Shown piece after piece: positions 1-64,000 of a stretch of 64,000 nt of DNA. The notes beneath the pieces were generated by a model. The model searched no databases. It was not told the DNA's origin and was given only the letters and a program-made list of their open reading frames with translations. Each line of letters begins with the position of its first letter. Within the stretch, counting starts at the first letter, position 1. A program made the position numbers and the translations under genes. Source of the stretch: Candidatus Anammoximicrobium sp. (GTDB lineage: Bacteria; Planctomycetota; Planctomycetia; Pirellulales; Pirellulaceae); the NCBI GenBank assembly GCA_012515235.1, contig JAAYYU010000027.1, positions 124,001 to 188,000 on the forward strand. Reading direction: 5' to 3'.

Positions 1-103
1 ACTGGGGGCACGACGCATCTCCGGGGAGCAGCAACGGCCCTATCGCCAGCGGGCTTCCGCAGATGGGACATTCGGTCGGCCAGGGTTTGATTACTCGACT
101 CAC
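1..103 (-). CDS. N-terminal fragment of a zinc-ribbon protein (runs off the window)
   Basis: A GTG-initiated reading frame starts at 103 on the minus strand and leaves the window at base 1, giving about 34 residues. It contains C-P-I-C-G followed about 20 residues later by C-P, the usual first and second halves of a short zinc ribbon. There is a leading W-P-T before the first cysteine. The rest of the protein is outside the window, so its function cannot be named. The GTG start is inferred from the position of the first cysteine pair, and no convincing ribosome binding site was seen. Confidence 0.45.
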   Translation of the reverse strand, partial: MSRVIKPWPTECPICGSPLAIGPLLLPGDASCPQ

Positions 104-327
104 GGGCGTCGCCTGATATCATCGGGCCGCTGTCGGCAAGTTGATACGACGGAACATTTAAGCAGACGGTCAAGGATTTGCAAACGCCTCCCACCCTATC
201 GACGGGGTAATTTCGCGGCATTCCCCCAGCCAGTTGCGGCCGGCCATCGAAAAACGTCCTTTTTGGGGGATTTCACTGCCGTTGACTTCTGCGCCGTTCA
301 TCGTGCTACAAGAAGGGGACCACGCTC

Positions 328-831
328 ATGCTTTCCGCTGGACTGATCGCGGTTTTGCTCGGCGCGGAAGCCGGTTTTGAGGTCGCCGTACAGCGGGTCG
401 AGGATCGGGTCGACATCCGTGCGGGGGCGGAACGTGTCGTGTTGACGCTCGTCAGTCCACGCGGGATCGGCGCGGCGACGGTTCGGCGTCGTGGGGCGCG
501 ATGGCCAAAAACAGTGACGCTGCGGTTGCAGCTGCGCGGACTGGAATGGCTGACGGTTGCGGCGGGAAAAGTCACGTTGGGCGTGTCCGTATCCAGTTCC
601 GCGCCGGAGGCGGTTCGGCTCTTCTCGTCGGAAACCGGCAAGCCACAAAAGGAAACGGTCGAACGCGGCAGTTGCTACTGGACACAGGTCCGCGTTTTGG
701 ACCCCAACGGCAAGCCCGCGTCCGGTCTGCCCGGCGCGGGCGGCTGGTTCGAAGTCCAACTGCCCGCCGCCCTGCTGAAGGACAATCCCGAATCGGTTGC
801 GATTCGCTGGATCGACTTCTACCGGAACTGA
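328..831 (+). CDS. Secreted protein of unknown function
   Basis: I do not recognise this 167-residue protein. It begins with a very short hydrophobic stretch (M-L-S-A-G-L-I-A-V-L-L-G) that may be the core of a signal peptide. The rest alternates polar and hydrophobic residues and looks all-beta, with a conserved-looking ending (I-R-W-I-D-F-Y-R-N). The sequence reads like planctomycete exported proteins made of one beta-sandwich domain. It stands alone, convergent with the DUF2007 gene downstream. An overlapping 690-residue plus-strand frame is rejected as a GC-driven shadow. Confidence 0.6.
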   Translation: MLSAGLIAVLLGAEAGFEVAVQRVEDRVDIRAGAERVVLTLVSPRGIGAATVRRRGARWPKTVTLRLQLRGLEWLTVAAGKVTLGVSVSSSAPEAVRLFSSETGKPQKETVERGSCYWTQVRVLDPNGKPASGLPGAGGWFEVQLPAALLKDNPESVAIRWIDFYRN

Positions 832-873
832 CCCAGGACGTCCGCCGGTCCGCGCCCACGGCTTCGCTTGTTT

Positions 874-1224
874 TCAGACGGTCCAGTCCAACTCCTGTCC
901 GCACTTGGGGCACTGGGGGTCGCCGACGGCGACGGACTCCCCGCAGTGATAGCAGTACGGTTGGCTCTCCTCGGGCGTTTCCCCCGCGCCGCCTGCCAAC
1001 CTTGTCTCAAACTCGGCCAGCACCGCGCGGGCGCGCTCGAAATCAACCCGGCGGACCATCACCGGACACGTGGTATGCTGGAACGGAATGTCGCCCAGTC
1101 CCATCTCCAACGCGTCGCTGGCCACACGGGCTTCGATATCCGCGTTGGCCAGCACCTGGCAGATCAGATGCGCTTGCCGGGGGTCCCAGGCTTCATACAC
1201 GGTCAGCGGATCTTCCGGATTCAT
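874..1224 (-). CDS. DUF2007-type protein with C-terminal zinc ribbon
   Basis: This 116-residue protein has an N-terminal domain of the DUF2007 (putative signal-transducing protein) type. It opens with V-Y-E-A-W-D-P, a strand-helix pattern about inheriting residue pairs, and V-M-V-R-R-V-D-F-E-R-A-R. It ends with a compact zinc ribbon (C-Y-H-C-G, then C-P-K-C-G). The start was moved to ATG 1224 because that codon overlaps the stop of the upstream oxidoreductase gene as ATGA, which implies translational coupling. The exact role of DUF2007 proteins is not established. The pairing with a Gfo/Idh/MocA enzyme suggests co-expression rather than a shown functional link. Confidence 0.8.
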   Translation of the reverse strand: MNPEDPLTVYEAWDPRQAHLICQVLANADIEARVASDALEMGLGDIPFQHTTCPVMVRRVDFERARAVLAEFETRLAGGAGETPEESQPYCYHCGESVAVGDPQCPKCGQELDWTV

Positions 1225-2534
1225 CGCGCGCCTTTCGAGTAGTCCCAGCCCGTGCGGAAGTCCTTTCGCAGAAGTTGCTGCGCCCGCTCGTTGCCCACCG
1301 CCTGCAAGTTTTCCGCATCCCAGGCGAAGCCACCGCCAGCCCGGTAGGCGGCGTTGCCCAGCAAAACCGTCTCGGCCAACGGGCCGCTGTACGTCACAAA
1401 GTCGCACGTCGCAGGCGGGCCGCCGCGACAAGCGTCAAGCCATTCCCGGTAGAAGCCGGGCGAATCCGGAATGGTTTTTTCGGGGGCCTTGAAATCCGCA
1501 AACTTGTCTTCGGGGTACAGTTTGCGCTTGCCGAACCCGCACAGCAGCATGCCTTCGCTGCCGATGAACAGGGTGTTGTTGCCGGATTCCGGCAGATTGT
1601 GCCGCCGCAGCACGTCCGGCCCCTTGTCGGCATGATACCAGTGCAGCGTCACCGCGGGACGCTTGCCGTCCGCGGGAAACTCGAATCGCGTCGCCATCTG
1701 CTGGGGCGTCGTCTGCGCATGCACCGGCGGACCCGACGCCTCGACTTTGGTGGGATACTTGAGTCCCAGCGCCCAGTAAGGAATATCCAGAATGTGGCAG
1801 CCCCAGTTACCCGTCTCGCCGGTGCCAAAGTCCCACCAGAACCGCCAGCCATAGGGGCAGTAGGTCGGATGGTACGGACGAACTGGTGCCGGGCCGATCC
1901 AGAGATCCCAGTTCAGGGTCGCGGGCACGGGCGGCGTGTCCGTGGGGATCGCGGGCATGCCCCGCGTGCCGCCGATCCAGCAATGAACCTCCTGGACCGC
2001 GCCGATCACGCCGGACTGCACCAGTTCGACGACGCGGTGCATGTTGTCGAGCGTGTGCCGCTGGGCGCCCAGTTGCGTGGCGATCTTCTTTTCGGCCGCC
2101 AACCGTGTCAGCTCGCGGGTCTCCCAGACCGTGTGCGCCAGCGGTTTCTCCAGGTAGACGTGCTTGCCCAACTGCATGGCCGTCACGGCGGGATGGAAAT
2201 GCGTGTGGTCCGGCGTGCTGATCACTACGCCGTCGATCTGCTTGCCCAATTCGTCGAACATGCGGCGGAAGTCGAAAAACTTCTTGGCCTGCGGATGCTG
2301 CTCGTACGCCTTGCCCGCCCGCTGGTCGTCCACGTCGCACAACGCCACGACATTCTCTTTGGCCAGGGCCTTCAGGTTGTCGCCGCCCCGTCCGCCGACG
2401 CCGATGAAGGCGAGGTTCAGTTTTTCGTTGGACGATTCCCCGCCGCGGGCTGCGCCGCGGGAAGCAATCCACAATCCGGCTCCCGCGGCGGCGGCGGTCT
2501 TCAACATCTGGCGACGGTGCATGCGTTTGGTCAT
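1221..2534 (-). CDS. Tat-exported Gfo/Idh/MocA family oxidoreductase
   Basis: A 437-residue NAD(P)-dependent dehydrogenase of the Gfo/Idh/MocA family, probably acting on a sugar or sugar-derived substrate outside the cytoplasm. The N terminus carries a twin-arginine signal (R-R-Q-M-L-K followed by an Ala/Gly-rich stretch). The Rossmann loop G-V-G-G-R-G-G follows at about residues 46-52, and the hallmark E-K-P-L-A lies near residue 130. The C-terminal half has the planctomycete-type W-D-L-W-I-G-P-A-P segment. It closely resembles the protein encoded at 41096-42403 and is probably a paralogue. Its stop overlaps the start of the DUF2007 gene. ATG 2534 was chosen over an upstream extension because it places the Tat motif at the N terminus. 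Confidence 0.9.
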   Translation of the reverse strand: MTKRMHRRQMLKTAAAAGAGLWIASRGAARGGESSNEKLNLAFIGVGGRGGDNLKALAKENVVALCDVDDQRAGKAYEQHPQAKKFFDFRRMFDELGKQIDGVVISTPDHTHFHPAVTAMQLGKHVYLEKPLAHTVWETRELTRLAAEKKIATQLGAQRHTLDNMHRVVELVQSGVIGAVQEVHCWIGGTRGMPAIPTDTPPVPATLNWDLWIGPAPVRPYHPTYCPYGWRFWWDFGTGETGNWGCHILDIPYWALGLKYPTKVEASGPPVHAQTTPQQMATRFEFPADGKRPAVTLHWYHADKGPDVLRRHNLPESGNNTLFIGSEGMLLCGFGKRKLYPEDKFADFKAPEKTIPDSPGFYREWLDACRGGPPATCDFVTYSGPLAETVLLGNAAYRAGGGFAWDAENLQAVGNERAQQLLRKDFRTGWDYSKGAR

Positions 2535-2671
2535 GAACGGTTCTCCTACGACCTCCGGGTTGATCGATCTTGATCGGTGCAACTTACCGCAGCCGGCGGC
2601 GAAAATCAAACGGTCCACCTTCGGACGTCTCGACGCTTGGCTGGAATTCTCCGTTTTGGCGGGGATCACGT

Positions 2672-4855
2672 TCACGGTCCGCTCACGGCGGCGATCAGTT
2701 CTTCCCACAACTGCCGACCGCCCTCCGCGTTGGTCATGATGACAAGGCCGGATCCGCGTTGCGGATCGAATTCACAATAGCAGCGGAAGGCAGTGTCTTT
2801 CGAGCCGTTCGAGCCGCTGTGGTGGATGCGGTCGCCCCCCGCCGTGGCATCGATGGCCCAGCCCAGTCCGTAGTAGGTGGGCTCCGAGGACTGCACGCCG
2901 CCACGGACAATGGGCGGGCGGCCCTCGGCCTTGGTCGTGCGCGTGAGCATGGCGTCGATGGACCGGACGCTCAAGGAATGCGGGGCCGAACGGTCCCGCT
3001 TGAGCATTTCGACCAGGAACAGCGCGTATTCCATGGGCGAGCAGTACAGCGAGTAGGCGGCGTTGGCTGCACGATACAAAGTGCGTTTGGCCGGCATGTC
3101 GCCCTGGCCGGGACGCAAGCCGGCGGCCAACTTCTCGAAACCGTCTTTCCACAGGTAGCTGGCGGTCGTGATTCCCAGCGGCTCGAACAAAGTCCGCGTG
3201 ACGTAACGCTCGAACGGCTCACCCGTGATCTGTTCCATGACCCGCTGCAAGTAGGTAAAACCTTCGCCCGAATAGGCGAACTTCGTTCCGGGCTCAGCAA
3301 GCACCGGCAGCGGTCCGCCGTTGCGCCAGCCGCCGTTGCGCCAGTTGGGAAATCCGGTCGTATGGGACAGGACCATCCGCGCCGTGATCTTCAGATGTTT
3401 CGGTTCATCCGCCAGGTACGGCTTGTCGAGGTACTCGGTCAACGGCCGGTCGAGTTCGAGCCGGCCCTGCTCGACGAGCTTCAGCGCGACATAGGCGGCC
3501 GGCAACTTGCTCATCGAAGCGGCCTCGAACAGGGTCTGCGAACCGACCGGCTCCGGCCGGCCCGGACAGCGCACGCCGTATTGCCGTTCCCAAGCGATGT
3601 GCCGGTCTTCGATGCCCACAATCGACACGCCAGGCACCTTGTGCTTGGCCATCAGCGCGGGCACTAACTCGTCGAGACTCGTCGGCAGCACCGGCAGCAA
3701 GGCGGCGGGCTGGACGGTGCCGGCGATAGCTTGTCGCGATTTCGTCGGCATGGCGTCCAGGATCAAATTCACCAGCTTGCCGAATTCGGCTCGCTCCACG
3801 CGCGGGCCGTCCTTCTGGTCCGTGTCCACGCGGTGAACGATCACCAAGTCCCAGACCGGCACGACGAGAATGTAATGCCCGCCGGCGCCGCGGGCCGAGA
3901 ACGTGCCTTGGGGCAGCTCGACCTTTTCCAGGTGCCGCCCGCCAAACTGCGTCCACCACAGATAGCCGTAGCCCGCGTGAACCTGCCCCTCCTCCGTCGT
4001 GGCTGGCGAATAGGTGGTGGTGCTCCGCGCCACCCAGTCTGCCGGAACGATCTGCCGGCCCTGCCACTGGCCGCCGCGGGCGAACAACAACCCAAACCGC
4101 GCCATGTCTCGCGCGGTCATGCGGAACGGGTAGGCCGGATGGATTGAATCGCTGCCCCGGAAGTACTCCGCATCCTGCAGGCGGAAATCCTCCATCTGCA
4201 GCGGCTGGGCAAGATAGCGTTCGAACGCCTCGAAGACGCTCAGTCCTACCTGTTTCTCGAAGATGGTCCCCAGCACGTTGAAGTCCCAGTTGTTGTAGTA
4301 CCAATACGTGCCCGGCGGATGGCTGCCGCGCTCCGGGCGGCGTTTCTTCATCGAGTCCGTTTCGTAGAGCGCCGGGTGATACACGCCCGAGCGGGCCTTG
4401 AGCAGATCGGCTACGGTCGCCTCCTTCTCCCTGGCCGTGAGTCCCGGCTCGTTGTCGTCGATGCCCAACTCGCCCATCGTGTCGCTCAAGCCGATCTTCG
4501 CAGCCGCCCCGGGAATGCCGTACAGCGTGCTGAGAAAGCTTTTGCGGATCGAATGCGCCTTGAAGCGTTGCGTGGTTTGCCCCCAGTCATCGACCACGCG
4601 GCCCTGATGAACGACGAACAGGGCGGCGGAACCGATCGACTTGGCGAAGTCATGTGCCGCCTGCAGCTTGGCCGACGACCAGCCCTGCGGGTCCGGGCCC
4701 GGCACCTGGTCCCAGTGTGCGCCTGGGAAAACGGCCAGCGGTTGCCCTCCCGCTGCGAGGCCTACCCATCCGGCCGCCAGCACGACGAAGAGCACCATCG
4801 CACCACTGCGGCCGCTGGAGAAGGGCCGCGCCGAATACTGAGGATCAGCTTGCAT
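2672..4855 (-). CDS. Exported protein with two beta-lactamase/penicillin-binding-like serine hydrolase domains
   Basis: The 727-residue product has a hydrophobic leader (about residues 18-37) followed by two serine-hydrolase domains of the beta-lactamase/class C family. Domain 1 has S-I-R-K as its S-x-x-K motif and Y-Y-N-N near it. Domain 2, from about residue 395, has S-M-S-K, Y-S-G-E and H-T-T-G. A final H-S-G-S-N-G resembles the third active-site motif. Family members include esterases and peptidases, and the substrate cannot be predicted. Most homologues have a single domain, so this looks like a fusion or duplication. No close partner gene is evident; the adjacent oxidoreductase is on the same strand with a gap of about 140 bp. 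Confidence 0.85.
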   Translation of the reverse strand: MQADPQYSARPFSSGRSGAMVLFVVLAAGWVGLAAGGQPLAVFPGAHWDQVPGPDPQGWSSAKLQAAHDFAKSIGSAALFVVHQGRVVDDWGQTTQRFKAHSIRKSFLSTLYGIPGAAAKIGLSDTMGELGIDDNEPGLTAREKEATVADLLKARSGVYHPALYETDSMKKRRPERGSHPPGTYWYYNNWDFNVLGTIFEKQVGLSVFEAFERYLAQPLQMEDFRLQDAEYFRGSDSIHPAYPFRMTARDMARFGLLFARGGQWQGRQIVPADWVARSTTTYSPATTEEGQVHAGYGYLWWTQFGGRHLEKVELPQGTFSARGAGGHYILVVPVWDLVIVHRVDTDQKDGPRVERAEFGKLVNLILDAMPTKSRQAIAGTVQPAALLPVLPTSLDELVPALMAKHKVPGVSIVGIEDRHIAWERQYGVRCPGRPEPVGSQTLFEAASMSKLPAAYVALKLVEQGRLELDRPLTEYLDKPYLADEPKHLKITARMVLSHTTGFPNWRNGGWRNGGPLPVLAEPGTKFAYSGEGFTYLQRVMEQITGEPFERYVTRTLFEPLGITTASYLWKDGFEKLAAGLRPGQGDMPAKRTLYRAANAAYSLYCSPMEYALFLVEMLKRDRSAPHSLSVRSIDAMLTRTTKAEGRPPIVRGGVQSSEPTYYGLGWAIDATAGGDRIHHSGSNGSKDTAFRCYCEFDPQRGSGLVIMTNAEGGRQLWEELIAAVSGP

Positions 4856-5261
4856 TTCAGATCAACCGTCCTTCGCTTTACCAAGATTCGTGGAGAGAAT
4901 AGGGGTCAGGTCTTGAATTTTGACTTTTGTCAATCCGAGCTTCGCCACCGTGCTCAAGGTAGCCCGTGCGCTCGACGCCTTTTTCTGCTGCGCGACACAT
5001 TGCCAACCTGCCAAACGCGCATCAAACGACCGAGCGACGTCACCCGGTCGGAGTTCGGTTTGCCGGAGTGCGGAGCAGTCGACTGTTCGATGACGTCAAA
5101 GCCATTCGCGAGCATGAAAGTTTCTTTGAAGCGGTCCATCGCCAGTCGTTGCGGTGCGCAGTCGCCGGGAATTCAACCGGCTCTCCCCAGCCCTGTCCCC
5201 TATCCGCGATCCCCCTTTCTGCCTCCGAAGCCCAGTGCCCGCCAAAGTCAAGCCGCGTGTT
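4856..5261. other. Non-coding stretch with a possible transposon-end remnant
   Basis: No convincing gene is present in these 406 bases. At 4902-4926 the sequence reads aggggtcaggtcttgaattt followed by tgac. From memory this resembles a conserved string found next to REP-associated tyrosine transposase (Y1_Tnp) genes, but no transposase frame survives here. Short open frames in the region have no recognisable motif and are treated as noise. Confidence 0.35.
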
Positions 5262-5474
5262 TCACCTTCTGTTCCGTTTGCTCCACCAGTCTGCAGCGTT
5301 TTTTCGGAATCGCTCAAGCTCAGACTTCGTGATCGGCCGCGACTCGAGTGCTTCCTTCCACACCGCGATCGGCGTACCCGTCTGTTGGGCTCGCCGGACG
5401 ACTCGTGCTGCCGCACGGGCAAACGCAGCATCTGCTTTCGCCGTCAGCGAACGGGAATCGTCGGAGCTCCCCAT
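5262..5474 (-). CDS. Small protein following the HicAB pair
   Basis: A 70-residue, strongly charged protein with an N-terminal Ala/Arg-rich helix, then G-T-P-I-A-V-W-K and a C-terminal basic helix ending S-K-R-N-R-R. The start at ATG 5474 lies 2 bases after the stop of the hicB-like gene, so the three genes form one transcription unit. I recognise the general type (short proteins with a G-T-P-[IV]-x-V-W segment next to toxin-antitoxin genes) but can assign no function. It might be an accessory antitoxin, a regulator or an unrelated passenger. Confidence 0.6.
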   Translation of the reverse strand: MGSSDDSRSLTAKADAAFARAAARVVRRAQQTGTPIAVWKEALESRPITKSELERFRKNAADWWSKRNRR

Positions 5475-5476
5475 GA

Positions 5477-5710
5477 TTAGATCGCCTCGACAACCAATCG
5501 GTGCTTGGGCTTGGGCCACCGCTTGCCCAGTTTCTGCAGGCTTTCCAGGTGCAGATCGAGAGCCTCGCTGGCATTGCGGAAGGCCTCGGCCAGAGTGTCG
5601 CCGCTGGTGATGATGTCCGGCAAATCGGGGAAGTCCACGGCGTAGGCGGGCTCCCTCGGCTCATACGTGATCGTGAAGATGTAGCCGCGGTACTCATGCG
5701 TCGTTCTCAT
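5477..5710 (-). CDS. hicB: HicB-like antitoxin
   Basis: A 77-residue protein of the short HicB (UPF0150) type. It has the partial RNase-H-fold pattern Y-x-x-x-x-P-R-E-P-A-Y-A-V-D-F-P-D-L-P, then I-T-S-G-D-T-L-A-E-A and a terminal basic segment. In known systems HicB neutralises the HicA mRNA interferase and often represses its own operon. This copy lacks the C-terminal DNA-binding domain of longer HicB proteins, so autoregulation may be weak or depend on a partner. It overlaps the hicA-like gene by 17 bases and precedes a third small gene by 2 bases. Confidence 0.82.
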   Translation of the reverse strand: MRTTHEYRGYIFTITYEPREPAYAVDFPDLPDIITSGDTLAEAFRNASEALDLHLESLQKLGKRWPKPKHRLVVEAI

Positions 5711-5942
5711 AACCCAGTGCTCCCAGGAGTTTTCGAATGTCGGCAGGATGACAAGTCTTCCGCCCGCCGTGCGGCTTGACGATGGTCAGCAGACGGCCAT
5801 CGGACCGGTGATACGTGCAATGGCTGCCCCGCTGGTTGAACAGTACGAATCCTTCGTGCCGCAGCAGTGCGTTAACCTCGCCGAACCGGATGCTGCCCGG
5901 CAAGTTTCGCATTTTCTCCACAAGTTTTTCGCGTCGCCCCAC
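5694..5942 (-). CDS. hicA: HicA-like mRNA interferase toxin
   Basis: An 82-residue HicA (YcfA) family protein with a GTG start. The double-stranded-RNA-binding-like fold is indicated by F-x-E-V-N-A-L-L-R-H-E-G-F, then Q-R-G-S-H-C-T-Y, with the expected catalytic histidine in G-S-H, and a later K-P-H-G-G-R-K-T. In the family this histidine is needed for mRNA cleavage. GTG 5942 was preferred over an internal ATG because the residues before it (R-R-E-K-L-V-E-K-M) match the usual start of this subtype. It is first of three genes, with hicB overlapping its 3' end. Confidence 0.82.
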   Translation of the reverse strand: MGRREKLVEKMRNLPGSIRFGEVNALLRHEGFVLFNQRGSHCTYHRSDGRLLTIVKPHGGRKTCHPADIRKLLGALGYENDA

Positions 5943-6016
5943 GTGTGCTTCTCCTTGCCCTGCTGCGGCAGGCTACGTATCCCAATTGTACCGGACTCGT
6001 CCACGCCGTGCGTCCT

Positions 6017-6851
6017 CTACTGGAGCACATCGGGAGCAAGATGCACAGTCTGAAGTTGTTTGGCTTTCGTGTTGTTGATGTAGCCGGCTTGGGCCAGGAT
6101 CTGGAAAACCGAAGACTGGGCCTCGGCCAGCTCTTCTTCCATGATTCGGTTCACCCCCCCCGGTCTTGTCGCCGTCCGTGTCGATGTCCACGCTTGGGAA
6201 GATCGTCAGGATCGACGTGCGGTACTGAGGGGGGTAATTCGTCCCAGCGGTCCTGCGGTTCACCTTGGCCGCTGCCGCTGCCGGATTCCTCCAAGTGCCG
6301 ATACTTCAACACGCGCTGCGGGACAGCGCCGCCACCACCCCCGGAACCGCTGCCGGAGCCCGAACCACCGCCGGAACCAGAGCCCTCCCACTCCTCGCAG
6401 TCCACGTTTTCCCAACCGGCGATTTGCGATTGAAGCCATTCGATGTCTGATTGCGGTGCGCCGTTGGCACTCGCCTGATTCAACGCCTGAGTGAACGTAG
6501 CAATCTGGTTCGCCTTCAACTGTTCGCAGTACGCCTGCCAGACGGCTTCTCCCTCGGAGGTCGACTGCACGGTAGAACCGCCGATTCCTGCGCCCGATTC
6601 CTGCTCATTTGGTGCCGGAATGCCTGCGGCCGCCCAAACCTCTTGCACGGCGTCACCTTGATCCAAGCCCGGAGGCAGGCTTGCGCCGCAGACCTCAATC
6701 GTCAGCATGTGCCGAGGCCCAAGTCGCTCGATTCTCATGAGTCGAAGCCTGTGATGCCTCTTGGGCGGGAGGGGGGCATGTCCAGACTACCTGCGGGCCG
6801 GAGTCCCAAACGCTTGAACAAATCGATCCACAGGTGAAACGGCTTGTGCAT
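6017..6851 (-). pseudogene. LEPR-XLL-type exported protein, interrupted by three homopolymer frameshifts
   Basis: Three frames on the minus strand join into one natural-looking protein if one base is corrected in each of three G/C runs: 6 C at 6771-6776 (one base short), 6 C near 6229-6234 (one extra) and 8 G at 6154-6161 (one extra). The rebuilt protein is about 280 residues. Its N terminus has M-H-K-P-F-H-L-W-I-D-L-F-K-R-L, a basic patch (K-R-H-H-R-L-R-L) and E-R-L-G-P-R-H-M-L-T, which matches the planctomycete LEPR-XLL export region. A Gly/Ser linker, a D-I-D-T-D-G-D-K-T calcium-loop-like segment and an amphipathic C-terminal helix ending at 6017 follow. The longest intact piece is 6151-6738. 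It may be a real pseudogene, a phase-variable gene or a sequencing artefact. Confidence 0.65.
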
Positions 6852-6994
6852 GATTTCAGTTCCTGGCATCGTGGGACGATTCGGTGGGAGCACCCAACCT
6901 TGACACCCATTGGCAGCCCAACCGGTCCGCCTGTCCATACCCACCCCCCGGTGGCGCGAACCCCTCGGAAGTTCTTTCTCCGTCCGTCGGCCGC

Positions 6995-8365
6995 TTACGG
7001 AGTTCGTGTCGATGTAAAGAGTCCTGACCCCTTTTTGTTCTTTTCGTTCGGTGGCGGCTCCTCGTGGGGCGTCGGACGCGCCGGCAGTCCGAAGAGGATC
7101 AGCAGCATGGCGACGATCAGCACGCCTGTAGCCGTGTGGAAACTGGCGATCCGTCCGAAGCGGTCGGAGACCTGGCCGAAGATCACGGAGGCAAATCCGA
7201 CCAGCGACCCCAACAGACTCAGATAAGCGATGTTGGCTCGCACCTGAGACTTGGCCGAGGCCGTCGTGACGTAGTTGGGAAAGTACGCTCCAAACAACTC
7301 GCCGGCTCCTAACAGCCCCGCCGTGCCCAGATACCACCATCCCGAGACGTTCAACGCCCAGGCCATGCCCGCCAGGAGAATCGCGGTCGTCGCCAGCAAG
7401 GTGGCTTTGGGATTCGTCTTGGCCAGCAGCCATCCCAGCAGCACGCCGGCGACGGCCTTGAAGCCGAACCTCAGGAAATTCTGCAACCCGACCGTGTCGG
7501 GCGACGCGTCGCCCAAGACATCCTTGGCGTGCAGCGACACGTTATCAAAGATGGCGTTGCCGCCGGAGTAAACCAGCAGATACCCCACCGCTGCCAACGC
7601 GATGGGCCGGGACGTGACAAACTGGCGCAGTCCGCCCAGAATCTCGGCCGTTCTGGATGAGCCGACCGGTTCGTCCACCGCCGGCGGGATGTGAAATGCA
7701 GCGCCCAGAAAGACGCACAAGACCATGAAGGGAAGCGCACCGGCAAACAAGGCCAGATAGCTGTCGGGAAACGACAACTCGAAGCTATATCCCGTCAGCG
7801 GTTCGCGGGAGAGCAGAACCTGTTGCATCAAGGAGCCGGCACAGGCGGCAACCGGACCGATTCCGAAACTGAGGGCCAAGGTCACGCCGCGGCGCGCGGT
7901 GGAAACGCCGCGCCGGACGACTTCCCAGAGCGTCATGAGCATCACGCCGTTGGCCACGCCGAACACCCCGGCGAACAGGATCACCGTGGCCGTCACCACC
8001 ACCGCCGGCCAGCGCAGCCAGATCGCCACGGCCACCAGGGCCGTTAAGACGGCCTTGGCGGCAAAGGATCCGACCAGCAGCGGCTTGAGCCAGCGGGCCT
8101 GCGGCAGAAACCACGCGACCAGGACTGGCAGGGCCGTCATCCACTGGTACACCGCGTGCGGCAGATTCGCCAGCGTGTCGCTGTTGCCCAAATCGTGCAG
8201 CAAGTTCGCGTGCGTGACGCCGACGTAGGAAACGGGCGCCGTCAAGTAGATCAAGCACCACACCCCGGCCAGGCAGACCATGTTGCGGGTCTGCAATCCG
8301 ACGGACAACGGGCAATCGTCGTCCGTTGATCCCGGAATGGTGGATGCGGGGGGCTTTTCGTTCAT
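6995..8365 (-). CDS. MFS-type transporter
   Basis: A 456-residue integral membrane protein with about twelve hydrophobic segments, typical of the major facilitator superfamily. There is a loop after helix 2 and a charged D-R-F-G-R loop (V-S-D-R-F-G-R) near the C terminus. The substrate is unknown. It starts 5 bases after the stop of the DUF1080 gene, so the two are co-transcribed and the permease may import a product of that protein. ATG 8365 was chosen over a far upstream start because the earlier residues lie in the DUF1080 gene in another frame. The last residues (S-G-L-F-T-S-T-R-T-P) are encoded by a string resembling a dispersed repeat (see findings). Confidence 0.85.
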   Translation of the reverse strand: MNEKPPASTIPGSTDDDCPLSVGLQTRNMVCLAGVWCLIYLTAPVSYVGVTHANLLHDLGNSDTLANLPHAVYQWMTALPVLVAWFLPQARWLKPLLVGSFAAKAVLTALVAVAIWLRWPAVVVTATVILFAGVFGVANGVMLMTLWEVVRRGVSTARRGVTLALSFGIGPVAACAGSLMQQVLLSREPLTGYSFELSFPDSYLALFAGALPFMVLCVFLGAAFHIPPAVDEPVGSSRTAEILGGLRQFVTSRPIALAAVGYLLVYSGGNAIFDNVSLHAKDVLGDASPDTVGLQNFLRFGFKAVAGVLLGWLLAKTNPKATLLATTAILLAGMAWALNVSGWWYLGTAGLLGAGELFGAYFPNYVTTASAKSQVRANIAYLSLLGSLVGFASVIFGQVSDRFGRIASFHTATGVLIVAMLLILFGLPARPTPHEEPPPNEKNKKGSGLFTSTRTP

Positions 8366-8370
8366 CGAGG

Positions 8371-9036
8371 CTACGGCAGTTCCCGGAGGTAGATGTTCTT
8401 GAAGTACAGCGTGTTGCCGTGGTTCTGCAACTCGATCTGACCGGTCGGATAGATCGGCTTGTCGCGCTCCCAGTAGTTCTCCATCGTGACGTTGTCGACG
8501 ACCAGTTCGCCGTTCAGCCAGATCCAGACCTTTTCGCTGACCATCTTGATGCGGAACGTGTTCCATTCTCCCACCGGATTGTCGGCGTTCTTGAGGGGCT
8601 TGCTGGGGTTATTCTTGTTGTTGTACAGGCCGCCGGAGCCCACCGCGACGTCCCAGATCTGCACCTGGGGAGTGCCGCGCAGGTAGATCCCGCTGTCGCC
8701 CTTGGGGAGGATCTTCCAATCGACGTACATCTCGAAGTTGGCGTAGTCCTTCGCCGTACACAGACTGGACCCCTTGCCGTCGAACACCAGTGCACCATCC
8801 TCCACTTTCCAGTGCGCCCGCATCTGCTCGTCGGCCTTTTTCTGGGCGTTGGCCAGTTGCTCGGCCGTCATCTTGGCCCGCTGAGGAGGATTGGCGACCA
8901 AGCCCTTCCAGCCCGTCAGATCCTTGCCGTTGAACAAGGCAGTGAACCCTTCGGGCGGCGTGTTGTCGGCCGCGCTGGCGACAACTGCGAAAGCGGCTAA
9001 CAGGCAAGCGGCAGCCAAGGCAAAAGGACGATTCAT
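8371..9036 (-). CDS. Secreted DUF1080 (3-keto-disaccharide hydrolase-like) protein
   Basis: A 221-residue protein with a clear Sec signal peptide (A-A-A-C-L-L-A-A-F-A-V-V-A-S-A-A) followed by one DUF1080 domain. Hallmarks are G-F-T-A-L-F-N-G-K-D-L-T-G-W near the start, D-W-K-I-L-P-K-G-D-S-G-I-Y-L-R-G in the middle, and P-x-G-x-I-E-L-Q-N-H-G near the end. The family is abundant in Planctomycetes, has a concanavalin-like beta-sandwich fold and includes enzymes that hydrolyse 3-keto-glycosides. A good ribosome binding site (aaggag) precedes ATG 9036. It forms an operon with the MFS transporter. Confidence 0.9.
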   Translation of the reverse strand: MNRPFALAAACLLAAFAVVASAADNTPPEGFTALFNGKDLTGWKGLVANPPQRAKMTAEQLANAQKKADEQMRAHWKVEDGALVFDGKGSSLCTAKDYANFEMYVDWKILPKGDSGIYLRGTPQVQIWDVAVGSGGLYNNKNNPSKPLKNADNPVGEWNTFRIKMVSEKVWIWLNGELVVDNVTMENYWERDKPIYPTGQIELQNHGNTLYFKNIYLRELP

Positions 9037-9149
9037 GGTGGGACTCCTTGAGGTTAGGGTAAGAAAACAGGGTTGTCAGTGGTTAGATGTCAGAGGTGGC
9101 GGGACGAAGTCAGGTTGCGGCGGCCGGTGATGCCTGGACGCGTCACGCT

Positions 9150-10646
9150 TTACTTCACAAACAGTTTCGACACGGAGATGATTTTGACGTCTTCCGGGCG
9201 GATTTTCAACGGCAGCGTGCTGATGCGGCGGTCCTCGGCCACCAGCGCAGCGGGCTTGGGCGTGGCGTAGCGGATTGGGCTGGGCGAGTCGGACACAAGG
9301 GCCTCCTTCAAGGCTGCCGCGTCAGGCGTAACAAACACGATCTGCAGGTTGTCATACTGCAGGTGCCTCTGGACGGCCGCCTTCACATCGGCGCCAGTGA
9401 CTTCGTCCATCGAGCGGCGGAAGATATCGAGATGGCTGCCGGGAATGCCGTAGAAACGGTCGTCCAAGGCGTAGCCCAACCGCTCGAAGGTGGTCGGGGC
9501 GTAGTGCAGGACATAATTGCGAAGGAACTTGCGCGTCAGCTTGAATTGGGCGTCCGTCAGGCCGCCGTCGACCAGGCTCTTGAGTTCCCGCAGCGCCGCG
9601 CGGAGCGCGAACTGCCGGGTTTCGTTTGGGACCGGCCGAATCCAGATCTCGAACAACTGCCGGCGGCGGCAGGCGTTTTGCGGCGGCTTGGTCAGCATTC
9701 CGCCGTTGGGGAAATGCTCAATGTACGAGTAGTCGCCGTAGTTCAATCCCCGCTGATCGCGGATCACCTGGAACAGATGGCTGCTGGAGTTGCGGTGTTC
9801 GCCCAACCACGAATTGGCTATGGCCAAGGCATACCAGTCGGGAGTTCCCCGCAGCGGTTGGATGGGATAACCCATGCTGATCGCGGTGGCTTTGGCGTCC
9901 TTTTCCACAATGGTCACCCGCAACCCCCGAAGCGGCCTGGGTTCGGGCGGCGGGACTTGCGGCGGCGTTCCCAGCGGCAACCGGCCCAGATCGGTCCGCA
10001 GACGCTGCAGCAGTTCGTCCTCGTAACCCCCGCCCAGCCCGATCACCACATTGCCGCGGGTGAAGTAGGTCCGGTAGAAGTTGCGGATGTCGTCCAACGT
10101 GATCGCGCGGACGGCTTGGACCGTGCCCGACGGAAGGTGGCCGTAGGGCATGCCGGCGAAGATCTCCTGAGACAGCACCGCTTTACCCAACTCTTCGTCG
10201 TTCGCATAGCGGAGCGTGTTCTCCAGGTAGTTCAACGCGTCGCTCTTCAGGCGGTCCAGATCGTCCTGCCGGAACGCGGGCGCCAGCACCGCCTCGACCA
10301 GCAGCGGGTAGTAGTCGCGCAAGTTGTCCCGGTGTACGCGTCCGGAAATTACCGTCATCTCGACGCCGGTCGAGGACGAATAGCCGGCCGCCATCGGGTA
10401 CAGACGCTCCAGAATCCGGTCGTACGGGTTCTGCTCGGTCGCGGCTTCGGTGAGCATCGCCCCGGTGAGCGCCGCCAAGCCCTCCTTGCCCGGCGGGTCG
10501 TTCTGCGAGCCGACGCGGAACCAGAGCCGGAAGCTGATCGTCGGATCGCTGGCGACCGGCAGTTGGACGACGTTGCTTTCCGGCACCTGATCCGCAGCCC
10601 AAGTCATGGAAGCCACCATCCACAGAGTCGCCATCCCCATGTTCAT
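9150..10646 (-). CDS. M16-family peptidase homologue lacking the zinc motif
   Basis: A 498-residue exported M16 (pitrilysin/processing-peptidase) family protein with a short N-terminal leader. The fold signature of alternating N and C lobes is present, including N-Y-L-E-N-T-L-R and the C-lobe segment G-x-G-G-x-Y-E-D. The place where H-x-x-E-H should occur reads G-L-A-A-L-T-G-A-M-L-T-E, so the metal site is absent. Its start overlaps the stop of the upstream active M16 gene as ATGA. In other bacteria such pairs form heterodimers in which one subunit is catalytic and the other helps bind substrate, and that is the likely role here. Confidence 0.88.
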   Translation of the reverse strand: MNMGMATLWMVASMTWAADQVPESNVVQLPVASDPTISFRLWFRVGSQNDPPGKEGLAALTGAMLTEAATEQNPYDRILERLYPMAAGYSSSTGVEMTVISGRVHRDNLRDYYPLLVEAVLAPAFRQDDLDRLKSDALNYLENTLRYANDEELGKAVLSQEIFAGMPYGHLPSGTVQAVRAITLDDIRNFYRTYFTRGNVVIGLGGGYEDELLQRLRTDLGRLPLGTPPQVPPPEPRPLRGLRVTIVEKDAKATAISMGYPIQPLRGTPDWYALAIANSWLGEHRNSSSHLFQVIRDQRGLNYGDYSYIEHFPNGGMLTKPPQNACRRRQLFEIWIRPVPNETRQFALRAALRELKSLVDGGLTDAQFKLTRKFLRNYVLHYAPTTFERLGYALDDRFYGIPGSHLDIFRRSMDEVTGADVKAAVQRHLQYDNLQIVFVTPDAAALKEALVSDSPSPIRYATPKPAALVAEDRRISTLPLKIRPEDVKIISVSKLFVK

Positions 10647-12043
10647 CCTTCCGTTCCCTGGAGGATCATCACCGTCCGCCGTGCGGGCACGAAGTACTTG
10701 CCAGCCGCCCGCCTCACTTCGTCGGGCGTGACGCGATCCAGCGCCTCGTACAGCCGGTCCACGCCTTCGATGCCGCCGGACAGCGCGATGGGGCGGGCCA
10801 GCGCCCGTGCTACGCCGTCCGGCGTGTCCAGTTCCATCAGAAACGCATATTTGTGGCGGCGTTTGAGCTGGGCCAATCTGTCCGCCTCGACAAGGCCGGC
10901 CTGAAATCGCGCCAACGTGCAGTCGATCTCACCGCGCACTTCGTCCAAGTCTTGCCCTTCTTTCACCATGGCCATGATGTCGAACAGCGGTGCGTCGCGG
11001 TTCATAGGCACAAACGCTTCCAGGGCGTGGACTTTCTGTTCGCCCAGGACCAGACGCTTGTAGATCTCGCTGCTTTCCCCGAACGCCAGGTCGGCCAGCA
11101 GCAGGGCGGCGACGTAGTCCGCGTTGTCGGGGTCAAAGGCGTCGCCCTTGTAGGAGATCTGCAGGATCGGCAAGGTCTTGCCCGGATACCGGACGCTGCC
11201 CTTGCGTTCCGAGGTCTGCGGCGGCTCCGGGACGATCTGCGGCGGCACGTAACCTCTTTCCCAGCCTGCGTAGTACTTGCGGACGAGGCCTATGGCTGCC
11301 GCCGGCTCGACGTCGCCGACCACCAGGATCACGACGTTCTCCGGCCGGTAGAAGCGGCGGAAGAAAGACAAGCTGTATTCGTAGGCGTCGGGCATGGCCT
11401 TGATGTCCGCCTCGAAGCCGATCGTGGTGTGCTTGTAGGTGTGGACGTCGTAGGCCAGGTCGCGGAGTTTTTCGTCCAGCAGGGCAAACGGCTGCGTGAT
11501 CCCCTTGCGGTACTCGCCGTACACCGCGCCGGCCTCGGTCTGGAAGGCCGGCTTCTGGTAGCTCAGGTTCTGGAACCGGTCGCTCTCGATTTCGACGACT
11601 CGCTCCAGGTCCTCTTTGGCAAAGGTCATGTGGTACGCGGTGTAGTCGTCCGTGGTATAGGCGTTGCTGTCCGCGCCCAGCGAGGTGACGATCTGGTCGT
11701 ACACGGGGCCGGGATACTTCTGGGTGCCGCGGAACATCATGTGTTCGAAGAAGTGCGCGAATCCCGACCGGCCCGGCTCGACTTCGTCCCGGCTGCCGGT
11801 CCGCACGATGCTCCAGTACGTCACCAGTCCGGGGCTGTCCAGCGGAATGACGATCGTCTTCAGACCGTTGGGCAGGATCTCCTGGACGGCGCGATAGGGG
11901 AAGATCTGGCGGTTGGCGGCGCGAGAGGGGGGTTCCATAAGTTTCGGACCTTCGCCAGCCGGCAGCAGGCCGGCGGACAGCAGTAGCGTCGAGAACAGCG
12001 TGAGCCGCACACGGGATGCGCGGCTTCCTGAAGGATCGGGCAT
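10643..12043 (-). CDS. M16-family zinc metallopeptidase (catalytic subunit)
   Basis: A 466-residue exported protein with a signal peptide (about residues 12-30) and an M16 catalytic domain. The inverted zinc motif H-F-F-E-H is at residues 97-101, and the third ligand is expected in E-A-G-A-V-Y-G-E-Y about 75 residues later. Family members degrade small or unfolded peptides. The gene overlaps the next gene, which encodes an inactive M16 homologue, by 4 bases (ATGA), so the two are probably made in equal amounts as a periplasmic or membrane-associated heterodimer. The divergent methyltransferase gene starts about 140 bp away. Confidence 0.92.
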   Translation of the reverse strand: MPDPSGSRASRVRLTLFSTLLLSAGLLPAGEGPKLMEPPSRAANRQIFPYRAVQEILPNGLKTIVIPLDSPGLVTYWSIVRTGSRDEVEPGRSGFAHFFEHMMFRGTQKYPGPVYDQIVTSLGADSNAYTTDDYTAYHMTFAKEDLERVVEIESDRFQNLSYQKPAFQTEAGAVYGEYRKGITQPFALLDEKLRDLAYDVHTYKHTTIGFEADIKAMPDAYEYSLSFFRRFYRPENVVILVVGDVEPAAAIGLVRKYYAGWERGYVPPQIVPEPPQTSERKGSVRYPGKTLPILQISYKGDAFDPDNADYVAALLLADLAFGESSEIYKRLVLGEQKVHALEAFVPMNRDAPLFDIMAMVKEGQDLDEVRGEIDCTLARFQAGLVEADRLAQLKRRHKYAFLMELDTPDGVARALARPIALSGGIEGVDRLYEALDRVTPDEVRRAAGKYFVPARRTVMILQGTEG

Positions 12044-12184
12044 GTCAGCTTCGTCCTCGGAGGTTCACCGTCAATCGTTCCGGCATGATCCGCCCGGCCG
12101 GATCGGTCCAAGGCCGGGTATTCTAGCACAGACGGCCTGCCTAAGGTATCGTGGGACGCATCCCGCGGAGAACGAGACGCAATC

Positions 12185-12937
12185 ATGAGCGAGCCTGGCC
12201 TGTTTCGCGACTTGACCGAGGTGTACGAAGCGATGGTGAATTGGCCCCAGCGGCTGGCCCGCGAGGAGCCGTTCTATCGCCGTGTGTTCGCAGCGCACCA
12301 GGTCCGCCGCGTCGTGGACGTGGCTTGTGGAGTCGGGCACCACGCGGCCCTGTTTCAGCGTTGGGGACTGTCGGTCGAAGGCGCCGACGTCAGCCCGGCG
12401 ATGATTGAGCGGGCGCGGCGTCAGCATGGCGAGTCGCCGGACCTGCGGTGGGCCGTGCGCAGCTTCGACCAGCCGATTAGCGCGGACGAGACTTTCGACG
12501 CGGCGATTTGCGCCGGCAATTCGTTGGCCCTGGCGGCCGATCGGCCGATGGTCGGGCAGACGCTGCAGCAGATGTTCGCCGCCGTGCGTCCGGGCGGAAT
12601 CGTCGTGGTCCAGGTGCTGAACCTGTGGCGTTTTCCCGACGGCCCGTGCGTGTGGCAGAAATGCCAGCGGACCGTTCTGCCGCAGGGCGAAGTAGTGATC
12701 GTCAAGGGCGTCCACCGCAGCGGGCAACAGGGTTTTCTCGATCTGATCGTGATTAGCCTGGGTCCGGGTTCGGAACGGCACACCGAGTCCACCCCGCTGT
12801 TGGGCCTGGAAGCCGGTGAACTGGAAGCAAGGGCTCGCGCCGCCGGCGCATTTCGCTGCGAGTTCTTCGGCGGCTACCAGGGCGAAACCTACGTCCGCGA
12901 GTCCAGCGTGGACCTGATCCTGGTCGCCCGCCGCTGA
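12185..12937 (+). CDS. Class I SAM-dependent methyltransferase
   Basis: A 250-residue cytosolic methyltransferase with the standard class I order of motifs. Motif I is V-V-D-V-A-C-G-V-G-H-H (about residues 43-53), with an acidic residue in G-A-D-V-S-P-A-M-I after strand 2. F-D-A-A-I-C-A-G-N-S-L lies after strand 4, and V-R-P-G-G-I-V-V-V-Q follows. It most resembles the general small-molecule methyltransferase group, and the substrate cannot be read from sequence. It is monocistronic, divergent from the M16 operon and convergent with the permease gene. Confidence 0.85.
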   Translation: MSEPGLFRDLTEVYEAMVNWPQRLAREEPFYRRVFAAHQVRRVVDVACGVGHHAALFQRWGLSVEGADVSPAMIERARRQHGESPDLRWAVRSFDQPISADETFDAAICAGNSLALAADRPMVGQTLQQMFAAVRPGGIVVVQVLNLWRFPDGPCVWQKCQRTVLPQGEVVIVKGVHRSGQQGFLDLIVISLGPGSERHTESTPLLGLEAGELEARARAAGAFRCEFFGGYQGETYVRESSVDLILVARR

Positions 12938-12989
12938 ATTCGCCGCGGCTCGGAACTCCGCCCCGACCGGGTCCGGACGTCGTCCCCAC

Positions 12990-14393
12990 CTACTTCGCGG
13001 CGGCGGGCCGATCGGTCGCGCTCAGTTCGCGGTGCAGGATGTTCAGCAGCGTTTGCAGGAAGACGACGATCATCGGGCCGACCAGGATGCCCAGCGGGCC
13101 CAGGGCCTGGACGCCGCCCAGGACGCTCAGCAGGGCCAGCAGCGGATGCAGCTTGGACCGGCCTTGCAGGACCCACGGCTTGATGAAATTGTCCGCACTG
13201 GAAACCACGGCCATACAGTAGATCGCCAGGCCCACGGCCGCGCCCGTTCGCTCTTCGGACACGTACAGCCACAGGCCGGCCGGCACCCAGACCACCGTGG
13301 CTCCGACAAACGGCACCAGGGCCATGACCATGGTCAGCATGGTCAACAGAACGACGGACGGCAGTCCGGCAAACCAATAGCCAAAGCCGGCGAGGATGCC
13401 CTGCGCGATTGCGGACAGGAGCGTGGCCAGCACCACGGCGCGGCTGACCTCGTCGAATTCGCGGACCAATTCCTGTTCGTACTGGTCATCCAGCGGCGAC
13501 AGTTTCATGATCGTGTGGATGATGTTCGGTCCATCCAGCAGGAAGAAATAGATCGAGATGACCATGACGAACGCACCGATCAGCAAGTGGCCGGCAAAGG
13601 CGGTCGTCGCGCTGCCGGCGGCCAGCAGCCACGCCTGCGCTTTTTCGGCGATCTTGCCACGCCACCTGCGCAATTCGTCGTCGTCGGGATTGGCCAACTC
13701 GACCAATTGAGCCCGGTAGGGGCCACCGCACAGCGCGATCCTGAGTTCGTAGAAATCACCGCGGGCGACGGCCAACGCATCTCCGTACTCCACAGTCCCC
13801 GGAGCGTGCGCCGTCAGCGTTTGCAGGTTCTTCACCAGCTCGTCCATGTTGACGTGAGCGAATTGCTCCGAATCGCGGATTTGCCGCTGGAGCCCGACGG
13901 CCGCGTCCAACAGATCAGCGGTTCCTGCCGAGGGCTGCGTGGGCTGATTCTGGACCGCCGCCGGCAAGGCCGGGTCGTTCTGCCAGGCCAGCGAGCGCAG
14001 GGCCGAGTCGATGGTCTGAACGTCGTCGGCAAAGGGCAGATCCAAGCCGAGCCGTTTGCGTAGCTTGGCGACCTTGTCCCGGATTGCGCTCACTTCCAGC
14101 GTGGAGACCATGGCGGTGCCTTCGATCGCCGCCAGCGTACCGATGGCTAACGCGGGGACCAAGACGATCAACAAGATGGCCACCGTGGTCAGGCCGGCCG
14201 CCAGACGCTGGCGTTCCCGGCAGCGTTGCAGAATTCGGATATGGAGCGGCCGGAACATCACCACGCACAGGGCCGCCAAGAACAGGGGTACGAGGAAGGT
14301 CGCCATGACCTTGAAGAACAGCCCGCCGATGATCAGGATGATGCCGATCAACAGCGAGAAAGAGACGAGACGAGAAGTACGAGACGGTTCCAT
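12990..14393 (-). CDS. AI-2E family transporter (PerM/TqsA-like)
   Basis: A 467-residue membrane protein of the AI-2E/PerM family. It has two N-terminal transmembrane segments (from about residue 10) and a long soluble insert of roughly 190 residues. A C-terminal block of five to six helices contains the family signature P-F-V-G-A-T-V-V-W-V-P and G-P-L-G-I-L-V-G-P-M. Characterised members export the autoinducer-2 signal or act in ion/proton antiport, so the transported compound here is open. The insert (Q-P-T-Q-P-S-A-G and following helices) is longer than in typical members. ATG 14393 was preferred because the earlier in-frame codons have no hydrophobic or conserved content. Confidence 0.85.
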   Translation of the reverse strand: MEPSRTSRLVSFSLLIGIILIIGGLFFKVMATFLVPLFLAALCVVMFRPLHIRILQRCRERQRLAAGLTTVAILLIVLVPALAIGTLAAIEGTAMVSTLEVSAIRDKVAKLRKRLGLDLPFADDVQTIDSALRSLAWQNDPALPAAVQNQPTQPSAGTADLLDAAVGLQRQIRDSEQFAHVNMDELVKNLQTLTAHAPGTVEYGDALAVARGDFYELRIALCGGPYRAQLVELANPDDDELRRWRGKIAEKAQAWLLAAGSATTAFAGHLLIGAFVMVISIYFFLLDGPNIIHTIMKLSPLDDQYEQELVREFDEVSRAVVLATLLSAIAQGILAGFGYWFAGLPSVVLLTMLTMVMALVPFVGATVVWVPAGLWLYVSEERTGAAVGLAIYCMAVVSSADNFIKPWVLQGRSKLHPLLALLSVLGGVQALGPLGILVGPMIVVFLQTLLNILHRELSATDRPAAAK

Positions 14394-14568
14394 GCGCAGA
14401 TCCTTCCCCACGCGGCCGAGTCTGATCAATTGCGAAACCGCCGCCGAACGAAAGCCTGCGCTCGACGCAACGACGGATCGCCGTGCCTTCGCCGCCGCTG
14501 GGGGCTATTGGAACAACTTTCGGCCGCGGAATCCAGAGTAGGAAACAAGGATCACCGGCGGGGGCTGC

Positions 14569-15978
14569 TCAATACGCCTGGGCGCGCACCACGGGGCTGC
14601 TCGCTTCGCTGGTCGCGCGCGACGGCGGCAAGCTGTCTCGGGATGCCTCCAGCATCACGGGTCCGCCAGTTTGCGCTGGCCGCGCTGCTCGGGTCAATTG
14701 TTCGAGCAACGCCGGCGAGAGGCGGTCGAAATAGAGGACTTGACTGGGGCCGCGCGGGTCCCGCTTCGAACGGACAATACAGATGACCTCGGTATCGTCG
14801 TCCAGCGCAGCGGCCGCAGTTGCGATCAGCGGCGCCGCGGCCGCGGCCGCGACGGACGGATCGGGGGCGCCGAGCGGCGGGTGCGGCATCTGGGAGGCCA
14901 TGTCCGGCGGCGAAACGGCTAGCGTTGCCGGGGCCGTCGGGGCCATCGCCGCCGGCACTTGGGCCACGGCGCTGGACGCTGCGTTGCGCTGATAGATCCG
15001 CGATTGGCCGATTTTGTCCAAATGGGAGTGCAGCAGCGAGAGGGCGGCGTAGATGCCTTCGTCGTCCTGCGGGTCCGCCAGATTGCAGACGCCGATCAAC
15101 TGGCCGTCGGCCGAGAACAAGCCCCCGCCGCTGCGGCCGATCACCGGCTGGCCGGCCGATTCGATGTTGGGCGGGCCTTGATACTTGTTCAGCGCCGTCA
15201 CCTGGCTCGGACGGACCGTCGGCGGGGCGCCCTGATCGCAGCCGACGCTGAACACGCGGTCGCCCGGCCGCACCTGGTAGCCGGCCGCCGCGACCGGAAC
15301 CGGCGTCGCGGGGCAATTCAGGCGGATGGCCAGCAGGGCGACGTCCTGTTCCAGGTCGTAGGACAAGAGCGTCAGCACTTCGCCTGCCACCGGATTCTGG
15401 ACGCCGGCGGGAAACACGTCGACGGACATCTTGCCTTGGCCCTGCGACTCGCGGAACAAGTGGCCGCAGGTCATCACGAGCGCTTCCTGCTGGTGCGTGT
15501 CGATGATCGTGCCCGTCCCGAAGGACCTGCCCCCCGCGTCTTCGATACACAGCCGGACCGTGGCTCTCAAGGCGCGCGTTTGAGGATCGGCCTCTTCGGC
15601 TCGCGACGGCGGCGCGGAGCCTTGACGGACCGCGGCCGGCGGGGACGCCACGGGCGGGGCGGCCGCGGCCGCCGGTTTGGCCGCCGAGAACATGCCGGCC
15701 AGGTGGGCGTACGACGTCGGCCCCACGGCCCGGCTCACCTCGCGGCCGTCGGCAACCAGCACGTAGGTGGGCACGCCGTCCACGCGATATTGCCTCGCCA
15801 ACGAAGAATCCTGGTCGATGTTGACCATCCGCACGGGATAGCCGTCGGCGACCAACCGGCGGACGGTCGGCTCCATCGCCCGGCAGGGACCGCACCAGTC
15901 GGCATAGAAGTCGAGCAGGACCGACTGGCCGGGCGCAGAGAGGGCTGCTAGCAGCGTCAGGGCGTGCAGCGTGATCAT
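14569..15978 (-). CDS. Thioredoxin-trypsin-like protease fusion, exported
   Basis: A 469-residue protein that begins with a short hydrophobic leader and runs directly into a thioredoxin domain with W-C-G-P-C at residues 28-32 and G-V-P-T-Y near residue 69. An Ala/Pro linker (about 100-128) leads to a trypsin-like serine protease domain. The expected triad is H173 (T-C-G-H-L-F), D212 (E-Q-D-V-A-L-L) and S283 (G-R-S-G-G-G-L-F). The C terminus is low-complexity Ala/Pro. A thiol-disulphide domain joined to a DegP-like protease suggests a role in envelope protein quality control, which is inference. ATG 15978 was chosen so that the leader is N-terminal. Confidence 0.85.
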   Translation of the reverse strand: MITLHALTLLAALSAPGQSVLLDFYADWCGPCRAMEPTVRRLVADGYPVRMVNIDQDSSLARQYRVDGVPTYVLVADGREVSRAVGPTSYAHLAGMFSAAKPAAAAAPPVASPPAAVRQGSAPPSRAEEADPQTRALRATVRLCIEDAGGRSFGTGTIIDTHQQEALVMTCGHLFRESQGQGKMSVDVFPAGVQNPVAGEVLTLLSYDLEQDVALLAIRLNCPATPVPVAAAGYQVRPGDRVFSVGCDQGAPPTVRPSQVTALNKYQGPPNIESAGQPVIGRSGGGLFSADGQLIGVCNLADPQDDEGIYAALSLLHSHLDKIGQSRIYQRNAASSAVAQVPAAMAPTAPATLAVSPPDMASQMPHPPLGAPDPSVAAAAAAPLIATAAAALDDDTEVICIVRSKRDPRGPSQVLYFDRLSPALLEQLTRAARPAQTGGPVMLEASRDSLPPSRATSEASSPVVRAQAY

Positions 15979-16195
15979 CGGCTCCCTCCTTGGATTCGAT
16001 GCAGCGTGCGGAACGGGGGTCACGGGCCGGAAATGTCGCCCGGATTTGAAAAATTTACAAGTCCAAAACGGCGTCCTTGGAAAACTTTCCCGAAAACCCG
16101 GGTCGTTTCAGGCTTGCTGGCGGGAAGTGCATGATTCGTGCCAAGAGCCCCTCTGCGCCCAGAAATCGACCGCCGGCTTCGCCGGGCGAGCGGCC

Positions 16196-19100
16196 CTATC
16201 GGATGGCCGCGGCGGCAACGGCCTGGTAGAGGTCTTGCGGCCGAATCGGCTTGGTGACGTAGCCGTCCATGCCCGCTTCCAGACAGCGTTCGCGGTCGCC
16301 TTTCAGGGCGTGGGCGGTCATGGCGATGATGGGCGTATGCCGCCCCGCGGGGATTTCCTGGGCCCGGATCGCCGCCGTTGCTTCCAGGCCGTCCATCTCC
16401 GGCATTTGGATGTCCATCAGGATCAGGTCGAAGGATTCGCAGGCGGCGGCTGCCACGGCTTCTTTGCCGTTGTTGGCGATCGTCACCGCGTGCCCCTGGC
16501 GGGTGAGCAGGGCGACGGCCAGTTTCTGGTTGACCACGCTGTCCTCGGCCAACAGAATCCTCAGCGGGGTGGCCGGCGGCGTCTGGGGGCTCGTGCGTGA
16601 CAGTTCGGCCTTGGGAACCAGGACGCCGAGAGTCCGTTCGATCGATTCCAGCAACTCCGACTGTTTGACCGGTTTAAGCAAATAGTTGGCGATTCCCAGC
16701 CGTTCGCAATGCGCGGCGTCCTCAGGCCGGTCGCCCGATGTCAGCATGATGACCTTGGTCGCCGCCAAGGCGGGGTCCTGGCGCATCGATTCGGTCAGCA
16801 TAAAGCCGTCGACGTCCGGCATGTGGGCGTCGGTCAAGACCAGGCGGTACGGAGCGCCGGCCTGGAGCGACGTGCGGAGCAGGTCCAGGGCGTTCGACGC
16901 GTTCCGGGCCAAGGTGGGTTCCATCTGCCAACAGCGGAGAATCTCGTCCAGGATTCGGCGGTTGGTGGCCGTGTCGTCCACGACCAGAACGCGGAGCCCG
17001 TGCAGGCAGGCGGGGACGAGCACCATGTCTTCCGTGTCGCCGGCCTCGGCCAGTTCCAACCGTGTCGTGACGTGAAAGCAGCTGCCTTTGCCAACTTCGC
17101 TCTCCACCCACGCCCTGCCGCCCATCATGCCGGCCAGACGCGAGACGATCGCGAGTCCCAGTCCCGTGCCGCCGTAGCGGCGGGTCAAGGCGCTGTCCGC
17201 CTGCTCGAACTGTCCGAAAACCGCCGCGAGTTTGTCCGCCGGAATCCCGATGCCCGTGTCGGTGACCTTGAAGTGCAGCAGCACTTCCCGTTCCGACAGG
17301 GCTTCGCGATCCACCTCGAGGACGACTTCGCCCTGCTCCGTGAACTTGAGGGCATTGCCCACCAGATTGATGATGATTTGCCGCAGCCGGTTGTAGTCGC
17401 CCACGACGCGGCGGGGGACCGGCGGATGGATGCAGAACGCGAGTTCCAGGTCTTTCTGGTGGGCGCGGATCGCCAGGGATTTCATGGTGTCGCCCAGGCT
17501 CTCCCGCAGGTCGAAGGCGGAACGTTCCAGGACCAGTTTGCCTGCCTCGATCTTTGAAAAATCCAGAATGTCGTTGATGACCGACAGGAGCGCTTCGCCC
17601 GAATCCTTGACCGTCGACAGGTATTCCCGCTGCTGGGCGGACAGGGGCGTGTTCAGCACCAGATCGGTCATGCCGATGACGGCCGTCAAGGGCGTGCGGA
17701 TTTCGTGGCTCATGTTGGCCAGGAACGTGCTCTTGGCGCGGCTGGCTGCTTCCGCCGCCTCCTTGGCGTCGCGCAGGGCTTCGGCCGCAAGCTTCTGTTC
17801 GGTCACGTCGCGGGACAAGCCGAAGGTGCCGACGATCTCGCCGGCTTCGTCGCGGAGCGGCATTTTGGTCGTACTGGCCCAGGTCGCATGCCCGTCCGGC
17901 CAGGTTTCCTTTTCCTCCTTGTCGATCACCGGGCGGCCGCTGCGGACGATCTCGCGTTCGTCGGCCAGCGCCTGGGAGGCGTGTTCGCCGGTAAAGAAAT
18001 CGCGGTCCGTCTTGCCGACGGCCTGGGCCGGGTCCTGCAGGCCGAAGGCCCGCGCCATCGCCGCGTTGATGCGGACAAAGCGGCTTTCGGGGTCTTTGAA
18101 GTAGATATTGTGGGGCAGGTTGTCCATCAAGGAGTGCAGCAGGTAGCGTTCCTGCTGCAGTTCGTCGTTGGCGTTGGCCAATTCGGCCGTCCGCACGCGG
18201 ACGCGGACTTCCAACTCGTCACGGGCGCGGCGCAGCTCCTCCTGCACCTCGCGGCGCCGGATCAGTCGCCACATGCCTTCGCCCAACAACGTCAGTTGGC
18301 GGACGTCCGACTCGTCGTAAGGCTGCTTCTTGTTTCCCACGCCGATCACGGCCACGATCCGCTCGCCGTCAAAAACGGGAACGTTCATGTGCCGCAGGAC
18401 CGGGACGTGCCCTTCGGGATGGCCCTTCTTCAACGGATTGGGCGCTGCATAGTCGTTGGTGATCACGGCCCGCCGCTGCCGCACCGCCTCGCCCCACAGG
18501 CCCGTCGTCGCCACGGGATAGTGGATCGGCTTGTCGATAATGGCACACTCCTGCATGGCCGACTTGGACCAGGCATGCATGGTCAGCACGCTTTCGTCTT
18601 CGCTGGTAAAGGCCAAATAGCCGAGGTCGCTTTGCGTCAGCCGCACTGCCTCTTCCAGGCCAAAGTCCGTGACGGTTTGCAACGGCGCGTCGGTCATCTG
18701 GTTGAGTTTCAGCAGGGCTTCCAGTCGGGCCTGTTCCAACCGCAGCGAGTCCTCGGCCCGTCGGCGGTCCTGCTCCAGATCGAGGTTGTGCAAGGCGAAA
18801 GCGATATCCCCGGCCACCTCGGCCAGTAATTCCCGCTCCTCGTCGTCGCGGGCATACTCGGCCGGCAGCGAGGCCAGCATGACGCCGTAGGTTTGCTCGC
18901 CCCAGCCCAGCCGCACGACAATCGGAGTCTGGCCGCTGACGCGCACGTGGACGTCGCAGCCGTCGCAGACCGCCTGTCGGTCCTCAACCGCGAAGACTCC
19001 CGAACACGCCAAGGCCTCGCGGATGCAAGCCACCGGCTGTCCGCGCCGCAACCGCTGCAACAAGGCCGCAAACTCGTCGCCAACCCCTGCTTGGGCCGAG

Positions 19101-19960
19101 TCCGTCGGCTGTCCGGCCGCGTCCAGCAACACGATCCAGGCATACCGGTAACCGCGCGTCTCCACCAGGCTGTCGCAAATGCTCTGCAGCAAACGCTCCC
19201 GCTCCCGTTCCCGCGCGATCGCCTGGTTGACGTTGCGGATCGCCCGCAAGACCGCGTTCAAGTGCTCGGAACGCCGGTCCGCCTGCTGTTTCTCCGTCAC
19301 GTCCGTGACGAACCCTTCGATGGCCGTCACGTCGCCTTGCGCCGAGAAAATTCCCACTCCCTGTTCCCAGACCCACTTCTCGCTGCCGTCGGCCCCGATG
19401 ATCCGGTACACCATCCGATGCCGCCGCCGTTGGGCGAGCGCATGCGAGATCCATTGCTGCACCGCTTCGCGGTCGTCCGGATGGATCAACTCCAGATAGG
19501 GATGCGAGCCGCCTGCGAGCAACTCGCCCGGCGGATAGCCGGTGAGCGCCCAAGCGCCTTCGCTGACAAATTCCATGCTCCGCGCGGCGTCGTTCCGGCA
19601 GCGGTACGCCATGCCGGGCAAGTTGCGCAACAGGGTAGTCAACCGCCGCTGGCTCTCGCGCAAGGTCTCCTGCGAACGGCGCAGGGAATCAAACAGGGGC
19701 GCGATCGAGGCGATCCCCGCCAACATCAGCACCGAAATCGCCAACCCCACCAACTCGAACGGCCACCCCCCGCCGCCGCCGGCGTCTCCAGCCCAGACGC
19801 CGTACAGCGACAGGATGCGCCGCACGACCATCGCGAAAATGGCGAGGGACAACAGAAGCCAGGCTCGGCTGACGCCCGTCAACCCAATCAGCCGGATCGC
19901 CAGAATCGCGGCGGCCAACTGCAGCAGCACCGCCGCTCCCAAGACGACGATCGGAAACAT
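16196..19960 (-). CDS. Hybrid sensor histidine kinase with PAS, GAF and two receiver domains
   Basis: A 1254-residue membrane sensor. Domains in order: two to three transmembrane helices (residues 1-90), PAS (about 105-225), GAF (235-395), a second GAF (415-565), coiled coil, PAS (605-725), HisKA with His752 in S-H-E-I-R-T-P, HATPase (N box 865-873, D-T-G-I-G-I-P 901-907, G-G-T-G-L-G-L 930-936), receiver 1 with Asp1044, and receiver 2 with Asp1183. The first GAF contains a Cys pair (C-D-G-C) that could respond to redox or bind a ligand. No histidine phosphotransfer domain or cognate regulator lies nearby, so the output partner is elsewhere. Confidence 0.95.
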   Translation of the reverse strand: MFPIVVLGAAVLLQLAAAILAIRLIGLTGVSRAWLLLSLAIFAMVVRRILSLYGVWAGDAGGGGGWPFELVGLAISVLMLAGIASIAPLFDSLRRSQETLRESQRRLTTLLRNLPGMAYRCRNDAARSMEFVSEGAWALTGYPPGELLAGGSHPYLELIHPDDREAVQQWISHALAQRRRHRMVYRIIGADGSEKWVWEQGVGIFSAQGDVTAIEGFVTDVTEKQQADRRSEHLNAVLRAIRNVNQAIARERERERLLQSICDSLVETRGYRYAWIVLLDAAGQPTDSAQAGVGDEFAALLQRLRRGQPVACIREALACSGVFAVEDRQAVCDGCDVHVRVSGQTPIVVRLGWGEQTYGVMLASLPAEYARDDEERELLAEVAGDIAFALHNLDLEQDRRRAEDSLRLEQARLEALLKLNQMTDAPLQTVTDFGLEEAVRLTQSDLGYLAFTSEDESVLTMHAWSKSAMQECAIIDKPIHYPVATTGLWGEAVRQRRAVITNDYAAPNPLKKGHPEGHVPVLRHMNVPVFDGERIVAVIGVGNKKQPYDESDVRQLTLLGEGMWRLIRRREVQEELRRARDELEVRVRVRTAELANANDELQQERYLLHSLMDNLPHNIYFKDPESRFVRINAAMARAFGLQDPAQAVGKTDRDFFTGEHASQALADEREIVRSGRPVIDKEEKETWPDGHATWASTTKMPLRDEAGEIVGTFGLSRDVTEQKLAAEALRDAKEAAEAASRAKSTFLANMSHEIRTPLTAVIGMTDLVLNTPLSAQQREYLSTVKDSGEALLSVINDILDFSKIEAGKLVLERSAFDLRESLGDTMKSLAIRAHQKDLELAFCIHPPVPRRVVGDYNRLRQIIINLVGNALKFTEQGEVVLEVDREALSEREVLLHFKVTDTGIGIPADKLAAVFGQFEQADSALTRRYGGTGLGLAIVSRLAGMMGGRAWVESEVGKGSCFHVTTRLELAEAGDTEDMVLVPACLHGLRVLVVDDTATNRRILDEILRCWQMEPTLARNASNALDLLRTSLQAGAPYRLVLTDAHMPDVDGFMLTESMRQDPALAATKVIMLTSGDRPEDAAHCERLGIANYLLKPVKQSELLESIERTLGVLVPKAELSRTSPQTPPATPLRILLAEDSVVNQKLAVALLTRQGHAVTIANNGKEAVAAAACESFDLILMDIQMPEMDGLEATAAIRAQEIPAGRHTPIIAMTAHALKGDRERCLEAGMDGYVTKPIRPQDLYQAVAAAAIR

Positions 19961-20376
19961 GGCTTTGGCCTCGCACTCGGTTGCCGGGATCCAGAAGGCC
20001 GCACTTCCGCGCCGAAAAAGACCCGTCTTGCAGCGGGCGACCTTCCAACAACTAAGTATCGTTCAGAAAGAACTGTCCAGCGCTTATTTCTCATCCTCAC
20101 ACGGCGTGTGACGGCGATTCTGACGAGGCGTTCGTTCGCTTTGGAACGCTGCTGACTTCTAGTCTAATCGTATCGAGAACTCAAAGGGTACACATCTTCA
20201 GCCAGAAACGAAGAATTTGGCTTCCTTCTTCGTCACCTGATCTCCGCGCACCCAACGCCCGGCCTCCGCGGTCGCCACCGGATCGACGCGCCCGGCGTTT
20301 CGCTTCGCGGTTGGATTCCGTCGCTGTGTCGTGGCGGCCTGCCATGGCGCTTCGTCGCCTGGGGAACTCCGGGAAA
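19961..20376. other. Intergenic region upstream of the histidine kinase
   Basis: These 416 bases contain the upstream region of the histidine kinase gene and the 3' flank of the sulfatase gene. I see no gene. The centre (about 20100-20215) is AT-richer than the surroundings and is the likely promoter area, but no clear -10/-35 pair was identified. Confidence 0.4.
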
Positions 20377-21924
20377 TCACGGCAAGCGAGGCTTCAAAGG
20401 CGTGACGCCGTCCTGGTCCACCGGATAGACCGCGCCGCAGTGCTCCAGGGCCGCGATCAGGCCTTGCAGCATGCGGCGCAGTTCCTGCGGCCGGGCCGCG
20501 GCAAGGTCCTGTTGTTCGAACGGGTCCTCGGCCAGATGGAACAGCTGGTAGTGCGAGTGGCCGGACACCTCGGTCGGGATGTAATGGTAGATGACCTTCC
20601 AGGGGCCGTCGCGATAACTGGTCCAATAGTCGCTGCGATGCGGTCCATGCGGATAGTGCATCAGGAACGCCTCGCGCCGGGCCGGATCCGGCTGGCCAGC
20701 CAGCAGCGTGTCGAGCCGCAGGCCGTCGACGGCATGGCCGGAAGGTATCGGGATACCGACGAAACCCAGGATCGTGGGAAACAGATCGCAGACCGACGCG
20801 ATTTGCGGCTGGATGGCGCCGGCCCGAATCGGCAGCCGCTGCTGTCCAGGATGGCCGGCGCTGGGTTTGGCCCAGGCGGCGATCAGCGGCACTCGCATGC
20901 CGCCTTCGTAGTGCGCGCCCTTCTTGCCGCGCAGCGGCTCGGCGCAGGCCACCTCGTGCTGATGGCCCAGCGGCGCGTCGGAGCCGTTGTCGCCCAGGAA
21001 GAAGACGAGCGTGTTTTCGGCGACGCCCAGCGTTTCGAGATGATCCAGAACGTCGCCCAACGACTTGTCCATGCCCTCGATCAAGGTGGCGAACGCTTGC
21101 GCCGGCGCGGGCTTTCCGGAATCCTGATAGTGAGCGGCAAAGCGAGGATCGCTGTTGAACGGCGCATGCACCGCGTAATGAGCCAGATACAGGAAGAACG
21201 GTTGGTTCGCCTGCACGGCATCGGTCACGTGCGATTTGGCCTCGAGGGTCAGCGCCTCGGTCAAAAACGTCTCGGTGCCGTGGTATTTTTCCAGGTGCGG
21301 GACGGCGCTGCGGGCACGCTTGGAACCGTGGCCGTAGCGCTCCCGGCCGTAGTAGCTGGCGGGTGCTCCGATCGAAGCGCCCGCCACGTTCACGTCGAAG
21401 CCCAGGTTCCGCGGCTCGGCGCCTTCCGAATCGCGCGGACCGAAATGCCCCTTCCCGACGTGAATCGTGCGATAGCCGACGGCTCGCAGCGCACCGGGCA
21501 GAGTCACGTCGCCCTTCTTCAGCCCTTGCCAATTCCAGTTGGGCGGACCGTTGGGACCGGCGTTGTCTTTGTCCGGGTTGATCCAGTTGGTGGTGCGATG
21601 CCGCGCCGCGTTCTGGCCCGTCAGGATGGAAACCCGCGTGGGCGAGCAGACGCTCATCGCGCAGAAATGACTGAAGCGAATGCCGCCCGCCGCCAGCCGT
21701 TCCATGTTGGGCGTGCGGTAGTAGTCGTTCAGCGGGTAACGTTTTGCACGGCCTGCCGCATCGGTCAAGAAGGGGAGCGAGGTGTCCATCACTCCCATGT
21801 CGTCGACAAGGAAGATCACGATGTTGGGCTTGCCGGCCTGGGGCTTGTCGGCGCCAAAGAGCGTGACGCCGACGGCGAGCAACGCGGCAACCAGGACGAC
21901 ACGAAGCAAGCAAAGAGTTCTCAT
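20377..21924 (-). CDS. Secreted sulfatase
   Basis: A 515-residue type I sulfatase with a signal peptide (about residues 1-25). The formylglycine motif C-S-P-T-R is at residues 93-97, followed by V-S-I-L-T-G. The metal ligands D-D at 41-42 follow N-I-V-I-F-L-V, and a later D-N-G-S-D-A-P-L-G contributes the rest of the site. Activity needs conversion of Cys93 to formylglycine by a maturase encoded elsewhere. Planctomycetes carry many such enzymes for sulfated polysaccharides. G-K-G-H-F-G replaces the common G-K-W-H-L-G. The gene is divergent from the sialidase-like gene, so both may share a control region at 21925-22172. Confidence 0.93.
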   Translation of the reverse strand: MRTLCLLRVVLVAALLAVGVTLFGADKPQAGKPNIVIFLVDDMGVMDTSLPFLTDAAGRAKRYPLNDYYRTPNMERLAAGGIRFSHFCAMSVCSPTRVSILTGQNAARHRTTNWINPDKDNAGPNGPPNWNWQGLKKGDVTLPGALRAVGYRTIHVGKGHFGPRDSEGAEPRNLGFDVNVAGASIGAPASYYGRERYGHGSKRARSAVPHLEKYHGTETFLTEALTLEAKSHVTDAVQANQPFFLYLAHYAVHAPFNSDPRFAAHYQDSGKPAPAQAFATLIEGMDKSLGDVLDHLETLGVAENTLVFFLGDNGSDAPLGHQHEVACAEPLRGKKGAHYEGGMRVPLIAAWAKPSAGHPGQQRLPIRAGAIQPQIASVCDLFPTILGFVGIPIPSGHAVDGLRLDTLLAGQPDPARREAFLMHYPHGPHRSDYWTSYRDGPWKVIYHYIPTEVSGHSHYQLFHLAEDPFEQQDLAAARPQELRRMLQGLIAALEHCGAVYPVDQDGVTPLKPRLP

Positions 21925-22172
21925 GGCTTGGTCCCCAGTGGCAAGTGGGCGCGGGTTCGCAGGTTTGCGGCGAATTCGGCGAGTCGCCGCCCAAGGCCGC
22001 AATTGTCGCCCAAACCCGGCGGTGCGTAAACACCCCGGCGCGGAGCGGCGGCGGCCTGCCCGTGTCCCCTCGCCGGGGCGCGGGGCATGTTTGACAGCAC
22101 TGGTCGGGTCCGATAAGATCGCACCGCGCTGGGACCTCCCGCTTTCACCCTGACTCAGAAAGGCCTTCTGTC

Positions 22173-23363
22173 ATGACACGTTTTGCCGTTTTGGTTTTGA
22201 CGTGGTCCATCCCGTTCGCCGCCGTCGCAGCGGCCGCCGAGAAAACCCCGCAAGCGAAGAAGCCGGCGCGACCGCCAGTTCGGGCGGAGGATCTGGTCCG
22301 CGACCGGGGCGACGGCGTGGACCGCATCCCCCTGCTGCCGCCCGGACCGGGCAATCCGCGGAACAGCGAAGGCGCGTTGCTGACACTGGCCGACGGCCGT
22401 TTGATGCTGGTCTACACGCATTTCACCGGCGGAGGCGGCGATCATTCGGCAGCCCACCTGGCCGCCCGGTTCTCGTCGGACCACGGCAAGACGTGGACGC
22501 AGAACGACGTGGTCGTCGTGCCGAACGAAGGCCAGTGGAACGTGATGTCCGTGTCGCTGCTGCGTCTGGCCGACGGCCGCATCGCGTTGTTTTACCTCCG
22601 CAAAGAGTCGGCCCACGATTGCCGGCCGGTGGTGCGGTTCTCGGCGGACGAAGGCCAAACCTGGTCGGCGCCGCGCGTGTGCATCGAAGATCAGGTCGGC
22701 TACTACGTGCTGAACAACGACCGGGCCGTGCAACTCCGCAGCGGCCGGCTGGTGCTGCCCGTGTGCCTGCACCATACGCCCGAGTACCAGAAACCCGACT
22801 GGGCCGGCATCTGCATGTGCTACCTGTCCGACGACGGCGGCCAGACCTGGCGGCGCAGCAAGAGCCAACTCCAGGGTCAATCGGCCGACGGCAAACGGGT
22901 CACCACCCAGGAGCCCGGCGTCGTGGAACTGAAGGACGCCCGGCTCATGATGTTCGCCCGCACCACGGCCGGCAGCCAATTCGTCAGCTATTCGTCCGAC
23001 GGCGGCGACACGTGGCTGCCGTTCCAGCCCTCCGCGCTCCTGAGCCCCTGCTCGCCCGCTTCGATCAAGCGGATTCCGAAGACGGGCGATCTGCTGCTGG
23101 TGTGGAACAACCACGCCGCGATCGATCCTCGGCTGCGAGGCAAACGCACGCCGCTGCATGCGGCGATCTCGCGTGACGAGGGCCAAACCTGGGAGCAGCC
23201 CAAGGTGCTGGAAGACAATCCCGACGGCTGGTACTGCTATATCGCCATCGGCTTCTCCGGCGACCACGTCGTGCTGGCCCACTGTTCGGGCGACACGAAG
23301 CTGGTCGGCCACCTGCAGTTTACCCAGATCACGCGGTTCCCGGTCGCTTGCCTGTACCCGTAG
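22173..23363 (+). CDS. Secreted sialidase-like (BNR/Asp-box) glycoside hydrolase
   Basis: A 396-residue protein with a signal peptide (about residues 1-21) and a six-bladed beta-propeller of the exo-alpha-sialidase type. Five Asp-box repeats of the form S-x-D-x-G-x-T-W can be read (S-S-D-H-G-K-T-W, S-A-D-E-G-Q-T-W, S-D-D-G-G-Q-T-W, S-S-D-G-G-D-T-W and S-R-D-E-G-Q-T-W). Asp-boxes are structural, so they support the fold and not the substrate. The canonical sialidase arginine triad could not be assigned by eye. Planctomycete members of this type are often of unknown glycan specificity. It is divergent from the sulfatase gene. Confidence 0.85.
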   Translation: MTRFAVLVLTWSIPFAAVAAAAEKTPQAKKPARPPVRAEDLVRDRGDGVDRIPLLPPGPGNPRNSEGALLTLADGRLMLVYTHFTGGGGDHSAAHLAARFSSDHGKTWTQNDVVVVPNEGQWNVMSVSLLRLADGRIALFYLRKESAHDCRPVVRFSADEGQTWSAPRVCIEDQVGYYVLNNDRAVQLRSGRLVLPVCLHHTPEYQKPDWAGICMCYLSDDGGQTWRRSKSQLQGQSADGKRVTTQEPGVVELKDARLMMFARTTAGSQFVSYSSDGGDTWLPFQPSALLSPCSPASIKRIPKTGDLLLVWNNHAAIDPRLRGKRTPLHAAISRDEGQTWEQPKVLEDNPDGWYCYIAIGFSGDHVVLAHCSGDTKLVGHLQFTQITRFPVACLYP

Positions 23364-23416
23364 CGGCCGCAGGAACGCGAGACCACGCGTATTTCCAGGA
23401 ACCGCAAAGAGCGCGT

Positions 23417-24610
23417 TCAGGTGGAGTAGTCGGCGTTGAATTTGACGTAGTCCACGGTCAAGTCGCTGGTCCAGAAGCGGACGCTGGCGGAGCCTTCGGC
23501 CAGCGTCAGCAGCACCTGGGTCTCGCGGTTGTCTCGCATTGACTGCGAAACGCTGGCCGCGTCGAAGGCGACGGGCGTGCCGTCCTGGTACAACCAGGTC
23601 CCGTTCACCTTCAAGGACACGCGGGCCGGATCGAAGGGGACGCCCGCGTAGCCGGCGGCGGACACGATGCGGCCCCAATTCGGATCGCCGCCGGCGATAG
23701 CCGTCTTGACCAGCGCGCTTTCCGCCACGGTCTTGGCGATGCGAAAGGCGTCGTTGCGCGCGGCCGTGCCTTGCACGTCGATGGTCACCAAGTGCGTGGC
23801 CCCCTCGCCGTCGTCGGGAATCTGCTTGGCCAGTTCGATGCACACCTCGCGGAGGGCCTCCTGGAACCGGGCCAGGTCCGCGCCGGCCAGCGGCCCCTCG
23901 CACGCGGCCCCGCTGGCCAACAGCAGCAACGTGTCGTTGGTGCTCATGTGGCCTTCGACGCTGATGCAATTAAAACTGTCTTCGACCGCGGCAGCCAGCG
24001 ACGCTTGGGCGTCGGCCACGGTCAGGGCGGCGTCGGTCAACACGACAGCCAGCATGGTCGCCATCCGCGGACCGATCATGCCGGCGCCCTTGCACATGCC
24101 GGCCAAGCGGACCGTCCGGCCGCCGAACTCCAGCGTGCGGCTGGCGATCTTGTGCGACTTGTCGGTCGTCGTGAGGCCCCGCGCAGCCAACAGGAACGAG
24201 GCTTCGTCGTTGCCCAGGCGGGCCGCGGCAGCGCGGATTCCGGCGGTGATCTTGTCCATCGGCAGGAACACGCCGATGATGCCCGTCGACATGATCAAGG
24301 CCTGATCCGGCCCGGCCCCGCAAGCCGACGCGGCCAGTTGGGCCATCGTCAGAGCGTCCTGCATGCCGCGCTCCCCCGTACAGGCGTTGGCGTTGCCCGA
24401 ATTGACGCAGACGGCGCGGATCTTGTCGGACGGTGTCCGCTGCCGATCGACCGTGACAGGCGCGGCGCACACCAGGTTCTGCGTGTAAACGCCCGCAGCA
24501 ATCGCCGGCTGATCAGCCACGATCAGCGTAAGATCTTCGCGCGTCGGATCGGCCTTGATGCCACAGGGGACAGCGGTGAGTCGAAAACCTTGAGGAACGG
24601 AGATGGTCAT
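23417..24610 (-). CDS. argJ: Bifunctional ornithine acetyltransferase / N-acetylglutamate synthase
   Basis: A 397-residue ArgJ, which transfers the acetyl group from N-acetylornithine to glutamate in the cyclic arginine pathway. The self-cleavage motif K-G-A-G-M-I-G-P-R-M-A-T-M-L has its nucleophile Thr185, where the precursor splits into alpha and beta chains. S-T-G-I-I-G and C-V-N-S-G-N-A-N-A-C-T-G are further family blocks. The start ATG 24610 gives the usual M-T-I-S-V-P-Q-G-F. argC lies just upstream on the same strand, separated by 135 bases of short direct repeats, so the two are probably co-transcribed. Confidence 0.96.
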   Translation of the reverse strand: MTISVPQGFRLTAVPCGIKADPTREDLTLIVADQPAIAAGVYTQNLVCAAPVTVDRQRTPSDKIRAVCVNSGNANACTGERGMQDALTMAQLAASACGAGPDQALIMSTGIIGVFLPMDKITAGIRAAAARLGNDEASFLLAARGLTTTDKSHKIASRTLEFGGRTVRLAGMCKGAGMIGPRMATMLAVVLTDAALTVADAQASLAAAVEDSFNCISVEGHMSTNDTLLLLASGAACEGPLAGADLARFQEALREVCIELAKQIPDDGEGATHLVTIDVQGTAARNDAFRIAKTVAESALVKTAIAGGDPNWGRIVSAAGYAGVPFDPARVSLKVNGTWLYQDGTPVAFDAASVSQSMRDNRETQVLLTLAEGSASVRFWTSDLTVDYVKFNADYST

Positions 24611-24677
24611 GGGAGCCTGATGGTGGTTAGGGGAAAATCGGTGATCAGTCAGCAGTGATCGGTAAGCGGTGATCAGC

Positions 24678-24726
24678 AAGCGGGCATCCGTCAGCCGTGC
24701 TCAGTAAGCGGTCATCCGTCAGCGGT
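24678..24726 (+). repeat. Direct repeats between argC and argJ
   Basis: Two 21-bp units, at 24678-24698 and 24706-24726, begin aagcgg and contain catccgtcagc, and differ at two positions. Shorter related pieces (cggtgatcag, agtgatcggtaagcgg) lie just before, at about 24639-24677, so the whole 24635-24730 interval is built from one degenerating unit. It lies in the leader of argJ. No function can be stated. Confidence 0.6.
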
Positions 24727-24745
24727 AATCGCCGATGAACGGCGA

Positions 24746-25756
24746 CTACAGCAGCGCGGTGGTCTCCGGGAAACCGTACATCCAGTTGAAGTTCTGCACG
24801 GCGGCGCCGGAGGCGCCTTTGACCAGGTTGTCGATACAGCTGACCACGATCACGCGTCCGCGAACCAAGCGGGCCGTGAGCTGACAGAAGTTGGTGCCGC
24901 TCACGTCTTTGGTCGCGGGCAGATGGTCCACCACCTGGACAAAGGTCTGGCCGGCATACGCCGCCCGCAGGGCCTCCAACAACTCCGCCTCCGTGACGGG
25001 CCGCGCCAGCGTCGCGTAGCCAGTGGTCAGGATGCCTCGGTTCATGGGCACCAGGTGCGGCGTAAAGATCGTCTCGATCGGCTGGCCCGCGACCGTTCCC
25101 AGCACCTGGTCGATCTCCGGATTGTGCCGGTGCTTGCCCACGTTGTAGGCGGCAAAGCTCTCGTTGCACTCCGGGAAATGCGTGGTCAGCTTGGGCGTCC
25201 GCCCCGCGCCGGAGACGCCGCTCTTGGAATCGAAAATGATCCCGGCGGGCTCGACCAGTCCACTCTTGAGCAACGGCGCCATCGGCAAAATGGCCGACGT
25301 CGGATAACAGCCCGGATTGGCGATCAGTGGCGCGCCTGGCAATTGGTCGGCAAACAACTCGGGCAGCCCATAGGGAACCCTTCCCAGCCGCTGGGCGTCG
25401 CAGTGCGTGTCTTCGTACCAGGCGCGGTACACGGCCAGGTCGTTCAAGCGATAGTCGGCGCTGAAATCCACGACCCGCACCCCAGCCTCGACCAGCGGCT
25501 TGACCACCTGGGCCGACGCCCCGTGCGGCAGACAGCTGAACACGCACTCGCACTCGGCTGCCACTTGTTGCGGGTTCAGATCCCGCAACCGCAGGTCCAG
25601 CCGCCCGACCAGGGCCGGGTGAATCGAGGCCACGTGGGGCTCGCCCTGCTGCCGGCTGGTCAAAACCGTGATTTTCGCCTCCGGATGGCGGAGCAGGAGC
25701 TTGATCAGTTCCACGGCCGTGTAGCCGGTGGCCCCTAAAATGCCGATGCGGATCAT
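24746..25756 (-). CDS. argC: N-acetyl-gamma-glutamyl-phosphate reductase
   Basis: A 336-residue ArgC, the third step of arginine synthesis (NADPH-dependent reduction of N-acetylglutamyl phosphate to the semialdehyde). The nucleotide loop G-I-L-G-A-T-G-Y-T-A is at residues 5-14. The catalytic Cys150 sits in A-N-P-G-C-Y-P-T-S-A, and H-L-V-P-M-N-R-G contributes to the active site further on. Length and order of motifs are typical of the long ArgC type. It precedes argJ on the same strand and is divergent from the PIG-L deacetylase gene. Confidence 0.97.
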   Translation of the reverse strand: MIRIGILGATGYTAVELIKLLLRHPEAKITVLTSRQQGEPHVASIHPALVGRLDLRLRDLNPQQVAAECECVFSCLPHGASAQVVKPLVEAGVRVVDFSADYRLNDLAVYRAWYEDTHCDAQRLGRVPYGLPELFADQLPGAPLIANPGCYPTSAILPMAPLLKSGLVEPAGIIFDSKSGVSGAGRTPKLTTHFPECNESFAAYNVGKHRHNPEIDQVLGTVAGQPIETIFTPHLVPMNRGILTTGYATLARPVTEAELLEALRAAYAGQTFVQVVDHLPATKDVSGTNFCQLTARLVRGRVIVVSCIDNLVKGASGAAVQNFNWMYGFPETTALL

Positions 25757-25934
25757 GTTGGTGCGTTCCTTAGTCGCGCGCGAAGCCCAAATTCAAAGTG
25801 CCAAGTATAGCGTTCGCAAAATTCTCGCCAAGGGACGGGGTCTCGGCTCGAAAGGCACTCGCCGGATCGTTAGAATCCAGGCTGCCGCCGTAGTCTGGCG
25901 GCAGGCACACTTCTTTTTGGGAGGAACCGCGACT

Positions 25935-26702
25935 ATGAAGACCGCCCTAGCCATCTGCGCTCATCCCGACGACATCGAATTCCTGATGGCGGGAACCATG
26001 ATCCACCTGCGCAACGCCGGGTACGAACTGCATTACATGACCGTCGCCAACGGCAGTTGCGGCAGCAACCGGTACGACACGGAAACGCTGATCCGCATGC
26101 GCCGCCTGGAGGCGATGGCCGGCGCGGCCAGCTTGGGCGCCGTGTTTCACGAAAGCGTTTGCAACGACCTGGAAATCTTCTACACGTTGCCGCTGCTGGC
26201 CAAGGTTGCGGCCGTGGTCCGCGAGGTCGCTCCAGAAATTGTCCTGACCCACGCGCCGGTGGACTACATGGAAGACCACATGAACGCCGGCCGGCTAGCT
26301 GTCACGGCAGCCTTTGTCCGCGGCATGCCCAATTTCCAGACCGATCCGCCGCGTGCGCCCGTGGACAACCAGGTCACCGTTTACCATGCCCAACCCCACG
26401 GCAACCGCGATCCGCTGGGGCAAATCGTGCGGGCCCAGATCTACGTCGATACGACCGACGTGCTGGACCAGAAACTGGCGGCGGTCTCGAAGCACGAGAG
26501 CCAGCGGTCGTGGCTGGGGGACAGTCAGCAACTGGACTCGTACATGCAGGCCCTGTGCGACCTGGGCGCCGAAACCGGGCGTCTGTCCGGCCGCTTCCGG
26601 TACGCCGAAGGCTGGCGGCGGCACCTGCACCTGGGCTTCTGCGGCCCGGCGGACAACCCGCTGGTCGACGCGATCCCGGACAAAGTGCTGATGCCGGAAT
26701 AG
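25935..26702 (+). CDS. PIG-L family deacetylase
   Basis: A 255-residue protein of the PIG-L/LmbE family of zinc-dependent N-acetylglucosamine deacetylases. The metal motif A-H-P-D-D-I-E-F is at residues 8-15, and the third zinc histidine is expected in D-H-M-N-A-G-R-L. There is no signal peptide, so it should be cytosolic. A ribosome binding site (gggagg) precedes ATG 25935. Family members act on GlcNAc-inositol, bacillithiol precursors or antibiotic intermediates, and none can be chosen from context. The next gene on the same strand encodes a permease 64 bases downstream. Confidence 0.9.
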   Translation: MKTALAICAHPDDIEFLMAGTMIHLRNAGYELHYMTVANGSCGSNRYDTETLIRMRRLEAMAGAASLGAVFHESVCNDLEIFYTLPLLAKVAAVVREVAPEIVLTHAPVDYMEDHMNAGRLAVTAAFVRGMPNFQTDPPRAPVDNQVTVYHAQPHGNRDPLGQIVRAQIYVDTTDVLDQKLAAVSKHESQRSWLGDSQQLDSYMQALCDLGAETGRLSGRFRYAEGWRRHLHLGFCGPADNPLVDAIPDKVLMPE

Positions 26703-26766
26703 CGCCGGCACGTTTCTTCCGCGTCGTGCGGGCCGTAGGTTCTTTCTTCAAGCCGGATGAGTGCTT

Positions 26767-27969
26767 ATGCGCAGCGTGCTGCTCGTTCTCGCGTTTGTCG
26801 CGTTCACGATGATCAGTTGGGGGCTGTACGGTCCCGCCGTGCACGAGGGCCAGTATCAGCTTGGGGGCGGGGCGTATCCCAGCAGCCTGCGGCCTTTCAT
26901 CTGCGTCGGGCTGGCGTATTTCCTGATCGCCGTCCTGGTCCCTCTGCTGACGCTGCGGTCCAAGAGCGAGCAAGGCAACTGGACGGTGCTGGGGGCGGTC
27001 TGGGCGTTCCTGGCCGGTGCCGTCGGCGCCCTGGGAGCCTTGGGAATGGTGTTGGCTTTCAAGTTTCGCGGCGATCCAGTGTACGTGATGCCGCTGATCT
27101 TCGGCCTGGCGCCTGTGGTGAACACATTTTTCGCGATGTGGCTGGCGCGGACGTTCAAGGAAGCCCGTCCGCTGTTCTTTTCCGGAGTGATTCTGGTTGC
27201 TGTGGGCGCGGCGGGCGTGTTGAGCTTCAAGCCTGCGACCCCTGAGCGATCGCCGGTGGGAGCATCCGCCCAGGCGGAGACCACAACCGATCCGGCAACG
27301 ACGCCTGCGGCCTCGGCACAGCAGGCATCGACGGTGGAGAAGCTGGTGAAGATCCCCTTGTCCATCGCGCTGGCGGCGTTGTGTTGGGGCGCTTACGGAC
27401 CGCTCCTGCACAAGGGCCAGATGCGGATGGCCGGCAGCCGGCTGCGGCCCTTTTTGTGTGTCGGGCTGGCGTATTTTGTGATTGCGGTCCTGCTGCCGCT
27501 GCCGTTGATCCAGTTTTGCCGCGAGCCGGGCGGCTTCAACTTCTCCGGGATCACCTGGTCCTTGGCGGGCGGCGCGGCCGGAGCCATCGGAGCTTTGGGC
27601 ATCGTCCTGGCCTTTAACTTCGGCGGCAGACCGGTCTACGTCATGCCGCTGGTGTTCGGCGGCGCCCCGATCGTAAACACGTTCACGGCGGTGCTGACGG
27701 CAGGCAATTCCAGCGACCTTTCGCCGTTGTTCCTGGCGAGCCTGATCGTGCTGATCGCCGGTTCGGCGACCGTGCTGGTCTTTGCCCCGCGCCAGGCCAG
27801 CCCGGCTGCCGAGCCCAGGCTGTCTGAGTCGCTGCCCGGCGAGCCACCAACGCCGGCAACCAGCGAGCGCAAGCCCGATGACGAGACAAGTCCCGGCGAT
27901 GACTGTCGAGAGGATCTGGAAGACACGCTCGACGACGACGATACGGTGATGCAAGAACGTCCGGACTGA
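26767..27969 (+). CDS. Permease of the drug/metabolite-transporter type with two repeated halves
   Basis: A 400-residue membrane protein made of two closely similar halves. W-G-L-Y-G-P-A-V-H-E-G-Q (residues 18-29) matches W-G-A-Y-G-P-L-L-H-K-G-Q (207-218). R-P-F-I-C-V-G-L-A-Y-F-L-I-A-V-L matches R-P-F-L-C-V-G-L-A-Y-F-V-I-A-V-L, and P-V-Y-V-M-P-L-I-F-G matches P-V-Y-V-M-P-L-V-F-G. The halves are joined by a Thr/Ala-rich linker (about 155-192), and the C terminus is a long acidic tail. It resembles glucose/ribose-uptake or EamA-type carriers, but the substrate is unknown. A GTG 6 bases upstream is an alternative start. Confidence 0.75.
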   Translation: MRSVLLVLAFVAFTMISWGLYGPAVHEGQYQLGGGAYPSSLRPFICVGLAYFLIAVLVPLLTLRSKSEQGNWTVLGAVWAFLAGAVGALGALGMVLAFKFRGDPVYVMPLIFGLAPVVNTFFAMWLARTFKEARPLFFSGVILVAVGAAGVLSFKPATPERSPVGASAQAETTTDPATTPAASAQQASTVEKLVKIPLSIALAALCWGAYGPLLHKGQMRMAGSRLRPFLCVGLAYFVIAVLLPLPLIQFCREPGGFNFSGITWSLAGGAAGAIGALGIVLAFNFGGRPVYVMPLVFGGAPIVNTFTAVLTAGNSSDLSPLFLASLIVLIAGSATVLVFAPRQASPAAEPRLSESLPGEPPTPATSERKPDDETSPGDDCREDLEDTLDDDDTVMQERPD

Positions 27970-28163
27970 CCCGACACGCCGGCAGAAAGCCCGTTTTTTG
28001 GAAAGCCGGACCGCCGATTCCACGGCTCGCCGCGCTTGACCTCTCGCGGAGTCTGCCTACGATTCGTTTACGAGTGTCTTGTGTTCACGGCCTCCGACGG
28101 GATGAGGGAGGGAAAGCTGCACAGGCCGGAAGCCCGTGCCATCGTTGACGGAGTTGCCAGCAG

Positions 28164-29249
28164 ATGGATCGGGTTTGCAAAATTGCTGCGTCCTTCTTGG
28201 CTCAAACTCAACTCTTTCGGCTCCTGCTCATGGTCGCTGTGGGGGCGGCTGCTAGCTTCGCCCCTCGCTCCGCTCAGGCAGCCGCGCCGGAGGTTTCCTT
28301 TGACGTCACGCCTTCGGCAAGTTGCCGCGATGTGACCACGGCCGAATTCGCGGAAGCCAACCCCGACGAGCGGCTGATTGAGGTCCTGATCGAGGTTTCG
28401 GCGCTGATTCGGCAAGGCAAAGAGGACGATCTGCTGCAGTATTTCTATCGCTTCGACAGCCCGCGGCGGACGATGCGCGTCGTGGACTATGCGCCCAAGA
28501 CGACCTTGGCCAGCGATCTCGCCGGAAATGTGACGATCGAGCAGAAGCAGGAGGCGAGCAAGGGACTCGGACTGGCGGTCACCGCGCCGCTGGACTGGCC
28601 GGCCAAATTGAGCGGATCGGGCGACCTGGGAACGAAGACGACGGATACCAAGCGTTACGAACTGGTCCCGCCGATGACGGCCGTAGCGGCCAGCGGCACG
28701 CTGGACCGCGGCTACAGCGTGTATTTCAAACTCAGGCCGTCACGCAGCCTGTCGCTGGAGGGCGCCCGGCTGTTCACGCTCGTGCTTCGCGTGCCCCACC
28801 ACTGGCGCGCGGACTACGGCCATCTCACCTGTACCGCCTCGGCTTCCGCACAGGGGTTGCTGGGCCCGCTGGACGAGGAAGTGGTCTGCGGCCGGCGGCG
28901 GTTTGTCGTCGCCCTGTATGCCGAGGGCGATGCCTCCGCCAAGGCGGCGGCGGAACGCCTGGTCCGCGCCGAATCGGAACTGCTGAAGACCATCTCTGCC
29001 AACCGTCAAGAGCTGCAAAAACGGTACTATCCGACCTTTGCCCACCGCTTGGGGGCGTTCTTGGAAGGCGTCTCGGAAACGCTGCCCGACAGCGTTGCGG
29101 AGGTGATCGTCTACGGCGGCCGGTTGCCGGAACGGGACATGCTGGCCCTCCGACTGCCGGCCGAAGTCCGTCAGGCCGCCGCCCGCTACAGCGTCGCCCG
29201 GCGGGCCCTGTCCAGTCTGGGGACTGCCGAGACGGAGGAAGTCCAATAG
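28164..29249 (+). CDS. Secreted protein of unknown function
   Basis: I do not recognise this 361-residue protein. It has a signal peptide (L-L-L-M-V-A-V-G-A-A-A-S-F-A, cleavage likely after A-Q-A near residue 39). A mixed domain follows with R-Y-E-L-V-P-P-M-T-A-V-A-A-S-G-T-L-D-R-G-Y-S-V-Y-F-K-L in the middle, which looks like the edge of a beta-rich domain. The C-terminal third is helical and Ala-rich. A ribosome binding site (ggag) lies 12-15 bases upstream of ATG 28164. It is monocistronic and no neighbour suggests a role. Confidence 0.7.
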   Translation: MDRVCKIAASFLAQTQLFRLLLMVAVGAAASFAPRSAQAAAPEVSFDVTPSASCRDVTTAEFAEANPDERLIEVLIEVSALIRQGKEDDLLQYFYRFDSPRRTMRVVDYAPKTTLASDLAGNVTIEQKQEASKGLGLAVTAPLDWPAKLSGSGDLGTKTTDTKRYELVPPMTAVAASGTLDRGYSVYFKLRPSRSLSLEGARLFTLVLRVPHHWRADYGHLTCTASASAQGLLGPLDEEVVCGRRRFVVALYAEGDASAKAAAERLVRAESELLKTISANRQELQKRYYPTFAHRLGAFLEGVSETLPDSVAEVIVYGGRLPERDMLALRLPAEVRQAAARYSVARRALSSLGTAETEEVQ

Positions 29250-29347
29250 CCGCGACTGCGTCGGAGCAGTCTTTCCGGTGTGGTACGGCCAGGGAATTCC
29301 TCGTGAGCGTCCGCTGACGATGCAGGGCCGCTCGGTGACGGCACGGC

Positions 29348-29450
29348 AGCACCTGTCCAGCAACAACTTCGTAGGGCGGAATTAATTCCGCCCCAGCGGA
29401 CGGAAGTCCGCTCTGCAACCAAATCGCGGAGTTGATCCTGGACAGGTGCT
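29348..29450 (+). repeat. Nested palindromic intergenic element
   Basis: A 103-bp element bounded by 13-bp perfect inverted repeats (agcacctgtccag at 29348-29360 and its complement at 29438-29450). Inside are two further palindromes: gggcggaattaattccgccc at about 29373-29392 and agcggac-ggaa-gtccgct at about 29395-29412. The whole could fold into a long cruciform. It has the look of a REP- or MITE-like element. No coding frame spans it. Confidence 0.7.
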
Positions 29451-29550
29451 TAGCATCGTTCGGAGAACAACGGTCGCTTCATCAGAGCAGCCGTCACACC
29501 GCGTGGGATGATCGGCGATCAACACGGGACAGTTTTTTTGGGAACGATGC

Positions 29551-30369
29551 TCACGTTGCGCCGTGAGCCCGCCCGCCGGCCTGCACCTGCAGGACGGGCT
29601 GGGCGCGTTCGCCGCTGCAGAGCACGACCAGCAGGTTCGCGATCAGGGCGTCACGGTCGGCCTCGTTGACCTCCAGGCCGGCCGCCTTGAGCTGTCCCAC
29701 GGCGTCATGCACGATTTCGACCGCACCTTGCACGATCGTCTTGCGGGCGTCGATCAGGGCCAGCGCCTGCTGTCGCATCAGCATGGCCTGGGCGATCTCG
29801 GGCGCATAGGTCAGGTCGTTCAAGCGGACGCCCAACACGCGGATGCCCGCCGGCTCGACGGCCTCCTGCAACTCGGCGATAAACCCGTCCGTGACCGCCT
29901 CGCTTTCTTTCTTCAAGCACGGCTTCGCCTCGTCGGCCGATTCGTAGGGGAACTTCGAGGCAACCCGCTTGACGACCGCCCCGGCCTGGTCCTCGATGAA
30001 CTGCCGGTAGTTCTCCACGTGCAACGCTGCCCGGTAGGTATCCTCGACGCGGTAGACGACCACGGCGCTGATCTCGACCGGGTTGCCGTTGACCTCGACC
30101 ACCGTCGTCGTGGCGATGTCCAAGGTCGTATCCCGCGTGGAAATCCGCTGCAACTGCCGCCCGACGGGGTGGATCCAGCGAATACCCTGCGTCTTGAGGG
30201 TCGTCACGTATTTGCCGAATCGCAGCACGACGATCTCCTCGCGCGGATTCACGACGAAGAACCCGAACAACAGGATGGGGGGAAAAAGAATCGTCACCAG
30301 CAGCACCAGAAACAGTTCCCTTGCCCCCTGATTAGCATCCTGCGGCGTGTCGAATTTGGCGGACATCAT
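29551..30369 (-). CDS. SPFH/Band 7 (stomatin-like) membrane protein
   Basis: A 272-residue protein with one N-terminal transmembrane segment (about residues 18-42, V-L-L-V-T-I-L-F-P-P-I-L-L-F-G-F-F-V-V), then an SPFH/prohibitin domain. The domain has R-F-G-K-Y-V, D-T-T-L-D-I, V-E-I-S-A-V-V-V-Y-R-V-E-D and A-I-R-V-L-G-V-R-L-N-D-L-T-Y-A-P-E. The C-terminal helix is Ala/Glu-rich, as in other members that form oligomeric rings. Such proteins organise membrane domains or partner with proteases. A strong ribosome binding site (ggggagg) precedes two adjacent ATG codons at 30369 and 30366. Confidence 0.88.
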   Translation of the reverse strand: MMSAKFDTPQDANQGARELFLVLLVTILFPPILLFGFFVVNPREEIVVLRFGKYVTTLKTQGIRWIHPVGRQLQRISTRDTTLDIATTTVVEVNGNPVEISAVVVYRVEDTYRAALHVENYRQFIEDQAGAVVKRVASKFPYESADEAKPCLKKESEAVTDGFIAELQEAVEPAGIRVLGVRLNDLTYAPEIAQAMLMRQQALALIDARKTIVQGAVEIVHDAVGQLKAAGLEVNEADRDALIANLLVVLCSGERAQPVLQVQAGGRAHGAT

Positions 30370-30580
30370 TCTCCTCCCCGGTGATGCGCCCCCGTAGAAG
30401 TTTCGCCCGGCGCCTGACCAGATCAGTTTAGCGGCGATGTTTTGGCCGCGAAAGATCTGGCGGCGATTCTCTTGAACTTGCGGTGGCGTTATAATCAGGG
30501 ACGCAGCCGTTGCCTTCGCGCGTGGGCGTTCTCGCCGCCGCAACGGCGCGGACGGACATTCGATCGAGGCGTCCGCGGCT

Positions 30581-31444
30581 ATGAGCAACGCATCCGATCC
30601 ACAGGCCGATCTTTCGGGCGGACATGCGGCGACCCGCAGACCCTGGGGAGCCGTGGCGGTGGTGGTCCTGGCTGTCGCCGCGGCGGCGGCCGTCAAGCTG
30701 ATCTGGCCTGCCGCCGACGTCCCGTCAAGGAGTCCTCCCATGCCAGCGCTTTCTGAGCCCCAGAGCCTCGGTTCGAGAACGGCCCCGCAGGAACCGCCCG
30801 AACCCGAGCGGTTCACTGTGCTGAGGCAACGGATGGTCGATGTCCAACTGGCGGCGCGGGACATCCGCGACGAGCGGGTGCTGGACGTCATGCGGCGCGT
30901 CCCTCGACACCTGTTTGTGCCCGAATCGCAACGCGAGTCCGCCTATGCCGATTGGCCGTTGCAGATCGGCGGAGGGCAAACGATATCCCAGCCCTACATC
31001 GTGGCCTTGATGACGCAATTGGCCCAGCCCAAGCCGGAATCGCGGGCGCTCGACGTGGGCACGGGCTCGGGCTACCAGGCCGCCGTGCTGGCGGAGTTGT
31101 GCCGAGAGGTGTACAGCATCGAGATCATCGAATCGCTGGCCGTCGATGCCCGTCAGCGCCTGGGAGAACTGGGCTATCGCAACGTCGACGTGCGCTGCGG
31201 AGACGGCTATCGCGGCTGGCCGGAGCACGCCCCGTACGACGTGATCATCCTGGCCGCGGCGCCCGCCCATGTCCCGGAACCGCTGGTGGAACAACTCGCG
31301 CCGGGCGGCCGATTGGTGCTGCCTGTCGGCGGCCGGTCACAGGAACTGGTCGTGGTGGAGAAACAAGCCGACGGCGCTGTCCGCCAGTGGAGCGAGATCG
31401 GCGTGGTCTTCGTGCCCATGACGGGCCAAGCGCAGGAGCGGTAA
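30581..31444 (+). CDS. Membrane-anchored protein-L-isoaspartate O-methyltransferase
   Basis: A 287-residue protein with a single N-terminal hydrophobic helix (about residues 21-42) and a Pro/Ser linker, followed by a complete PCMT domain. Motifs are G-G-Q-T-I-S-Q-P-Y-I-V-A (the PCMT signature), L-D-V-G-T-G-S-G-Y-Q-A-A (SAM loop) and A-P-G-G-R-L-V-L-P-V. The enzyme repairs isoaspartyl damage by methylation. Standard PCMT lacks the N-terminal anchor, so this form should be tethered to the membrane or exported, which is unusual for a SAM-dependent enzyme. It is divergent from the SPFH gene. Confidence 0.85.
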   Translation: MSNASDPQADLSGGHAATRRPWGAVAVVVLAVAAAAAVKLIWPAADVPSRSPPMPALSEPQSLGSRTAPQEPPEPERFTVLRQRMVDVQLAARDIRDERVLDVMRRVPRHLFVPESQRESAYADWPLQIGGGQTISQPYIVALMTQLAQPKPESRALDVGTGSGYQAAVLAELCREVYSIEIIESLAVDARQRLGELGYRNVDVRCGDGYRGWPEHAPYDVIILAAAPAHVPEPLVEQLAPGGRLVLPVGGRSQELVVVEKQADGAVRQWSEIGVVFVPMTGQAQER

Positions 31445-31660
31445 GAAGCGTTCGAGAAGCGGGGGAGCGGCACGGCGCTGGCGCCAAACGGGATTTCGGC
31501 AACTTCCCTCGTCGTGCATAAAGTCACGATTTCGACGCCATTTCGCGCGAGCGTGACATCCTAGACGGCGGCTTTCCGTCGCCGTTTCCCGTTTGGCGCT
31601 GGAGTCGGTGAATCAGGTCCGGGGTTTTGCCGGCGAGAACCGCGGCGGTCGCCGCGCGGC

Positions 31661-31834
31661 TCAATCGGCTGCGCTGCCAATCTTTTCCGCCGAACTGGCG
31701 AAGGTGCCTTGCGTCGCATGGCCGAGGACTTCGAAGGTGCCAATGATGGCCACCAGGATCGCTGCCAGCAGCAGGATCTGCTCGAACAATCGGACACCGT
31801 GTTCCCGCCGCAGCGATCGCCGAATGACAGGCAT
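31661..31834 (-). CDS. Small Flp-type pilin-like protein
   Basis: A 57-residue protein with the shape of a Flp pilin. It has a short basic N terminus (R-R-S-L-R-R-E-H), then G-V-R-L-F-E with the glutamate 5 residues after the glycine, then a hydrophobic helix (I-L-L-L-A-A-I-L-V-A-I-I-G). The family is cleaved after that glycine by a TadV-type peptidase. The tail is small and polar (T-F-A-S-S-A-E-K). ATG 31834 gives the short leader expected. No tad/flp assembly genes are in the window, so it may be an orphan or work with a distant cluster. Confidence 0.6.
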   Translation of the reverse strand: MPVIRRSLRREHGVRLFEQILLLAAILVAIIGTFEVLGHATQGTFASSAEKIGSAAD

Positions 31835-32077
31835 GAATCTCCCCCCCCCGACACAAAAAAACGGCCCGCCGAACCGCACCGGGCTGCCCTGCGTTCACGT
31901 GGCCGCGGACTGGGCCGATCGCCGCACCGCGCCCGAACAATTCGCGTGGACATTCCACGCGCGCGCCACCCCTGTGTGTCTAGTCTAGCTTGAGATTCGC
32001 GGACGCCCTGCGAGATTCTGGGCCTTGCGGCGTGCAGGGATCGCCCTCAAGCCGGGGATTCTCCGGATCGACCGCGC

Positions 32078-32311
32078 TCAACCGCCGCCGATTGCGGAGA
32101 ACACGTCCAGGCGTTCGCCGCCCGTCAGCGCCTGGTCCGGCTCCGCAGCTCGGTGGTTGACGAAAGCGATCTTTGCCCGCTGGCGCGGGATCCCCAGCCG
32201 GTCGAGCACCGTCGCGACCGTTTGCCCCGGCTCGACGTCAATTTCCCTGCCGGCGGCGCCGCCGGTAAACTGGCGCAAATCGGCATAAACGTAAACCTGA
32301 ACTCGACTCAT
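32078..32311 (-). CDS. MoaD/ThiS-like ubiquitin-fold sulphur carrier
   Basis: A 77-residue beta-grasp protein ending in G-G-G. The opening V-Q-V-Y-V-Y-A-D-L-R-Q-F and the final F-S-A-I-G-G-G are typical of MoaD-like proteins, whose terminal Gly-Gly is adenylated and thiocarboxylated to deliver sulphur to molybdopterin. It lies 9 bases after the aldehyde ferredoxin oxidoreductase gene on the same strand. This arrangement is common for tungsten/pterin enzymes and implies it supplies the cofactor for that enzyme. Confidence 0.88.
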   Translation of the reverse strand: MSRVQVYVYADLRQFTGGAAGREIDVEPGQTVATVLDRLGIPRQRAKIAFVNHRAAEPDQALTGGERLDVFSAIGGG

Positions 32312-32320
32312 CGTGAACCG

Positions 32321-34057
32321 TTAATCGATCCCCGCGAAAACCTGGTCCAACTCTTCGTCGGGCACAGCGAACGTGCTGTTGTGCGGCGCGAGCTTTTCCG
32401 TGCGGAAGAAGTCGGGCAAGCGGTCGTGGGCGGCGGTGTAGCCGACGGCCTTGTTGAAGCCCCGCTCGACGCCCAACGTCCGTTTGCCCAGTGCTAGAAA
32501 GTCCTCGGCCGTGATCCGCCGTCCGAAGTAGCCGCCGAGCATCTCGCAGATGCCCTCCAGCGCGGCCGGGTCGTCCAAGACCGCGAAGGCCACGAACAGG
32601 CACAGCCCGGTAGCGTCGATGGCGGCCGTTGCAATCTGCAGGTTGCGGCTCAATTCGATCTGGCCTTCGCTCCGCAGCGGATCGACCTTGCCGCCCACGC
32701 TCAGCACGTTCGCAGTCACCGCATAGCCGGCGGTGTGATCGGCGCCCATGGTCGACGTGGCGTAGGTGACGCCCATCCCCTGAATGGCCCGCGGGTCGTA
32801 GGCGGGCAGCGCCTGGCCCTTGACGGTGGGGACGCGCTCGATGCCGTACGTCTTGCCCAGAACTTCCGCGCCGGAGGCGATCAATCGTCCCAGCGGCGTG
32901 CCCCGGCGGACTTCCTCCAACAGCCCCAGCGCCCCTTGGGCGTCGCCGAACGGAAGGATGCCCGCTTCCATCGCCACCGCGATCGTCGCCCCGGTTTCGA
33001 TCGTGTCCAGCCCCAGGTCGTCGTCCATCCGGTCCATGCGGGCGATGGCGTCCAAATCGTCGATCCCGCAGTTGCCGCCGTGCGCCCAGATGGTTTCGTA
33101 CTCGGGTCCCTTGGTCACGAACTCGCCCTGTTCGTCGACGTAGGTCCGCGAGCAGCGGATGGTACAGCCGCGGTGGCAGGCGTGGGCGATCTCGCCGCCG
33201 CGCTCCACGATCACATCGTGCTGCCGTTCGCCGCTGATCGGCTCGACGCCCTCGAACTGACCGGCGCTGAAGTTCCGCGTCGGATAGCCGCCGACGGCGT
33301 TGATCACATTGGCCAGCGAGTTGGTGCCGAACTTGGGCAGGCCCTCGCCGGTCAGCGGATGGCCCAGCAGGGCCGCGTTGAATTTCTGCGCCCCTTGGCG
33401 AAAGCCGGCCATGTCCGCCGGGCGCGGCCGCCGGCCGCCGGCCGGATCGACGACGATCACTTTCAAACCCTTGGAGCCCATCACGGCCCCCAAGCCGCCT
33501 CGGCCGCAGTGCCGCGTCGGCCGCAGTTCGACGTCGGTGACCGCGATACTGGCCGCGCCGGCCCGCATCTCGCCCGCCGGCCCGATGCTGATGCAGGAGA
33601 CCTTCTGGCCGAATCGGTCGACCTGCCGGGCTACCGTGTCGTAGTTGCCAAGTCCCGCCAGGTCGTCGGCCGGCTCCAGCACGGCGTCGCCGGGCGTCAC
33701 GCGCAAGCGGTAGCACTTGCCGGCCGCCGGCCGGCCCTCCACGACGATCGCCTGCAGGCCGCAGGCCGCCAGATCGATCGCCGCCATGCCGCCGGAGTTG
33801 GCTTCCTTGATCGTGTGCGTCAGCGGACTTTTGGCCCCCGCCGACAACCGCCCGGAACACGGCGCGCCGGTGCCCGTCAGAAGGCCGGGGGCCAGCACCA
33901 GCTTGTTGGCCGCCGACAGCGGATGGCAGTGCGGCGGAACTTCGTGGGCGACCAGCGCCGAGGTCAAGCCGCGTCCTCCCAGTTCCCGGTACCGAGCGTC
34001 GGCTTCTTCCCGGCGAACCGACAGGCCGTTCATATCGACTCGCAAGATCGTCGCCAT
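32321..34057 (-). CDS. Aldehyde ferredoxin oxidoreductase family tungstopterin enzyme
   Basis: A 578-residue AOR-family protein that should oxidise an aldehyde to the acid with ferredoxin as acceptor, using a tungsten bis-pterin and one 4Fe-4S cluster. The cluster ligands are C294, C298 and C302 (C-x3-C-x3-C in A-C-H-R-G-C-T-I-R-C). The fourth is probably C486 in D-A-T-G-L-C. N-terminal family blocks are L-G-G-R-G-L-T-S-A-L and S-G-R-L-S-A-G-A-K-S-P-L-T, and T-S-T-M-G-A-D-H-T-A-G-Y lies in the middle. The physiological aldehyde is unknown. A MoaD-like gene follows in the same transcription unit. Confidence 0.93.
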   Translation of the reverse strand: MATILRVDMNGLSVRREEADARYRELGGRGLTSALVAHEVPPHCHPLSAANKLVLAPGLLTGTGAPCSGRLSAGAKSPLTHTIKEANSGGMAAIDLAACGLQAIVVEGRPAAGKCYRLRVTPGDAVLEPADDLAGLGNYDTVARQVDRFGQKVSCISIGPAGEMRAGAASIAVTDVELRPTRHCGRGGLGAVMGSKGLKVIVVDPAGGRRPRPADMAGFRQGAQKFNAALLGHPLTGEGLPKFGTNSLANVINAVGGYPTRNFSAGQFEGVEPISGERQHDVIVERGGEIAHACHRGCTIRCSRTYVDEQGEFVTKGPEYETIWAHGGNCGIDDLDAIARMDRMDDDLGLDTIETGATIAVAMEAGILPFGDAQGALGLLEEVRRGTPLGRLIASGAEVLGKTYGIERVPTVKGQALPAYDPRAIQGMGVTYATSTMGADHTAGYAVTANVLSVGGKVDPLRSEGQIELSRNLQIATAAIDATGLCLFVAFAVLDDPAALEGICEMLGGYFGRRITAEDFLALGKRTLGVERGFNKAVGYTAAHDRLPDFFRTEKLAPHNSTFAVPDEELDQVFAGID

Positions 34058-34198
34058 GTTAGCTGACCCCCCGTGGGCTTGGCAAAGTAGAACGCTGCCG
34101 CATTCTAGCAGATAACGGCGGTCAAGGACACGGCTTGGACGCGGAGTGGCTGAGCGGCGAACCGCCTCGGCGGAGTTTCTTCCGTCCGCCCTGCGGCT

Positions 34199-36058
34199 TT
34201 AACGGGTGGCGCAATCGTACAGCAAGCGGTACTCGTCGGCCGCATGGTCCCAGGAAAAAGCCAGGGCCTGGCCGTACAGATTGGCGAGCAGGCGGCCGTA
34301 GCACTCGGGCCGCTGGCTGAAGATGGCGATGGCTTCCAGGAGCGCGTCGGTCAGGCCTTCCACGAGTTGCCGGTACACGGGGTTCGCCTGCCGCGTTTCG
34401 GGATCGGCTGCGACCAGCAGTTCCCGCCAGTGGGCCGCCACGTCTGCCGGTGCGAGCGACGAGAGATCGGCGTCGTACAGCAGGCCCGTGGCGCTGGCGC
34501 GGTCGTGGCGATAGTTGCGCACCTGTTGCAGCAGGCCGCCCGTGGCGCAGGCCACCACCGGCGTGCCCTGTACATAGGGCTCGGTCGCCGCGCCGAAAGG
34601 CTCGTACAGCGATGGCATCACACAGTACGTGGCGCCGGCCATGGTGTCGAAGTAGCCGTCGGTCATGCGATCCGGGATGAACGTCACGTCGCCCTGGCGC
34701 TCGGACGCCAACTGAGCCAGGTCCGCGACCCAGCGTTCGACGCCGCCCGGCGATTCCAGGGCGAAGATGAACTTGGCGCGTCCCGGTTCGATCCGTTCCA
34801 CAGCTCGCGCCAAGACGTCGAAACCTTTTTGGCCCGGGTCCATGCGGCCGAACATCATAAAGACCGGCACTTCCGGCGGCAGATCGGCCAGGCTGCGTCC
34901 GGGACCGGCATTCAGCTCCCCCCGCGCGCTCTCCTGCAGATAGCCGGCAAAATGCTGTAGCAGAACCTGCCGCTTGTCTTCCTTCTCGCGCAGGATGGCG
35001 GCGACGTTACCGCGCCGTGCCTCGTCGACGGCGGCGGCTGAAAACGGTCCTGCGTTGGCATCCAGGAACAGTCCGTTGTCGACGCCGACGACGCCCTGCC
35101 GGCGAAAGACGTCCTGAAGATGACTGGCGAAGAACGCGGTCTGCACGGGATGCACCGTCAGTTCGCGGGCGAAACTCTTGCTGACGGTCGCAACCGGCGC
35201 GTCCAGCAGGGGCAGCATGCATTCGTAAAACGTGTCGCGGCGAACGGGCAGCGTGCCGTCTCGCCGTGGCGTCTGCCGCAGCGTGGGCCAAAACCGCTCA
35301 TGCACGCGGCCCGTGATCAGGCCCAGTTTGCCCGGCGGCAAAACGCGATCGTAGGGATTGTGAGAAGACAGCACCACGGAGGCGGAGTGCAGCACGTTAT
35401 CCAGCAGGGCTTGCTTGACGGTCAGTGCGGTCGCCGCCAGTTGCCAGTCTTGCGCGTGAATGACGAGATCCTCGGTCAGGCCCAGGGCGGCCAAGACGGA
35501 AGGAACCGCGGCGGACGCGAACAGGCTGTCGACGTCCAGCCGTGACGGGGCCTGGGGATGGTCGGGACCGGTGTAGTCGTACGGGATCTTGCCCTTCGGG
35601 CCGCCGCGTGCCCGGAAGTAATCCGGCGCCTCGAACAACACCCAACGGACCCCGTCCAGCGTGTGCTCCCACAACTTCAACGGCACGCGGGTATTGGCAA
35701 ATCGGACGCTGGTCTCGCCGGTCTCGCGGCACGGCTGCAAAGGACTCGGCGCAGCCCCCGGCGACTCAGACGGTCGCGCCGGCGCCGTCGCCAACGCGGC
35801 ATGGAAAGGGCTCAGGACCAGTACTCGCTCGCCGTGCTGCTGCAGCGTCTTGGGCAGCAGTCGCGCTACCTGGAACAAGCCCCCGGCGCGGGCAAAGAAG
35901 TTCTCATAGGCGCACAACACAATGGTCCGCCGGTCTTTTTGGACAGCACGGCGGCCCGACGCCAAACGCGCACCGTCCGTCTCTCCAAAAAGGGCTTGCA
36001 GCGCCCACGGATCGTGACTCCAGCCCGAAACGCTTTGAGAAAGCTCCGGATCCACCAT
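34199..36058 (-). CDS. GT5-like glycogen/starch synthase-family glycosyltransferase
   Basis: A 619-residue two-lobed GT-B glycosyltransferase most like glycogen synthases. The N-terminal lobe has R-A-G-G-L-F-Q-V-A-R near residue 57, at the place of the usual K-x-G-G-L loop. The C-terminal lobe has F-G-R-M-D-P-G-Q-K-G-F-D and the donor-site stretch M-P-S-L-Y-E-P-F-G-A-A-T-E followed by G-T-P-V-V-A. In GT5 the Lys of K-x-G-G-L binds the nucleotide sugar. Arg in its place and the extra middle region suggest a variant donor or acceptor. It stands alone with no glycogen genes beside it. Confidence 0.75.
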   Translation of the reverse strand: MVDPELSQSVSGWSHDPWALQALFGETDGARLASGRRAVQKDRRTIVLCAYENFFARAGGLFQVARLLPKTLQQHGERVLVLSPFHAALATAPARPSESPGAAPSPLQPCRETGETSVRFANTRVPLKLWEHTLDGVRWVLFEAPDYFRARGGPKGKIPYDYTGPDHPQAPSRLDVDSLFASAAVPSVLAALGLTEDLVIHAQDWQLAATALTVKQALLDNVLHSASVVLSSHNPYDRVLPPGKLGLITGRVHERFWPTLRQTPRRDGTLPVRRDTFYECMLPLLDAPVATVSKSFARELTVHPVQTAFFASHLQDVFRRQGVVGVDNGLFLDANAGPFSAAAVDEARRGNVAAILREKEDKRQVLLQHFAGYLQESARGELNAGPGRSLADLPPEVPVFMMFGRMDPGQKGFDVLARAVERIEPGRAKFIFALESPGGVERWVADLAQLASERQGDVTFIPDRMTDGYFDTMAGATYCVMPSLYEPFGAATEPYVQGTPVVACATGGLLQQVRNYRHDRASATGLLYDADLSSLAPADVAAHWRELLVAADPETRQANPVYRQLVEGLTDALLEAIAIFSQRPECYGRLLANLYGQALAFSWDHAADEYRLLYDCATR

Positions 36059-36290
36059 GCCGTCGCCTTTCTAACCTTCGCCAAACCCACAGAAACCGGC
36101 CTTCCGCCCGTCGGCACACCCACCGTTGCAGAATCGGCTCCGATCGGGGTTAGTTTATCCAATCGTCGATTCGGTGGAAATCCAGGAAGACCCTTCTGTC
36201 GGAATGCAGCCATTCTCGTCTCCCCGCGTTGACTTTCGTGATGCCAATCGCCAGGATCAAGGGCCGCAGAACAGTCTGCCGAGGCACTTC

Positions 36291-37256
36291 ATGCTTAATC
36301 CGAATCTCTTCGCTGGTCTCGGACTTACGCGGCGTGGCTTTACGCTCGTAGAACTGTTGGTCGTGATCGGCATCATCGGGATTCTCGTGGCCCTGTTGCT
36401 GCCGGCCGTGCAGGCCGCGCGCGAGGCGGCGCGCCGCACCCAGTGTACGAACAACCTGCGGCAGATCGGACTGGCCGCTCACAACTTCCATTCCGCCATG
36501 AAGCGGTTTCCTCCGGGTTACCTGGGGCCTTGGCCGCCCGTCGAAGTCCCGCCGGTTGGCGACCAGTTCGTCGGCGTGCTGCCGTACCTGCTGCCCTACC
36601 TGGAGCAAGGGTTCGTCCAAGACCGCATCGAAACCGAAATGGACGTGGAGAAAGTGAGATCGGCCTGGTGGACGGATTCTCCGACCTGGAACATCTCGCA
36701 GACGCGGTTCAGTCTGTTCCTGTGTCCCAGCGACGATCCCTACGCGAACACCGTGGGAACGTTCGTCGGCTTGCACATGTGGTGGGACAGGGCTGGCGCC
36801 AAGACCCCGCCCGATTCCACCTGGCTGACCGGTCTCTACGTGCCCGTCACGGACGGCGGGCTGAACATCGGCCGCAGCAACTACGTCGCCAGCGCTGGCG
36901 GGATGGGGCTGACCGAAAACGCGTATTGGGATCACTACTTCGGTCCCCTGTACAACCGGTCGAAGAAAACGCTCGGCCACATCCTGGACGGGACCAGCAA
37001 CACGCTGTTGTTCGGCGAAGCCCTGGGGGGCCAGTACGGGAACCGCCGCGAGTACGCGCATACCTGGATGGGCAGCGGCGCGCTGCCGACCGCGTGGGGA
37101 CTGAGCGACGCCGCCTACTACCGGTTTAGCAGCTGGCACCCGGGAATCGTCCAATTTTGTTATGCCGACGGGTCGGTGCAGCCGCTTGCGACGTCGATCA
37201 CCGAAGGTACGATGACGCTTCTGGGCGGGATCTCGGACGGCGAGGTGCCCCCGTGA
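36291..37256 (+). CDS. DUF1559 protein with type II prepilin-like leader
   Basis: A 321-residue protein of the planctomycete-specific DUF1559 type. It starts with a prepilin leader ([17 protein letters not shown], cleaved before F) and continues with the signature [16 protein letters not shown]-terminal domain contains [11 protein letters not shown] and the ending F-C-Y-A-D-G-S-V-Q. Such proteins are numerous in this phylum and likely form pseudopilin-like surface or secretion structures. ATG 36291, 6 bases after gagg, was chosen over an upstream frame extension that lacks a leader. Confidence 0.92.
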
Positions 37257-37395
37257 CCGACGCGCCGTCGGCGCGCATTTACGGGGTGGGCCAGGTCTTC
37301 ATGGCTCACCGCCAGGACGGACAACCATCCGGTAGGCCGCGAAGACTCGGCCCACCTCGCTTGGTCGCCGCGGCCACGGGCCGCGCAAGGCTGTC

Positions 37396-37593
37396 ATGAA
37401 ATCCATTCTTGCCATCGCCTGGTTGTCGATTTTGATTCTCGTCAGCGTGGCCGGTTGCGGCGGGAACACCGTCGAGTTGCCGCGAGACCCGGACCCCATG
37501 CCCGCAGGCCCGCCCCGCGCGGCCGGAGAGCCCGCGCCGAGCGGCCAGGCTGCGGCAGCCAAAGAACAGCCGGCCCAGGCGGCTCCGCAATAA
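37396..37593 (+). CDS. Small lipoprotein
   Basis: A 65-residue protein with a hydrophobic leader and a lipobox (S-V-A-G-C), after which the mature chain is a Pro/Ala/Glu-rich tail of about 43 residues without a folded domain. It is 139 bases downstream of the DUF1559 gene on the same strand. Similar small lipoproteins often follow DUF1559 genes in Planctomycetes, so it may be an accessory to the pseudopilin-like protein. Confidence 0.75.
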   Translation: MKSILAIAWLSILILVSVAGCGGNTVELPRDPDPMPAGPPRAAGEPAPSGQAAAAKEQPAQAAPQ

Positions 37594-37802
37594 GGGAGCG
37601 TCCGCTGCGAAATGGCGGCGCTGCTCGCCTGACCGCCTCGCCGAACGAAATGACCTCTTTCCTCGCGCGTTGTTGCTGCGCGGGCGTCGCTTCGTTATGC
37701 TTAGCGTGCCGGATGTTGCCGCCGGCTGCGAGGAACAGCCGGTTGCTGGAAAACGGTTCGTGAGGTAATCCGAGTTCTTGCTCTCCCTGGAGGACTAAGA
37801 TC

Positions 37803-39170
37803 ATGACGCAGATTCACCGCCGTCGGTTCTTGGCTCAAACCCGCGACGCGGGGTTGGGCATCGCTGCGGGCTGGACGATCCTGAACAACGCCGCTTCGGC
37901 GCGCGCCGCACCCGCCGCCGACAAGATCGTCCTGGGGCTGATTGGCGCCGGCGGACGAGGCAGAAACTTGACCATGGACTTTGTCGCCCGTGGCGACGTC
38001 CACTTCGCCTGTGTCGCCGATGCCGACGGAAACCGCCAAGCCGCGGTGTGCGCGGCGCTGGCCGAAAAACAAGGCGGAACAGCGCCACGGGGAACGCAGG
38101 AGTACCGTGAACTGCTGGAGGACAAGTCGATCGACGGCGTGATCGTGGCTACGCCCGACCACTGGCACGCGCTGGCCACGATCCACGCCTGCCAGGCTGG
38201 CAAGGACGTGTACGTGGAAAAGCCACCGAGCCACAACGCCTGGGAAGGCCGCAAGATGGTCGAAGCGGCGCGGAAGTACAACCGCGTCGTGCAGGTGGGC
38301 ACGCAGAACCGCAGTGCCGAATACAACATCGCGGCCCGCAAGTACCTCGCCGACGGCAAACTGGGCAAAGTGCATTTCGCCCGCATTTACAATCAGAAGG
38401 GGTGGAACAACTTTCCCATGCAGCCGGACAGCGAGCCGCCCGCCACCTTCGATTGGGACCGCTGGAACGGCCCGGCGCCGGAGGCCAAGTACAACGCCAC
38501 CTACCACCGCAACTGGCACCATTTCTGGCGCTACTCCAGCGGCGACATCATCAACGACGGCATCCACCAAATCGACTTGGCCCGGTTCGTGCTCGGCGTG
38601 GACTATCCCAAGAGCGTCTATTCGACCGGCGCGCGGTACGAACCGGGCGCGGCCGAATCGCCCGACACGCAGGTGGCCGTGTACGACTTTGACGACATGA
38701 CCGTGACCTTCGAGTTGACGCTGTACACGCCCCACATCTTGAAAATCTCGCCCATCATCCGCCAAGCGCCGGACAAGTACCCGTACTGGCCGCAGTGCGC
38801 CACGCGGATCGAAATCTACGGCAGCGACGGCCTGATGTGCCTGGGCCGGCACGGCGGCGGCTGGCAAGTGTTCGGCCGCCCCGGCCTGCAGGAAGGCGTG
38901 GTCAAGGACCAGCAGAAGGGGCTGTTCCCCGACCCGGAGCACAAGGAAAACTTCCTCCAGTGCATCCGCTCGCGCGAGCGTCCCAACGCCGACATCGAGG
39001 AAGGCCACATCAGCGTGCTGTGGGCGCACTACGCAACCATGAGCTACCGGTTGGGCGGCCAGAAACTGGTCATCGACCGCCAGACGGAAAAGGTCGTCGG
39101 CAACGAGGACGCCATGAAGATGTTCAAGCGGGAGTACCGCAAGCCGTACGTGATCGAAGAACAGATCTGA
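37803..39170 (+). CDS. Tat-exported Gfo/Idh/MocA family oxidoreductase
   Basis: A 455-residue oxidoreductase with a twin-arginine signal (H-R-R-R-F-L). The Rossmann loop G-A-G-G-R-G lies near residues 48-53, and E-K-P-P-S-H follows D-V-Y-V near residue 141. G-D-I-I-N-D-G-I-H-Q-I-D in the C-terminal half is a family active-site block. Substrate unknown. A strong ribosome binding site (tggagg) precedes ATG 37803. It belongs to the same broad group as the genes at 1221, 41096 and 61814, but its E-K-P region and C terminus differ from those two closer paralogues. Confidence 0.92.
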   Translation: MTQIHRRRFLAQTRDAGLGIAAGWTILNNAASARAAPAADKIVLGLIGAGGRGRNLTMDFVARGDVHFACVADADGNRQAAVCAALAEKQGGTAPRGTQEYRELLEDKSIDGVIVATPDHWHALATIHACQAGKDVYVEKPPSHNAWEGRKMVEAARKYNRVVQVGTQNRSAEYNIAARKYLADGKLGKVHFARIYNQKGWNNFPMQPDSEPPATFDWDRWNGPAPEAKYNATYHRNWHHFWRYSSGDIINDGIHQIDLARFVLGVDYPKSVYSTGARYEPGAAESPDTQVAVYDFDDMTVTFELTLYTPHILKISPIIRQAPDKYPYWPQCATRIEIYGSDGLMCLGRHGGGWQVFGRPGLQEGVVKDQQKGLFPDPEHKENFLQCIRSRERPNADIEEGHISVLWAHYATMSYRLGGQKLVIDRQTEKVVGNEDAMKMFKREYRKPYVIEEQI

Positions 39171-39195
39171 AAGACGGCTCGCGAAAGGCAAGCGC

Positions 39196-39337
39196 GAAAA
39201 GTAAAGCTGGCAGGAAAATGGGACAGAAAGAGGGAAGAACGGGCTCTGTCTCTTTCAGCCCCCATCTTTCTGCCAGCTTTTACTTCTGGTTCCCAGGCTC
39301 CGCCTGGGAACCGGCTGTCCGCGAAGCTCTGCTTCGC
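39196..39337 (+). repeat. Cluster of palindromic repeats
   Basis: Three inverted repeats lie in a row. The first has left arm 39196-39222 (aaagtaaagctggcagg...) and right arm about 39260-39287, the approximate complement, with a long loop. The second is a perfect 11-bp stem, ggttcccaggc at 39288-39298 with its complement at 39302-39312. The third is a 7-bp stem, gcgaagc-tct-gcttcgc, at 39321-39337. This mixture is the pattern of REP/BIME-type or miniature transposable elements. Confidence 0.65.
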
Positions 39338-39608
39338 GCCTTGGAACCCGAACTTCCGAAAACGTGCGTACCCCTCGCAGAGCTTGGCAACGAGGGGCAA
39401 TCCTGAACGGAGAATGAAAAACGCGTCGAAGACGCGTCGATCGCCCCGCGGTATTCTGCATTCCGGATTCGCGATTCCGGAGTTGCTGTTTACCGCGTAG
39501 ACCGCCGTCCGGCTGAGGACCGTCGCAGACAAGCCGTGGTCTACCACGCTCCGGCCGACATCCGGTTGGAGGATCTGCTGACATCGGTCTGGGGATGTCG
39601 CCGGTCCA

Positions 39609-39684
39609 GGGACAGGCACCTCGCGGTGGCCGTTCTTCCTCGGCTTTCTCCAACGCAGCTCGGAACCAAGCCTCTTTTTTCAAC
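39609..39684 (-). repeat. Copy A of a dispersed intergenic repeat
   Basis: Read on the minus strand this 76-bp piece runs from gttgaaaaaagaggctt to gcgaggtgcctgtcc. A second, diverged copy of nearly the same length lies on the plus strand at 63558-63632, with the same start (gttg, poly-A) and the same end (cgaggtgcctgtcc). The shared ends and the variable middle point to a mobile or recombining intergenic element. Confidence 0.6.
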
Positions 39685-39779
39685 AGGCTGTTGAGATTCA
39701 GGATCGTCGTGCCGGGGCCAGCCGGGTTGCACCGCGGGCACGCGGAGCGATGAGCCCTGTCTTTCGATTTGCGGCGGCA

Positions 39780-40568
39780 CTAGTCCGCAAATACTGTCTG
39801 CTCCAGGGTGATCGGACCCAGCTTGTTCTCGCCCGGCTTGATGTCGACTTCCAGCCGACCGTTTTTCCATTCGATCCTCTTACCGCCTTGGTTCACCTGG
39901 CTGAGGTAACCCGCTTTCTCATGCCAAAACTGGATCGTCCACTTGCCCACCGGCAGGTTCTTGATCAGCAGTCTCCCGTTGGCGTCGCTGCTGGCCATGT
40001 AGGGGTTGTCGCGGATCAGCAGCCAAGCCGACATCCAGGGGTGAATCGCGCAACTGACTCGCGCCGGCAACTGTTCGGCGTGCGAAAAGCCATGTTCCAC
40101 TTGGCCCTTGGCCGGAATCGTATAGTTGATGGGCGGATTGGCAAACGTGACGATCTTGCAGCTGTGCCGAATCTCGTCGCTGTTGCTCAGAATCAGCGTC
40201 TGCGTGGTCCGCAGCAGCAGCACATGAGGATCGAACCGGCAGCAGTTGCTGTCCAGTTTGACGCTGGCCCTGACGGTAGCGTCGTACGACGGATGTGGCC
40301 TCGGCGATTCGCCGCTGCGGCCCAAGTACAAATACGCGAAGACGTTGGAGATGCCCTTGTTCTCCGCATTGACCGCCAGCGACTCGTCGACAATGCGGAA
40401 CTTGCCACAAAACTCGGCGTCCTTGGTGACGGTCAGCGTCGCCTCCTTCGGCAGTTGGCCGTCGTAGACGAACGTCGCGGAGAGATCTCCCCATTGCTGC
40501 GCGGGCAGCCAAGCCGCAGGCAGCCAAACGCTCAAGACCGCGAACAGCACCAACCTCAGGCGTTCCAT
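39780..40568 (-). CDS. Secreted cupredoxin-like protein
   Basis: A 262-residue protein with a signal peptide (about residues 1-23), then beta-rich domains. One segment, F-D-P-H-V-L-L-L-R-T-T-Q-T-L-I-L-S-N-S-D, followed by S-C-A-I-H-P-W-M-S-A-W, fits the planctomycete cupredoxin-like (methylamine-utilisation-like) family. The C-H-x-W-M pattern suggests a Cys/His/Met copper site. The last third has a carboxypeptidase-regulatory-like beta domain (N-G-R-L-L-I-K-N-L-P-V-G-K-W). A good ribosome binding site (gaggag) precedes ATG 40568. Function unknown; copper binding is a prediction. Confidence 0.72.
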   Translation of the reverse strand: MERLRLVLFAVLSVWLPAAWLPAQQWGDLSATFVYDGQLPKEATLTVTKDAEFCGKFRIVDESLAVNAENKGISNVFAYLYLGRSGESPRPHPSYDATVRASVKLDSNCCRFDPHVLLLRTTQTLILSNSDEIRHSCKIVTFANPPINYTIPAKGQVEHGFSHAEQLPARVSCAIHPWMSAWLLIRDNPYMASSDANGRLLIKNLPVGKWTIQFWHEKAGYLSQVNQGGKRIEWKNGRLEVDIKPGENKLGPITLEQTVFAD

Positions 40569-41095
40569 CGTTCCACTCTCCTCTTCTTGTGTTTGTCGAC
40601 TTGCGTCAAGACAACCTCCAATATGGGCCGGCGGCAGTGTACCATGTCCGGGTCAGGCAGGGTATACCGCGCGCCGTGGCGGACGGCCCGCCGGGCCTGC
40701 GGAGGGCAGATTGACAGAAACACTGGGGTCAGAAGAAGGACCCTTGAAAACGGCGCTATTCGGCGACGTTTCTGCTGTCAGTCTTTCCGCCATCTGGAAG
40801 GAATGCGGGGCAAGGCACCAACCAAGGCAATGTTCGCATTTTGCCAACCCGCCTTGAGGCTCCGCCGGCGCTGCTCGCGGCGGGTGCCCGCTTGATCGCC
40901 CCGCGCCCGCAAATCGTGTCGAGTGCGGCTCAGGCCGCCTCGGGGGGACCTAATCCAGGCTGACGGAATCTGGGCCGACTGGATTGGTCCGCTCTTGGGC
41001 GATAAGACGAGCAGGCCGGAACGAGTCCGCGCCGTTCCGGCCTGCTGTCTGTCGTGTTGCCCGCAGACAGTCTCCTGCCAGGAAGGAATCCGCCG
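40569..41095. other. Intergenic region
   Basis: These 527 bases contain no recognised gene. The strong stem-loop at 41010-41046 is listed separately. The string ggggtcagaagaaggaccc at about 40724-40742 may be a trace of a dispersed element similar to the string at 4902. The rest is unremarkable. Confidence 0.4.
41010..41046 (-). terminator. Probable transcription terminator stem-loop
   Basis: A perfect 13-bp stem (agcaggccggaac and its complement) with an 11-base loop lies 50 bp downstream of the minus-strand oxidoreductase gene ending at 41096. A short T-containing stretch (cgtcttatc) follows on that strand, so it is a plausible intrinsic or Rho-assisted terminator. Confidence 0.55.
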
Positions 41096-42403
41096 TCACC
41101 CGTCCAGGACCCAGCCCTGGCGGTATTCGCGGCGGAGGAACCGGTCGGCTTCCGGGCAATTGCGGGCCTTCAGGTTCTTGGCGTCCCAGTCCAACTTTTG
41201 GTTCACCCGGAAGGCGACGGCAGCCAGCAAATTGGCTTCGATCAGCTTGCCGGAGTAATCGAAGTTGCACAGCGTCGGAGCGCCGGTCTTAACGCCGTGG
41301 ATCCACTCCTGGTAGTGTCCCAACGACGGCGGAATGGTCTGCTCCGGCGGCTTGAAGTCCTTATACTGGTCCTCCGGCAGCAGGATTCGTTTGCCGTAGT
41401 CGGCCAGCAACTGGCCCTTGTCGCCGATGAACAAGACGCCGATGCCCCACTTGTTCAGGTCGTGTCCCGGAGGCGACGGCGGGCGTTTGATGCCATCGTA
41501 CCACTTCAACGTGATCGGCCCGCGATTGCCGATGGCCGGGTGCTCCCAGCACGCGGTCAGCCAATTCGGATAACTCTCGTCGCTGCGGGGATCGCCGTCG
41601 GCCACGACGTTCAGCGGGTCACGCAACCCCAGGGCCCAGAACGGCAGGTCGATCAAGTGACTGCCCATGTCGCCCAAGCAGCCGTTGCCCCAGTCCCAGT
41701 GTTGTTCCCAAGTCGTACAGCCGCGCGGGTAGCTGGGATGGTACGGCCGGTAGGGTGCGGGGCCAAGCCACAGGTCCCAATTCAGCTCCGGCGGGCAGGG
41801 CGGTTCATCCGTGGGCCGCGCCGGGGTCGGCCCGACGCGGCTGCACCACACGTGGGCTTCGCGGACGGTCCCGATCGCCCCGCCCTGGACCAGTTCGACC
41901 ACGCGACGGTAGTTGTCCGTGGCATGGATCTGGGTGCCCATCTGCGTGGCCAGCTTGTCCTTGTTGGCCAGGTATTTTTCCTGCACCACACGGGCCTCGT
42001 ACACACAGTGCGCCAACGGCTTTTCGCAATACACGCTCAGGCCCCGGTTCATGGCCCACACGCTGGCCGGGGCATGGGTGTGGTCGGTCGTGCTGACGAC
42101 CACCGCGTCCAGGTCCTTCTGGTCGACCAACTTTCGCCAGTCGTCATACGTCTTGGCCTTGGGGTGTTTCGCGGCCGCTGACGCCAGCTTTTTTGAGTCC
42201 ACGTCGCACAGCGCGGCGATGTTTTCGCTGGACACTCCGCCCATGTTGGCCCCGCCGCGTCCCGTGGCGCCAATGATTCCGATGTTCAGTTTCTCGTTGG
42301 GCGAGTTGCTCTCGGCCGCTCGGCCGAGGCCGCTGACCCAGAACCCCGCGCCCAGCGCGGCAGTGGTCTGTAGAAAACGGCGGCGATCTGTTTGTCGATT
42401 CAT
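41096..42403 (-). CDS. Tat-exported Gfo/Idh/MocA family oxidoreductase
   Basis: A 435-residue oxidoreductase with twin-arginine signal (R-R-R-F-L-Q), nucleotide loop G-A-T-G-R-G-G and the catalytic E-K-P-L-A-H near residue 133. The segment W-D-L-W-L-G-P-A-P-Y-R-P-Y-H-P-S-Y is nearly the same as in the protein encoded at 1221-2534, so the two are probably paralogues of the same subgroup. Substrate is unknown. It lies 86 bases downstream of the isochorismatase-like gene on the same strand, with a heptanucleotide repeat starting at the upstream gene's stop. Confidence 0.92.
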   Translation of the reverse strand: MNRQTDRRRFLQTTAALGAGFWVSGLGRAAESNSPNEKLNIGIIGATGRGGANMGGVSSENIAALCDVDSKKLASAAAKHPKAKTYDDWRKLVDQKDLDAVVVSTTDHTHAPASVWAMNRGLSVYCEKPLAHCVYEARVVQEKYLANKDKLATQMGTQIHATDNYRRVVELVQGGAIGTVREAHVWCSRVGPTPARPTDEPPCPPELNWDLWLGPAPYRPYHPSYPRGCTTWEQHWDWGNGCLGDMGSHLIDLPFWALGLRDPLNVVADGDPRSDESYPNWLTACWEHPAIGNRGPITLKWYDGIKRPPSPPGHDLNKWGIGVLFIGDKGQLLADYGKRILLPEDQYKDFKPPEQTIPPSLGHYQEWIHGVKTGAPTLCNFDYSGKLIEANLLAAVAFRVNQKLDWDAKNLKARNCPEADRFLRREYRQGWVLDG

Positions 42404-42466
42404 CAAAGTTCCTTTCGTGCTAACGGTATCATTGCTCAACGCAGCCTCACCAGCCACGCTTCCACG

Positions 42467-42501
42467 CTTCGTCCTTCGTCCTTCATCCTTCATCCTTCAT
42501 C
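42467..42501 (-). repeat. Heptanucleotide tandem repeat
   Basis: Five tandem 7-bp units (cttcgtc twice, then cttcatc three times on the plus strand; gatgaag/gacgaag on the minus strand). The array covers the last codons and the stop of the isochorismatase-like gene ending at 42490. As 7 is not a multiple of 3, a change in copy number would change the end of that protein. Confidence 0.7.
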
Positions 42502-43092
42502 TCCCGGCGTTTGTTCCCGCGCCAGTTGGCTGATCTGCTTGAACTCGGGCGTCCCGGCGACTTCGCACCACTCGAACAGCGCCGCCTCGGTGGTGGTCAG
42601 CGTCGCCCCGGCCGAATTCATGCGCCGCAGCGCCGTCTGGTAGTCGAGTTCGAACCGCGAGCCGACGGCATCGACGGGGACATAGACGCGGAAGCCGTCG
42701 CCCAGCAGGTCCAGTACGGTCTGTTGGACGCAGACGTGCGTTTCCACGCCGACGACCAGGGCTTTGGGCCGGCCCTGTTCCGCCCAGCGGCGGAAAATGC
42801 CGCCGCACTCGCCGCAACTGAAGGTCAACTTGGCGGGAATCGCACCCAACCGCTCCGCCAGTACGGCGACCGTCGGACCCAGGCCCTTCGGATACTGCTC
42901 GGTGGCGGCGATTTCCAGGCCCAACAGGCGCGCGCCGTCGATCAAGCGGCGCACGTTCCAGATCACCCGCGAGGCGTTGCGGATCGAGGGCAGCAGACGC
43001 TCCTGCATGTCGATAACCAGCAAGGCCGTATCGTCGCGAGACATCAACTCCGGGCTGCGTGGCAAGCGGTCGGCGGTGTTCATGGGTCTCAT
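42490..43092 (-). CDS. Isochorismatase-fold cysteine hydrolase
   Basis: A 200-residue hydrolase of the isochorismatase-like superfamily. The catalytic triad is readable: Asp in L-L-V-I-D-M-Q, Lys in P-A-K-L-T-F-S and Cys in T-H-V-C-V-Q-Q-T. Family members act on amides or related substrates (nicotinamide, N-carbamoyl compounds), and the substrate here is open. ATG 43092 gives M-R-P-M-N-T; ATG 43083 is an alternative. The C-terminal codons lie in a heptanucleotide repeat. Downstream, 86 bases away, is an oxidoreductase gene on the same strand. Confidence 0.85.
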
Positions 43093-43458
43093 TGTTCTGG
43101 CCGCGGAGCGGAAAAGCAAGTCGGCAAAAAACGCGGCAACTTGGCAACGCGAAATCCGGTCCAGATTCGACGCACGGCCCAAGTTCAGACCGGGCGGCCG
43201 TTCGGCATCTCGGCGGTTGGGGCTTGGCCGTTCCGATTCGTTTCCGGTTCCGGGCTTCTGGTTCCTGATTTCGAGGGTCCCACCGCAGCCTGCCCTGCGG
43301 CGTTTTTCGTTTACCGCCCCTGGAGTTCTTGGGGGTTTTCCGCCACACTGTTGGTTTTGGGGCACAGGTGGGGCGCGTCTGCGAGCCCCATCCGACGGCG
43401 GCTTGGTGACGCAGTGGGACCCGAAGACTCGTTCCACCCTACGCTGGATTTTCTCGCG

Positions 43459-44001
43459 ATGCAACTACATGCAACCACGATTTTGACGGTCCGCCACCTG
43501 GGCAAGGTCGCCATGGGCGGCGACGGCCAAGTGACGCTGGGCACCGCGGTCGTCAAGGGCGACGCGGTGAAGATCCGCCGCTTGGCCGAGGGCGCCGTGT
43601 TGTGCGGCTTTGCCGGCGGGGCAGCCGACGCTTTTGCGTTGCTGGAGCGGTTCGAGGCCAAGTTGAAGGACTATCCGGCGAACATGCCGCGGGCCGCGAC
43701 GGAATTGGCCAAGGAATGGCGCACGGACCGGGCGCTGCGGCGACTGGAAGCCTTGTTGACGGTCGCGGACGCGCGGCACACCTTGCTGGTCAGCGGCAAC
43801 GGCGACGTGATTCAGCCCACGGACGGGATCATCGGCGTGGGCTCCGGCGGCAACTACGCCGTAGCCGCCGCCCGCGCGCTGGTCGCCCACTCGCCCTTGG
43901 ACGCAGCAGGCATCGTCCGTACGGCCCTGGAAATCGCAGCCGGCATTGACATCTACACCAACGACAAAATCCTCGTCGAGGAACTGGAGTGCCAGAGGTG
44001 A
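43459..44001 (+). CDS. hslV: ATP-dependent protease subunit HslV
   Basis: A 180-residue HslV (ClpQ), the proteolytic half of the HslVU complex. The mature N-terminal Thr should be one of the two in [29 protein letters not shown] and G-S-G-G-N-Y-A are family blocks, and E-R-F-E-A-K-L is in its usual place. A 4-residue propeptide (M-Q-L-H-A) precedes the Thr and is removed. It overlaps hslU by 4 bases, so translation is coupled. Plus-strand codons 5' of 43459 in the same frame are not part of the gene. Confidence 0.95.
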
Positions 44002-45371
44002 GACAGCTTGCTACGGAGATCGCGACTTTGGAAACTCGGGTTTTGACGCCGCGGGAAATCGTCGCCGAGTTGGACCGGTACATCGTCGGGCAGGCAGCCG
44101 CCAAGCGGGCGGTGGCGATCGCCATCCGCAACCGCTGGCGCCGGCAGAACCTGGGCGAGGACATGCGCGAGGAAGTCGCGCCCAAAAACATCCTGATGGT
44201 CGGCCCCACCGGCGTCGGCAAGACCGAGATCGCCCGCCGCCTGGCCCGCTTGACCGGCGCGCCGTTCATCAAGGTCGAGGCCACGAAGTACACCGAAGTC
44301 GGCTACTACGGCCGCGACGTCGAGAGCATGGTCCGCGAACTGGTGGAAAACGCCATCGGCCTGATCCGCGAACGCGAGCGGAAAAGTGTCGAGCCCGAGG
44401 CGAAACGGCGGGTCGAGGAGCGGCTGCTGGACCTGATTTGCCCGCGGCCGACGTCGGACTTCGACCGCGAGGAGGACGGCAAGGATTCGACTCAGCAGCA
44501 GGAACGCACGCGCACGAAGATGCGGGCCATGCTGGCCGCCGGCGAACTGGACCAGCGGACAGTCGAATTGACCGTCGAACAGAAGGCCACGCCGATCATG
44601 GTCGGCAGCCTGGGCCTGGAACAGATGGACATGGACCTGCAGGGCATGTTCGAGAAAATCCTGCCCCGCTCCACCTCCCGCCGCGAGATGTCGGTCGCCC
44701 AGGCCCGCGAAGTGATGTTCGAACAGGAATGCGACGCCTTGCTGGACCCGGAGAAGATCAATGCGGCCGCCATCGAACTGGCGGAGAACATGGGCATCAT
44801 CTTCGTCGACGAACTGGACAAGGTGGTCGCCAGCGACACGCGCGGAGCGGACGTGTCCCGCCAGGGCGTGCAGCGCGATCTGCTGCCCATCATCGAAGGC
44901 ACTACCGTCCAGACTCGCTACGGCTATGTCCGCACCGATCACATCCTGTTCGTCGCCGCCGGAGCGTTCCACCGCGCCAAGCCCAGCGACCTGATGCCCG
45001 AACTCCAGGGCCGGTTCCCGATCCGCGTCGAATTGAACGACCTGACCAAGGATGATTTCGTCCGCATTCTGACTGAGCCCCAGAACTCGCTCACCAAGCA
45101 GTACGCCGCCCTGATGCAGACCGAACACGTCGAATTGTCCTTCACCGACGACGCGATCGACTCGCTGGCGGCGTACGCCTTCAAAGTCAATCAATCGACC
45201 CAGAACATCGGCGCGCGGCGCTTGTACACGATCATGGAACGTGTGCTGGAGGAACTGAGCTTCGAAAGCCCGGACAGGAAATCAGGCCCGGTCGTCATCA
45301 ACGCCGAGTACGTCAAGGAACGGCTGGAGGAAGTGACGGAGGATGAAGAACTGAGCAAGTTCATCCTGTAG
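43998..45371 (+). CDS. hslU: ATP-dependent protease ATPase subunit HslU
   Basis: A 457-residue HslU (ClpY), the AAA+ unfoldase that feeds substrates to HslV. It has a Walker A site (G-P-T-G-V-G-K-T), Walker B (I-I-F-V-D-E-L-D-K) and the C-terminal [10 protein letters not shown] that docks into HslV. The start [16 protein letters not shown] is typical. GTG 43998 overlaps the hslV stop as GTGA; an in-frame GTG at 43989 is an alternative. An I domain (about residues 110-240) rich in charged residues is present as expected. Confidence 0.95.
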
Positions 45372-45471
45372 GGACTTTGGGAGAACTGGGCGGAAACTGG
45401 GCGGGATGAGCGGGGCGGCGGGTTGCCCTGCCGGACCCGCGACGCGGCCAACCGCGTCCGCCAGAAACGGC

Positions 45472-45501
45472 AAAAGCCCGGCTTCCGGAAAGAAGCCGGG
45501 C
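45472..45501 (-). terminator. Intrinsic terminator of the porin gene
   Basis: A 10-bp perfect stem (gcccggcttc with complement at 45492-45501) lies between hslU and the porin gene. On the minus strand it is followed by a TTTT stretch, placing it as a terminator for the gene that ends at 45538. On the plus strand no T-run follows, so it would not act well for hslU. Confidence 0.7.
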
Positions 45502-45537
45502 CCGTCTGCCGAAGGTCTTTGATCCGTTCGCTCTTTT

Positions 45538-47421
45538 TCAGAACAAGAAGATCGCGTCGATCCCGAAGGTCATCTGGTCGTCGCTCACTCCGTCGTTGAA
45601 CGGCATGGCCGGCTTGCCGGGAAGGAAGCTCGCCGGGCCGTCATACCAATCCCAGCGGACTTCGGGCCGTACCAGCCAGTTGCCGTTCGGACGCCAGTTC
45701 AAGCCCAGGCTGACCTCGAAAAAGTCGCCCGCATAGCCGGCTCCGTCCCACGCGCGGACGCCGCCGACGACGCCGTCGGGGCTGACTATGTTGCCCGGAC
45801 CGGCGATTCGGGCGCCGTCGTCATCCCGCATCCACTCGGCCCGCACGTTGACCGCCCAGCACTTGTTAATCGTGTACAGGAAGTACTGGTTCAGGCCGTA
45901 CCACTCGGCATCGGCCCCGCCGAATTCGACGATGTCGCGTTCGAAGCCCAGGTTGTGGACCGCCACGTATTTCAGGTTGTCGCTCAACTGGTGCTGCAAC
46001 ACCAAGCTGTACACGAACCGGTTGTCGTCGTTAAACGGCACGCTCTGTCTTCCACTCGAAATCGCATACCGCAACTCGGTCTTCTGGTCGCAACTCTGCC
46101 ACTTGATGCCCGCCATCACGTCCCAGGCACCGTTGTAATCCTCGAACTGCATCCAGCCACGGTGCATTCCGCCCTGGATCGACCATTGGTCGCTCAACTT
46201 GTAGTCGGCCAGGAATCCCGTCACCAACTGCGGCACCGTGTAGCCGTAGCTGTACGAGTGCGAATAGAACGGGTTCATCGGACCCGGAACGGCTTCGTAG
46301 TCCAGGATGCCCGCGAAATGGCCCAACTTGACCGACAGGTCGTTGTAGGCCAGTTCCAGGTAGAACTGCGGAATCACGATCCCATACGTGTCACGATCGA
46401 AGCCGTAAATGCGGTCTTCCAATCCCTTGTTGATCCCGAATCGGCCGTCGGTGCCGTACATGATGTCCATGTGACCGCCCCAGGCAAAGCCGCAGCCGCC
46501 GTTGTCGGCCGGCCGGTGCAGGTACAGCCACATCTGATTGGCCTGGTATTCTGCGGCCAGGTCGTTCGTGGCCACCGGACCGTTGAAGCCGTTGCTGTGG
46601 TGGTCGTTGAACGTGATGCCCTGCTGGAGCCAGCCGCCCAGAACCGTGTTATGCCGCTGCAGAAAGTCGGGTTGGGGCAGCTTCCACTGCTGGCCGGGAT
46701 TGCAGGACAGCCAACCGCCGCACCGGTCATCAGGGCAGCCCGCGTCGAAACACGAGTCTTCCTTGCCCTTCAGCACGCTCTTGACATCGGTCGGCGGTGC
46801 GTTCTCCCGGTCCAATTTGATCTCGGGTGCATTGCTAACCGGCGGCGCGGGAGCGTCGCTAGGCGAGGCGATCGCGTGATCCGGCTTGGGTGCCGCAGTT
46901 GCCTTGGGGGCCTCTGACGCCTTGGGCGCGGGAGTCGCGGGCGGCGCCGAGTCGGCTGCAGGGGCCGGTGCCGCGGGGGCTTCCTTCGGCGTCACGGGAA
47001 CGGAGGGCACCGGCTCCTTGGCAGTTGGCGCAGGATTGGCCGGCGCAGGATTGGCCGGCACCGGGGCGGCGGGCGCGGCCGGCGCTTCGGCTGCCGGGGC
47101 TGCCGGGGCTGCCGGGGCTGCCGGGGCTGCCGGAGCTGCCGGGGCTGCCGGAGTTGGCGGAGTTGGCGGAGTTGGCTTGGCTGGCGGAGTCTGCGTGGGG
47201 AGCGTTGGCACGGCCGCTGCGTCGGGTTTCGCAGCCGGGGCAGGTCCAGCGGCGGGCGGCTGCAGGGCGGCCAGCGTGGGAAACTCCGGCGTGTAGGCCA
47301 CTCTGGCGGGTGCGTGGTCTCGAGGGACGCCGTCGGGGTAATAGTAGCGAGTCTGGCCGGAAGCCGGCGTTGCGGAGATGACCGCCAACAAGGCGATCCC
47401 TGCCAGGAGAGAAGTTTTCAT
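45538..47421 (-). CDS. Outer-membrane porin (BBP2-like) with long Pro/Ala-rich region
   Basis: A 627-residue outer-membrane protein. A signal peptide (about residues 1-23) is followed by a Pro/Ala low-complexity stretch of roughly 160 residues, then a 16- to 18-stranded beta barrel ending in a terminal aromatic (I-F-L-F), as expected for outer-membrane insertion. The barrel region has G-G-W-L-Q-Q-G-I-T-F-N and the repeated W-x-x-x-x-G-M-H type strands that mark the planctomycete BBP2-like family. A Cys-rich patch (C-F-D-A-G-C-P-D-D-R-C) joins the two. ATG 47421 has aagggag upstream. Confidence 0.88.
   Translation of the reverse strand: MKTSLLAGIALLAVISATPASGQTRYYYPDGVPRDHAPARVAYTPEFPTLAALQPPAAGPAPAAKPDAAAVPTLPTQTPPAKPTPPTPPTPAAPAAPAAPAAPAAPAAPAAEAPAAPAAPVPANPAPANPAPTAKEPVPSVPVTPKEAPAAPAPAADSAPPATPAPKASEAPKATAAPKPDHAIASPSDAPAPPVSNAPEIKLDRENAPPTDVKSVLKGKEDSCFDAGCPDDRCGGWLSCNPGQQWKLPQPDFLQRHNTVLGGWLQQGITFNDHHSNGFNGPVATNDLAAEYQANQMWLYLHRPADNGGCGFAWGGHMDIMYGTDGRFGINKGLEDRIYGFDRDTYGIVIPQFYLELAYNDLSVKLGHFAGILDYEAVPGPMNPFYSHSYSYGYTVPQLVTGFLADYKLSDQWSIQGGMHRGWMQFEDYNGAWDVMAGIKWQSCDQKTELRYAISSGRQSVPFNDDNRFVYSLVLQHQLSDNLKYVAVHNLGFERDIVEFGGADAEWYGLNQYFLYTINKCWAVNVRAEWMRDDDGARIAGPGNIVSPDGVVGGVRAWDGAGYAGDFFEVSLGLNWRPNGNWLVRPEVRWDWYDGPASFLPGKPAMPFNDGVSDDQMTFGIDAIFLF
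47090..47179 (-). repeat. 9-bp tandem codon repeat within the porin gene
   Basis: On the plus strand seven copies of gctgccggr (47090-47152) are followed by three related gttggcg-type units. They encode repeated Pro-Ala-Ala (and Pro-Thr-Pro) in the linker before the barrel. Nine is a multiple of three, so copy number changes keep the frame, and the repeat probably varies in length between strains. Confidence 0.7.
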
Positions 47422-48090
47422 TGCGAGCACTCCCTTGCTGCTGAAATCTTGTGTCGCGGGTGGTATGGCGGGTGGGGTAGGTGTGAATCGTCCGGTGCGA
47501 TCGACGCCGTGTGGCGTGGGGCTTGCCTGGACCGGAACCGGCTGTTCCAGTCACGAGCAGTCACCTAACGTGTTCGGCATCCGGTCGATCCGGATTTACT
47601 TGCCGTGACGACTGTCCGGTTTATTCCAAACGTGCTAGCTCCGCACGAAACGGTGGCGAAGACTTTGACGGCTGGCGGCGTTGCTGTGTGCGGTTCAGAG
47701 GCTCGGACGTCGGGTTTCGCAGACTGAGGCGTCGAGAGGCCGGACGCCGCATCCTGAAGGCTGATGCCCGAGAAAACCGGGTTTTGTGCGTCTGGCTCTT
47801 GCCGGAGTTGCCTCGGCCCCCAGCTAGCGTCGCCGTCACCTCTGGAAAACTCTGCGGATTAAATTGATTTCCGAAAGTTTGAGGATAGGGCGGCCGATAT
47901 CAGGTTTGCCGATTGCCATGCCTAGGGTGTTTGCGCATTGCGCAGCGACCGGGGGCGGACGCAAGCGGTCAAGGGGGGCCTTGACTGCGATCCACGGCCG
48001 GCGACTGGTCCGGCTGTAGAGGGAGAGTCCGTCCTTGGCCGTTGGCGTCAACGGTCACGCGAAACGCCACCACTCTAGGAACGTCCATCG
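47422..48090. other. Divergent regulatory region between porin and TolC-like genes
   Basis: These 669 bases lie between two divergent envelope genes and contain no supported gene. Several short open frames in other frames have no recognisable motif. The region is long enough to hold the promoters and leaders of both genes, but I could not identify a clear promoter pair. Confidence 0.4.
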
Positions 48091-50517
48091 ATGAGTCGGC
48101 AAACCACTTCGCGCGTCGCCCTGCTGATGCTCGCCCTGGCCATCTTTCCCGGCTGCAGCCCTACGCAGCCCTTCTACTTCCATAACGACGGCGACCTGTC
48201 GCATTTTCTGGACAAGGCGACGGAGATCGAGTATCCGGACGTCGAGAGCGAACCGTTGCCGGAGACCAGTCAGTGCCAGGCGCCGCTGACCGTGTCCCGC
48301 CCGGACTTCCAGGAAATGTGGGATCTGACCCTGGAAGAATGCATCACGATCGCCCTGCAGAACAGCAAGACGATCCGCCAACTCGGCGCGGTCAGTCCGT
48401 TTGGGCAGGTCAGCGGATACCTCAGCTCCGGCGGCTCCGGGGTCTACAACGTGTTGGGTTCCACCACCGTCTACTCGCCGGCCATGACTCAGTCCCAAGG
48501 AAACCGGCAGGGGACGAATCCGACGCTGGAGGGAGCGGGCGGCGTCGAGGATGCGCTGGCCGATTTCGACGCCCAGTTGCAAATTCGCGGCAATTCGCCG
48601 TCGGGTTCTTTGATTCAACGGCTGGACCGGGCGGACAACCGCGCCACGGCCATTTCCACGTTTATTCCCGCCCTGAACGAATACGTCCGCAGCGGCCTGC
48701 GGACGGACCTGTCGAAGCGGACCGCTTCGGGCGCCCGGTTCACCATGAGCAACTTTACGGACTACAACCGCTGGACGGGACCGTGGGACACGGGCACGAA
48801 CGTCGGCCCCGGTCAAAAAGTCAACAGCGACTGGACGACCGGATTTGAAGTCCGCTGGGACCAGCCGCTGTTGCGCGGCCGCGGCACGATGATCAATCGC
48901 ATCCCCGTGATGCTGGCCAGAATCAACGAGGATATCAGTCTGGTCGGGTTCGAGGCGGTGGTCCGCAACTTTGTCTTCGACGTGGAAAAGACCTATTGGG
49001 AACTGCACAAGTACTACCGCAACCTGGAAACGGCCAAGATCGGACGCGACAGTGCGCAGGGCGCTTGGAGGATCGTGTACGAGAAATTCAACGAGGGTGT
49101 GGCGCCGGCTCAGGAAGAGGCCTACGCCCGCGAACAGTACTTTCAGTTCCGGGCCGGTGTCGAACGCAGCTTGCAGGATCTGTACGACACCGAATCGCGG
49201 CTGCGCTGGATGATGGGGCTGGCGGCAACCGACGGGCGCCTCATTCGGCCGATCGACGAACCGACGCTGGCCCGCGTGGAATTCGACTGGCCGAGCGTGC
49301 AGACCGAGGCGCTCGTCCGCAGCCCGGAACTGCGGCAGGCGAAGTGGACTCTCAAGGCGCGGGAATTCGAGGTGATCGCCGCCAAGAACCGTCTGCTGCC
49401 CCAGTTGGACGTGGGCATGTTGTATCGCTGGATTGGCCGCGGCGACGAACTCATCCGCCGGGACGACAGCGGCAAGAATTTCGGCAGCACCGTGACGTCC
49501 GAGTACACTGGCTCCGCCGCCTTCAACGAGTTGGCGAGCGGAAATTATCAGGAAGCGGACATCTTCGTCTCCTTTGGGATGCCGGTCGGCTTTCGCCGCG
49601 AACTGACGGCGGTGCGGAACACCCAGTTGAAGGTCGCCCAACTCAAGGCCCAGATGGAAGATGCAGAGCTTTCGCTCGTCCACAACCTGAGCAACGCGCT
49701 CCGCGCCATCGACAGTTACTACGTGCAGGCTCAGACGCATTTCAACCGCTGGTCGGCGGCCGAGAAGGAAGTCGAGTCCGCCACGGCGAAATGGAAAGGC
49801 GGTGCGGATACGGTCGACAAGGTTCTGGAAGCACAAAGCCGGCGGGCCCAGGCACAAGTGGCCTTCTACGAGATGCTGGTGGAGTACAACAAAGCGATCG
49901 CTTACGTCCATTTCCAGAAGGGTTCGCTGCTGGAGTACAACAACATCGAACTGACGGAAGGCAACTGGCCGCAAAAGGCGTACTGGGACGCCCTGGCGCT
50001 GGCTCGCCAGCGGGACGCCAGCTACTACCTGAACTACGGCTGGACGCGCCCCGGCGTCATCAGCCGCGGACCGGTCGACCAGGGCATCGGCCGCCCGGTG
50101 ATGGGCCAGCCGACGCCGGCCGAGGTGATCCTCACGCCGGAACCGATGCCGGCCGGGGTAGGGCCCGAAGAAGGGGCGACCGTTCCCGAGTCGCTGCCGA
50201 TGCCGGAACCGCTCACCACGCCGCCGTCCGCTCCCGAAACCGGTCCCATCACCGGCGGGCCGGCAACGTTGATGCTGAACGCTCCGCTGGTCCGTTCTGG
50301 CGACGCAGGACAAGCTGGCGGCGGGTTGGCGAATCCGCTCCGCAGCCAGTCGTTTGAGTTGGGCAGACTCGGCTTAGACCAATTGCGGCCGGGCACCGCG
50401 TCGGCCGCGCAAGCGGAGACCAACTCGCTGCGGCCGGCGTCGCCCGAGACAAACGCAACCGTCCAACCTGCCGGGTATTCGGCAACGATCAGCGATACGC
50501 CAAACAACCGGAACTAA
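48091..50517 (+). CDS. TolC-family outer-membrane efflux lipoprotein
   Basis: An 808-residue protein of the TolC (outer membrane efflux) family. It has a lipobox (A-I-F-P-G-C) within its N-terminal leader, so it is a lipoprotein. Two long helical halves follow, with L-T-L-E-E-C-I-T-I-A-L-Q-N-S-K in the first and A-K-N-R-L-L-P-Q-L-D-V-G in the second. A C-terminal extension of about 150 residues rich in Pro, Thr and Glu has no counterpart in standard TolC. It is followed by a small lipoprotein gene on the same strand. No inner-membrane pump genes lie here. Confidence 0.88.
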   Translation: MSRQTTSRVALLMLALAIFPGCSPTQPFYFHNDGDLSHFLDKATEIEYPDVESEPLPETSQCQAPLTVSRPDFQEMWDLTLEECITIALQNSKTIRQLGAVSPFGQVSGYLSSGGSGVYNVLGSTTVYSPAMTQSQGNRQGTNPTLEGAGGVEDALADFDAQLQIRGNSPSGSLIQRLDRADNRATAISTFIPALNEYVRSGLRTDLSKRTASGARFTMSNFTDYNRWTGPWDTGTNVGPGQKVNSDWTTGFEVRWDQPLLRGRGTMINRIPVMLARINEDISLVGFEAVVRNFVFDVEKTYWELHKYYRNLETAKIGRDSAQGAWRIVYEKFNEGVAPAQEEAYAREQYFQFRAGVERSLQDLYDTESRLRWMMGLAATDGRLIRPIDEPTLARVEFDWPSVQTEALVRSPELRQAKWTLKAREFEVIAAKNRLLPQLDVGMLYRWIGRGDELIRRDDSGKNFGSTVTSEYTGSAAFNELASGNYQEADIFVSFGMPVGFRRELTAVRNTQLKVAQLKAQMEDAELSLVHNLSNALRAIDSYYVQAQTHFNRWSAAEKEVESATAKWKGGADTVDKVLEAQSRRAQAQVAFYEMLVEYNKAIAYVHFQKGSLLEYNNIELTEGNWPQKAYWDALALARQRDASYYLNYGWTRPGVISRGPVDQGIGRPVMGQPTPAEVILTPEPMPAGVGPEEGATVPESLPMPEPLTTPPSAPETGPITGGPATLMLNAPLVRSGDAGQAGGGLANPLRSQSFELGRLGLDQLRPGTASAAQAETNSLRPASPETNATVQPAGYSATISDTPNNRN

Positions 50518-50533
50518 ACGAAAGGGTCGTGCA

Positions 50534-51151
50534 ATGATTCGAGCTGCCGGGACTGCCGGGGCATTGTTCTGCGCTCTGCTGGGTCTGCTGGGTGCGCCGG
50601 GCTGCAGTACGCCCGCCTTCTTCTATCAGTCGCCTCCGCTCCCCGAAATGCTGGGCACGAAGGTGGATCAAATCATGGAACTCCAGGAACAGAACGCCGA
50701 AGCGGCCAAGTTCGTGGTCTACCAGCACGAATTCGAGGACCGTCGTTACGAAAACGGCGTGGCGGTCAAAGACCTGCGGTTGAACGAGGCGGGCGAAGAC
50801 CACGTCCGGAAGATCGCCGAACAACTCCGCGCCGGCTCGCCCTACCCGGTTGTCGTCGAACGCAGCCAGACAAGTGCCAAACATCGCAGTCAATTTGGAT
50901 ATCCCATGCACCTGAATCCGGACCTGGACATGAAACGGCGTGAAGCCATCGTCCGGGCCCTGACGCGGATGGGCATCGACGACGCGGACACGCGCGTCGT
51001 CGTCGCGCCGGCCTTCTCCCAGCCGCTGACAGGGATGGAGGCTGAATCCGCCTACTCGACCGGCCTGTGGGGCGGCGGCGGTATGGGCGGCGGCATGGGC
51101 GGCGGGTGGGGCGGCGGCATGGGCGGCGGCATGGGTGGCGGGTGGCAGTGA
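50534..51151 (+). CDS. Gly-rich lipoprotein with an OmpA-like pattern
   Basis: A 205-residue protein with a lipobox (G-A-P-G-C). A central region has the OmpA-C-like outline I-A-E-Q-L-R-A-G-S-P-Y-P-V-V-V-E and R-R-E-A-I-V-R-A-L-T-R-M-G-I, which could bind peptidoglycan. The C terminus is a Gly/Met repeat (G-G-G-M repeated). The start is 16 bases after the TolC-like gene, so the two form an operon and may act in one envelope complex. The OmpA-like assignment is only by pattern. Confidence 0.75.
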   Translation: MIRAAGTAGALFCALLGLLGAPGCSTPAFFYQSPPLPEMLGTKVDQIMELQEQNAEAAKFVVYQHEFEDRRYENGVAVKDLRLNEAGEDHVRKIAEQLRAGSPYPVVVERSQTSAKHRSQFGYPMHLNPDLDMKRREAIVRALTRMGIDDADTRVVVAPAFSQPLTGMEAESAYSTGLWGGGGMGGGMGGGWGGGMGGGMGGGWQ

Positions 51152-51336
51152 GAAGGGATGAGGCAGGAGGGATTGCCGCGGCCACGAGTCATCGCCGTAA
51201 CAGCCGTGCGCGATCCGAAAATCCGGGACGCCGACGCCGCGTCCCGGACGCTCATCCGCCCAACCGGCAGCCCCGAAACGCGTCAGATCTCCGCCCCTTC
51301 TGATCCCCGAGCCCTCTCCTTCATCCGCGGTTCTTC

Positions 51337-51891
51337 ATGCTCGACCCTTTCGACTTTCATCCCGAACTGCTCGAACCCACCGCGTTCGTCGCGGTGGGCG
51401 CGCGTCTGATCGGCGAGGTGCTGGTCGGGGCCGAGTCCAGCGTCTGGTTCAACGCCGTGATCCGCGGCGACCGGGAGAAGATCCGCATCGGCCGGCAGAC
51501 GAACGTCCAGGATCTGTGCATGTTGCACGCCGATCCCGGCGTCCCTTGCTCGCTGGGCGATCGCGTCTCGCTGGGCCACGCGGCCATCGTCCACGGCGCC
51601 ACCGTCGAAGACGACGTGTTGATCGGGATGCGGGCCGTCGTCATGAATCGCGCTCGGATCGGCGCCGGTAGCATCGTCGGCGTGGGCGCCGTCGTGACCG
51701 AAGACACCGAAATCCCCCCCGGCAGCATCGTGATCGGCGTGCCGGGCAAGGTCAAGCGGCCCGCCGAAGCGCGCGACCGCCAGCGCATCCGCCATGCCGC
51801 CGAGTACTACGTGGCGCTGGCCCGTGAGTACCGTCTGGCGGCCGCCGACGCGGCCTTTGCTCTCAAGAGCCGGCGTGGGGCATCCGTGTAG
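51337..51891 (+). CDS. Gamma-carbonic-anhydrase-like left-handed beta-helix protein
   Basis: A 184-residue protein built of hexapeptide repeats (I-G-x-x-x-x), as in the gamma-carbonic anhydrase/PaaY family. Metal histidines are expected in C-M-L-H-A-D and in L-G-H-A-A-I-V-H-G. G-V-G-A-V-V-T-E-D-T is near the helix end, and a C-terminal helix closes it. Activity as a carbonic anhydrase is not assured for this family. Its 3' end overlaps the convergent GDPD gene by 85 bases. Confidence 0.9.
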   Translation: MLDPFDFHPELLEPTAFVAVGARLIGEVLVGAESSVWFNAVIRGDREKIRIGRQTNVQDLCMLHADPGVPCSLGDRVSLGHAAIVHGATVEDDVLIGMRAVVMNRARIGAGSIVGVGAVVTEDTEIPPGSIVIGVPGKVKRPAEARDRQRIRHAAEYYVALAREYRLAAADAAFALKSRRGASV

Positions 51892-52673
51892 ATTCGATCG
51901 ATGCCCATCTTCAGCAGTTGCGTCATCGTCGCTTCGTCGTTCACCGTCCACGCCCCGGCTTCGAGGCCCGCCTTGTGAATCTGCGCGACGCTCTCTGGCG
52001 TGACGATGCTGTGGTGCAACACCAGGGCCTCGAAGCCGTGTTGCCTGGCGATCCGAAGGTCTTCCTCAATCACCGACCAGCGGCGGTCCCAGAACACAGG
52101 CAGTCGGGGAGCCAACCGTTTGACCTCGGCCATGTACTGCAGATTGCCGTCGTTGAACCCGACCCAGGGTTCCGCCCCCAACTGCTGCACCAAGGCCACG
52201 GCGTCGGCCACGCAATCCATCTTGGGCTGAATCGACACTCGCGTCTTGCCCTGTGTCATGACCAGGCGCAGCACGTCCTCCAGCAACGGGATCGTGTGCT
52301 TGGGAATCGCTCCCCCGGACTCGCCCCGGCGTCTGCGGAAGTCGGCGGCGACATCGACCGACCGCAGTTGGTCATAGGTGGACTCGGGCACGGCCAGGTT
52401 CTTGTCGCCTACCCGCTCCGTGGTCCGGTCATGGATCACCACGAGCTTGCCGTCTTGGCTGCGGAAGATGTCCAGCTCAATCCAGTCCGCTCCCATTTCG
52501 ATGCCGCTTCGGAACGCCGGAATGGTGTTCTCGGGGTACTCCGCCGAGTTGCCCCGATGGGCGGTGACGCCGTTGTTCAGGAAGCCGTGGCCGGCGGGGC
52601 CAGCGGCGGCGGCATGGGCCGCGAGAAAGAACAACGCCAAACCGAATGGGAACCCAGGGGGTGTCAGGATCAT
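51807..52673 (-). CDS. Secreted glycerophosphodiester phosphodiesterase
   Basis: A 288-residue GDPD with an N-terminal signal peptide (about residues 1-24). The family motif H-R-G-N-S-A-E-Y-P-E-N-T is near residue 39. Metal ligands follow in W-I-E-L-D-I, and the second catalytic histidine is in V-I-H-D-R-T. The enzyme releases glycerol-3-phosphate from phosphodiesters. It is 85 bases downstream of the GH16 gene on the same strand and may be the last member of that operon. Its last 28 codons overlap the convergent gamma-carbonic-anhydrase-like gene. Confidence 0.92.
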   Translation of the reverse strand: MILTPPGFPFGLALFFLAAHAAAAGPAGHGFLNNGVTAHRGNSAEYPENTIPAFRSGIEMGADWIELDIFRSQDGKLVVIHDRTTERVGDKNLAVPESTYDQLRSVDVAADFRRRRGESGGAIPKHTIPLLEDVLRLVMTQGKTRVSIQPKMDCVADAVALVQQLGAEPWVGFNDGNLQYMAEVKRLAPRLPVFWDRRWSVIEEDLRIARQHGFEALVLHHSIVTPESVAQIHKAGLEAGAWTVNDEATMTQLLKMGIDRIYTDAPRRLLRAKAASAAARRYSRASAT

Positions 52674-52758
52674 GATGTCGTCTGCTCGTCAATGGTCCGC
52701 CGCCAAAACATGCCTTCTGACCGCTCCGGCCAATCTGACCGCTCCGGCCGGTCGATGT

Positions 52759-53100
52759 CTACGGGGCGTCCACCAGGTCGTACACGCGCACGTAATCGAC
52801 CAGAAACCGATCCGGCAGTTTCGCCTTGGTGATGTCGCCGGCCCAGTCGCCGATTTCGTCGCTTAGCTTGATGTACAACGGCACTTGGCAAACACCGCCG
52901 GCTTGGCTGCGCCACGTTTCCTTGCCGTCGACATAGAAAACATACTCGTCAGCCTTCCACCACAGGCTGAACGTGTGCCAGCCCTGCATCACGCCCGGCA
53001 CGCTCGCGACATGGCCCTCGGACCGGTGTTCCTTGCCGTAGCCGTCCCAGTGCAGCGCGTGCTGCACCCGCTCGTCCCGCCAGGGCTTTTCCATGATGTC
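52759..53100 (-). pseudogene. GH16 glycoside hydrolase, 3' part (gene split by integrated element)
   Basis: This piece encodes the C-terminal half of a GH16 glycoside hydrolase. The reading frame runs in from the element boundary as D-I-M-E-K-P-W and continues with the beta-strand F-S-L-W-W-K-A-D-E-Y-V-F-Y-V-D-G-K-E and D-Y-V-R-V-Y, which is the usual end of the family. The 5' half is at 57670-58097. When the two are joined at the TC/GA core, they give one intact 255-residue frame. Alone, this part lacks a signal peptide and the first catalytic Glu. Confidence 0.88.
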
Positions 53101-53124
53101 AATTATGGTGCTAGTTAAACCTTT
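53080..53124 (+). other. Left attachment site of the integrated element
   Basis: At this junction host DNA (ccatgatg) meets element DNA (aattatgg) around the TC dinucleotide 53099-53100. The element side has aattat next to the core and ttaaaccttt at 53115-53124. Both recur in inverted order at the right end, as expected for the two halves of a serine-integrase attP. The host side matches the GH16 catalytic-motif codons. Confidence 0.8.
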
Positions 53125-53157
53125 CCGCTACAATCCAGGGAACCAAAGGGGAAGCCG

Positions 53158-54813
53158 ATGAAAAACAAGCCGAAAATCGCCGTAAAACACGCCGTATCAT
53201 ACACCAGATACAGCACAAAACCACAGGGCAAAGGCAGTAGCAAGGGTAGGCAGGGCAACACGACGGTTGATTTTTGCGAAAGGAAAGGTTGGGTACTTCT
53301 GGACGCAATCGAAGACTTGGGTTTATCCGGCTTCACGGGCAAGCACCTTGCCAAGGGTGCGTTAGGTGCTTTCCTTGCCGATTGCGAACTAGGCAAGGTG
53401 CCAAGGGGAACGGTGCTTTGCGTTGAAAAAATGGATCGGCTATCCCGGTTAGGAATTGACGAAACCATAACCCTAGTGAAACGCATCTTAAAAACGGGTG
53501 TTGAAGTTTGTACGGTCCTACCTGAATTACACTTGACCCCCGGTGACTTAGACGACTACGCCAAAGTCTTAATGTTGGTGACGTTTGCCTATACAGCAAA
53601 GGAATACAGCGAAAATTTAAGTTATCGGGTCGGTAGTGCATGGGCTAGAAAACGTCAAAAAATTGCGACAGGTGAAAAACTGACTAGGAAGACCAAAGGG
53701 TGGTTAGAATCCAATGAAGACCGAACCGCTTACAAGGTAAAGAAAGGGGCGAAAGCAATCCTTGAATTGATATTTCGCCTAGCCATCGATGGTTTAGGTT
53801 TTGATGCCATTATCAAGCACCTAAACGAACATGACATTCCGCACTTAGAAGACGGAACTTGGCAACGAAAATATATTTCTAGCATCCTTCACGATAGGGC
53901 GGTTCTAGGTGAATTCCAGCCATGTAAGAACGGCAAGCCGGAAGGGCAACCGGTGAAGGGTTATTATCCACAGGTGATAGACGAAACCACTTTCAATAGG
54001 GCGCAAGCCGCATTAGCAAAACGAAGACGAAAGGGTGGTCCAAGGGGGCGAAAGGTTGCCAATCTATTCACGGGTTTAGTTTATGATACTGCCGATGGTT
54101 GTATCTGTCACCTTACAGAAAAAGCACCTGGAAAACCTGCCCTAGTTTCTAGTGGTGCAATCCGACACCAGAAAGGAAGCAAGTATTCTTCATTCCCCTA
54201 TCGTGCCTTTGAAGCAAGCATCCTAGATATGCTTCCCGAATTGCTACCACAGGTATTCAGGGATACAGAACACGCCGATTTAATTTCTACCATAGCCGAA
54301 CTAGAACAAGCACAAGACGGAAGGAAGGAACGAATTGAAGCATTGAAAAAAGCATTCAAGGCGAAAAGCGACTTTGCCACAGCATTAGAATTGATGGGGG
54401 AAACGGAAGCCGAATTTAAGACGACAGAAAAAGAAATCGCAGCATTGAAAGCGAAACTTGCTAACACGACAAACGGCGGTCTTCATTCCACGTTAGAATT
54501 GATAGGCAAAGCGGCAAAAGGTAGCGTTGAATTTCGCCAGCAATTGAAGGGCAAGATTGCATCCTTGATTAGTCGCATCGATTGCACCTTCACGGGCGAT
54601 AGAAGGATTAAACACGCCGAAATTATTATCACTTTTGAAAACGGGGAAACCCGCCATTTACAGATTGTCGCTAACACCCTGAAAAATGCTTGTGCCTACA
54701 TGCAAGGGAAGGATACTACGGTCCTACTGATTCCCAAAGGGAAACCGTATATCAAACGCACCACAGGGGAAGACGGCGGGTTTAAGTATCTAGGGATACA
54801 CCTAACGCATTGA
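53158..54813 (+). CDS. Large serine recombinase (integrase)
   Basis: A 551-residue large serine recombinase. The catalytic domain starts with [10 protein letters not shown], with Ser19 as the likely nucleophile. E-K-M-D-R-L-S-R carries the conserved arginines near residue 93. A recombinase domain follows ([12 protein letters not shown]), then a coiled coil (about residues 385-445). The zinc-ribbon region has only two cysteines (G-C-I-C-H), fewer than the usual four. It lies 57 bases from the left att site, and a ribosome binding site (aaggggaag) precedes ATG 53158. No CTC or GAG occurs in the gene. Confidence 0.92.
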
Positions 54814-54831
54814 ATTTAACTTGACCTTATC

Positions 54832-54863
54832 GCCCTGCCTATGCAAGTAGGCAGGGCTTTTTT
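54832..54863 (+). terminator. Intrinsic terminator after the integrase gene
   Basis: A 9-bp perfect stem (gccctgcct with aggcagggc at 54849-54857) with an 8-base loop is followed directly by TTTTTT. It lies 19 bases after the integrase stop and is a standard intrinsic terminator. Confidence 0.9.
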
Positions 54864-54991
54864 GTTCGACAAAGGTTTTACATAAGTTTTACATTCAAGG
54901 TGGAAGGGACGGGAAGCGGGAATACTACATATCGAAAGAAAAAGCCCAAAGGCGGACAACCAATGGGCGGGAACTAGAACGGATTTTACCT

Positions 54992-55855
54992 ATGAAATTA
55001 TGTAGTAAGACAAGCCCCAATTCCGACGGAAAAAAATTAGAATTTCCTATTCAACATCGGAACTACTTTCAACCCAAGAAAAAGCAGACATGGTTTGACA
55101 AGCAGGACAACAAGATAACGGGCAAAGTACCCGACTATCCCTATGCAAATAATTGCGGGGGTTGGACGGCTGGAATATGGGGCTATCTGGTCAATGCGCA
55201 TAGGGAACACGATATCTTTTTAGTCAACGATAGGCTTACCGGGAATCCCGCCTACATCGGACGAATTCTAAAACTTGATGAAGTAATCACCCCGGAACGG
55301 GTAAAGCAGGTTGCCAAGCAGATTAAAGCCGGGATGAAAAAAGCCGGTTTGCCGTACTGGTCTTGTTTGGAAGTGAACGAAAAAAATACATTCCATTGGA
55401 ACGTATTAGTTCGTTGTCCTGACAACCCGGAAAATGAAAAAGTAATTTCAGCAGTTTTGCGTCAATCGTCCGGGGATATTCGTTGTCGGGTTGAAAAATT
55501 CAAAACGAAGATAACCAACGTATCGGGACTAGTCGCCTACTGCTTGAAGTGTAAGCAACCCGACAACGAAGGGCATAGGGACCGATGGAACCGCAAGCGG
55601 GTATTATTCGCCAAGCGTACCGGGTTAAAAAAGGTGGAAAGTTCAACAGACTTTTTCAAAGTCGGGAAGGGTAAAATCATGGCAGCAATTCGGGCAACCC
55701 GGAACGTGGAAAATGCCGCAAAGACCCTCATCCCTTCTAGTATATGTAATGTAAATGTTATTAACCCTGTTTTAGTGGAACAAATTGAAGGTGAAAATTT
55801 CACAATTTTCTTACCGAAAGGAACTAACGGAAATGGAAACGCAAAACCCGTCTAA
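54992..55855 (+). CDS. Rep-like protein of the element (function uncertain)
   Basis: A 287-residue protein that I do not confidently recognise. The order of segments recalls rolling-circle Rep proteins. W-S-C-L-E-V-N-E-K-N-T-F-H-W-N-V-L-V-R resembles the E...H-x-H-core strand but with a single His. V-A-Y-C-L-K-C-K is in place of the usual Y-x-x-K-Y block, and R-K-R-V-L-F-A-K-R follows. If it is a HUH-type initiator, the second His of the metal motif is missing. It overlaps the next small gene by 23 bases. The context (integrated element with resolvase) fits a replication gene. Confidence 0.5.
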   Translation: MKLCSKTSPNSDGKKLEFPIQHRNYFQPKKKQTWFDKQDNKITGKVPDYPYANNCGGWTAGIWGYLVNAHREHDIFLVNDRLTGNPAYIGRILKLDEVITPERVKQVAKQIKAGMKKAGLPYWSCLEVNEKNTFHWNVLVRCPDNPENEKVISAVLRQSSGDIRCRVEKFKTKITNVSGLVAYCLKCKQPDNEGHRDRWNRKRVLFAKRTGLKKVESSTDFFKVGKGKIMAAIRATRNVENAAKTLIPSSICNVNVINPVLVEQIEGENFTIFLPKGTNGNGNAKPV

Positions 55856-56042
55856 TAGAATACAGGATAAAATCGCACAAGACATTGACCGGGAAACATG
55901 GGAAGCAATCTTTGCCCTAGTGGAACTTGAACTAGTGGAAGACGGCTTGCTTGACATAACAGAAACCAGACACTTGGAAGACCCCAAATACGTAAACAAC
56001 GTGAATAGGCGAACAAGGCGGGTAGCGGTAGCGATAGCGTAA
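55833..56042 (+). CDS. Small protein of unknown function
   Basis: A 69-residue protein with an acidic amphipathic N-terminal half (I-A-Q-D-I-D-R-E-T-W-E-A-I-F-A-L-V-E-L-E-L-V-E-D) and a basic tail (N-R-R-T-R-R-V-A-V-A-I-A). It starts inside the Rep-like gene, 23 bases before that stop, so translation is coupled. The stop lies in a long stem-loop. Size and position recall copy-number or partition partners of Rep genes, but there is no motif to confirm this. Confidence 0.6.
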   Translation: METQNPSNRIQDKIAQDIDRETWEAIFALVELELVEDGLLDITETRHLEDPKYVNNVNRRTRRVAVAIA

Positions 56043-56063
56043 CCGCCCCGCCTTGTTCGCCTA
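56006..56063 (+). repeat. Long stem-loop over the 3' end of the small gene
   Basis: An inverted repeat with arms of about 23 bp (taggcgaacaaggcggg... and ...cccgccttgttcgccta), with one unpaired base, spans the stop codon at 56040-56042. No T-run follows, so it is not an obvious intrinsic terminator. It could end transcription with Rho, be a recombination site for the resolvase or serve in replication. Confidence 0.7.
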
Positions 56064-56253
56064 TAGTGTTTGGGGTAATAAGAATTAGCCCTAACGGGAT
56101 TAGCCCGATTAGAAACCCCGTAGGAAATCAACTTCTAGCCCCCTAGCGTTGCATTAGACGCATTCAAAATAAAAACAGGACTGGAAACACGTCCTAGCCC
56201 TTAAATCAATTCCTAGCGTGTAATCCTTTGAATTACAGAAGGAAAAATTTACT

Positions 56254-56487
56254 TCAATCAAAAGACCACTTGGAAGACGTTCGGGATACTTGACGCAAGA
56301 TGCTGTCAATTTTACTGGTTTGTTGTGCTTGTTCGGTATGGTTGCCATCGGGTAGGTACTTCCTAATCGGGTCTTCATTCGTGACGAAATCCCGAACAAG
56401 TTTTGACATAGAAACCCGGCTGGATTTTGCCATCGTCTTTAGTGCGTTTGCTTGGCTATCGGTTAGATACAAGTGAATCCGTTTCAT
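56254..56487 (-). CDS. Ribbon-helix-helix DNA-binding protein
   Basis: A 77-residue protein with a ribbon-helix-helix fold at its N terminus (M-K-R-I-H-L-Y-L-T-D-S-Q-A-N-A-L, then S-M-S-K-L-V-R-D-F-V), as in CopG/Arc-type regulators. The C-terminal half is polar and low in hydrophobic residues. Such small proteins often control copy number, partition or a toxin gene on plasmids. The upstream sequence to 56830 is shared with the divergent resolvase gene and has two similar short strings (aagtgtatcSgat) that could be operators. Confidence 0.75.
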   Translation of the reverse strand: MKRIHLYLTDSQANALKTMAKSSRVSMSKLVRDFVTNEDPIRKYLPDGNHTEQAQQTSKIDSILRQVSRTSSKWSFD

Positions 56488-56572
56488 GCTGTATTTATCC
56501 CACAAATGGGACAAAATGAAATTTAATTCAACGGCTGTCGCGAACATATAGGACAAGTGTATCCGATATAAG

Positions 56573-56600
56573 CCCCCTGCTTGCGAAAGCAAGCGGGGGG
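56573..56600 (+). repeat. 12-bp stem with GAAA tetraloop
   Basis: ccccctgcttgc (56573-56584), gaaa (56585-56588) and the pairing arm gcaagcgggggg (56589-56600) make an uninterrupted stem with one G-T wobble. A GAAA tetraloop on such a stable stem is typical of structured RNA or DNA hairpins at plasmid origins. It lies upstream of the minus-strand RHH gene. Confidence 0.8.
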
Positions 56601-56758
56601 GCGGTCTTGATTGTTCGGGGTTTCCGATCGTTAGACGCCCCGCCCCTGCCTTGAAAAAGTGTAAAGCATCAATAGTCATCCGAAAACAGCCGTTTTCGGG
56701 ACGTGTTTTAACGACTTACGGCAAAGAAAAAGTGTATCGGATGAAGTATAAAGCAGGC

Positions 56759-56787
56759 TTGACACTTTATTAGCCGATGATTAGGAT
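56759..56787 (+). promoter_or_regulatory. Sigma-70-like promoter of the resolvase gene
   Basis: TTGACA at 56759-56764 and TAGGAT at 56782-56787 are separated by 17 bp, the ideal spacing. The -35 is a full match and the -10 has 4 of 6 consensus bases. The resolvase ATG is 43 bases downstream, with aagga in between as ribosome binding site. Confidence 0.7.
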
Positions 56788-56830
56788 ACGGGAAGTGAAC
56801 ACAACCCGCCCCGAACAAGGAAAACCAGCT

Positions 56831-57436
56831 ATGACAATCGCCGTTTATGAACGTGTTAGCAGCAAGGCACAAGACACGAAATCCCAACGTCCCGACTTGG
56901 AACGATGGGTTGACGCCTACGCCAACGGGGAAGCGGTTAAAATCTATCGGGACAAGTTCACGGGAAAAACAATGGAACGGAAGGGGTGGAAGCAACTAGA
57001 AACCGACTTGGAAGCGGGCAAGGTTTCCAAGATTTTGGTATGGCGACTTGACAGAATCGGCAGAACGGCTAGCGGATTGACGAAACTTTTTGACTACTTG
57101 ACCGCAAAGAAAATTACCCTGATTTCAATTAAAGACGGTCTTGATTTGGGGACAAGTGCGGGGCGGTTAATGGCGAACGTGTTAGCCAGTGTCGCCCAAT
57201 ATGAAACCGAAGTAAGGGCGGAAAGGGTTCTAGCAGGTCAAGCGGTTGCGAAAGCGAACGGGAAGACATGGGGCGGAAGTGAACGGGGGCGGCTTGTGAC
57301 CGTGAAACCCGAACAAGTGGAAGCGGTCAAGCGATACCATGCGGAAGGGATGAAGGTTGCCAAGATTGCCCGCACCGTTGGCGTTAGCCGTCCTACGGTT
57401 TACCGCTTGTTGGAACAATCCGCTACTTGCCCGTAG
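56831..57436 (+). CDS. Small serine resolvase/invertase
   Basis: A 201-residue serine recombinase of the resolvase/invertase type. The N terminus has Y-E-R-V-S-S-K-A-Q-D-T-K-S-Q, with Ser10 as the likely nucleophile, and W-R-L-D-R-I-G-R carries the conserved arginines. A C-terminal helix-turn-helix ends with V-A-K-I-A-R-T-V-G-V-S-R-P-T-V-Y-R-L-L. It is distinct from the element's large recombinase and may resolve dimers of the circular form. ATG 56831 has aagga upstream. The gene contains no CTC or GAG. Confidence 0.93.
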   Translation: MTIAVYERVSSKAQDTKSQRPDLERWVDAYANGEAVKIYRDKFTGKTMERKGWKQLETDLEAGKVSKILVWRLDRIGRTASGLTKLFDYLTAKKITLISIKDGLDLGTSAGRLMANVLASVAQYETEVRAERVLAGQAVAKANGKTWGGSERGRLVTVKPEQVEAVKRYHAEGMKVAKIARTVGVSRPTVYRLLEQSATCP

Positions 57437-57474
57437 AACGCGATAGCAACGCATTAGAACGGGGTTCAATCATC

Positions 57475-57498
57475 AGGGCAATTCATCGCCCCTTTTTT
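57475..57498 (+). terminator. Weak intrinsic terminator after the resolvase gene
   Basis: A short imperfect stem (agggc with gcccct) is followed by TTTTTT at 57493-57498, 38 bases after the resolvase stop. The stem has one bulged base, so it is less certain than the one after the integrase gene. Confidence 0.5.
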
Positions 57499-57626
57499 GT
57501 TGCCCGTTTGTTAAATCGCATCCTAGAAAATGGGATAGAAACATCCGATTTAACCCCCGGACTATTGATTTTTTTTCGATGGGGGTCTAGTGGTGGTTGG
57601 CAAGACCGCGTACATGGGGCGGGATT

Positions 57627-58097
57627 TTAGACGATGGGTGATTGCAAAGGTGTAATCGGGGCGATAATTTCGATTTCCGTCCCGTCCCGCCCGGCCTCTC
57701 CGATCCTGCCGACGCTGGCGTGGTACAGCCAGAAGGCCGACCAATGGCCGGGCTGCTCCTGGAGCTTGATCCGAGCCGCATAGTAGCCGTGGGCGTGCTC
57801 GAACTTGCCCCGCGTCCGCACGCAGGCGTCAAGATACCGATCGCCGTCCTGCAACGTGCTGATCGCCAGATGGCCGTTCCCGTCCAGCGATACGGCTTGG
57901 GGTGACCACCAGCCGTCCCGGCGCCGGTGATCCGGTGCCTCCCATTTCGATTCGTCCAGCTTGTGGCCGTCAAATTCGTCGTGCCAGACCAGTTTCCACG
58001 CCGTGCCCGCGGGCGGGGCCGGAAGTTGTCCGTCCGACTCAGCAGCCTTGGCAGCAACCGCCAGAAATCCGAACAATATGGTCAACGCAATCTTCAT
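57627..58097 (-). pseudogene. GH16 glycoside hydrolase, 5' part (gene split by integrated element)
   Basis: This piece encodes the signal peptide (about residues 1-19) and the N-terminal half of a GH16 enzyme (laminarinase/agarase/lichenase group). It contains L-V-W-H-D-E-F-D-G and Y-A-A-R-I-K-L, and stops in R-D-G-T-E-I-(D/E), the first part of the catalytic motif. Beyond 57670 the frame reads element DNA to a stop at 57627 and adds about 14 meaningless residues. Joined to 52759-53100 it gives E-I-D-I-M-E, whose two Glu are the nucleophile and acid/base. It is 32 bases after the SGNH gene, in the same operon. Confidence 0.9.
57646..57690 (+). other. Right attachment site of the integrated element
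   Basis: Element DNA ending gataatt meets host DNA gatttccgtcc around the TC dinucleotide 57670-57671. On the element side aaaggtgtaa at 57646-57655 is the inverted counterpart of ttaaaccttt at the left end, both about 15-24 bases from the core. The host side continues the GH16 gene (E-I-D frame). Confidence 0.8.
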
Positions 58098-58129
58098 CGT
58101 GGTTGTCTCCTGGAGGTCCGGGCGCGCAC

Positions 58130-58828
58130 TCATTTCCCGAACGAGGCCTGCCTGAGAGCCTCTGCAATCTGTTTCGCCACCTGTTCGACCTGGGCCGCGA
58201 CGCCCTGGGCGTTGAAATGGACGCCGTCCGGAGACCAGTATTCCGGATGGTCTTTCACCAAGCCGTACAGATCGTCGACGGCAATCCCTTCGCGGACCAT
58301 GATGTCTTCGGCGATCTTGTTCCTGGCTTGCACCCGCCTGGTGTTCTCGGCGATCACGTCCAGCTTGCCCGCCCGACGCATCGGCGTGATGGTGGCCCAG
58401 ATCAGTTTGGCCTGCGGAGCGTGCTTGCGGATCGTCGCGATCAGGTCGGGGAAGGCCTTCTGGTAGTCTTCCTCGCTGTAGCCCCAGCCGTGCAAGCCGT
58501 TGTTGAAGTGGACCACGTCAAAGCGGCACTGACCGAGCACCAACGCGACTTCGGCCAGCAGGGCCGGGTCGCCGATCGACTTCGAGGTCGTCAGCCGGGC
58601 CACGGAGGCCTTGCCTTTCAACGCGTCCGCGACCTTGGCGCCGTAGCCGCCGGTGATCGAGTCGCCGACCAGGAGCACCCGCGGCAGCGCCGTGCCATGC
58701 GCGTCGGGAATCCAGATGTTGCACCATTCAATCGCTTCGCGAGCGATGTGCGGCTCTGATCCGTGAACTGACGCCCTGGCCCCCATTCCGATTGTTAGTA
58801 CCAGGGCGTAGCCGAGAAGACGTTTCAT
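58130..58828 (-). CDS. Secreted SGNH/GDSL hydrolase
   Basis: A 232-residue hydrolase with signal peptide (about residues 1-19) and the SGNH motifs: V-G-D-S-I-T-G-G with Ser57 as the nucleophile, N-N-G in block III, and D-G-V-H-F-N for the Asp-His pair in block V. Family members are carbohydrate esterases or lipases, and here an acetyl-esterase role on the polysaccharide attacked by the neighbouring GH16/GH43 proteins is inference. A good ribosome binding site (ggagaa) precedes ATG 58828. Confidence 0.9.
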   Translation of the reverse strand: MKRLLGYALVLTIGMGARASVHGSEPHIAREAIEWCNIWIPDAHGTALPRVLLVGDSITGGYGAKVADALKGKASVARLTTSKSIGDPALLAEVALVLGQCRFDVVHFNNGLHGWGYSEEDYQKAFPDLIATIRKHAPQAKLIWATITPMRRAGKLDVIAENTRRVQARNKIAEDIMVREGIAVDDLYGLVKDHPEYWSPDGVHFNAQGVAAQVEQVAKQIAEALRQASFGK

Positions 58829-58867
58829 CGTGGGATTCTCCTGAAAACAAGTGGTCTTGCTGACCGG

Positions 58868-59824
58868 TCACGGCTCCCGCAACCCCTTCCAGACCTTGCG
58901 GCTGACGCGCAGCACGCTGCCGTGCCGATGATCGGCGGGAAAGCGGACCTTGTCCGACTCTTCGCTCCAGTGGACCAAATCTCGGGACGTTACCAGTCCG
59001 TAACGATGCTCGATGTAGCGATCAAAGTAGACGAACCACTTGTCGCCCAGGCGGATGGCCGACGGGCCTTCGGCCCAATACTGGCCCGTGATCGGCGGCG
59101 ATGGCGGGCCGTAGGGGCCTGTGGGCGCCTCGGCCGTGGCCACACGCAGGTTCTTGGCCGGCGGATTCCGGGTTTCGTCTTTCAGGAACATCAGATAGCG
59201 ATGGCCGTCCTGGACGATCGTGGCGTCGATTACATTGAACCCCGGCTCATACAACAGCCTCGCTGGCTCCAAGCGGTCAAAGTCCGTTGTCACCGTGAAG
59301 TACATGCGGTGGTTGTAGCTGTTGTCGCCCGCCTTGTCGGTGGCCGGAAAGCGGCCGGGGATCGTCGAGGCCCAAAGGATCATGAATTGCTTCCGAACAG
59401 CATCGTAGAAGATCTCCGGCGCCCAGACGTTGCGGGCCGACGGCTCGTTGTTCATCACGTCCAACAATTTCTGCCGCGACCAGTGGATCAGGTCCTTCGA
59501 GTTGGCGTAGCCAACGCCGTGCTTGTTCCAGGCCGTCGTCCAGGTCATGTGGAAGGTGCCGTCCGGCCCTTGCAGAATCTGCGGATCGCGCATCAGGCCG
59601 CCGCCCACTTCCGGACGCAGCAGCGGCTTGTCATTCCTGAGCGGAGTCCACGTGTAGCCGTCCTTGCTCCAAGCCAGATGCAGGCCGTCCTCTCCGTTTC
59701 CGCGAAACGAGCTGAACAGCAGCATGTCTGCCGAATCGCCGCCGGGCGGCGGGTCGGCCAGACAAACCGCGGAACCGGTCAGGAAGAGCACCAGAAGGGT
59801 TGGGATGAGATGACCACGTCGCAT
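58868..59824 (-). CDS. Secreted GH43-like glycosidase
   Basis: A 318-residue protein with a signal peptide (about residues 1-23) and a five-bladed propeller resembling GH43. Markers are R-D-P-Q-I-L-Q-G-P-D-G, an acidic residue in W-A-P-E-I-F-Y-D, and E-G-P-S-A-I-R-L-G-D-K-W. These match the pattern of catalytic Asp/Glu positions, but one of the three was not assigned with confidence. It is the first gene of the operon GH43-SGNH-GH16-(GDPD), consistent with degradation of a plant or algal polysaccharide. Confidence 0.8.
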   Translation of the reverse strand: MRRGHLIPTLLVLFLTGSAVCLADPPPGGDSADMLLFSSFRGNGEDGLHLAWSKDGYTWTPLRNDKPLLRPEVGGGLMRDPQILQGPDGTFHMTWTTAWNKHGVGYANSKDLIHWSRQKLLDVMNNEPSARNVWAPEIFYDAVRKQFMILWASTIPGRFPATDKAGDNSYNHRMYFTVTTDFDRLEPARLLYEPGFNVIDATIVQDGHRYLMFLKDETRNPPAKNLRVATAEAPTGPYGPPSPPITGQYWAEGPSAIRLGDKWFVYFDRYIEHRYGLVTSRDLVHWSEESDKVRFPADHRHGSVLRVSRKVWKGLREP

Positions 59825-60177
59825 CGGACTTCCCCGTATTTCTCAAGACGGCTTGCCACCGGCAGGCCAACGCACCGCGGACCGTTGGCTGCGCCGGCGA
59901 TGAATGACAGGTGCCTATTCTCCTGCCAGAGGCGATTTAAGCCAAGAGGGTTGGCCATCGCAAGTTGCGTGATCCGCCGGTCCAGGCCCGTCGTCCGGGA
60001 GCGGTCGAGCGACGCGGCCGCAGGAACGGAGACTTCGAGGTTGTCTCCCGGCTGGACGGCTGCGGCGATGATCTCGGGTATCCCACCTGGTCGTGAACTG
60101 TGGTATCGTTGTCTCGAAGGCCACGATGAACGCGATGGCCACCTGCGATGAACCGATTCTGGAAAGGAGACAGCCCC
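59825..60177. other. Divergent intergenic region
   Basis: These 353 bases lie between the GH43 operon and the ceramidase-like gene and contain no supported gene. The promoters of both should lie here. No clear promoter pair or operator was recognised. Confidence 0.4.
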
Positions 60178-61656
60178 ATGAGTTCCCTTGCCCTTGTCTT
60201 CAGTCTGCTGCTGGCTTCCGCGGCCCCGCCGCTGCAAGCGGGCGCGGCGACCAGCAACATCACTCCCGAACTGGGCACGCTGGTCGTAGGCGGCTTTGCC
60301 CCCTATCCGGCCAAGCACGTACACGACGAATTGCACGCGCGGTGCCTGGTGCTGGACGACGGCCAGACCCGACTCGCGCTGGTGGCCTGCGATCTGCTCG
60401 GCCTGCACCGCAGCGTCAGCATCGAGGCGCGGCGGCTGATCCAGGAGGCGACGGGGATTCCGCCGCAGAACGTCCTGATTTCCGCCACCCACACCCATTC
60501 CGCGGGAACGGCCCTGGGCAAGAACCGCTACGTCAACGAACAGACCCTGGACGAGTACCAGCGTTTTGTCGCCCGGCGCATCGCCGACGCAGTGCAGTGC
60601 GCGTTGCAGGTTCTGCGGCCGGCGGAAATCGCCTTCGGCACGGTGGACGTGCCGGAGCAAGTACACAATCGCCGCTGGCGGATGCGCGAAGGCAGTGTGA
60701 AGGCCAATCATTTCGGCAAGATCGACCAGGTGCGCACCAACCCGCCCGTCGCCAGCCCCGACCTGATCGAGCCCGCCGGGCCCACCGACCCCACCGTCTC
60801 GATCCTCGCCCTGCGTGAACCGGGCGGCCGGCTGATTGGCGTCTATTCCGCCTACTCGCTGCACTACGTCGGCGGGACCGGGCCGGCGCACATCTCGGCC
60901 GACTACTACGGGATGTTCTGCGAGGCCCTGAAGCGGCTGCAGCCCGACGGAAACGCCGACCCGCCGTTTGTGGCCATGCTGGTCAACGGGACCAGCGGCG
61001 ACATCAACAATATCGACCGCCGCCAGCCGCGGCCCGGTCGCCAGCCGTACCAGCAGATGCGCGCCGTGGCGGAAGACGTGGCCAGCAAGGTCAACGCCGC
61101 GCTGGCCAAGCTGTCCTGGCAAGACCGCGCTCCGTTGAGCGCCCGCTTTCGCGAGCTGCCCGTCGCCTGGCGCACGGTCGAACCGGAACTGCTGGCCTGG
61201 GCGCAGGACATCGAGGCCCGGGCGCCGCGGTTGCCGGAGGGCAACGTCCCCGTCGGCGCCAAGTGGGCGACGACGGCGGAATTCGTGGGTCCGTTGAGCT
61301 ACGCCGGCCGGGTCCAGTTGCTGGCGCAAAGCAAGGATTTGGCGCTGCTGCCGCTGCAAGTCTTGCGCATTGGCGACGTCGTCATCGGCACCAGCCCCTG
61401 CGAGACCTTTGCCGAAATCGGGCTGGAGTTCAAGCGGCGCAGTCCGTCTCCGCACTCCTTCATGGTCTCGTTGGCCCACGGCTACATCGGCTACCTGCCC
61501 ACGCCGCGGCACTTCGAACTCGGCGGCTACGAAACCTGGCCCGGCACGAATTATCTCGAACCGCAAGCTTCGGCCAAGCTGCTCGACGCCCTGATCGAAA
61601 TGGCCGCCGAAACCGCGCCAGGAGCCGCGTCCCGTCCACCGGCCCCAGGACGCTGA
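60178..61656 (+). CDS. Secreted neutral ceramidase-like protein
   Basis: A 492-residue protein with a signal peptide (about residues 1-21) and the N-terminal domain of neutral/alkaline non-lysosomal ceramidases. The zinc-site-like H-T-H-S-A-G-T is near residue 109. G-T-S-G-D-I-N is similar to the nucleophile loop of the family, although bacterial relatives are often not proven ceramidases. The family's C-terminal domain is short or missing. A strong ribosome binding site (aaaggaga) precedes ATG 60178, chosen over an upstream ATG at 60148. Confidence 0.85.
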   Translation: MSSLALVFSLLLASAAPPLQAGAATSNITPELGTLVVGGFAPYPAKHVHDELHARCLVLDDGQTRLALVACDLLGLHRSVSIEARRLIQEATGIPPQNVLISATHTHSAGTALGKNRYVNEQTLDEYQRFVARRIADAVQCALQVLRPAEIAFGTVDVPEQVHNRRWRMREGSVKANHFGKIDQVRTNPPVASPDLIEPAGPTDPTVSILALREPGGRLIGVYSAYSLHYVGGTGPAHISADYYGMFCEALKRLQPDGNADPPFVAMLVNGTSGDINNIDRRQPRPGRQPYQQMRAVAEDVASKVNAALAKLSWQDRAPLSARFRELPVAWRTVEPELLAWAQDIEARAPRLPEGNVPVGAKWATTAEFVGPLSYAGRVQLLAQSKDLALLPLQVLRIGDVVIGTSPCETFAEIGLEFKRRSPSPHSFMVSLAHGYIGYLPTPRHFELGGYETWPGTNYLEPQASAKLLDALIEMAAETAPGAASRPPAPGR

Positions 61657-61813
61657 ACAGGCTGCCTACGAACCTCGCCATGGGCTGCGCCGCCATCGGA
61701 CTGGGCGGCGGCGTTTCTGCCCAGACGCTCGCGTGGGGCGGCCCCTGCGGCGCCTGGGCGGAAAACCGCCTTGGCCGGTCTCGCCGGCAACCGACGAAAG
61801 GCGGCGTTGGCAC

Positions 61814-63040
61814 TCACAACGAGTACTGCGGGACTTTCATCGTTTCCCCGTCCTTCATCGCGGACAGGTGCGCGTAGTAGCCGGGGACGGTCATATTCAG
61901 GGCGTCGATCACATCGACCGCCGGTTTCCGGCCGCGCAGAATGGCGTCGATAAAGTCGTCGCCGAGGTAGCCGTGCGAGCCGCCGTGCCCGCCCGGCTGG
62001 ACCCCCGGCGGCAAGGTGTATTTCTTGATCTGCAGGCCCTTCTTCAGGGCCTCCTCATAGCGTTTCTTGCCGGTCGCATCGCCGACGAACGTCTTGTTGA
62101 AACCGGCGTATTCGCCCCGGAGGCGCCCCGCTTCCAAATACTCGCCCTGCGAGCCGCAGATGATCATCCGGGACAGGCCGCCCTCCGCCGTGCGGAACAG
62201 GCCAACTTCCGACTTGAAGATGTTTCCGATCGCGTTGGGGACACGCTGCGACTTGTCAAAGGCAGGAGTCCCCTGGCACGAGACATCGACGAAACTCTGA
62301 TGCGTCACGCCGACATAGTAGGCGGTGGCATGCGTCGGATACCACATCGGGCAGCCTTTCTTCCGCCAATCCTTGTAGGACCCCAGTGTCGGGGAGCCCA
62401 GGGAATGAGGATGGCAATACTCGCCTTCGGAATAGACGATCTGGCCGAACACCTCGGCCGCATAAAGTTTCTCCATCGCGTACAGGTCGTCGTGAAAGAC
62501 CGAGGTCTCGAACATCGCATACACCAAACCCTTGTTCTTCCGGCAGCATTCCAACAGCTTTTCGGCATCCTCGATGTCGCCCCGGAAGGCTGGAACCGCA
62601 GTGGCCACATGCTTGCCGTGCTCCATGCACAACATGGCGTGCTTGGCGTGGGACGGCGCGTCGGTGGCGCAGTAGATCGCCTCGATCGTGTCGTCCTTGA
62701 CCATCTCTTCCAACGACGGATACGTCTTCTGACACTTCGCTTTTTGGGCCATGTCGGCACAGCGGTCCGGGAACAAATCGCTGACCGCGACCAATTCCAC
62801 GTTGGGATGGTTCTGCAGGCCGAACGCCAGCCCGAACTGGCAGACGCCGTGACCGACGATCCCCAGCCGTACCTTGCGGTCGCTGAAGGGCTTCCACTGC
62901 TGGGTGCGGTCGTAGTCGGTCTTGGTCTGGTCAAAGCCGGCAATGCCCTCGGCCGCCTCCGCACGGCAGAGCACGGAACTTGCGGTGACACCCGCCGCAG
63001 CCGAGGCGGCCAGGAAAGATCGGCGAGATACTTGCGACAT
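61814..63040 (-). CDS. Tat-exported Gfo/Idh/MocA (GH109-like) protein
   Basis: A 408-residue oxidoreductase-fold protein with a Tat signal (S-R-R-S-F-L-A) and nucleotide loop G-I-V-G-H-G-V. The usual E-K-P reads A-T-A-V-P-A, and G-H-G-G-S-H-G-Y near the C terminus recalls the catalytic H of GH109 glycosidases (which use NAD). It is therefore possibly a glycosidase and not a dehydrogenase. ATG 63040 has ggag upstream. It is convergent with the ceramidase-like gene. Confidence 0.85.
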   Translation of the reverse strand: MSQVSRRSFLAASAAAGVTASSVLCRAEAAEGIAGFDQTKTDYDRTQQWKPFSDRKVRLGIVGHGVCQFGLAFGLQNHPNVELVAVSDLFPDRCADMAQKAKCQKTYPSLEEMVKDDTIEAIYCATDAPSHAKHAMLCMEHGKHVATAVPAFRGDIEDAEKLLECCRKNKGLVYAMFETSVFHDDLYAMEKLYAAEVFGQIVYSEGEYCHPHSLGSPTLGSYKDWRKKGCPMWYPTHATAYYVGVTHQSFVDVSCQGTPAFDKSQRVPNAIGNIFKSEVGLFRTAEGGLSRMIICGSQGEYLEAGRLRGEYAGFNKTFVGDATGKKRYEEALKKGLQIKKYTLPPGVQPGGHGGSHGYLGDDFIDAILRGRKPAVDVIDALNMTVPGYYAHLSAMKDGETMKVPQYSL

Positions 63041-63244
63041 CGATGAATACTCCTTCCATGAGGATAGCCAAAGAATTCTGGAACAGGGACGCTGAAGACT
63101 CGCCCGCGGGGGGAGCGAAACAGCCGCTTTGGTCCCGAGAATATAACGGCCCCGCGCGGCAAATCAAGCAAACCGGCGAAGACGCAAAGTTCAATCCCGC
63201 AGACGGCCGAAGCCTCGGTGCCCAGCGAACCGGGCCACCACGCT

Positions 63245-63391
63245 GCTCGCCAGCGTGGAACAACGTTCAACACCAGTCCGCCCCGCCCCCGCGCCCGTGC
63301 GCCCCGTCACCACGCCGCCCCGTCACCACGCTGCCCCGTCACCACGCCGCTCGCCAGCGTGGAACGATGTTCAACACCAGCCCGCCCCGCC
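63245..63391 (+). repeat. 43-bp direct repeat with a 16-bp tandem array between
   Basis: The 43-bp units at 63245-63287 and 63349-63391 begin gctcgccagcgtggaac and end cgccccgcc, with a few mismatches. Between them gccccgtcaccacgc-y is repeated three times (63301-63348). It resembles a small tandem array grown by slippage. It is not a CRISPR, because spacers are absent. Confidence 0.75.
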
Positions 63392-63557
63392 GGGGCGGGA
63401 TTTGCCGTTGCCCCAGAACCCGGCGTTCCGGTCCAGCGGCCGTTCCTTGCGGATGAACCGCAAAAAAATGTCTTTCGGTTCTGTCCACCGACTCCGCCGT
63501 TTGTCGGTATGATAGGAAGACGCTTGGCAAGCCGACGTTGGCCGGGCCTGACAGTGT

Positions 63558-63632
63558 GTTGGAAAAAAGGGATCGGCTGCGAACTGCTTTCGAGAACCCC
63601 CAGGAAAAACGACCGCGGCGAGGTGCCTGTCC
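63558..63632 (+). repeat. Copy B of a dispersed intergenic repeat
   Basis: This 75-bp piece starts gttggaaaaaaggg and ends cgaggtgcctgtcc. It matches copy A (39609-39684, minus strand) at both ends and in part of the middle. It is followed by ttttttgaccaggctgctgg, partly the complement of the poly-A start, so the ends could pair. Confidence 0.6.
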
Positions 63633-63712
63633 TGTTTTTTGACCAGGCTGCTGGGGCATGGTCGGCATGAACGTGCCAAGGAGACTCAGATGCGGGAAGT
63701 CGAGTAAGCGCC

Positions 63713-64000
63713 GTGCAGCGAACAGCGAACAAGGCTTTCACCCTGGTCGAACTCCTGGTGACGATCGCGATCATTGGCATTCTGATTGCGTTGTTGTTGC
63801 CGGCCGTCCAGGCGGCTCGGGAGGCGGCTCGGCGAGCACAGTGTCACAACAACCTGAGGCAATGCCTGATCGGGTTGCACCTGTACCACGATTCGTACAA
63901 CGCTTTTCCCGGCATGATGCCGTATGCGCAGCAGACGTTTTCCGTGCAATCGAAGCTGCTCCCGTTCCTGGAGTCCGCCAACCTGCAGAACCTGATTGAC
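63713..64000 (+). CDS. DUF1559 protein with type II prepilin-like leader (partial, runs off window)
   Basis: The frame reads [22 protein letters not shown], then [14 protein letters not shown], and continues to the window end, so this is the N-terminal part of a DUF1559 protein. GTG 63713 is the only start in this frame after the stop at 63668-63670. An ATG with a good ribosome binding site at 63690 is in another frame and ends after five codons. Changing one T in the run at 63732-63734 would fuse a different upstream frame starting at 63667 to F-T-L-V-E-L. Confidence 0.85.

What the first reader, a model, noticed from the sequence alone, without database searches (positions are those of the whole stretch)
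53101..57671. Almost complete absence of CTC/GAG from a 4.57-kb integrated element
Reading every line of the element I found one CTC (55727-55729) and no GAG, in genes of both orientations and in non-coding DNA. At random about 140 would be expected on both strands, and the flanking host DNA is full of both right up to the att sites (for example ctc at 53071 and at about 57693). Every Glu codon I checked is GAA. The depletion crosses codon boundaries, so it is a DNA-level effect and not codon choice. CTAG, usually rare in bacteria, is frequent (about 27), and I saw no GGCC. This is the pattern expected if a host defence, modification, PAM-like recognition or targeted mutation acts on a 3-bp motif. 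I know of no described case of this kind.
Basis: seen in the sequence. Interest (0 to 1): 0.96.

Follow-up and report, generated by a model that had tools for sequence, protein, structure and literature searches.

The report
Mobile DNA purged of GAG/CTC
A small piece of mobile DNA inserted in a bacterial chromosome, and separately a group of bacterial viruses with no detected relation to it, have lost the three-letter DNA word GAG/CTC almost completely, which likely reflects attack by a still unknown DNA-cutting system that would recognise only those three letters.

Summary
The 4,571-bp element has 0 GAG and 1 CTC against about 91 expected (1,000 dinucleotide shuffles: minimum 66), also across codon boundaries and in non-coding DNA. 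The loss stops within 30 bp of both ends. It was not seen in 883 kb of the same host genome or in the fetched loci around relatives of the element's genes. The element (serine integrase, divergent HUH-type Rep, RHH protein, resolvase) sits inside a GH16 gene.

The main new result: DNA with no detected similarity shows the same elimination. A siphophage clade has 2-9% of expected GAG/CTC in 8 of 12 IMG/VR contigs and 3-5% in five named phages: Pseudomonas phages 73, PaMx42 and LPPA15, Burkholderia phage KL1, Variovorax phage VCLv11. Four other P. aeruginosa phages (0.76-0.86) and 120 arbitrary viral contigs (lowest 0.57) do not. In KL1 and PaMx42, 14 of 29 and 12 of 38 surviving sites are in Shine-Dalgarno positions.

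Best reading: selection on duplex DNA against a 3-bp word, likely by an undescribed, density-dependent (perhaps nicking) nuclease. The agent was not identified; whether it is host-borne or phage-borne, and whether both cases share it, is open.

The parts
53099..57669 (.). Integrated element, 4,571 bp, 46% GC, with one GAG/CTC; 2-bp TC shared at both junctions
   Evidence: Joining the flanks at 53098/57670 restores an open GH16 reading frame with the motif EIDIME; composition
53158..54813 (+). Large serine recombinase (integrase), 551 aa
   Evidence: PF00239 4.7e-16 and PF07508 3.8e-13; phrog_95 integrase 2.9e-60
54992..55855 (+). Divergent HUH-type Rep (rolling-circle-type replication initiator, inferred), 287 aa
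   Evidence: No Pfam, NCBIfam or PDB sequence match; a model built from two other Reps finds it at 1.5e-8; aligned motif HWN opposite HYH. Single-sequence fold poor, pLDDT 37.5
55833..56042 (+). Small ORF, 69 aa, function unknown; could start upstream
   Evidence: No match at E 0.001 in Pfam, NCBIfam or PHROGs
56005..56064 (.). Hairpin, 18-bp perfect arms; terminator or origin feature (inferred)
   Evidence: Inverted repeat I3; DNA fold -32.6 kcal/mol, z -8.6
56254..56487 (-). Ribbon-helix-helix / NikA-like protein, 77 aa (the open frame runs to 56679)
   Evidence: PF21983 NikA-like 3e-4, 21.3 bits, below the family cut-off of 27; phrog_3431 Arc-like repressor E 0.01
56550..56745 (.). Repeats AAGTGTATC.GAT upstream of the resolvase gene: res-like site (inferred)
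   Evidence: Direct repeats D7 and D11
56777..57436 (+). Serine resolvase (probable start at 56831)
   Evidence: PF00239 2.5e-33 and PF02796 1.5e-9; relatives at 60-63% identity in other genomes
55727..55729 (+). The only surviving CTC, inside the Rep gene
52759..53094 (-). C-terminal part of the interrupted GH16 gene
   Evidence: PF00722 8.6e-9, profile positions 83-173
57627..58133 (-). N-terminal part of the interrupted GH16 gene; the ORF runs some bases into the element
   Evidence: PF00722 3.4e-6, profile positions 9-65

Best explanation
This 4.57-kb integrated, plasmid-like element has lost every GAG/CTC but one, most likely because a still unidentified nuclease that would recognise the duplex word GAG/CTC counter-selects it in mobile DNA. 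Shown: the loss is symmetric between strands, independent of codon phase, present in non-coding DNA, confined to the insertion, and repeated in a clade of siphophages with no detected similarity to the element. Inferred: the agent is a nuclease (restriction-like, probably host-borne); each site costs something but not everything, because phages keep 20-40 sites, many of them in Shine-Dalgarno positions; a nicking or otherwise density-dependent attack fits that better than a type II enzyme for which one site suffices. Also inferred: the same kind of agent acts on the element and on the phages.
For: 0 GAG and 1 CTC against 91 expected, shuffle minimum 66 of 1,000. Phase and non-coding tests. One-base neighbours of GAG are not purged: AAG 223/168, TAG 152/94, GAA 247/189, GAT 138/116, GAC 113/104, GGG 189/176, GTG 99/107, GCG 110/127, CAG 70/93. 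The element also avoids 4-bp palindromes (0.65 against a host mean of 0.93, SD 0.03, n=12) and 6-bp palindromes (0.40 against 0.77), a usual mark of restriction. Independent case: 8 of 12 IMG/VR relatives of contig L260 have 0.018-0.092 of expected GAG/CTC; LPPA15 21/701, VCLv11 31/792, KL1 29/809, PaMx42 38/891; phage 73, 12-kb piece, 11/231. Controls: YuA 0.80, LUZ24 0.86, phiKMV 0.81, D3112 0.76 (14-kb pieces); 120 arbitrary viral contigs, 972 kb, lowest 0.57, median 0.84. Surviving sites in Shine-Dalgarno windows: KL1 14 of 29 (0.2 expected), PaMx42 12 of 38 (0.3 expected).
Against: No GAG-reading enzyme was found, and no natural restriction enzyme with a fixed 3-bp non-palindromic site is known to me. 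Phages with 21-38 sites left would still be cut by an efficient enzyme. On the same host species, phages of other groups show no loss, which does not look like one host-wide enzyme. Relatives carrying Rep or resolvase genes do not share the element's loss: the lowest 2-kb window in 160 loci is 0.31, and the closest in architecture, L097, is 79/142.6 = 0.55. The only surviving phage context bias seen (GAGT 0.12, GGAG 0.09, others 0.01-0.05) is explained by AGGAGT ribosome sites, so it says nothing of the enzyme. The phages also lose CAC/GTG (0.30-0.55) and most, but not PaMx42 and Langgrundblatt1, lose GATC; the element keeps GTG (99/107), so the two cases are not identical.
Confidence: 0.55

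Rival explanations
1. Phage-borne attack: the phage group would carry a GAG/CTC-reading nuclease that destroys host and competing DNA, so its own genome, and any mobile element that must survive such infections, is purged of the word.
For: The loss follows the phage lineage, not the host species. It is graded within the group: Langgrundblatt1 0.13, FtMidnight 0.24, AH03 0.49, Kmi2C 0.50, BREN6 0.74, HD01 0.80. A protein annotated 'Vsr endonuclease' in KL1 has relatives in 10 of the 14 other genomes compared.
Against: G776 is strongly depleted (0.033) and gave no significant Vsr-like match, while BREN6 carries one at 55% identity and is at 0.74. The three Vsr-like proteins tested match no Pfam family. 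The element encodes no such gene, and none was found in the held host DNA.
Confidence: 0.2
2. Biased mutation: a deaminase or repair process with CTC/GAG specificity would erase the word without any cost of the word itself.
For: 9 of 14 phage genomes compared carry a dCMP-deaminase-like gene.
Against: It is also in G780 and G781, which are at 0.79-0.81, and no related gene lies in the held host DNA or window. Replacements are not of one kind: BREN6 GAG codons become GAA in 51 of 69 aligned positions but also GAC, GAT and others; CTC Leu becomes CTT 5, CTG 3, TTG 2 (six genes, two phages). In the element TAG is as much in excess as GAA and AAG. Shine-Dalgarno sites are spared.
Confidence: 0.08
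3. Replication constraint: a primase or initiator that reads GAG/CTC would misfire at stray sites, so the element and the phages remove them.
For: Primases read trinucleotides (recalled); the phages share a primase with an NrS-1-polymerase-like domain.
Against: Both strands are purged alike, whereas a strand-specific initiation site should be purged on one; the element has a HUH-type Rep and no primase was recognised in it.
Confidence: 0.07
4. CRISPR-PAM avoidance: spacers requiring a GAG or CTC PAM would select for loss of the motif.
For: PAM depletion by P. aeruginosa phages targeted by type I-F is reported (PMC12174588, abstract).
Against: That report speaks of a lower frequency, not of near-total loss. 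No CRISPR array or spacer search was made here.
Confidence: 0.05

Closest known systems
Restriction-site avoidance by phages and plasmids (PMC6286503, passages read; PMC10359461, abstract read)
   Same: Near-complete loss of a short word from mobile DNA, with general palindrome shortage in the element; strongest avoidance reported for small plasmids and lytic phages
   Different: Reported avoidance is mainly of palindromic type II sites; here the word is a fixed, non-palindromic 3-mer
Ultra-short restriction and nicking enzymes: CviJI, SetI, FaiI (PMC5948728, passages) and the chlorovirus nickases Nt.CviPII /CCD and R/AG (PMC7019647, passages)
   Same: Enzymes reading two to four base pairs exist; R/AG would include GAG
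   Different: None named there reads GAG alone; AAG is in excess in the element (223 against 168), so an R/AG enzyme does not fit
Septimatrevirus / Kilunavirus phages (phage 73, PaMx42, KL1)
   Same: GAG/CTC at 3.6-4.8% of expectation
   Different: Lytic-type tailed phages, no detected sequence similarity to the element; also lose CAC/GTG in part
Integrative elements with HUH Rep, resolvase and integrase in related genomes (G176, G123, G577)
   Same: Rep and resolvase, with a serine or tyrosine recombinase, and palindrome shortage
   Different: GAG/CTC only mildly low (0.55 in L097, higher in the others)

Membership tests
Restriction-site avoidance | Word strongly under-represented in mobile DNA and not in the host chromosome | tested here: met
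   1 against 91; longest free run in 883 kb of host DNA 481 bp
Restriction-site avoidance | Effect independent of coding, both strands | tested here: met
Restriction-site avoidance | A cognate restriction enzyme and methylase for the word | tested here: inconclusive
   The host assembly has many methylase-like genes: PF01555 9 matches, PF02384 14, PF00145 3, PF07669 9; their specificity cannot be read from sequence, and the assembly is rated 7.57% contaminated
Orthodox type II site (palindrome) | Palindromic word of 4 bp or more | tested here: not met
   GAG/CTC is a 3-bp non-palindrome; every one-base extension is also lost
R/AG nicking enzyme (chlorovirus type) | Both AAG and GAG avoided | tested here: not met
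   AAG 223 against 168 expected
CRISPR PAM avoidance | Spacers match the element next to the motif | not tested
   No spacer search made
Serine-integrase integrative element | Large serine recombinase with resolvase and recombinase domains | tested here: met
Serine-integrase integrative element | Clean insertion with a short shared core | tested here: met
   TC at both junctions; flanks restore a GH16 frame
HUH replication initiator | HUH metal-binding motif and catalytic Tyr | tested here: inconclusive
   Homologous to Reps with HYH (1.5e-8), but the window protein has HWN; fold not predicted well

The most novel reading that the evidence does not exclude
An undescribed and widespread DNA-targeting system reads exactly three base pairs, GAG/CTC, in duplex DNA, attacks in a density-dependent way (for example by nicking), and has independently purged the word from an integrative plasmid-like element and from a clade of siphophages of Pseudomonas, Burkholderia and Variovorax. 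Its target word is shorter than any fixed non-palindromic restriction site known to me.
Probability: 0.45. Interest if true: 0.95.

Novelty: new variant of a known kind. Interest (0 to 1): 0.87.

Why it matters
Loss of a word from mobile DNA is a fossil of what attacks it. A nearly complete loss of a fixed 3-bp, non-palindromic word points to an agent that no described restriction enzyme I know of matches, and it is seen in two kinds of mobile DNA without detected similarity. The phages concerned are cultured isolates with laboratory hosts, so the cause can now be tested directly. It also explains why these phages use GAA for Glu and where they tolerate the word (ribosome sites).

Tried and rejected
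Codon choice: rejected, the loss crosses codon boundaries and holds in non-coding DNA. Low GC: rejected, expectation uses the element's own dinucleotides, and other 43-56% GC loci keep the word. Avoidance of internal Shine-Dalgarno words: rejected as the cause, since CTC is lost as well and phages keep GAG precisely there. RNA cleavage at one strand's word: rejected for the same symmetry. Host-wide property: rejected for the 883 kb examined. A family trait of the element: relatives of Rep (8 of 395 genomes incl. own; 2 of 196; 1 of 392), of the integrase (42 of 196) and of the resolvase (109 of 196) were found; only part of those places was fetched (about 50 loci of several kb), none with comparable loss.

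The partial loss in L097 (0.55) is not exceptional among other loci and is not counted as support. The contig L260 was found by luck: a 16-mer from the element's hairpin also occurs in it by chance. All ten paper searches are spent; only passages or abstracts were read.
Full report
1. The observation. In window 53101-57671 GAG occurs 0 times and CTC once, at 55727. From the element's own dinucleotides 90.8 are expected on both strands; 1,000 dinucleotide-preserving shuffles gave mean 91.8, SD 7.8 and minimum 66. On the + strand GAG is 0 of 64.2 and CTC 1 of 27.9. Glu is GAA in 77 of 77 codons. Shuffling synonymous codons (which keeps the present codon usage) gives on average 14.5 and 19.3 words in the two shifted phases; none is seen in either. 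The 1,018 non-coding bases hold 0 of 17.7 expected. The nine one-base neighbours of GAG are between 0.75 and 1.62 of expectation, so the purged word is exactly three bases, with CAG/CTG (0.75) the only neighbour that is clearly low.

2. Where it stops. The nearest GAG/CTC outside lie at 53071 and 57696. Joining the flanks at 53098 and 57670 restores an uninterrupted GH16 reading frame containing EIDIME, and the dinucleotide TC is shared by both junctions, as for a serine integrase. In 61 stretches of the same genome (883,325 readable bases; the stretches were the rest of this contig, neighbourhoods of methylase genes, and starts of other contigs) the longest run without the word is 481 bp and the lowest 2-kb window is 0.34 of expectation, median 0.70. 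So the host is mildly low, the element almost empty.

3. Anatomy. A large serine recombinase, a divergent HUH-type Rep, a small ORF, an RHH/NikA-like protein on the other strand, a serine resolvase, an 18-bp perfect hairpin and res-like repeats. Rep has no detectable relative in several collections but is found at E 1.5e-8 by a model of two Reps from elements in other genomes. Those elements combine Rep, resolvase and a serine or tyrosine integrase and also run short of palindromes. None shares the GAG loss; L097 is at 0.55, the others higher. Ribosome sites upstream of the element's genes, such as AAAGGGGAAG, also lack GAG.

4. Restriction-like background. 4-bp palindromes are at 179 of 273.6 (host pieces: mean ratio 0.93, SD 0.03, n=12) and 6-bp palindromes at 21 of 52.2 (host 0.77, SD 0.06); among 187 pieces of other loci the means are 0.90 and 0.72 and the lowest 0.60 and 0.25, so the element is low but not extreme. 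GGCC 0 of 16.1, AGCT 1 of 12.5 and GATC 2 of 16.7 are the strongest. GAG/CTC, at 1 of 91, is lost more thoroughly than the sum of palindromes.

5. The second case. A 16-mer of the hairpin, sought in IMG/VR, drew 29 contigs. One of them, L260 (6,591 bp, tail genes), has 2 GAG/CTC against 110; the other 28 are at 0.67-1.02. blastn finds no similarity between L260 and the element or the window, so the shared 16-mer is chance. Of 12 contigs encoding relatives of its tail protein, including itself, 8 are at 0.018-0.092 and 4, at 66-69% identity, at 0.69-0.86. Three longer contigs have 28 of 764, 22 of 661 and 36 of 756.

6. Named phages. Of 15 phage records examined in whole or part, five are below 0.05: LPPA15 21/701, KL1 29/809, VCLv11 31/792, PaMx42 38/891 and a 12-kb piece of phage 73, 11/231. 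Two are intermediate: Langgrundblatt1 0.13, FtMidnight 0.24. Two are near half: AH03 0.49, Kmi2C 0.50. Six are ordinary: BREN6 0.74, HD01 0.80 (its record lists queuosine-type biosynthesis genes, so a deazaguanine modification of its DNA is possible), YuA 0.80, LUZ24 0.86, phiKMV 0.81, D3112 0.76. The last four infect P. aeruginosa as do three of the five purged ones. Among 120 contigs drawn by an arbitrary 14-mer (972,301 bases) the lowest is 0.57, the median 0.84, and none has any trinucleotide below 0.15.

7. Selection or mutation. In six core genes (10.1 kb) KL1 and PaMx42 have 6 and 7 words against 150 in BREN6. Where BREN6 has a GAG codon, the two purged phages have GAA in 51 of 69 aligned positions, otherwise GAC, GAT and other residues; CTC for Leu is matched by CTT 5, CTG 3, TTG 2. 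In KL1 14 of 29 and in PaMx42 12 of 38 surviving words lie 6-16 bases before an annotated start, where 0.2 and 0.3 are expected, mostly as AGGAGT. The word survives where it is useful. That is the mark of selection against each site, balanced by function; it also says that one site is not lethal, which argues for a density-dependent agent, such as a nickase, over an efficient double-strand cutter. This last step is inference.

8. What the agent may be. The host assembly holds many methylase-like genes (PF01555 9 matches, PF02384 14, PF00145 3, PF07669 9); of seven looked at in PADLOC four resemble type II, one type III and two type IIG enzymes. None can be tied to GAG. In the phages a protein annotated Vsr endonuclease is found in 10 of 14 genomes compared with KL1 and a dCMP-deaminase-like protein in 9 of 14, but neither tracks the loss. 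The literature read (passages) names CviJI, SetI and FaiI as the only natural restriction enzymes with sites shorter than 4 bp (PMC5948728) and the chlorovirus nickases /CCD and R/AG (PMC7019647); R/AG is excluded by the excess of AAG. Avoidance is reported mainly for orthodox type II sites and not for type I or IIG (PMC6286503, passages). No paper found in ten searches of this library reports loss of GAG/CTC; most papers of subscription journals are not in it.

9. What is open. Whether the element and the phages met the same agent is not shown. They differ: the phages lose CAC/GTG in part (0.30-0.55), the element does not (99 of 107); GATC is nearly lost in the element and in most of the purged phages, but PaMx42 shows no such loss, so GAG loss does not depend on it. 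The phage pattern follows lineage more than host, which keeps the phage-borne reading alive.

Noticed in passing
L260 (IMGVR_UViG_3300019784_001072), L269-L274, L277: Siphophage contigs with 2-9% of the expected GAG/CTC, almost no GATC and reduced CAC/GTG; found by a chance 16-mer
   Followed up: yes
L419 (KL1) and L421 (PaMx42), upstream of annotated starts: Surviving GAG words concentrate in AGGAGT Shine-Dalgarno positions; a few CTC are conserved at the start of the major head protein gene in both phages
   Followed up: partly
window 53094-53100 and 57668-57675: The integrase inserted the element into the codons of the GH16 motif EIDIME
   Followed up: partly
L097 1-5000: Element with Rep, resolvase and serine integrase in which CTC/GAG is the most depleted trinucleotide (79/142.6) and CGCG and GCGC are absent (0 of 15.1 and 0 of 13.8)
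   Followed up: partly
L280 (HD01) 25603-29172: Queuosine-type biosynthesis genes in a relative of the purged phages that keeps GAG at 0.80; its own lowest trinucleotide is GCC (0.53)
   Followed up: no
L283-L290, L282: The purged phages and Kmi2C also lack 5-mers such as CCAGG, CCCAG, CACAG and GGACC
   Followed up: no
window 56005-56064: 18-bp perfect hairpin, DNA fold z -8.6, between the small ORF and the RHH gene
   Followed up: partly
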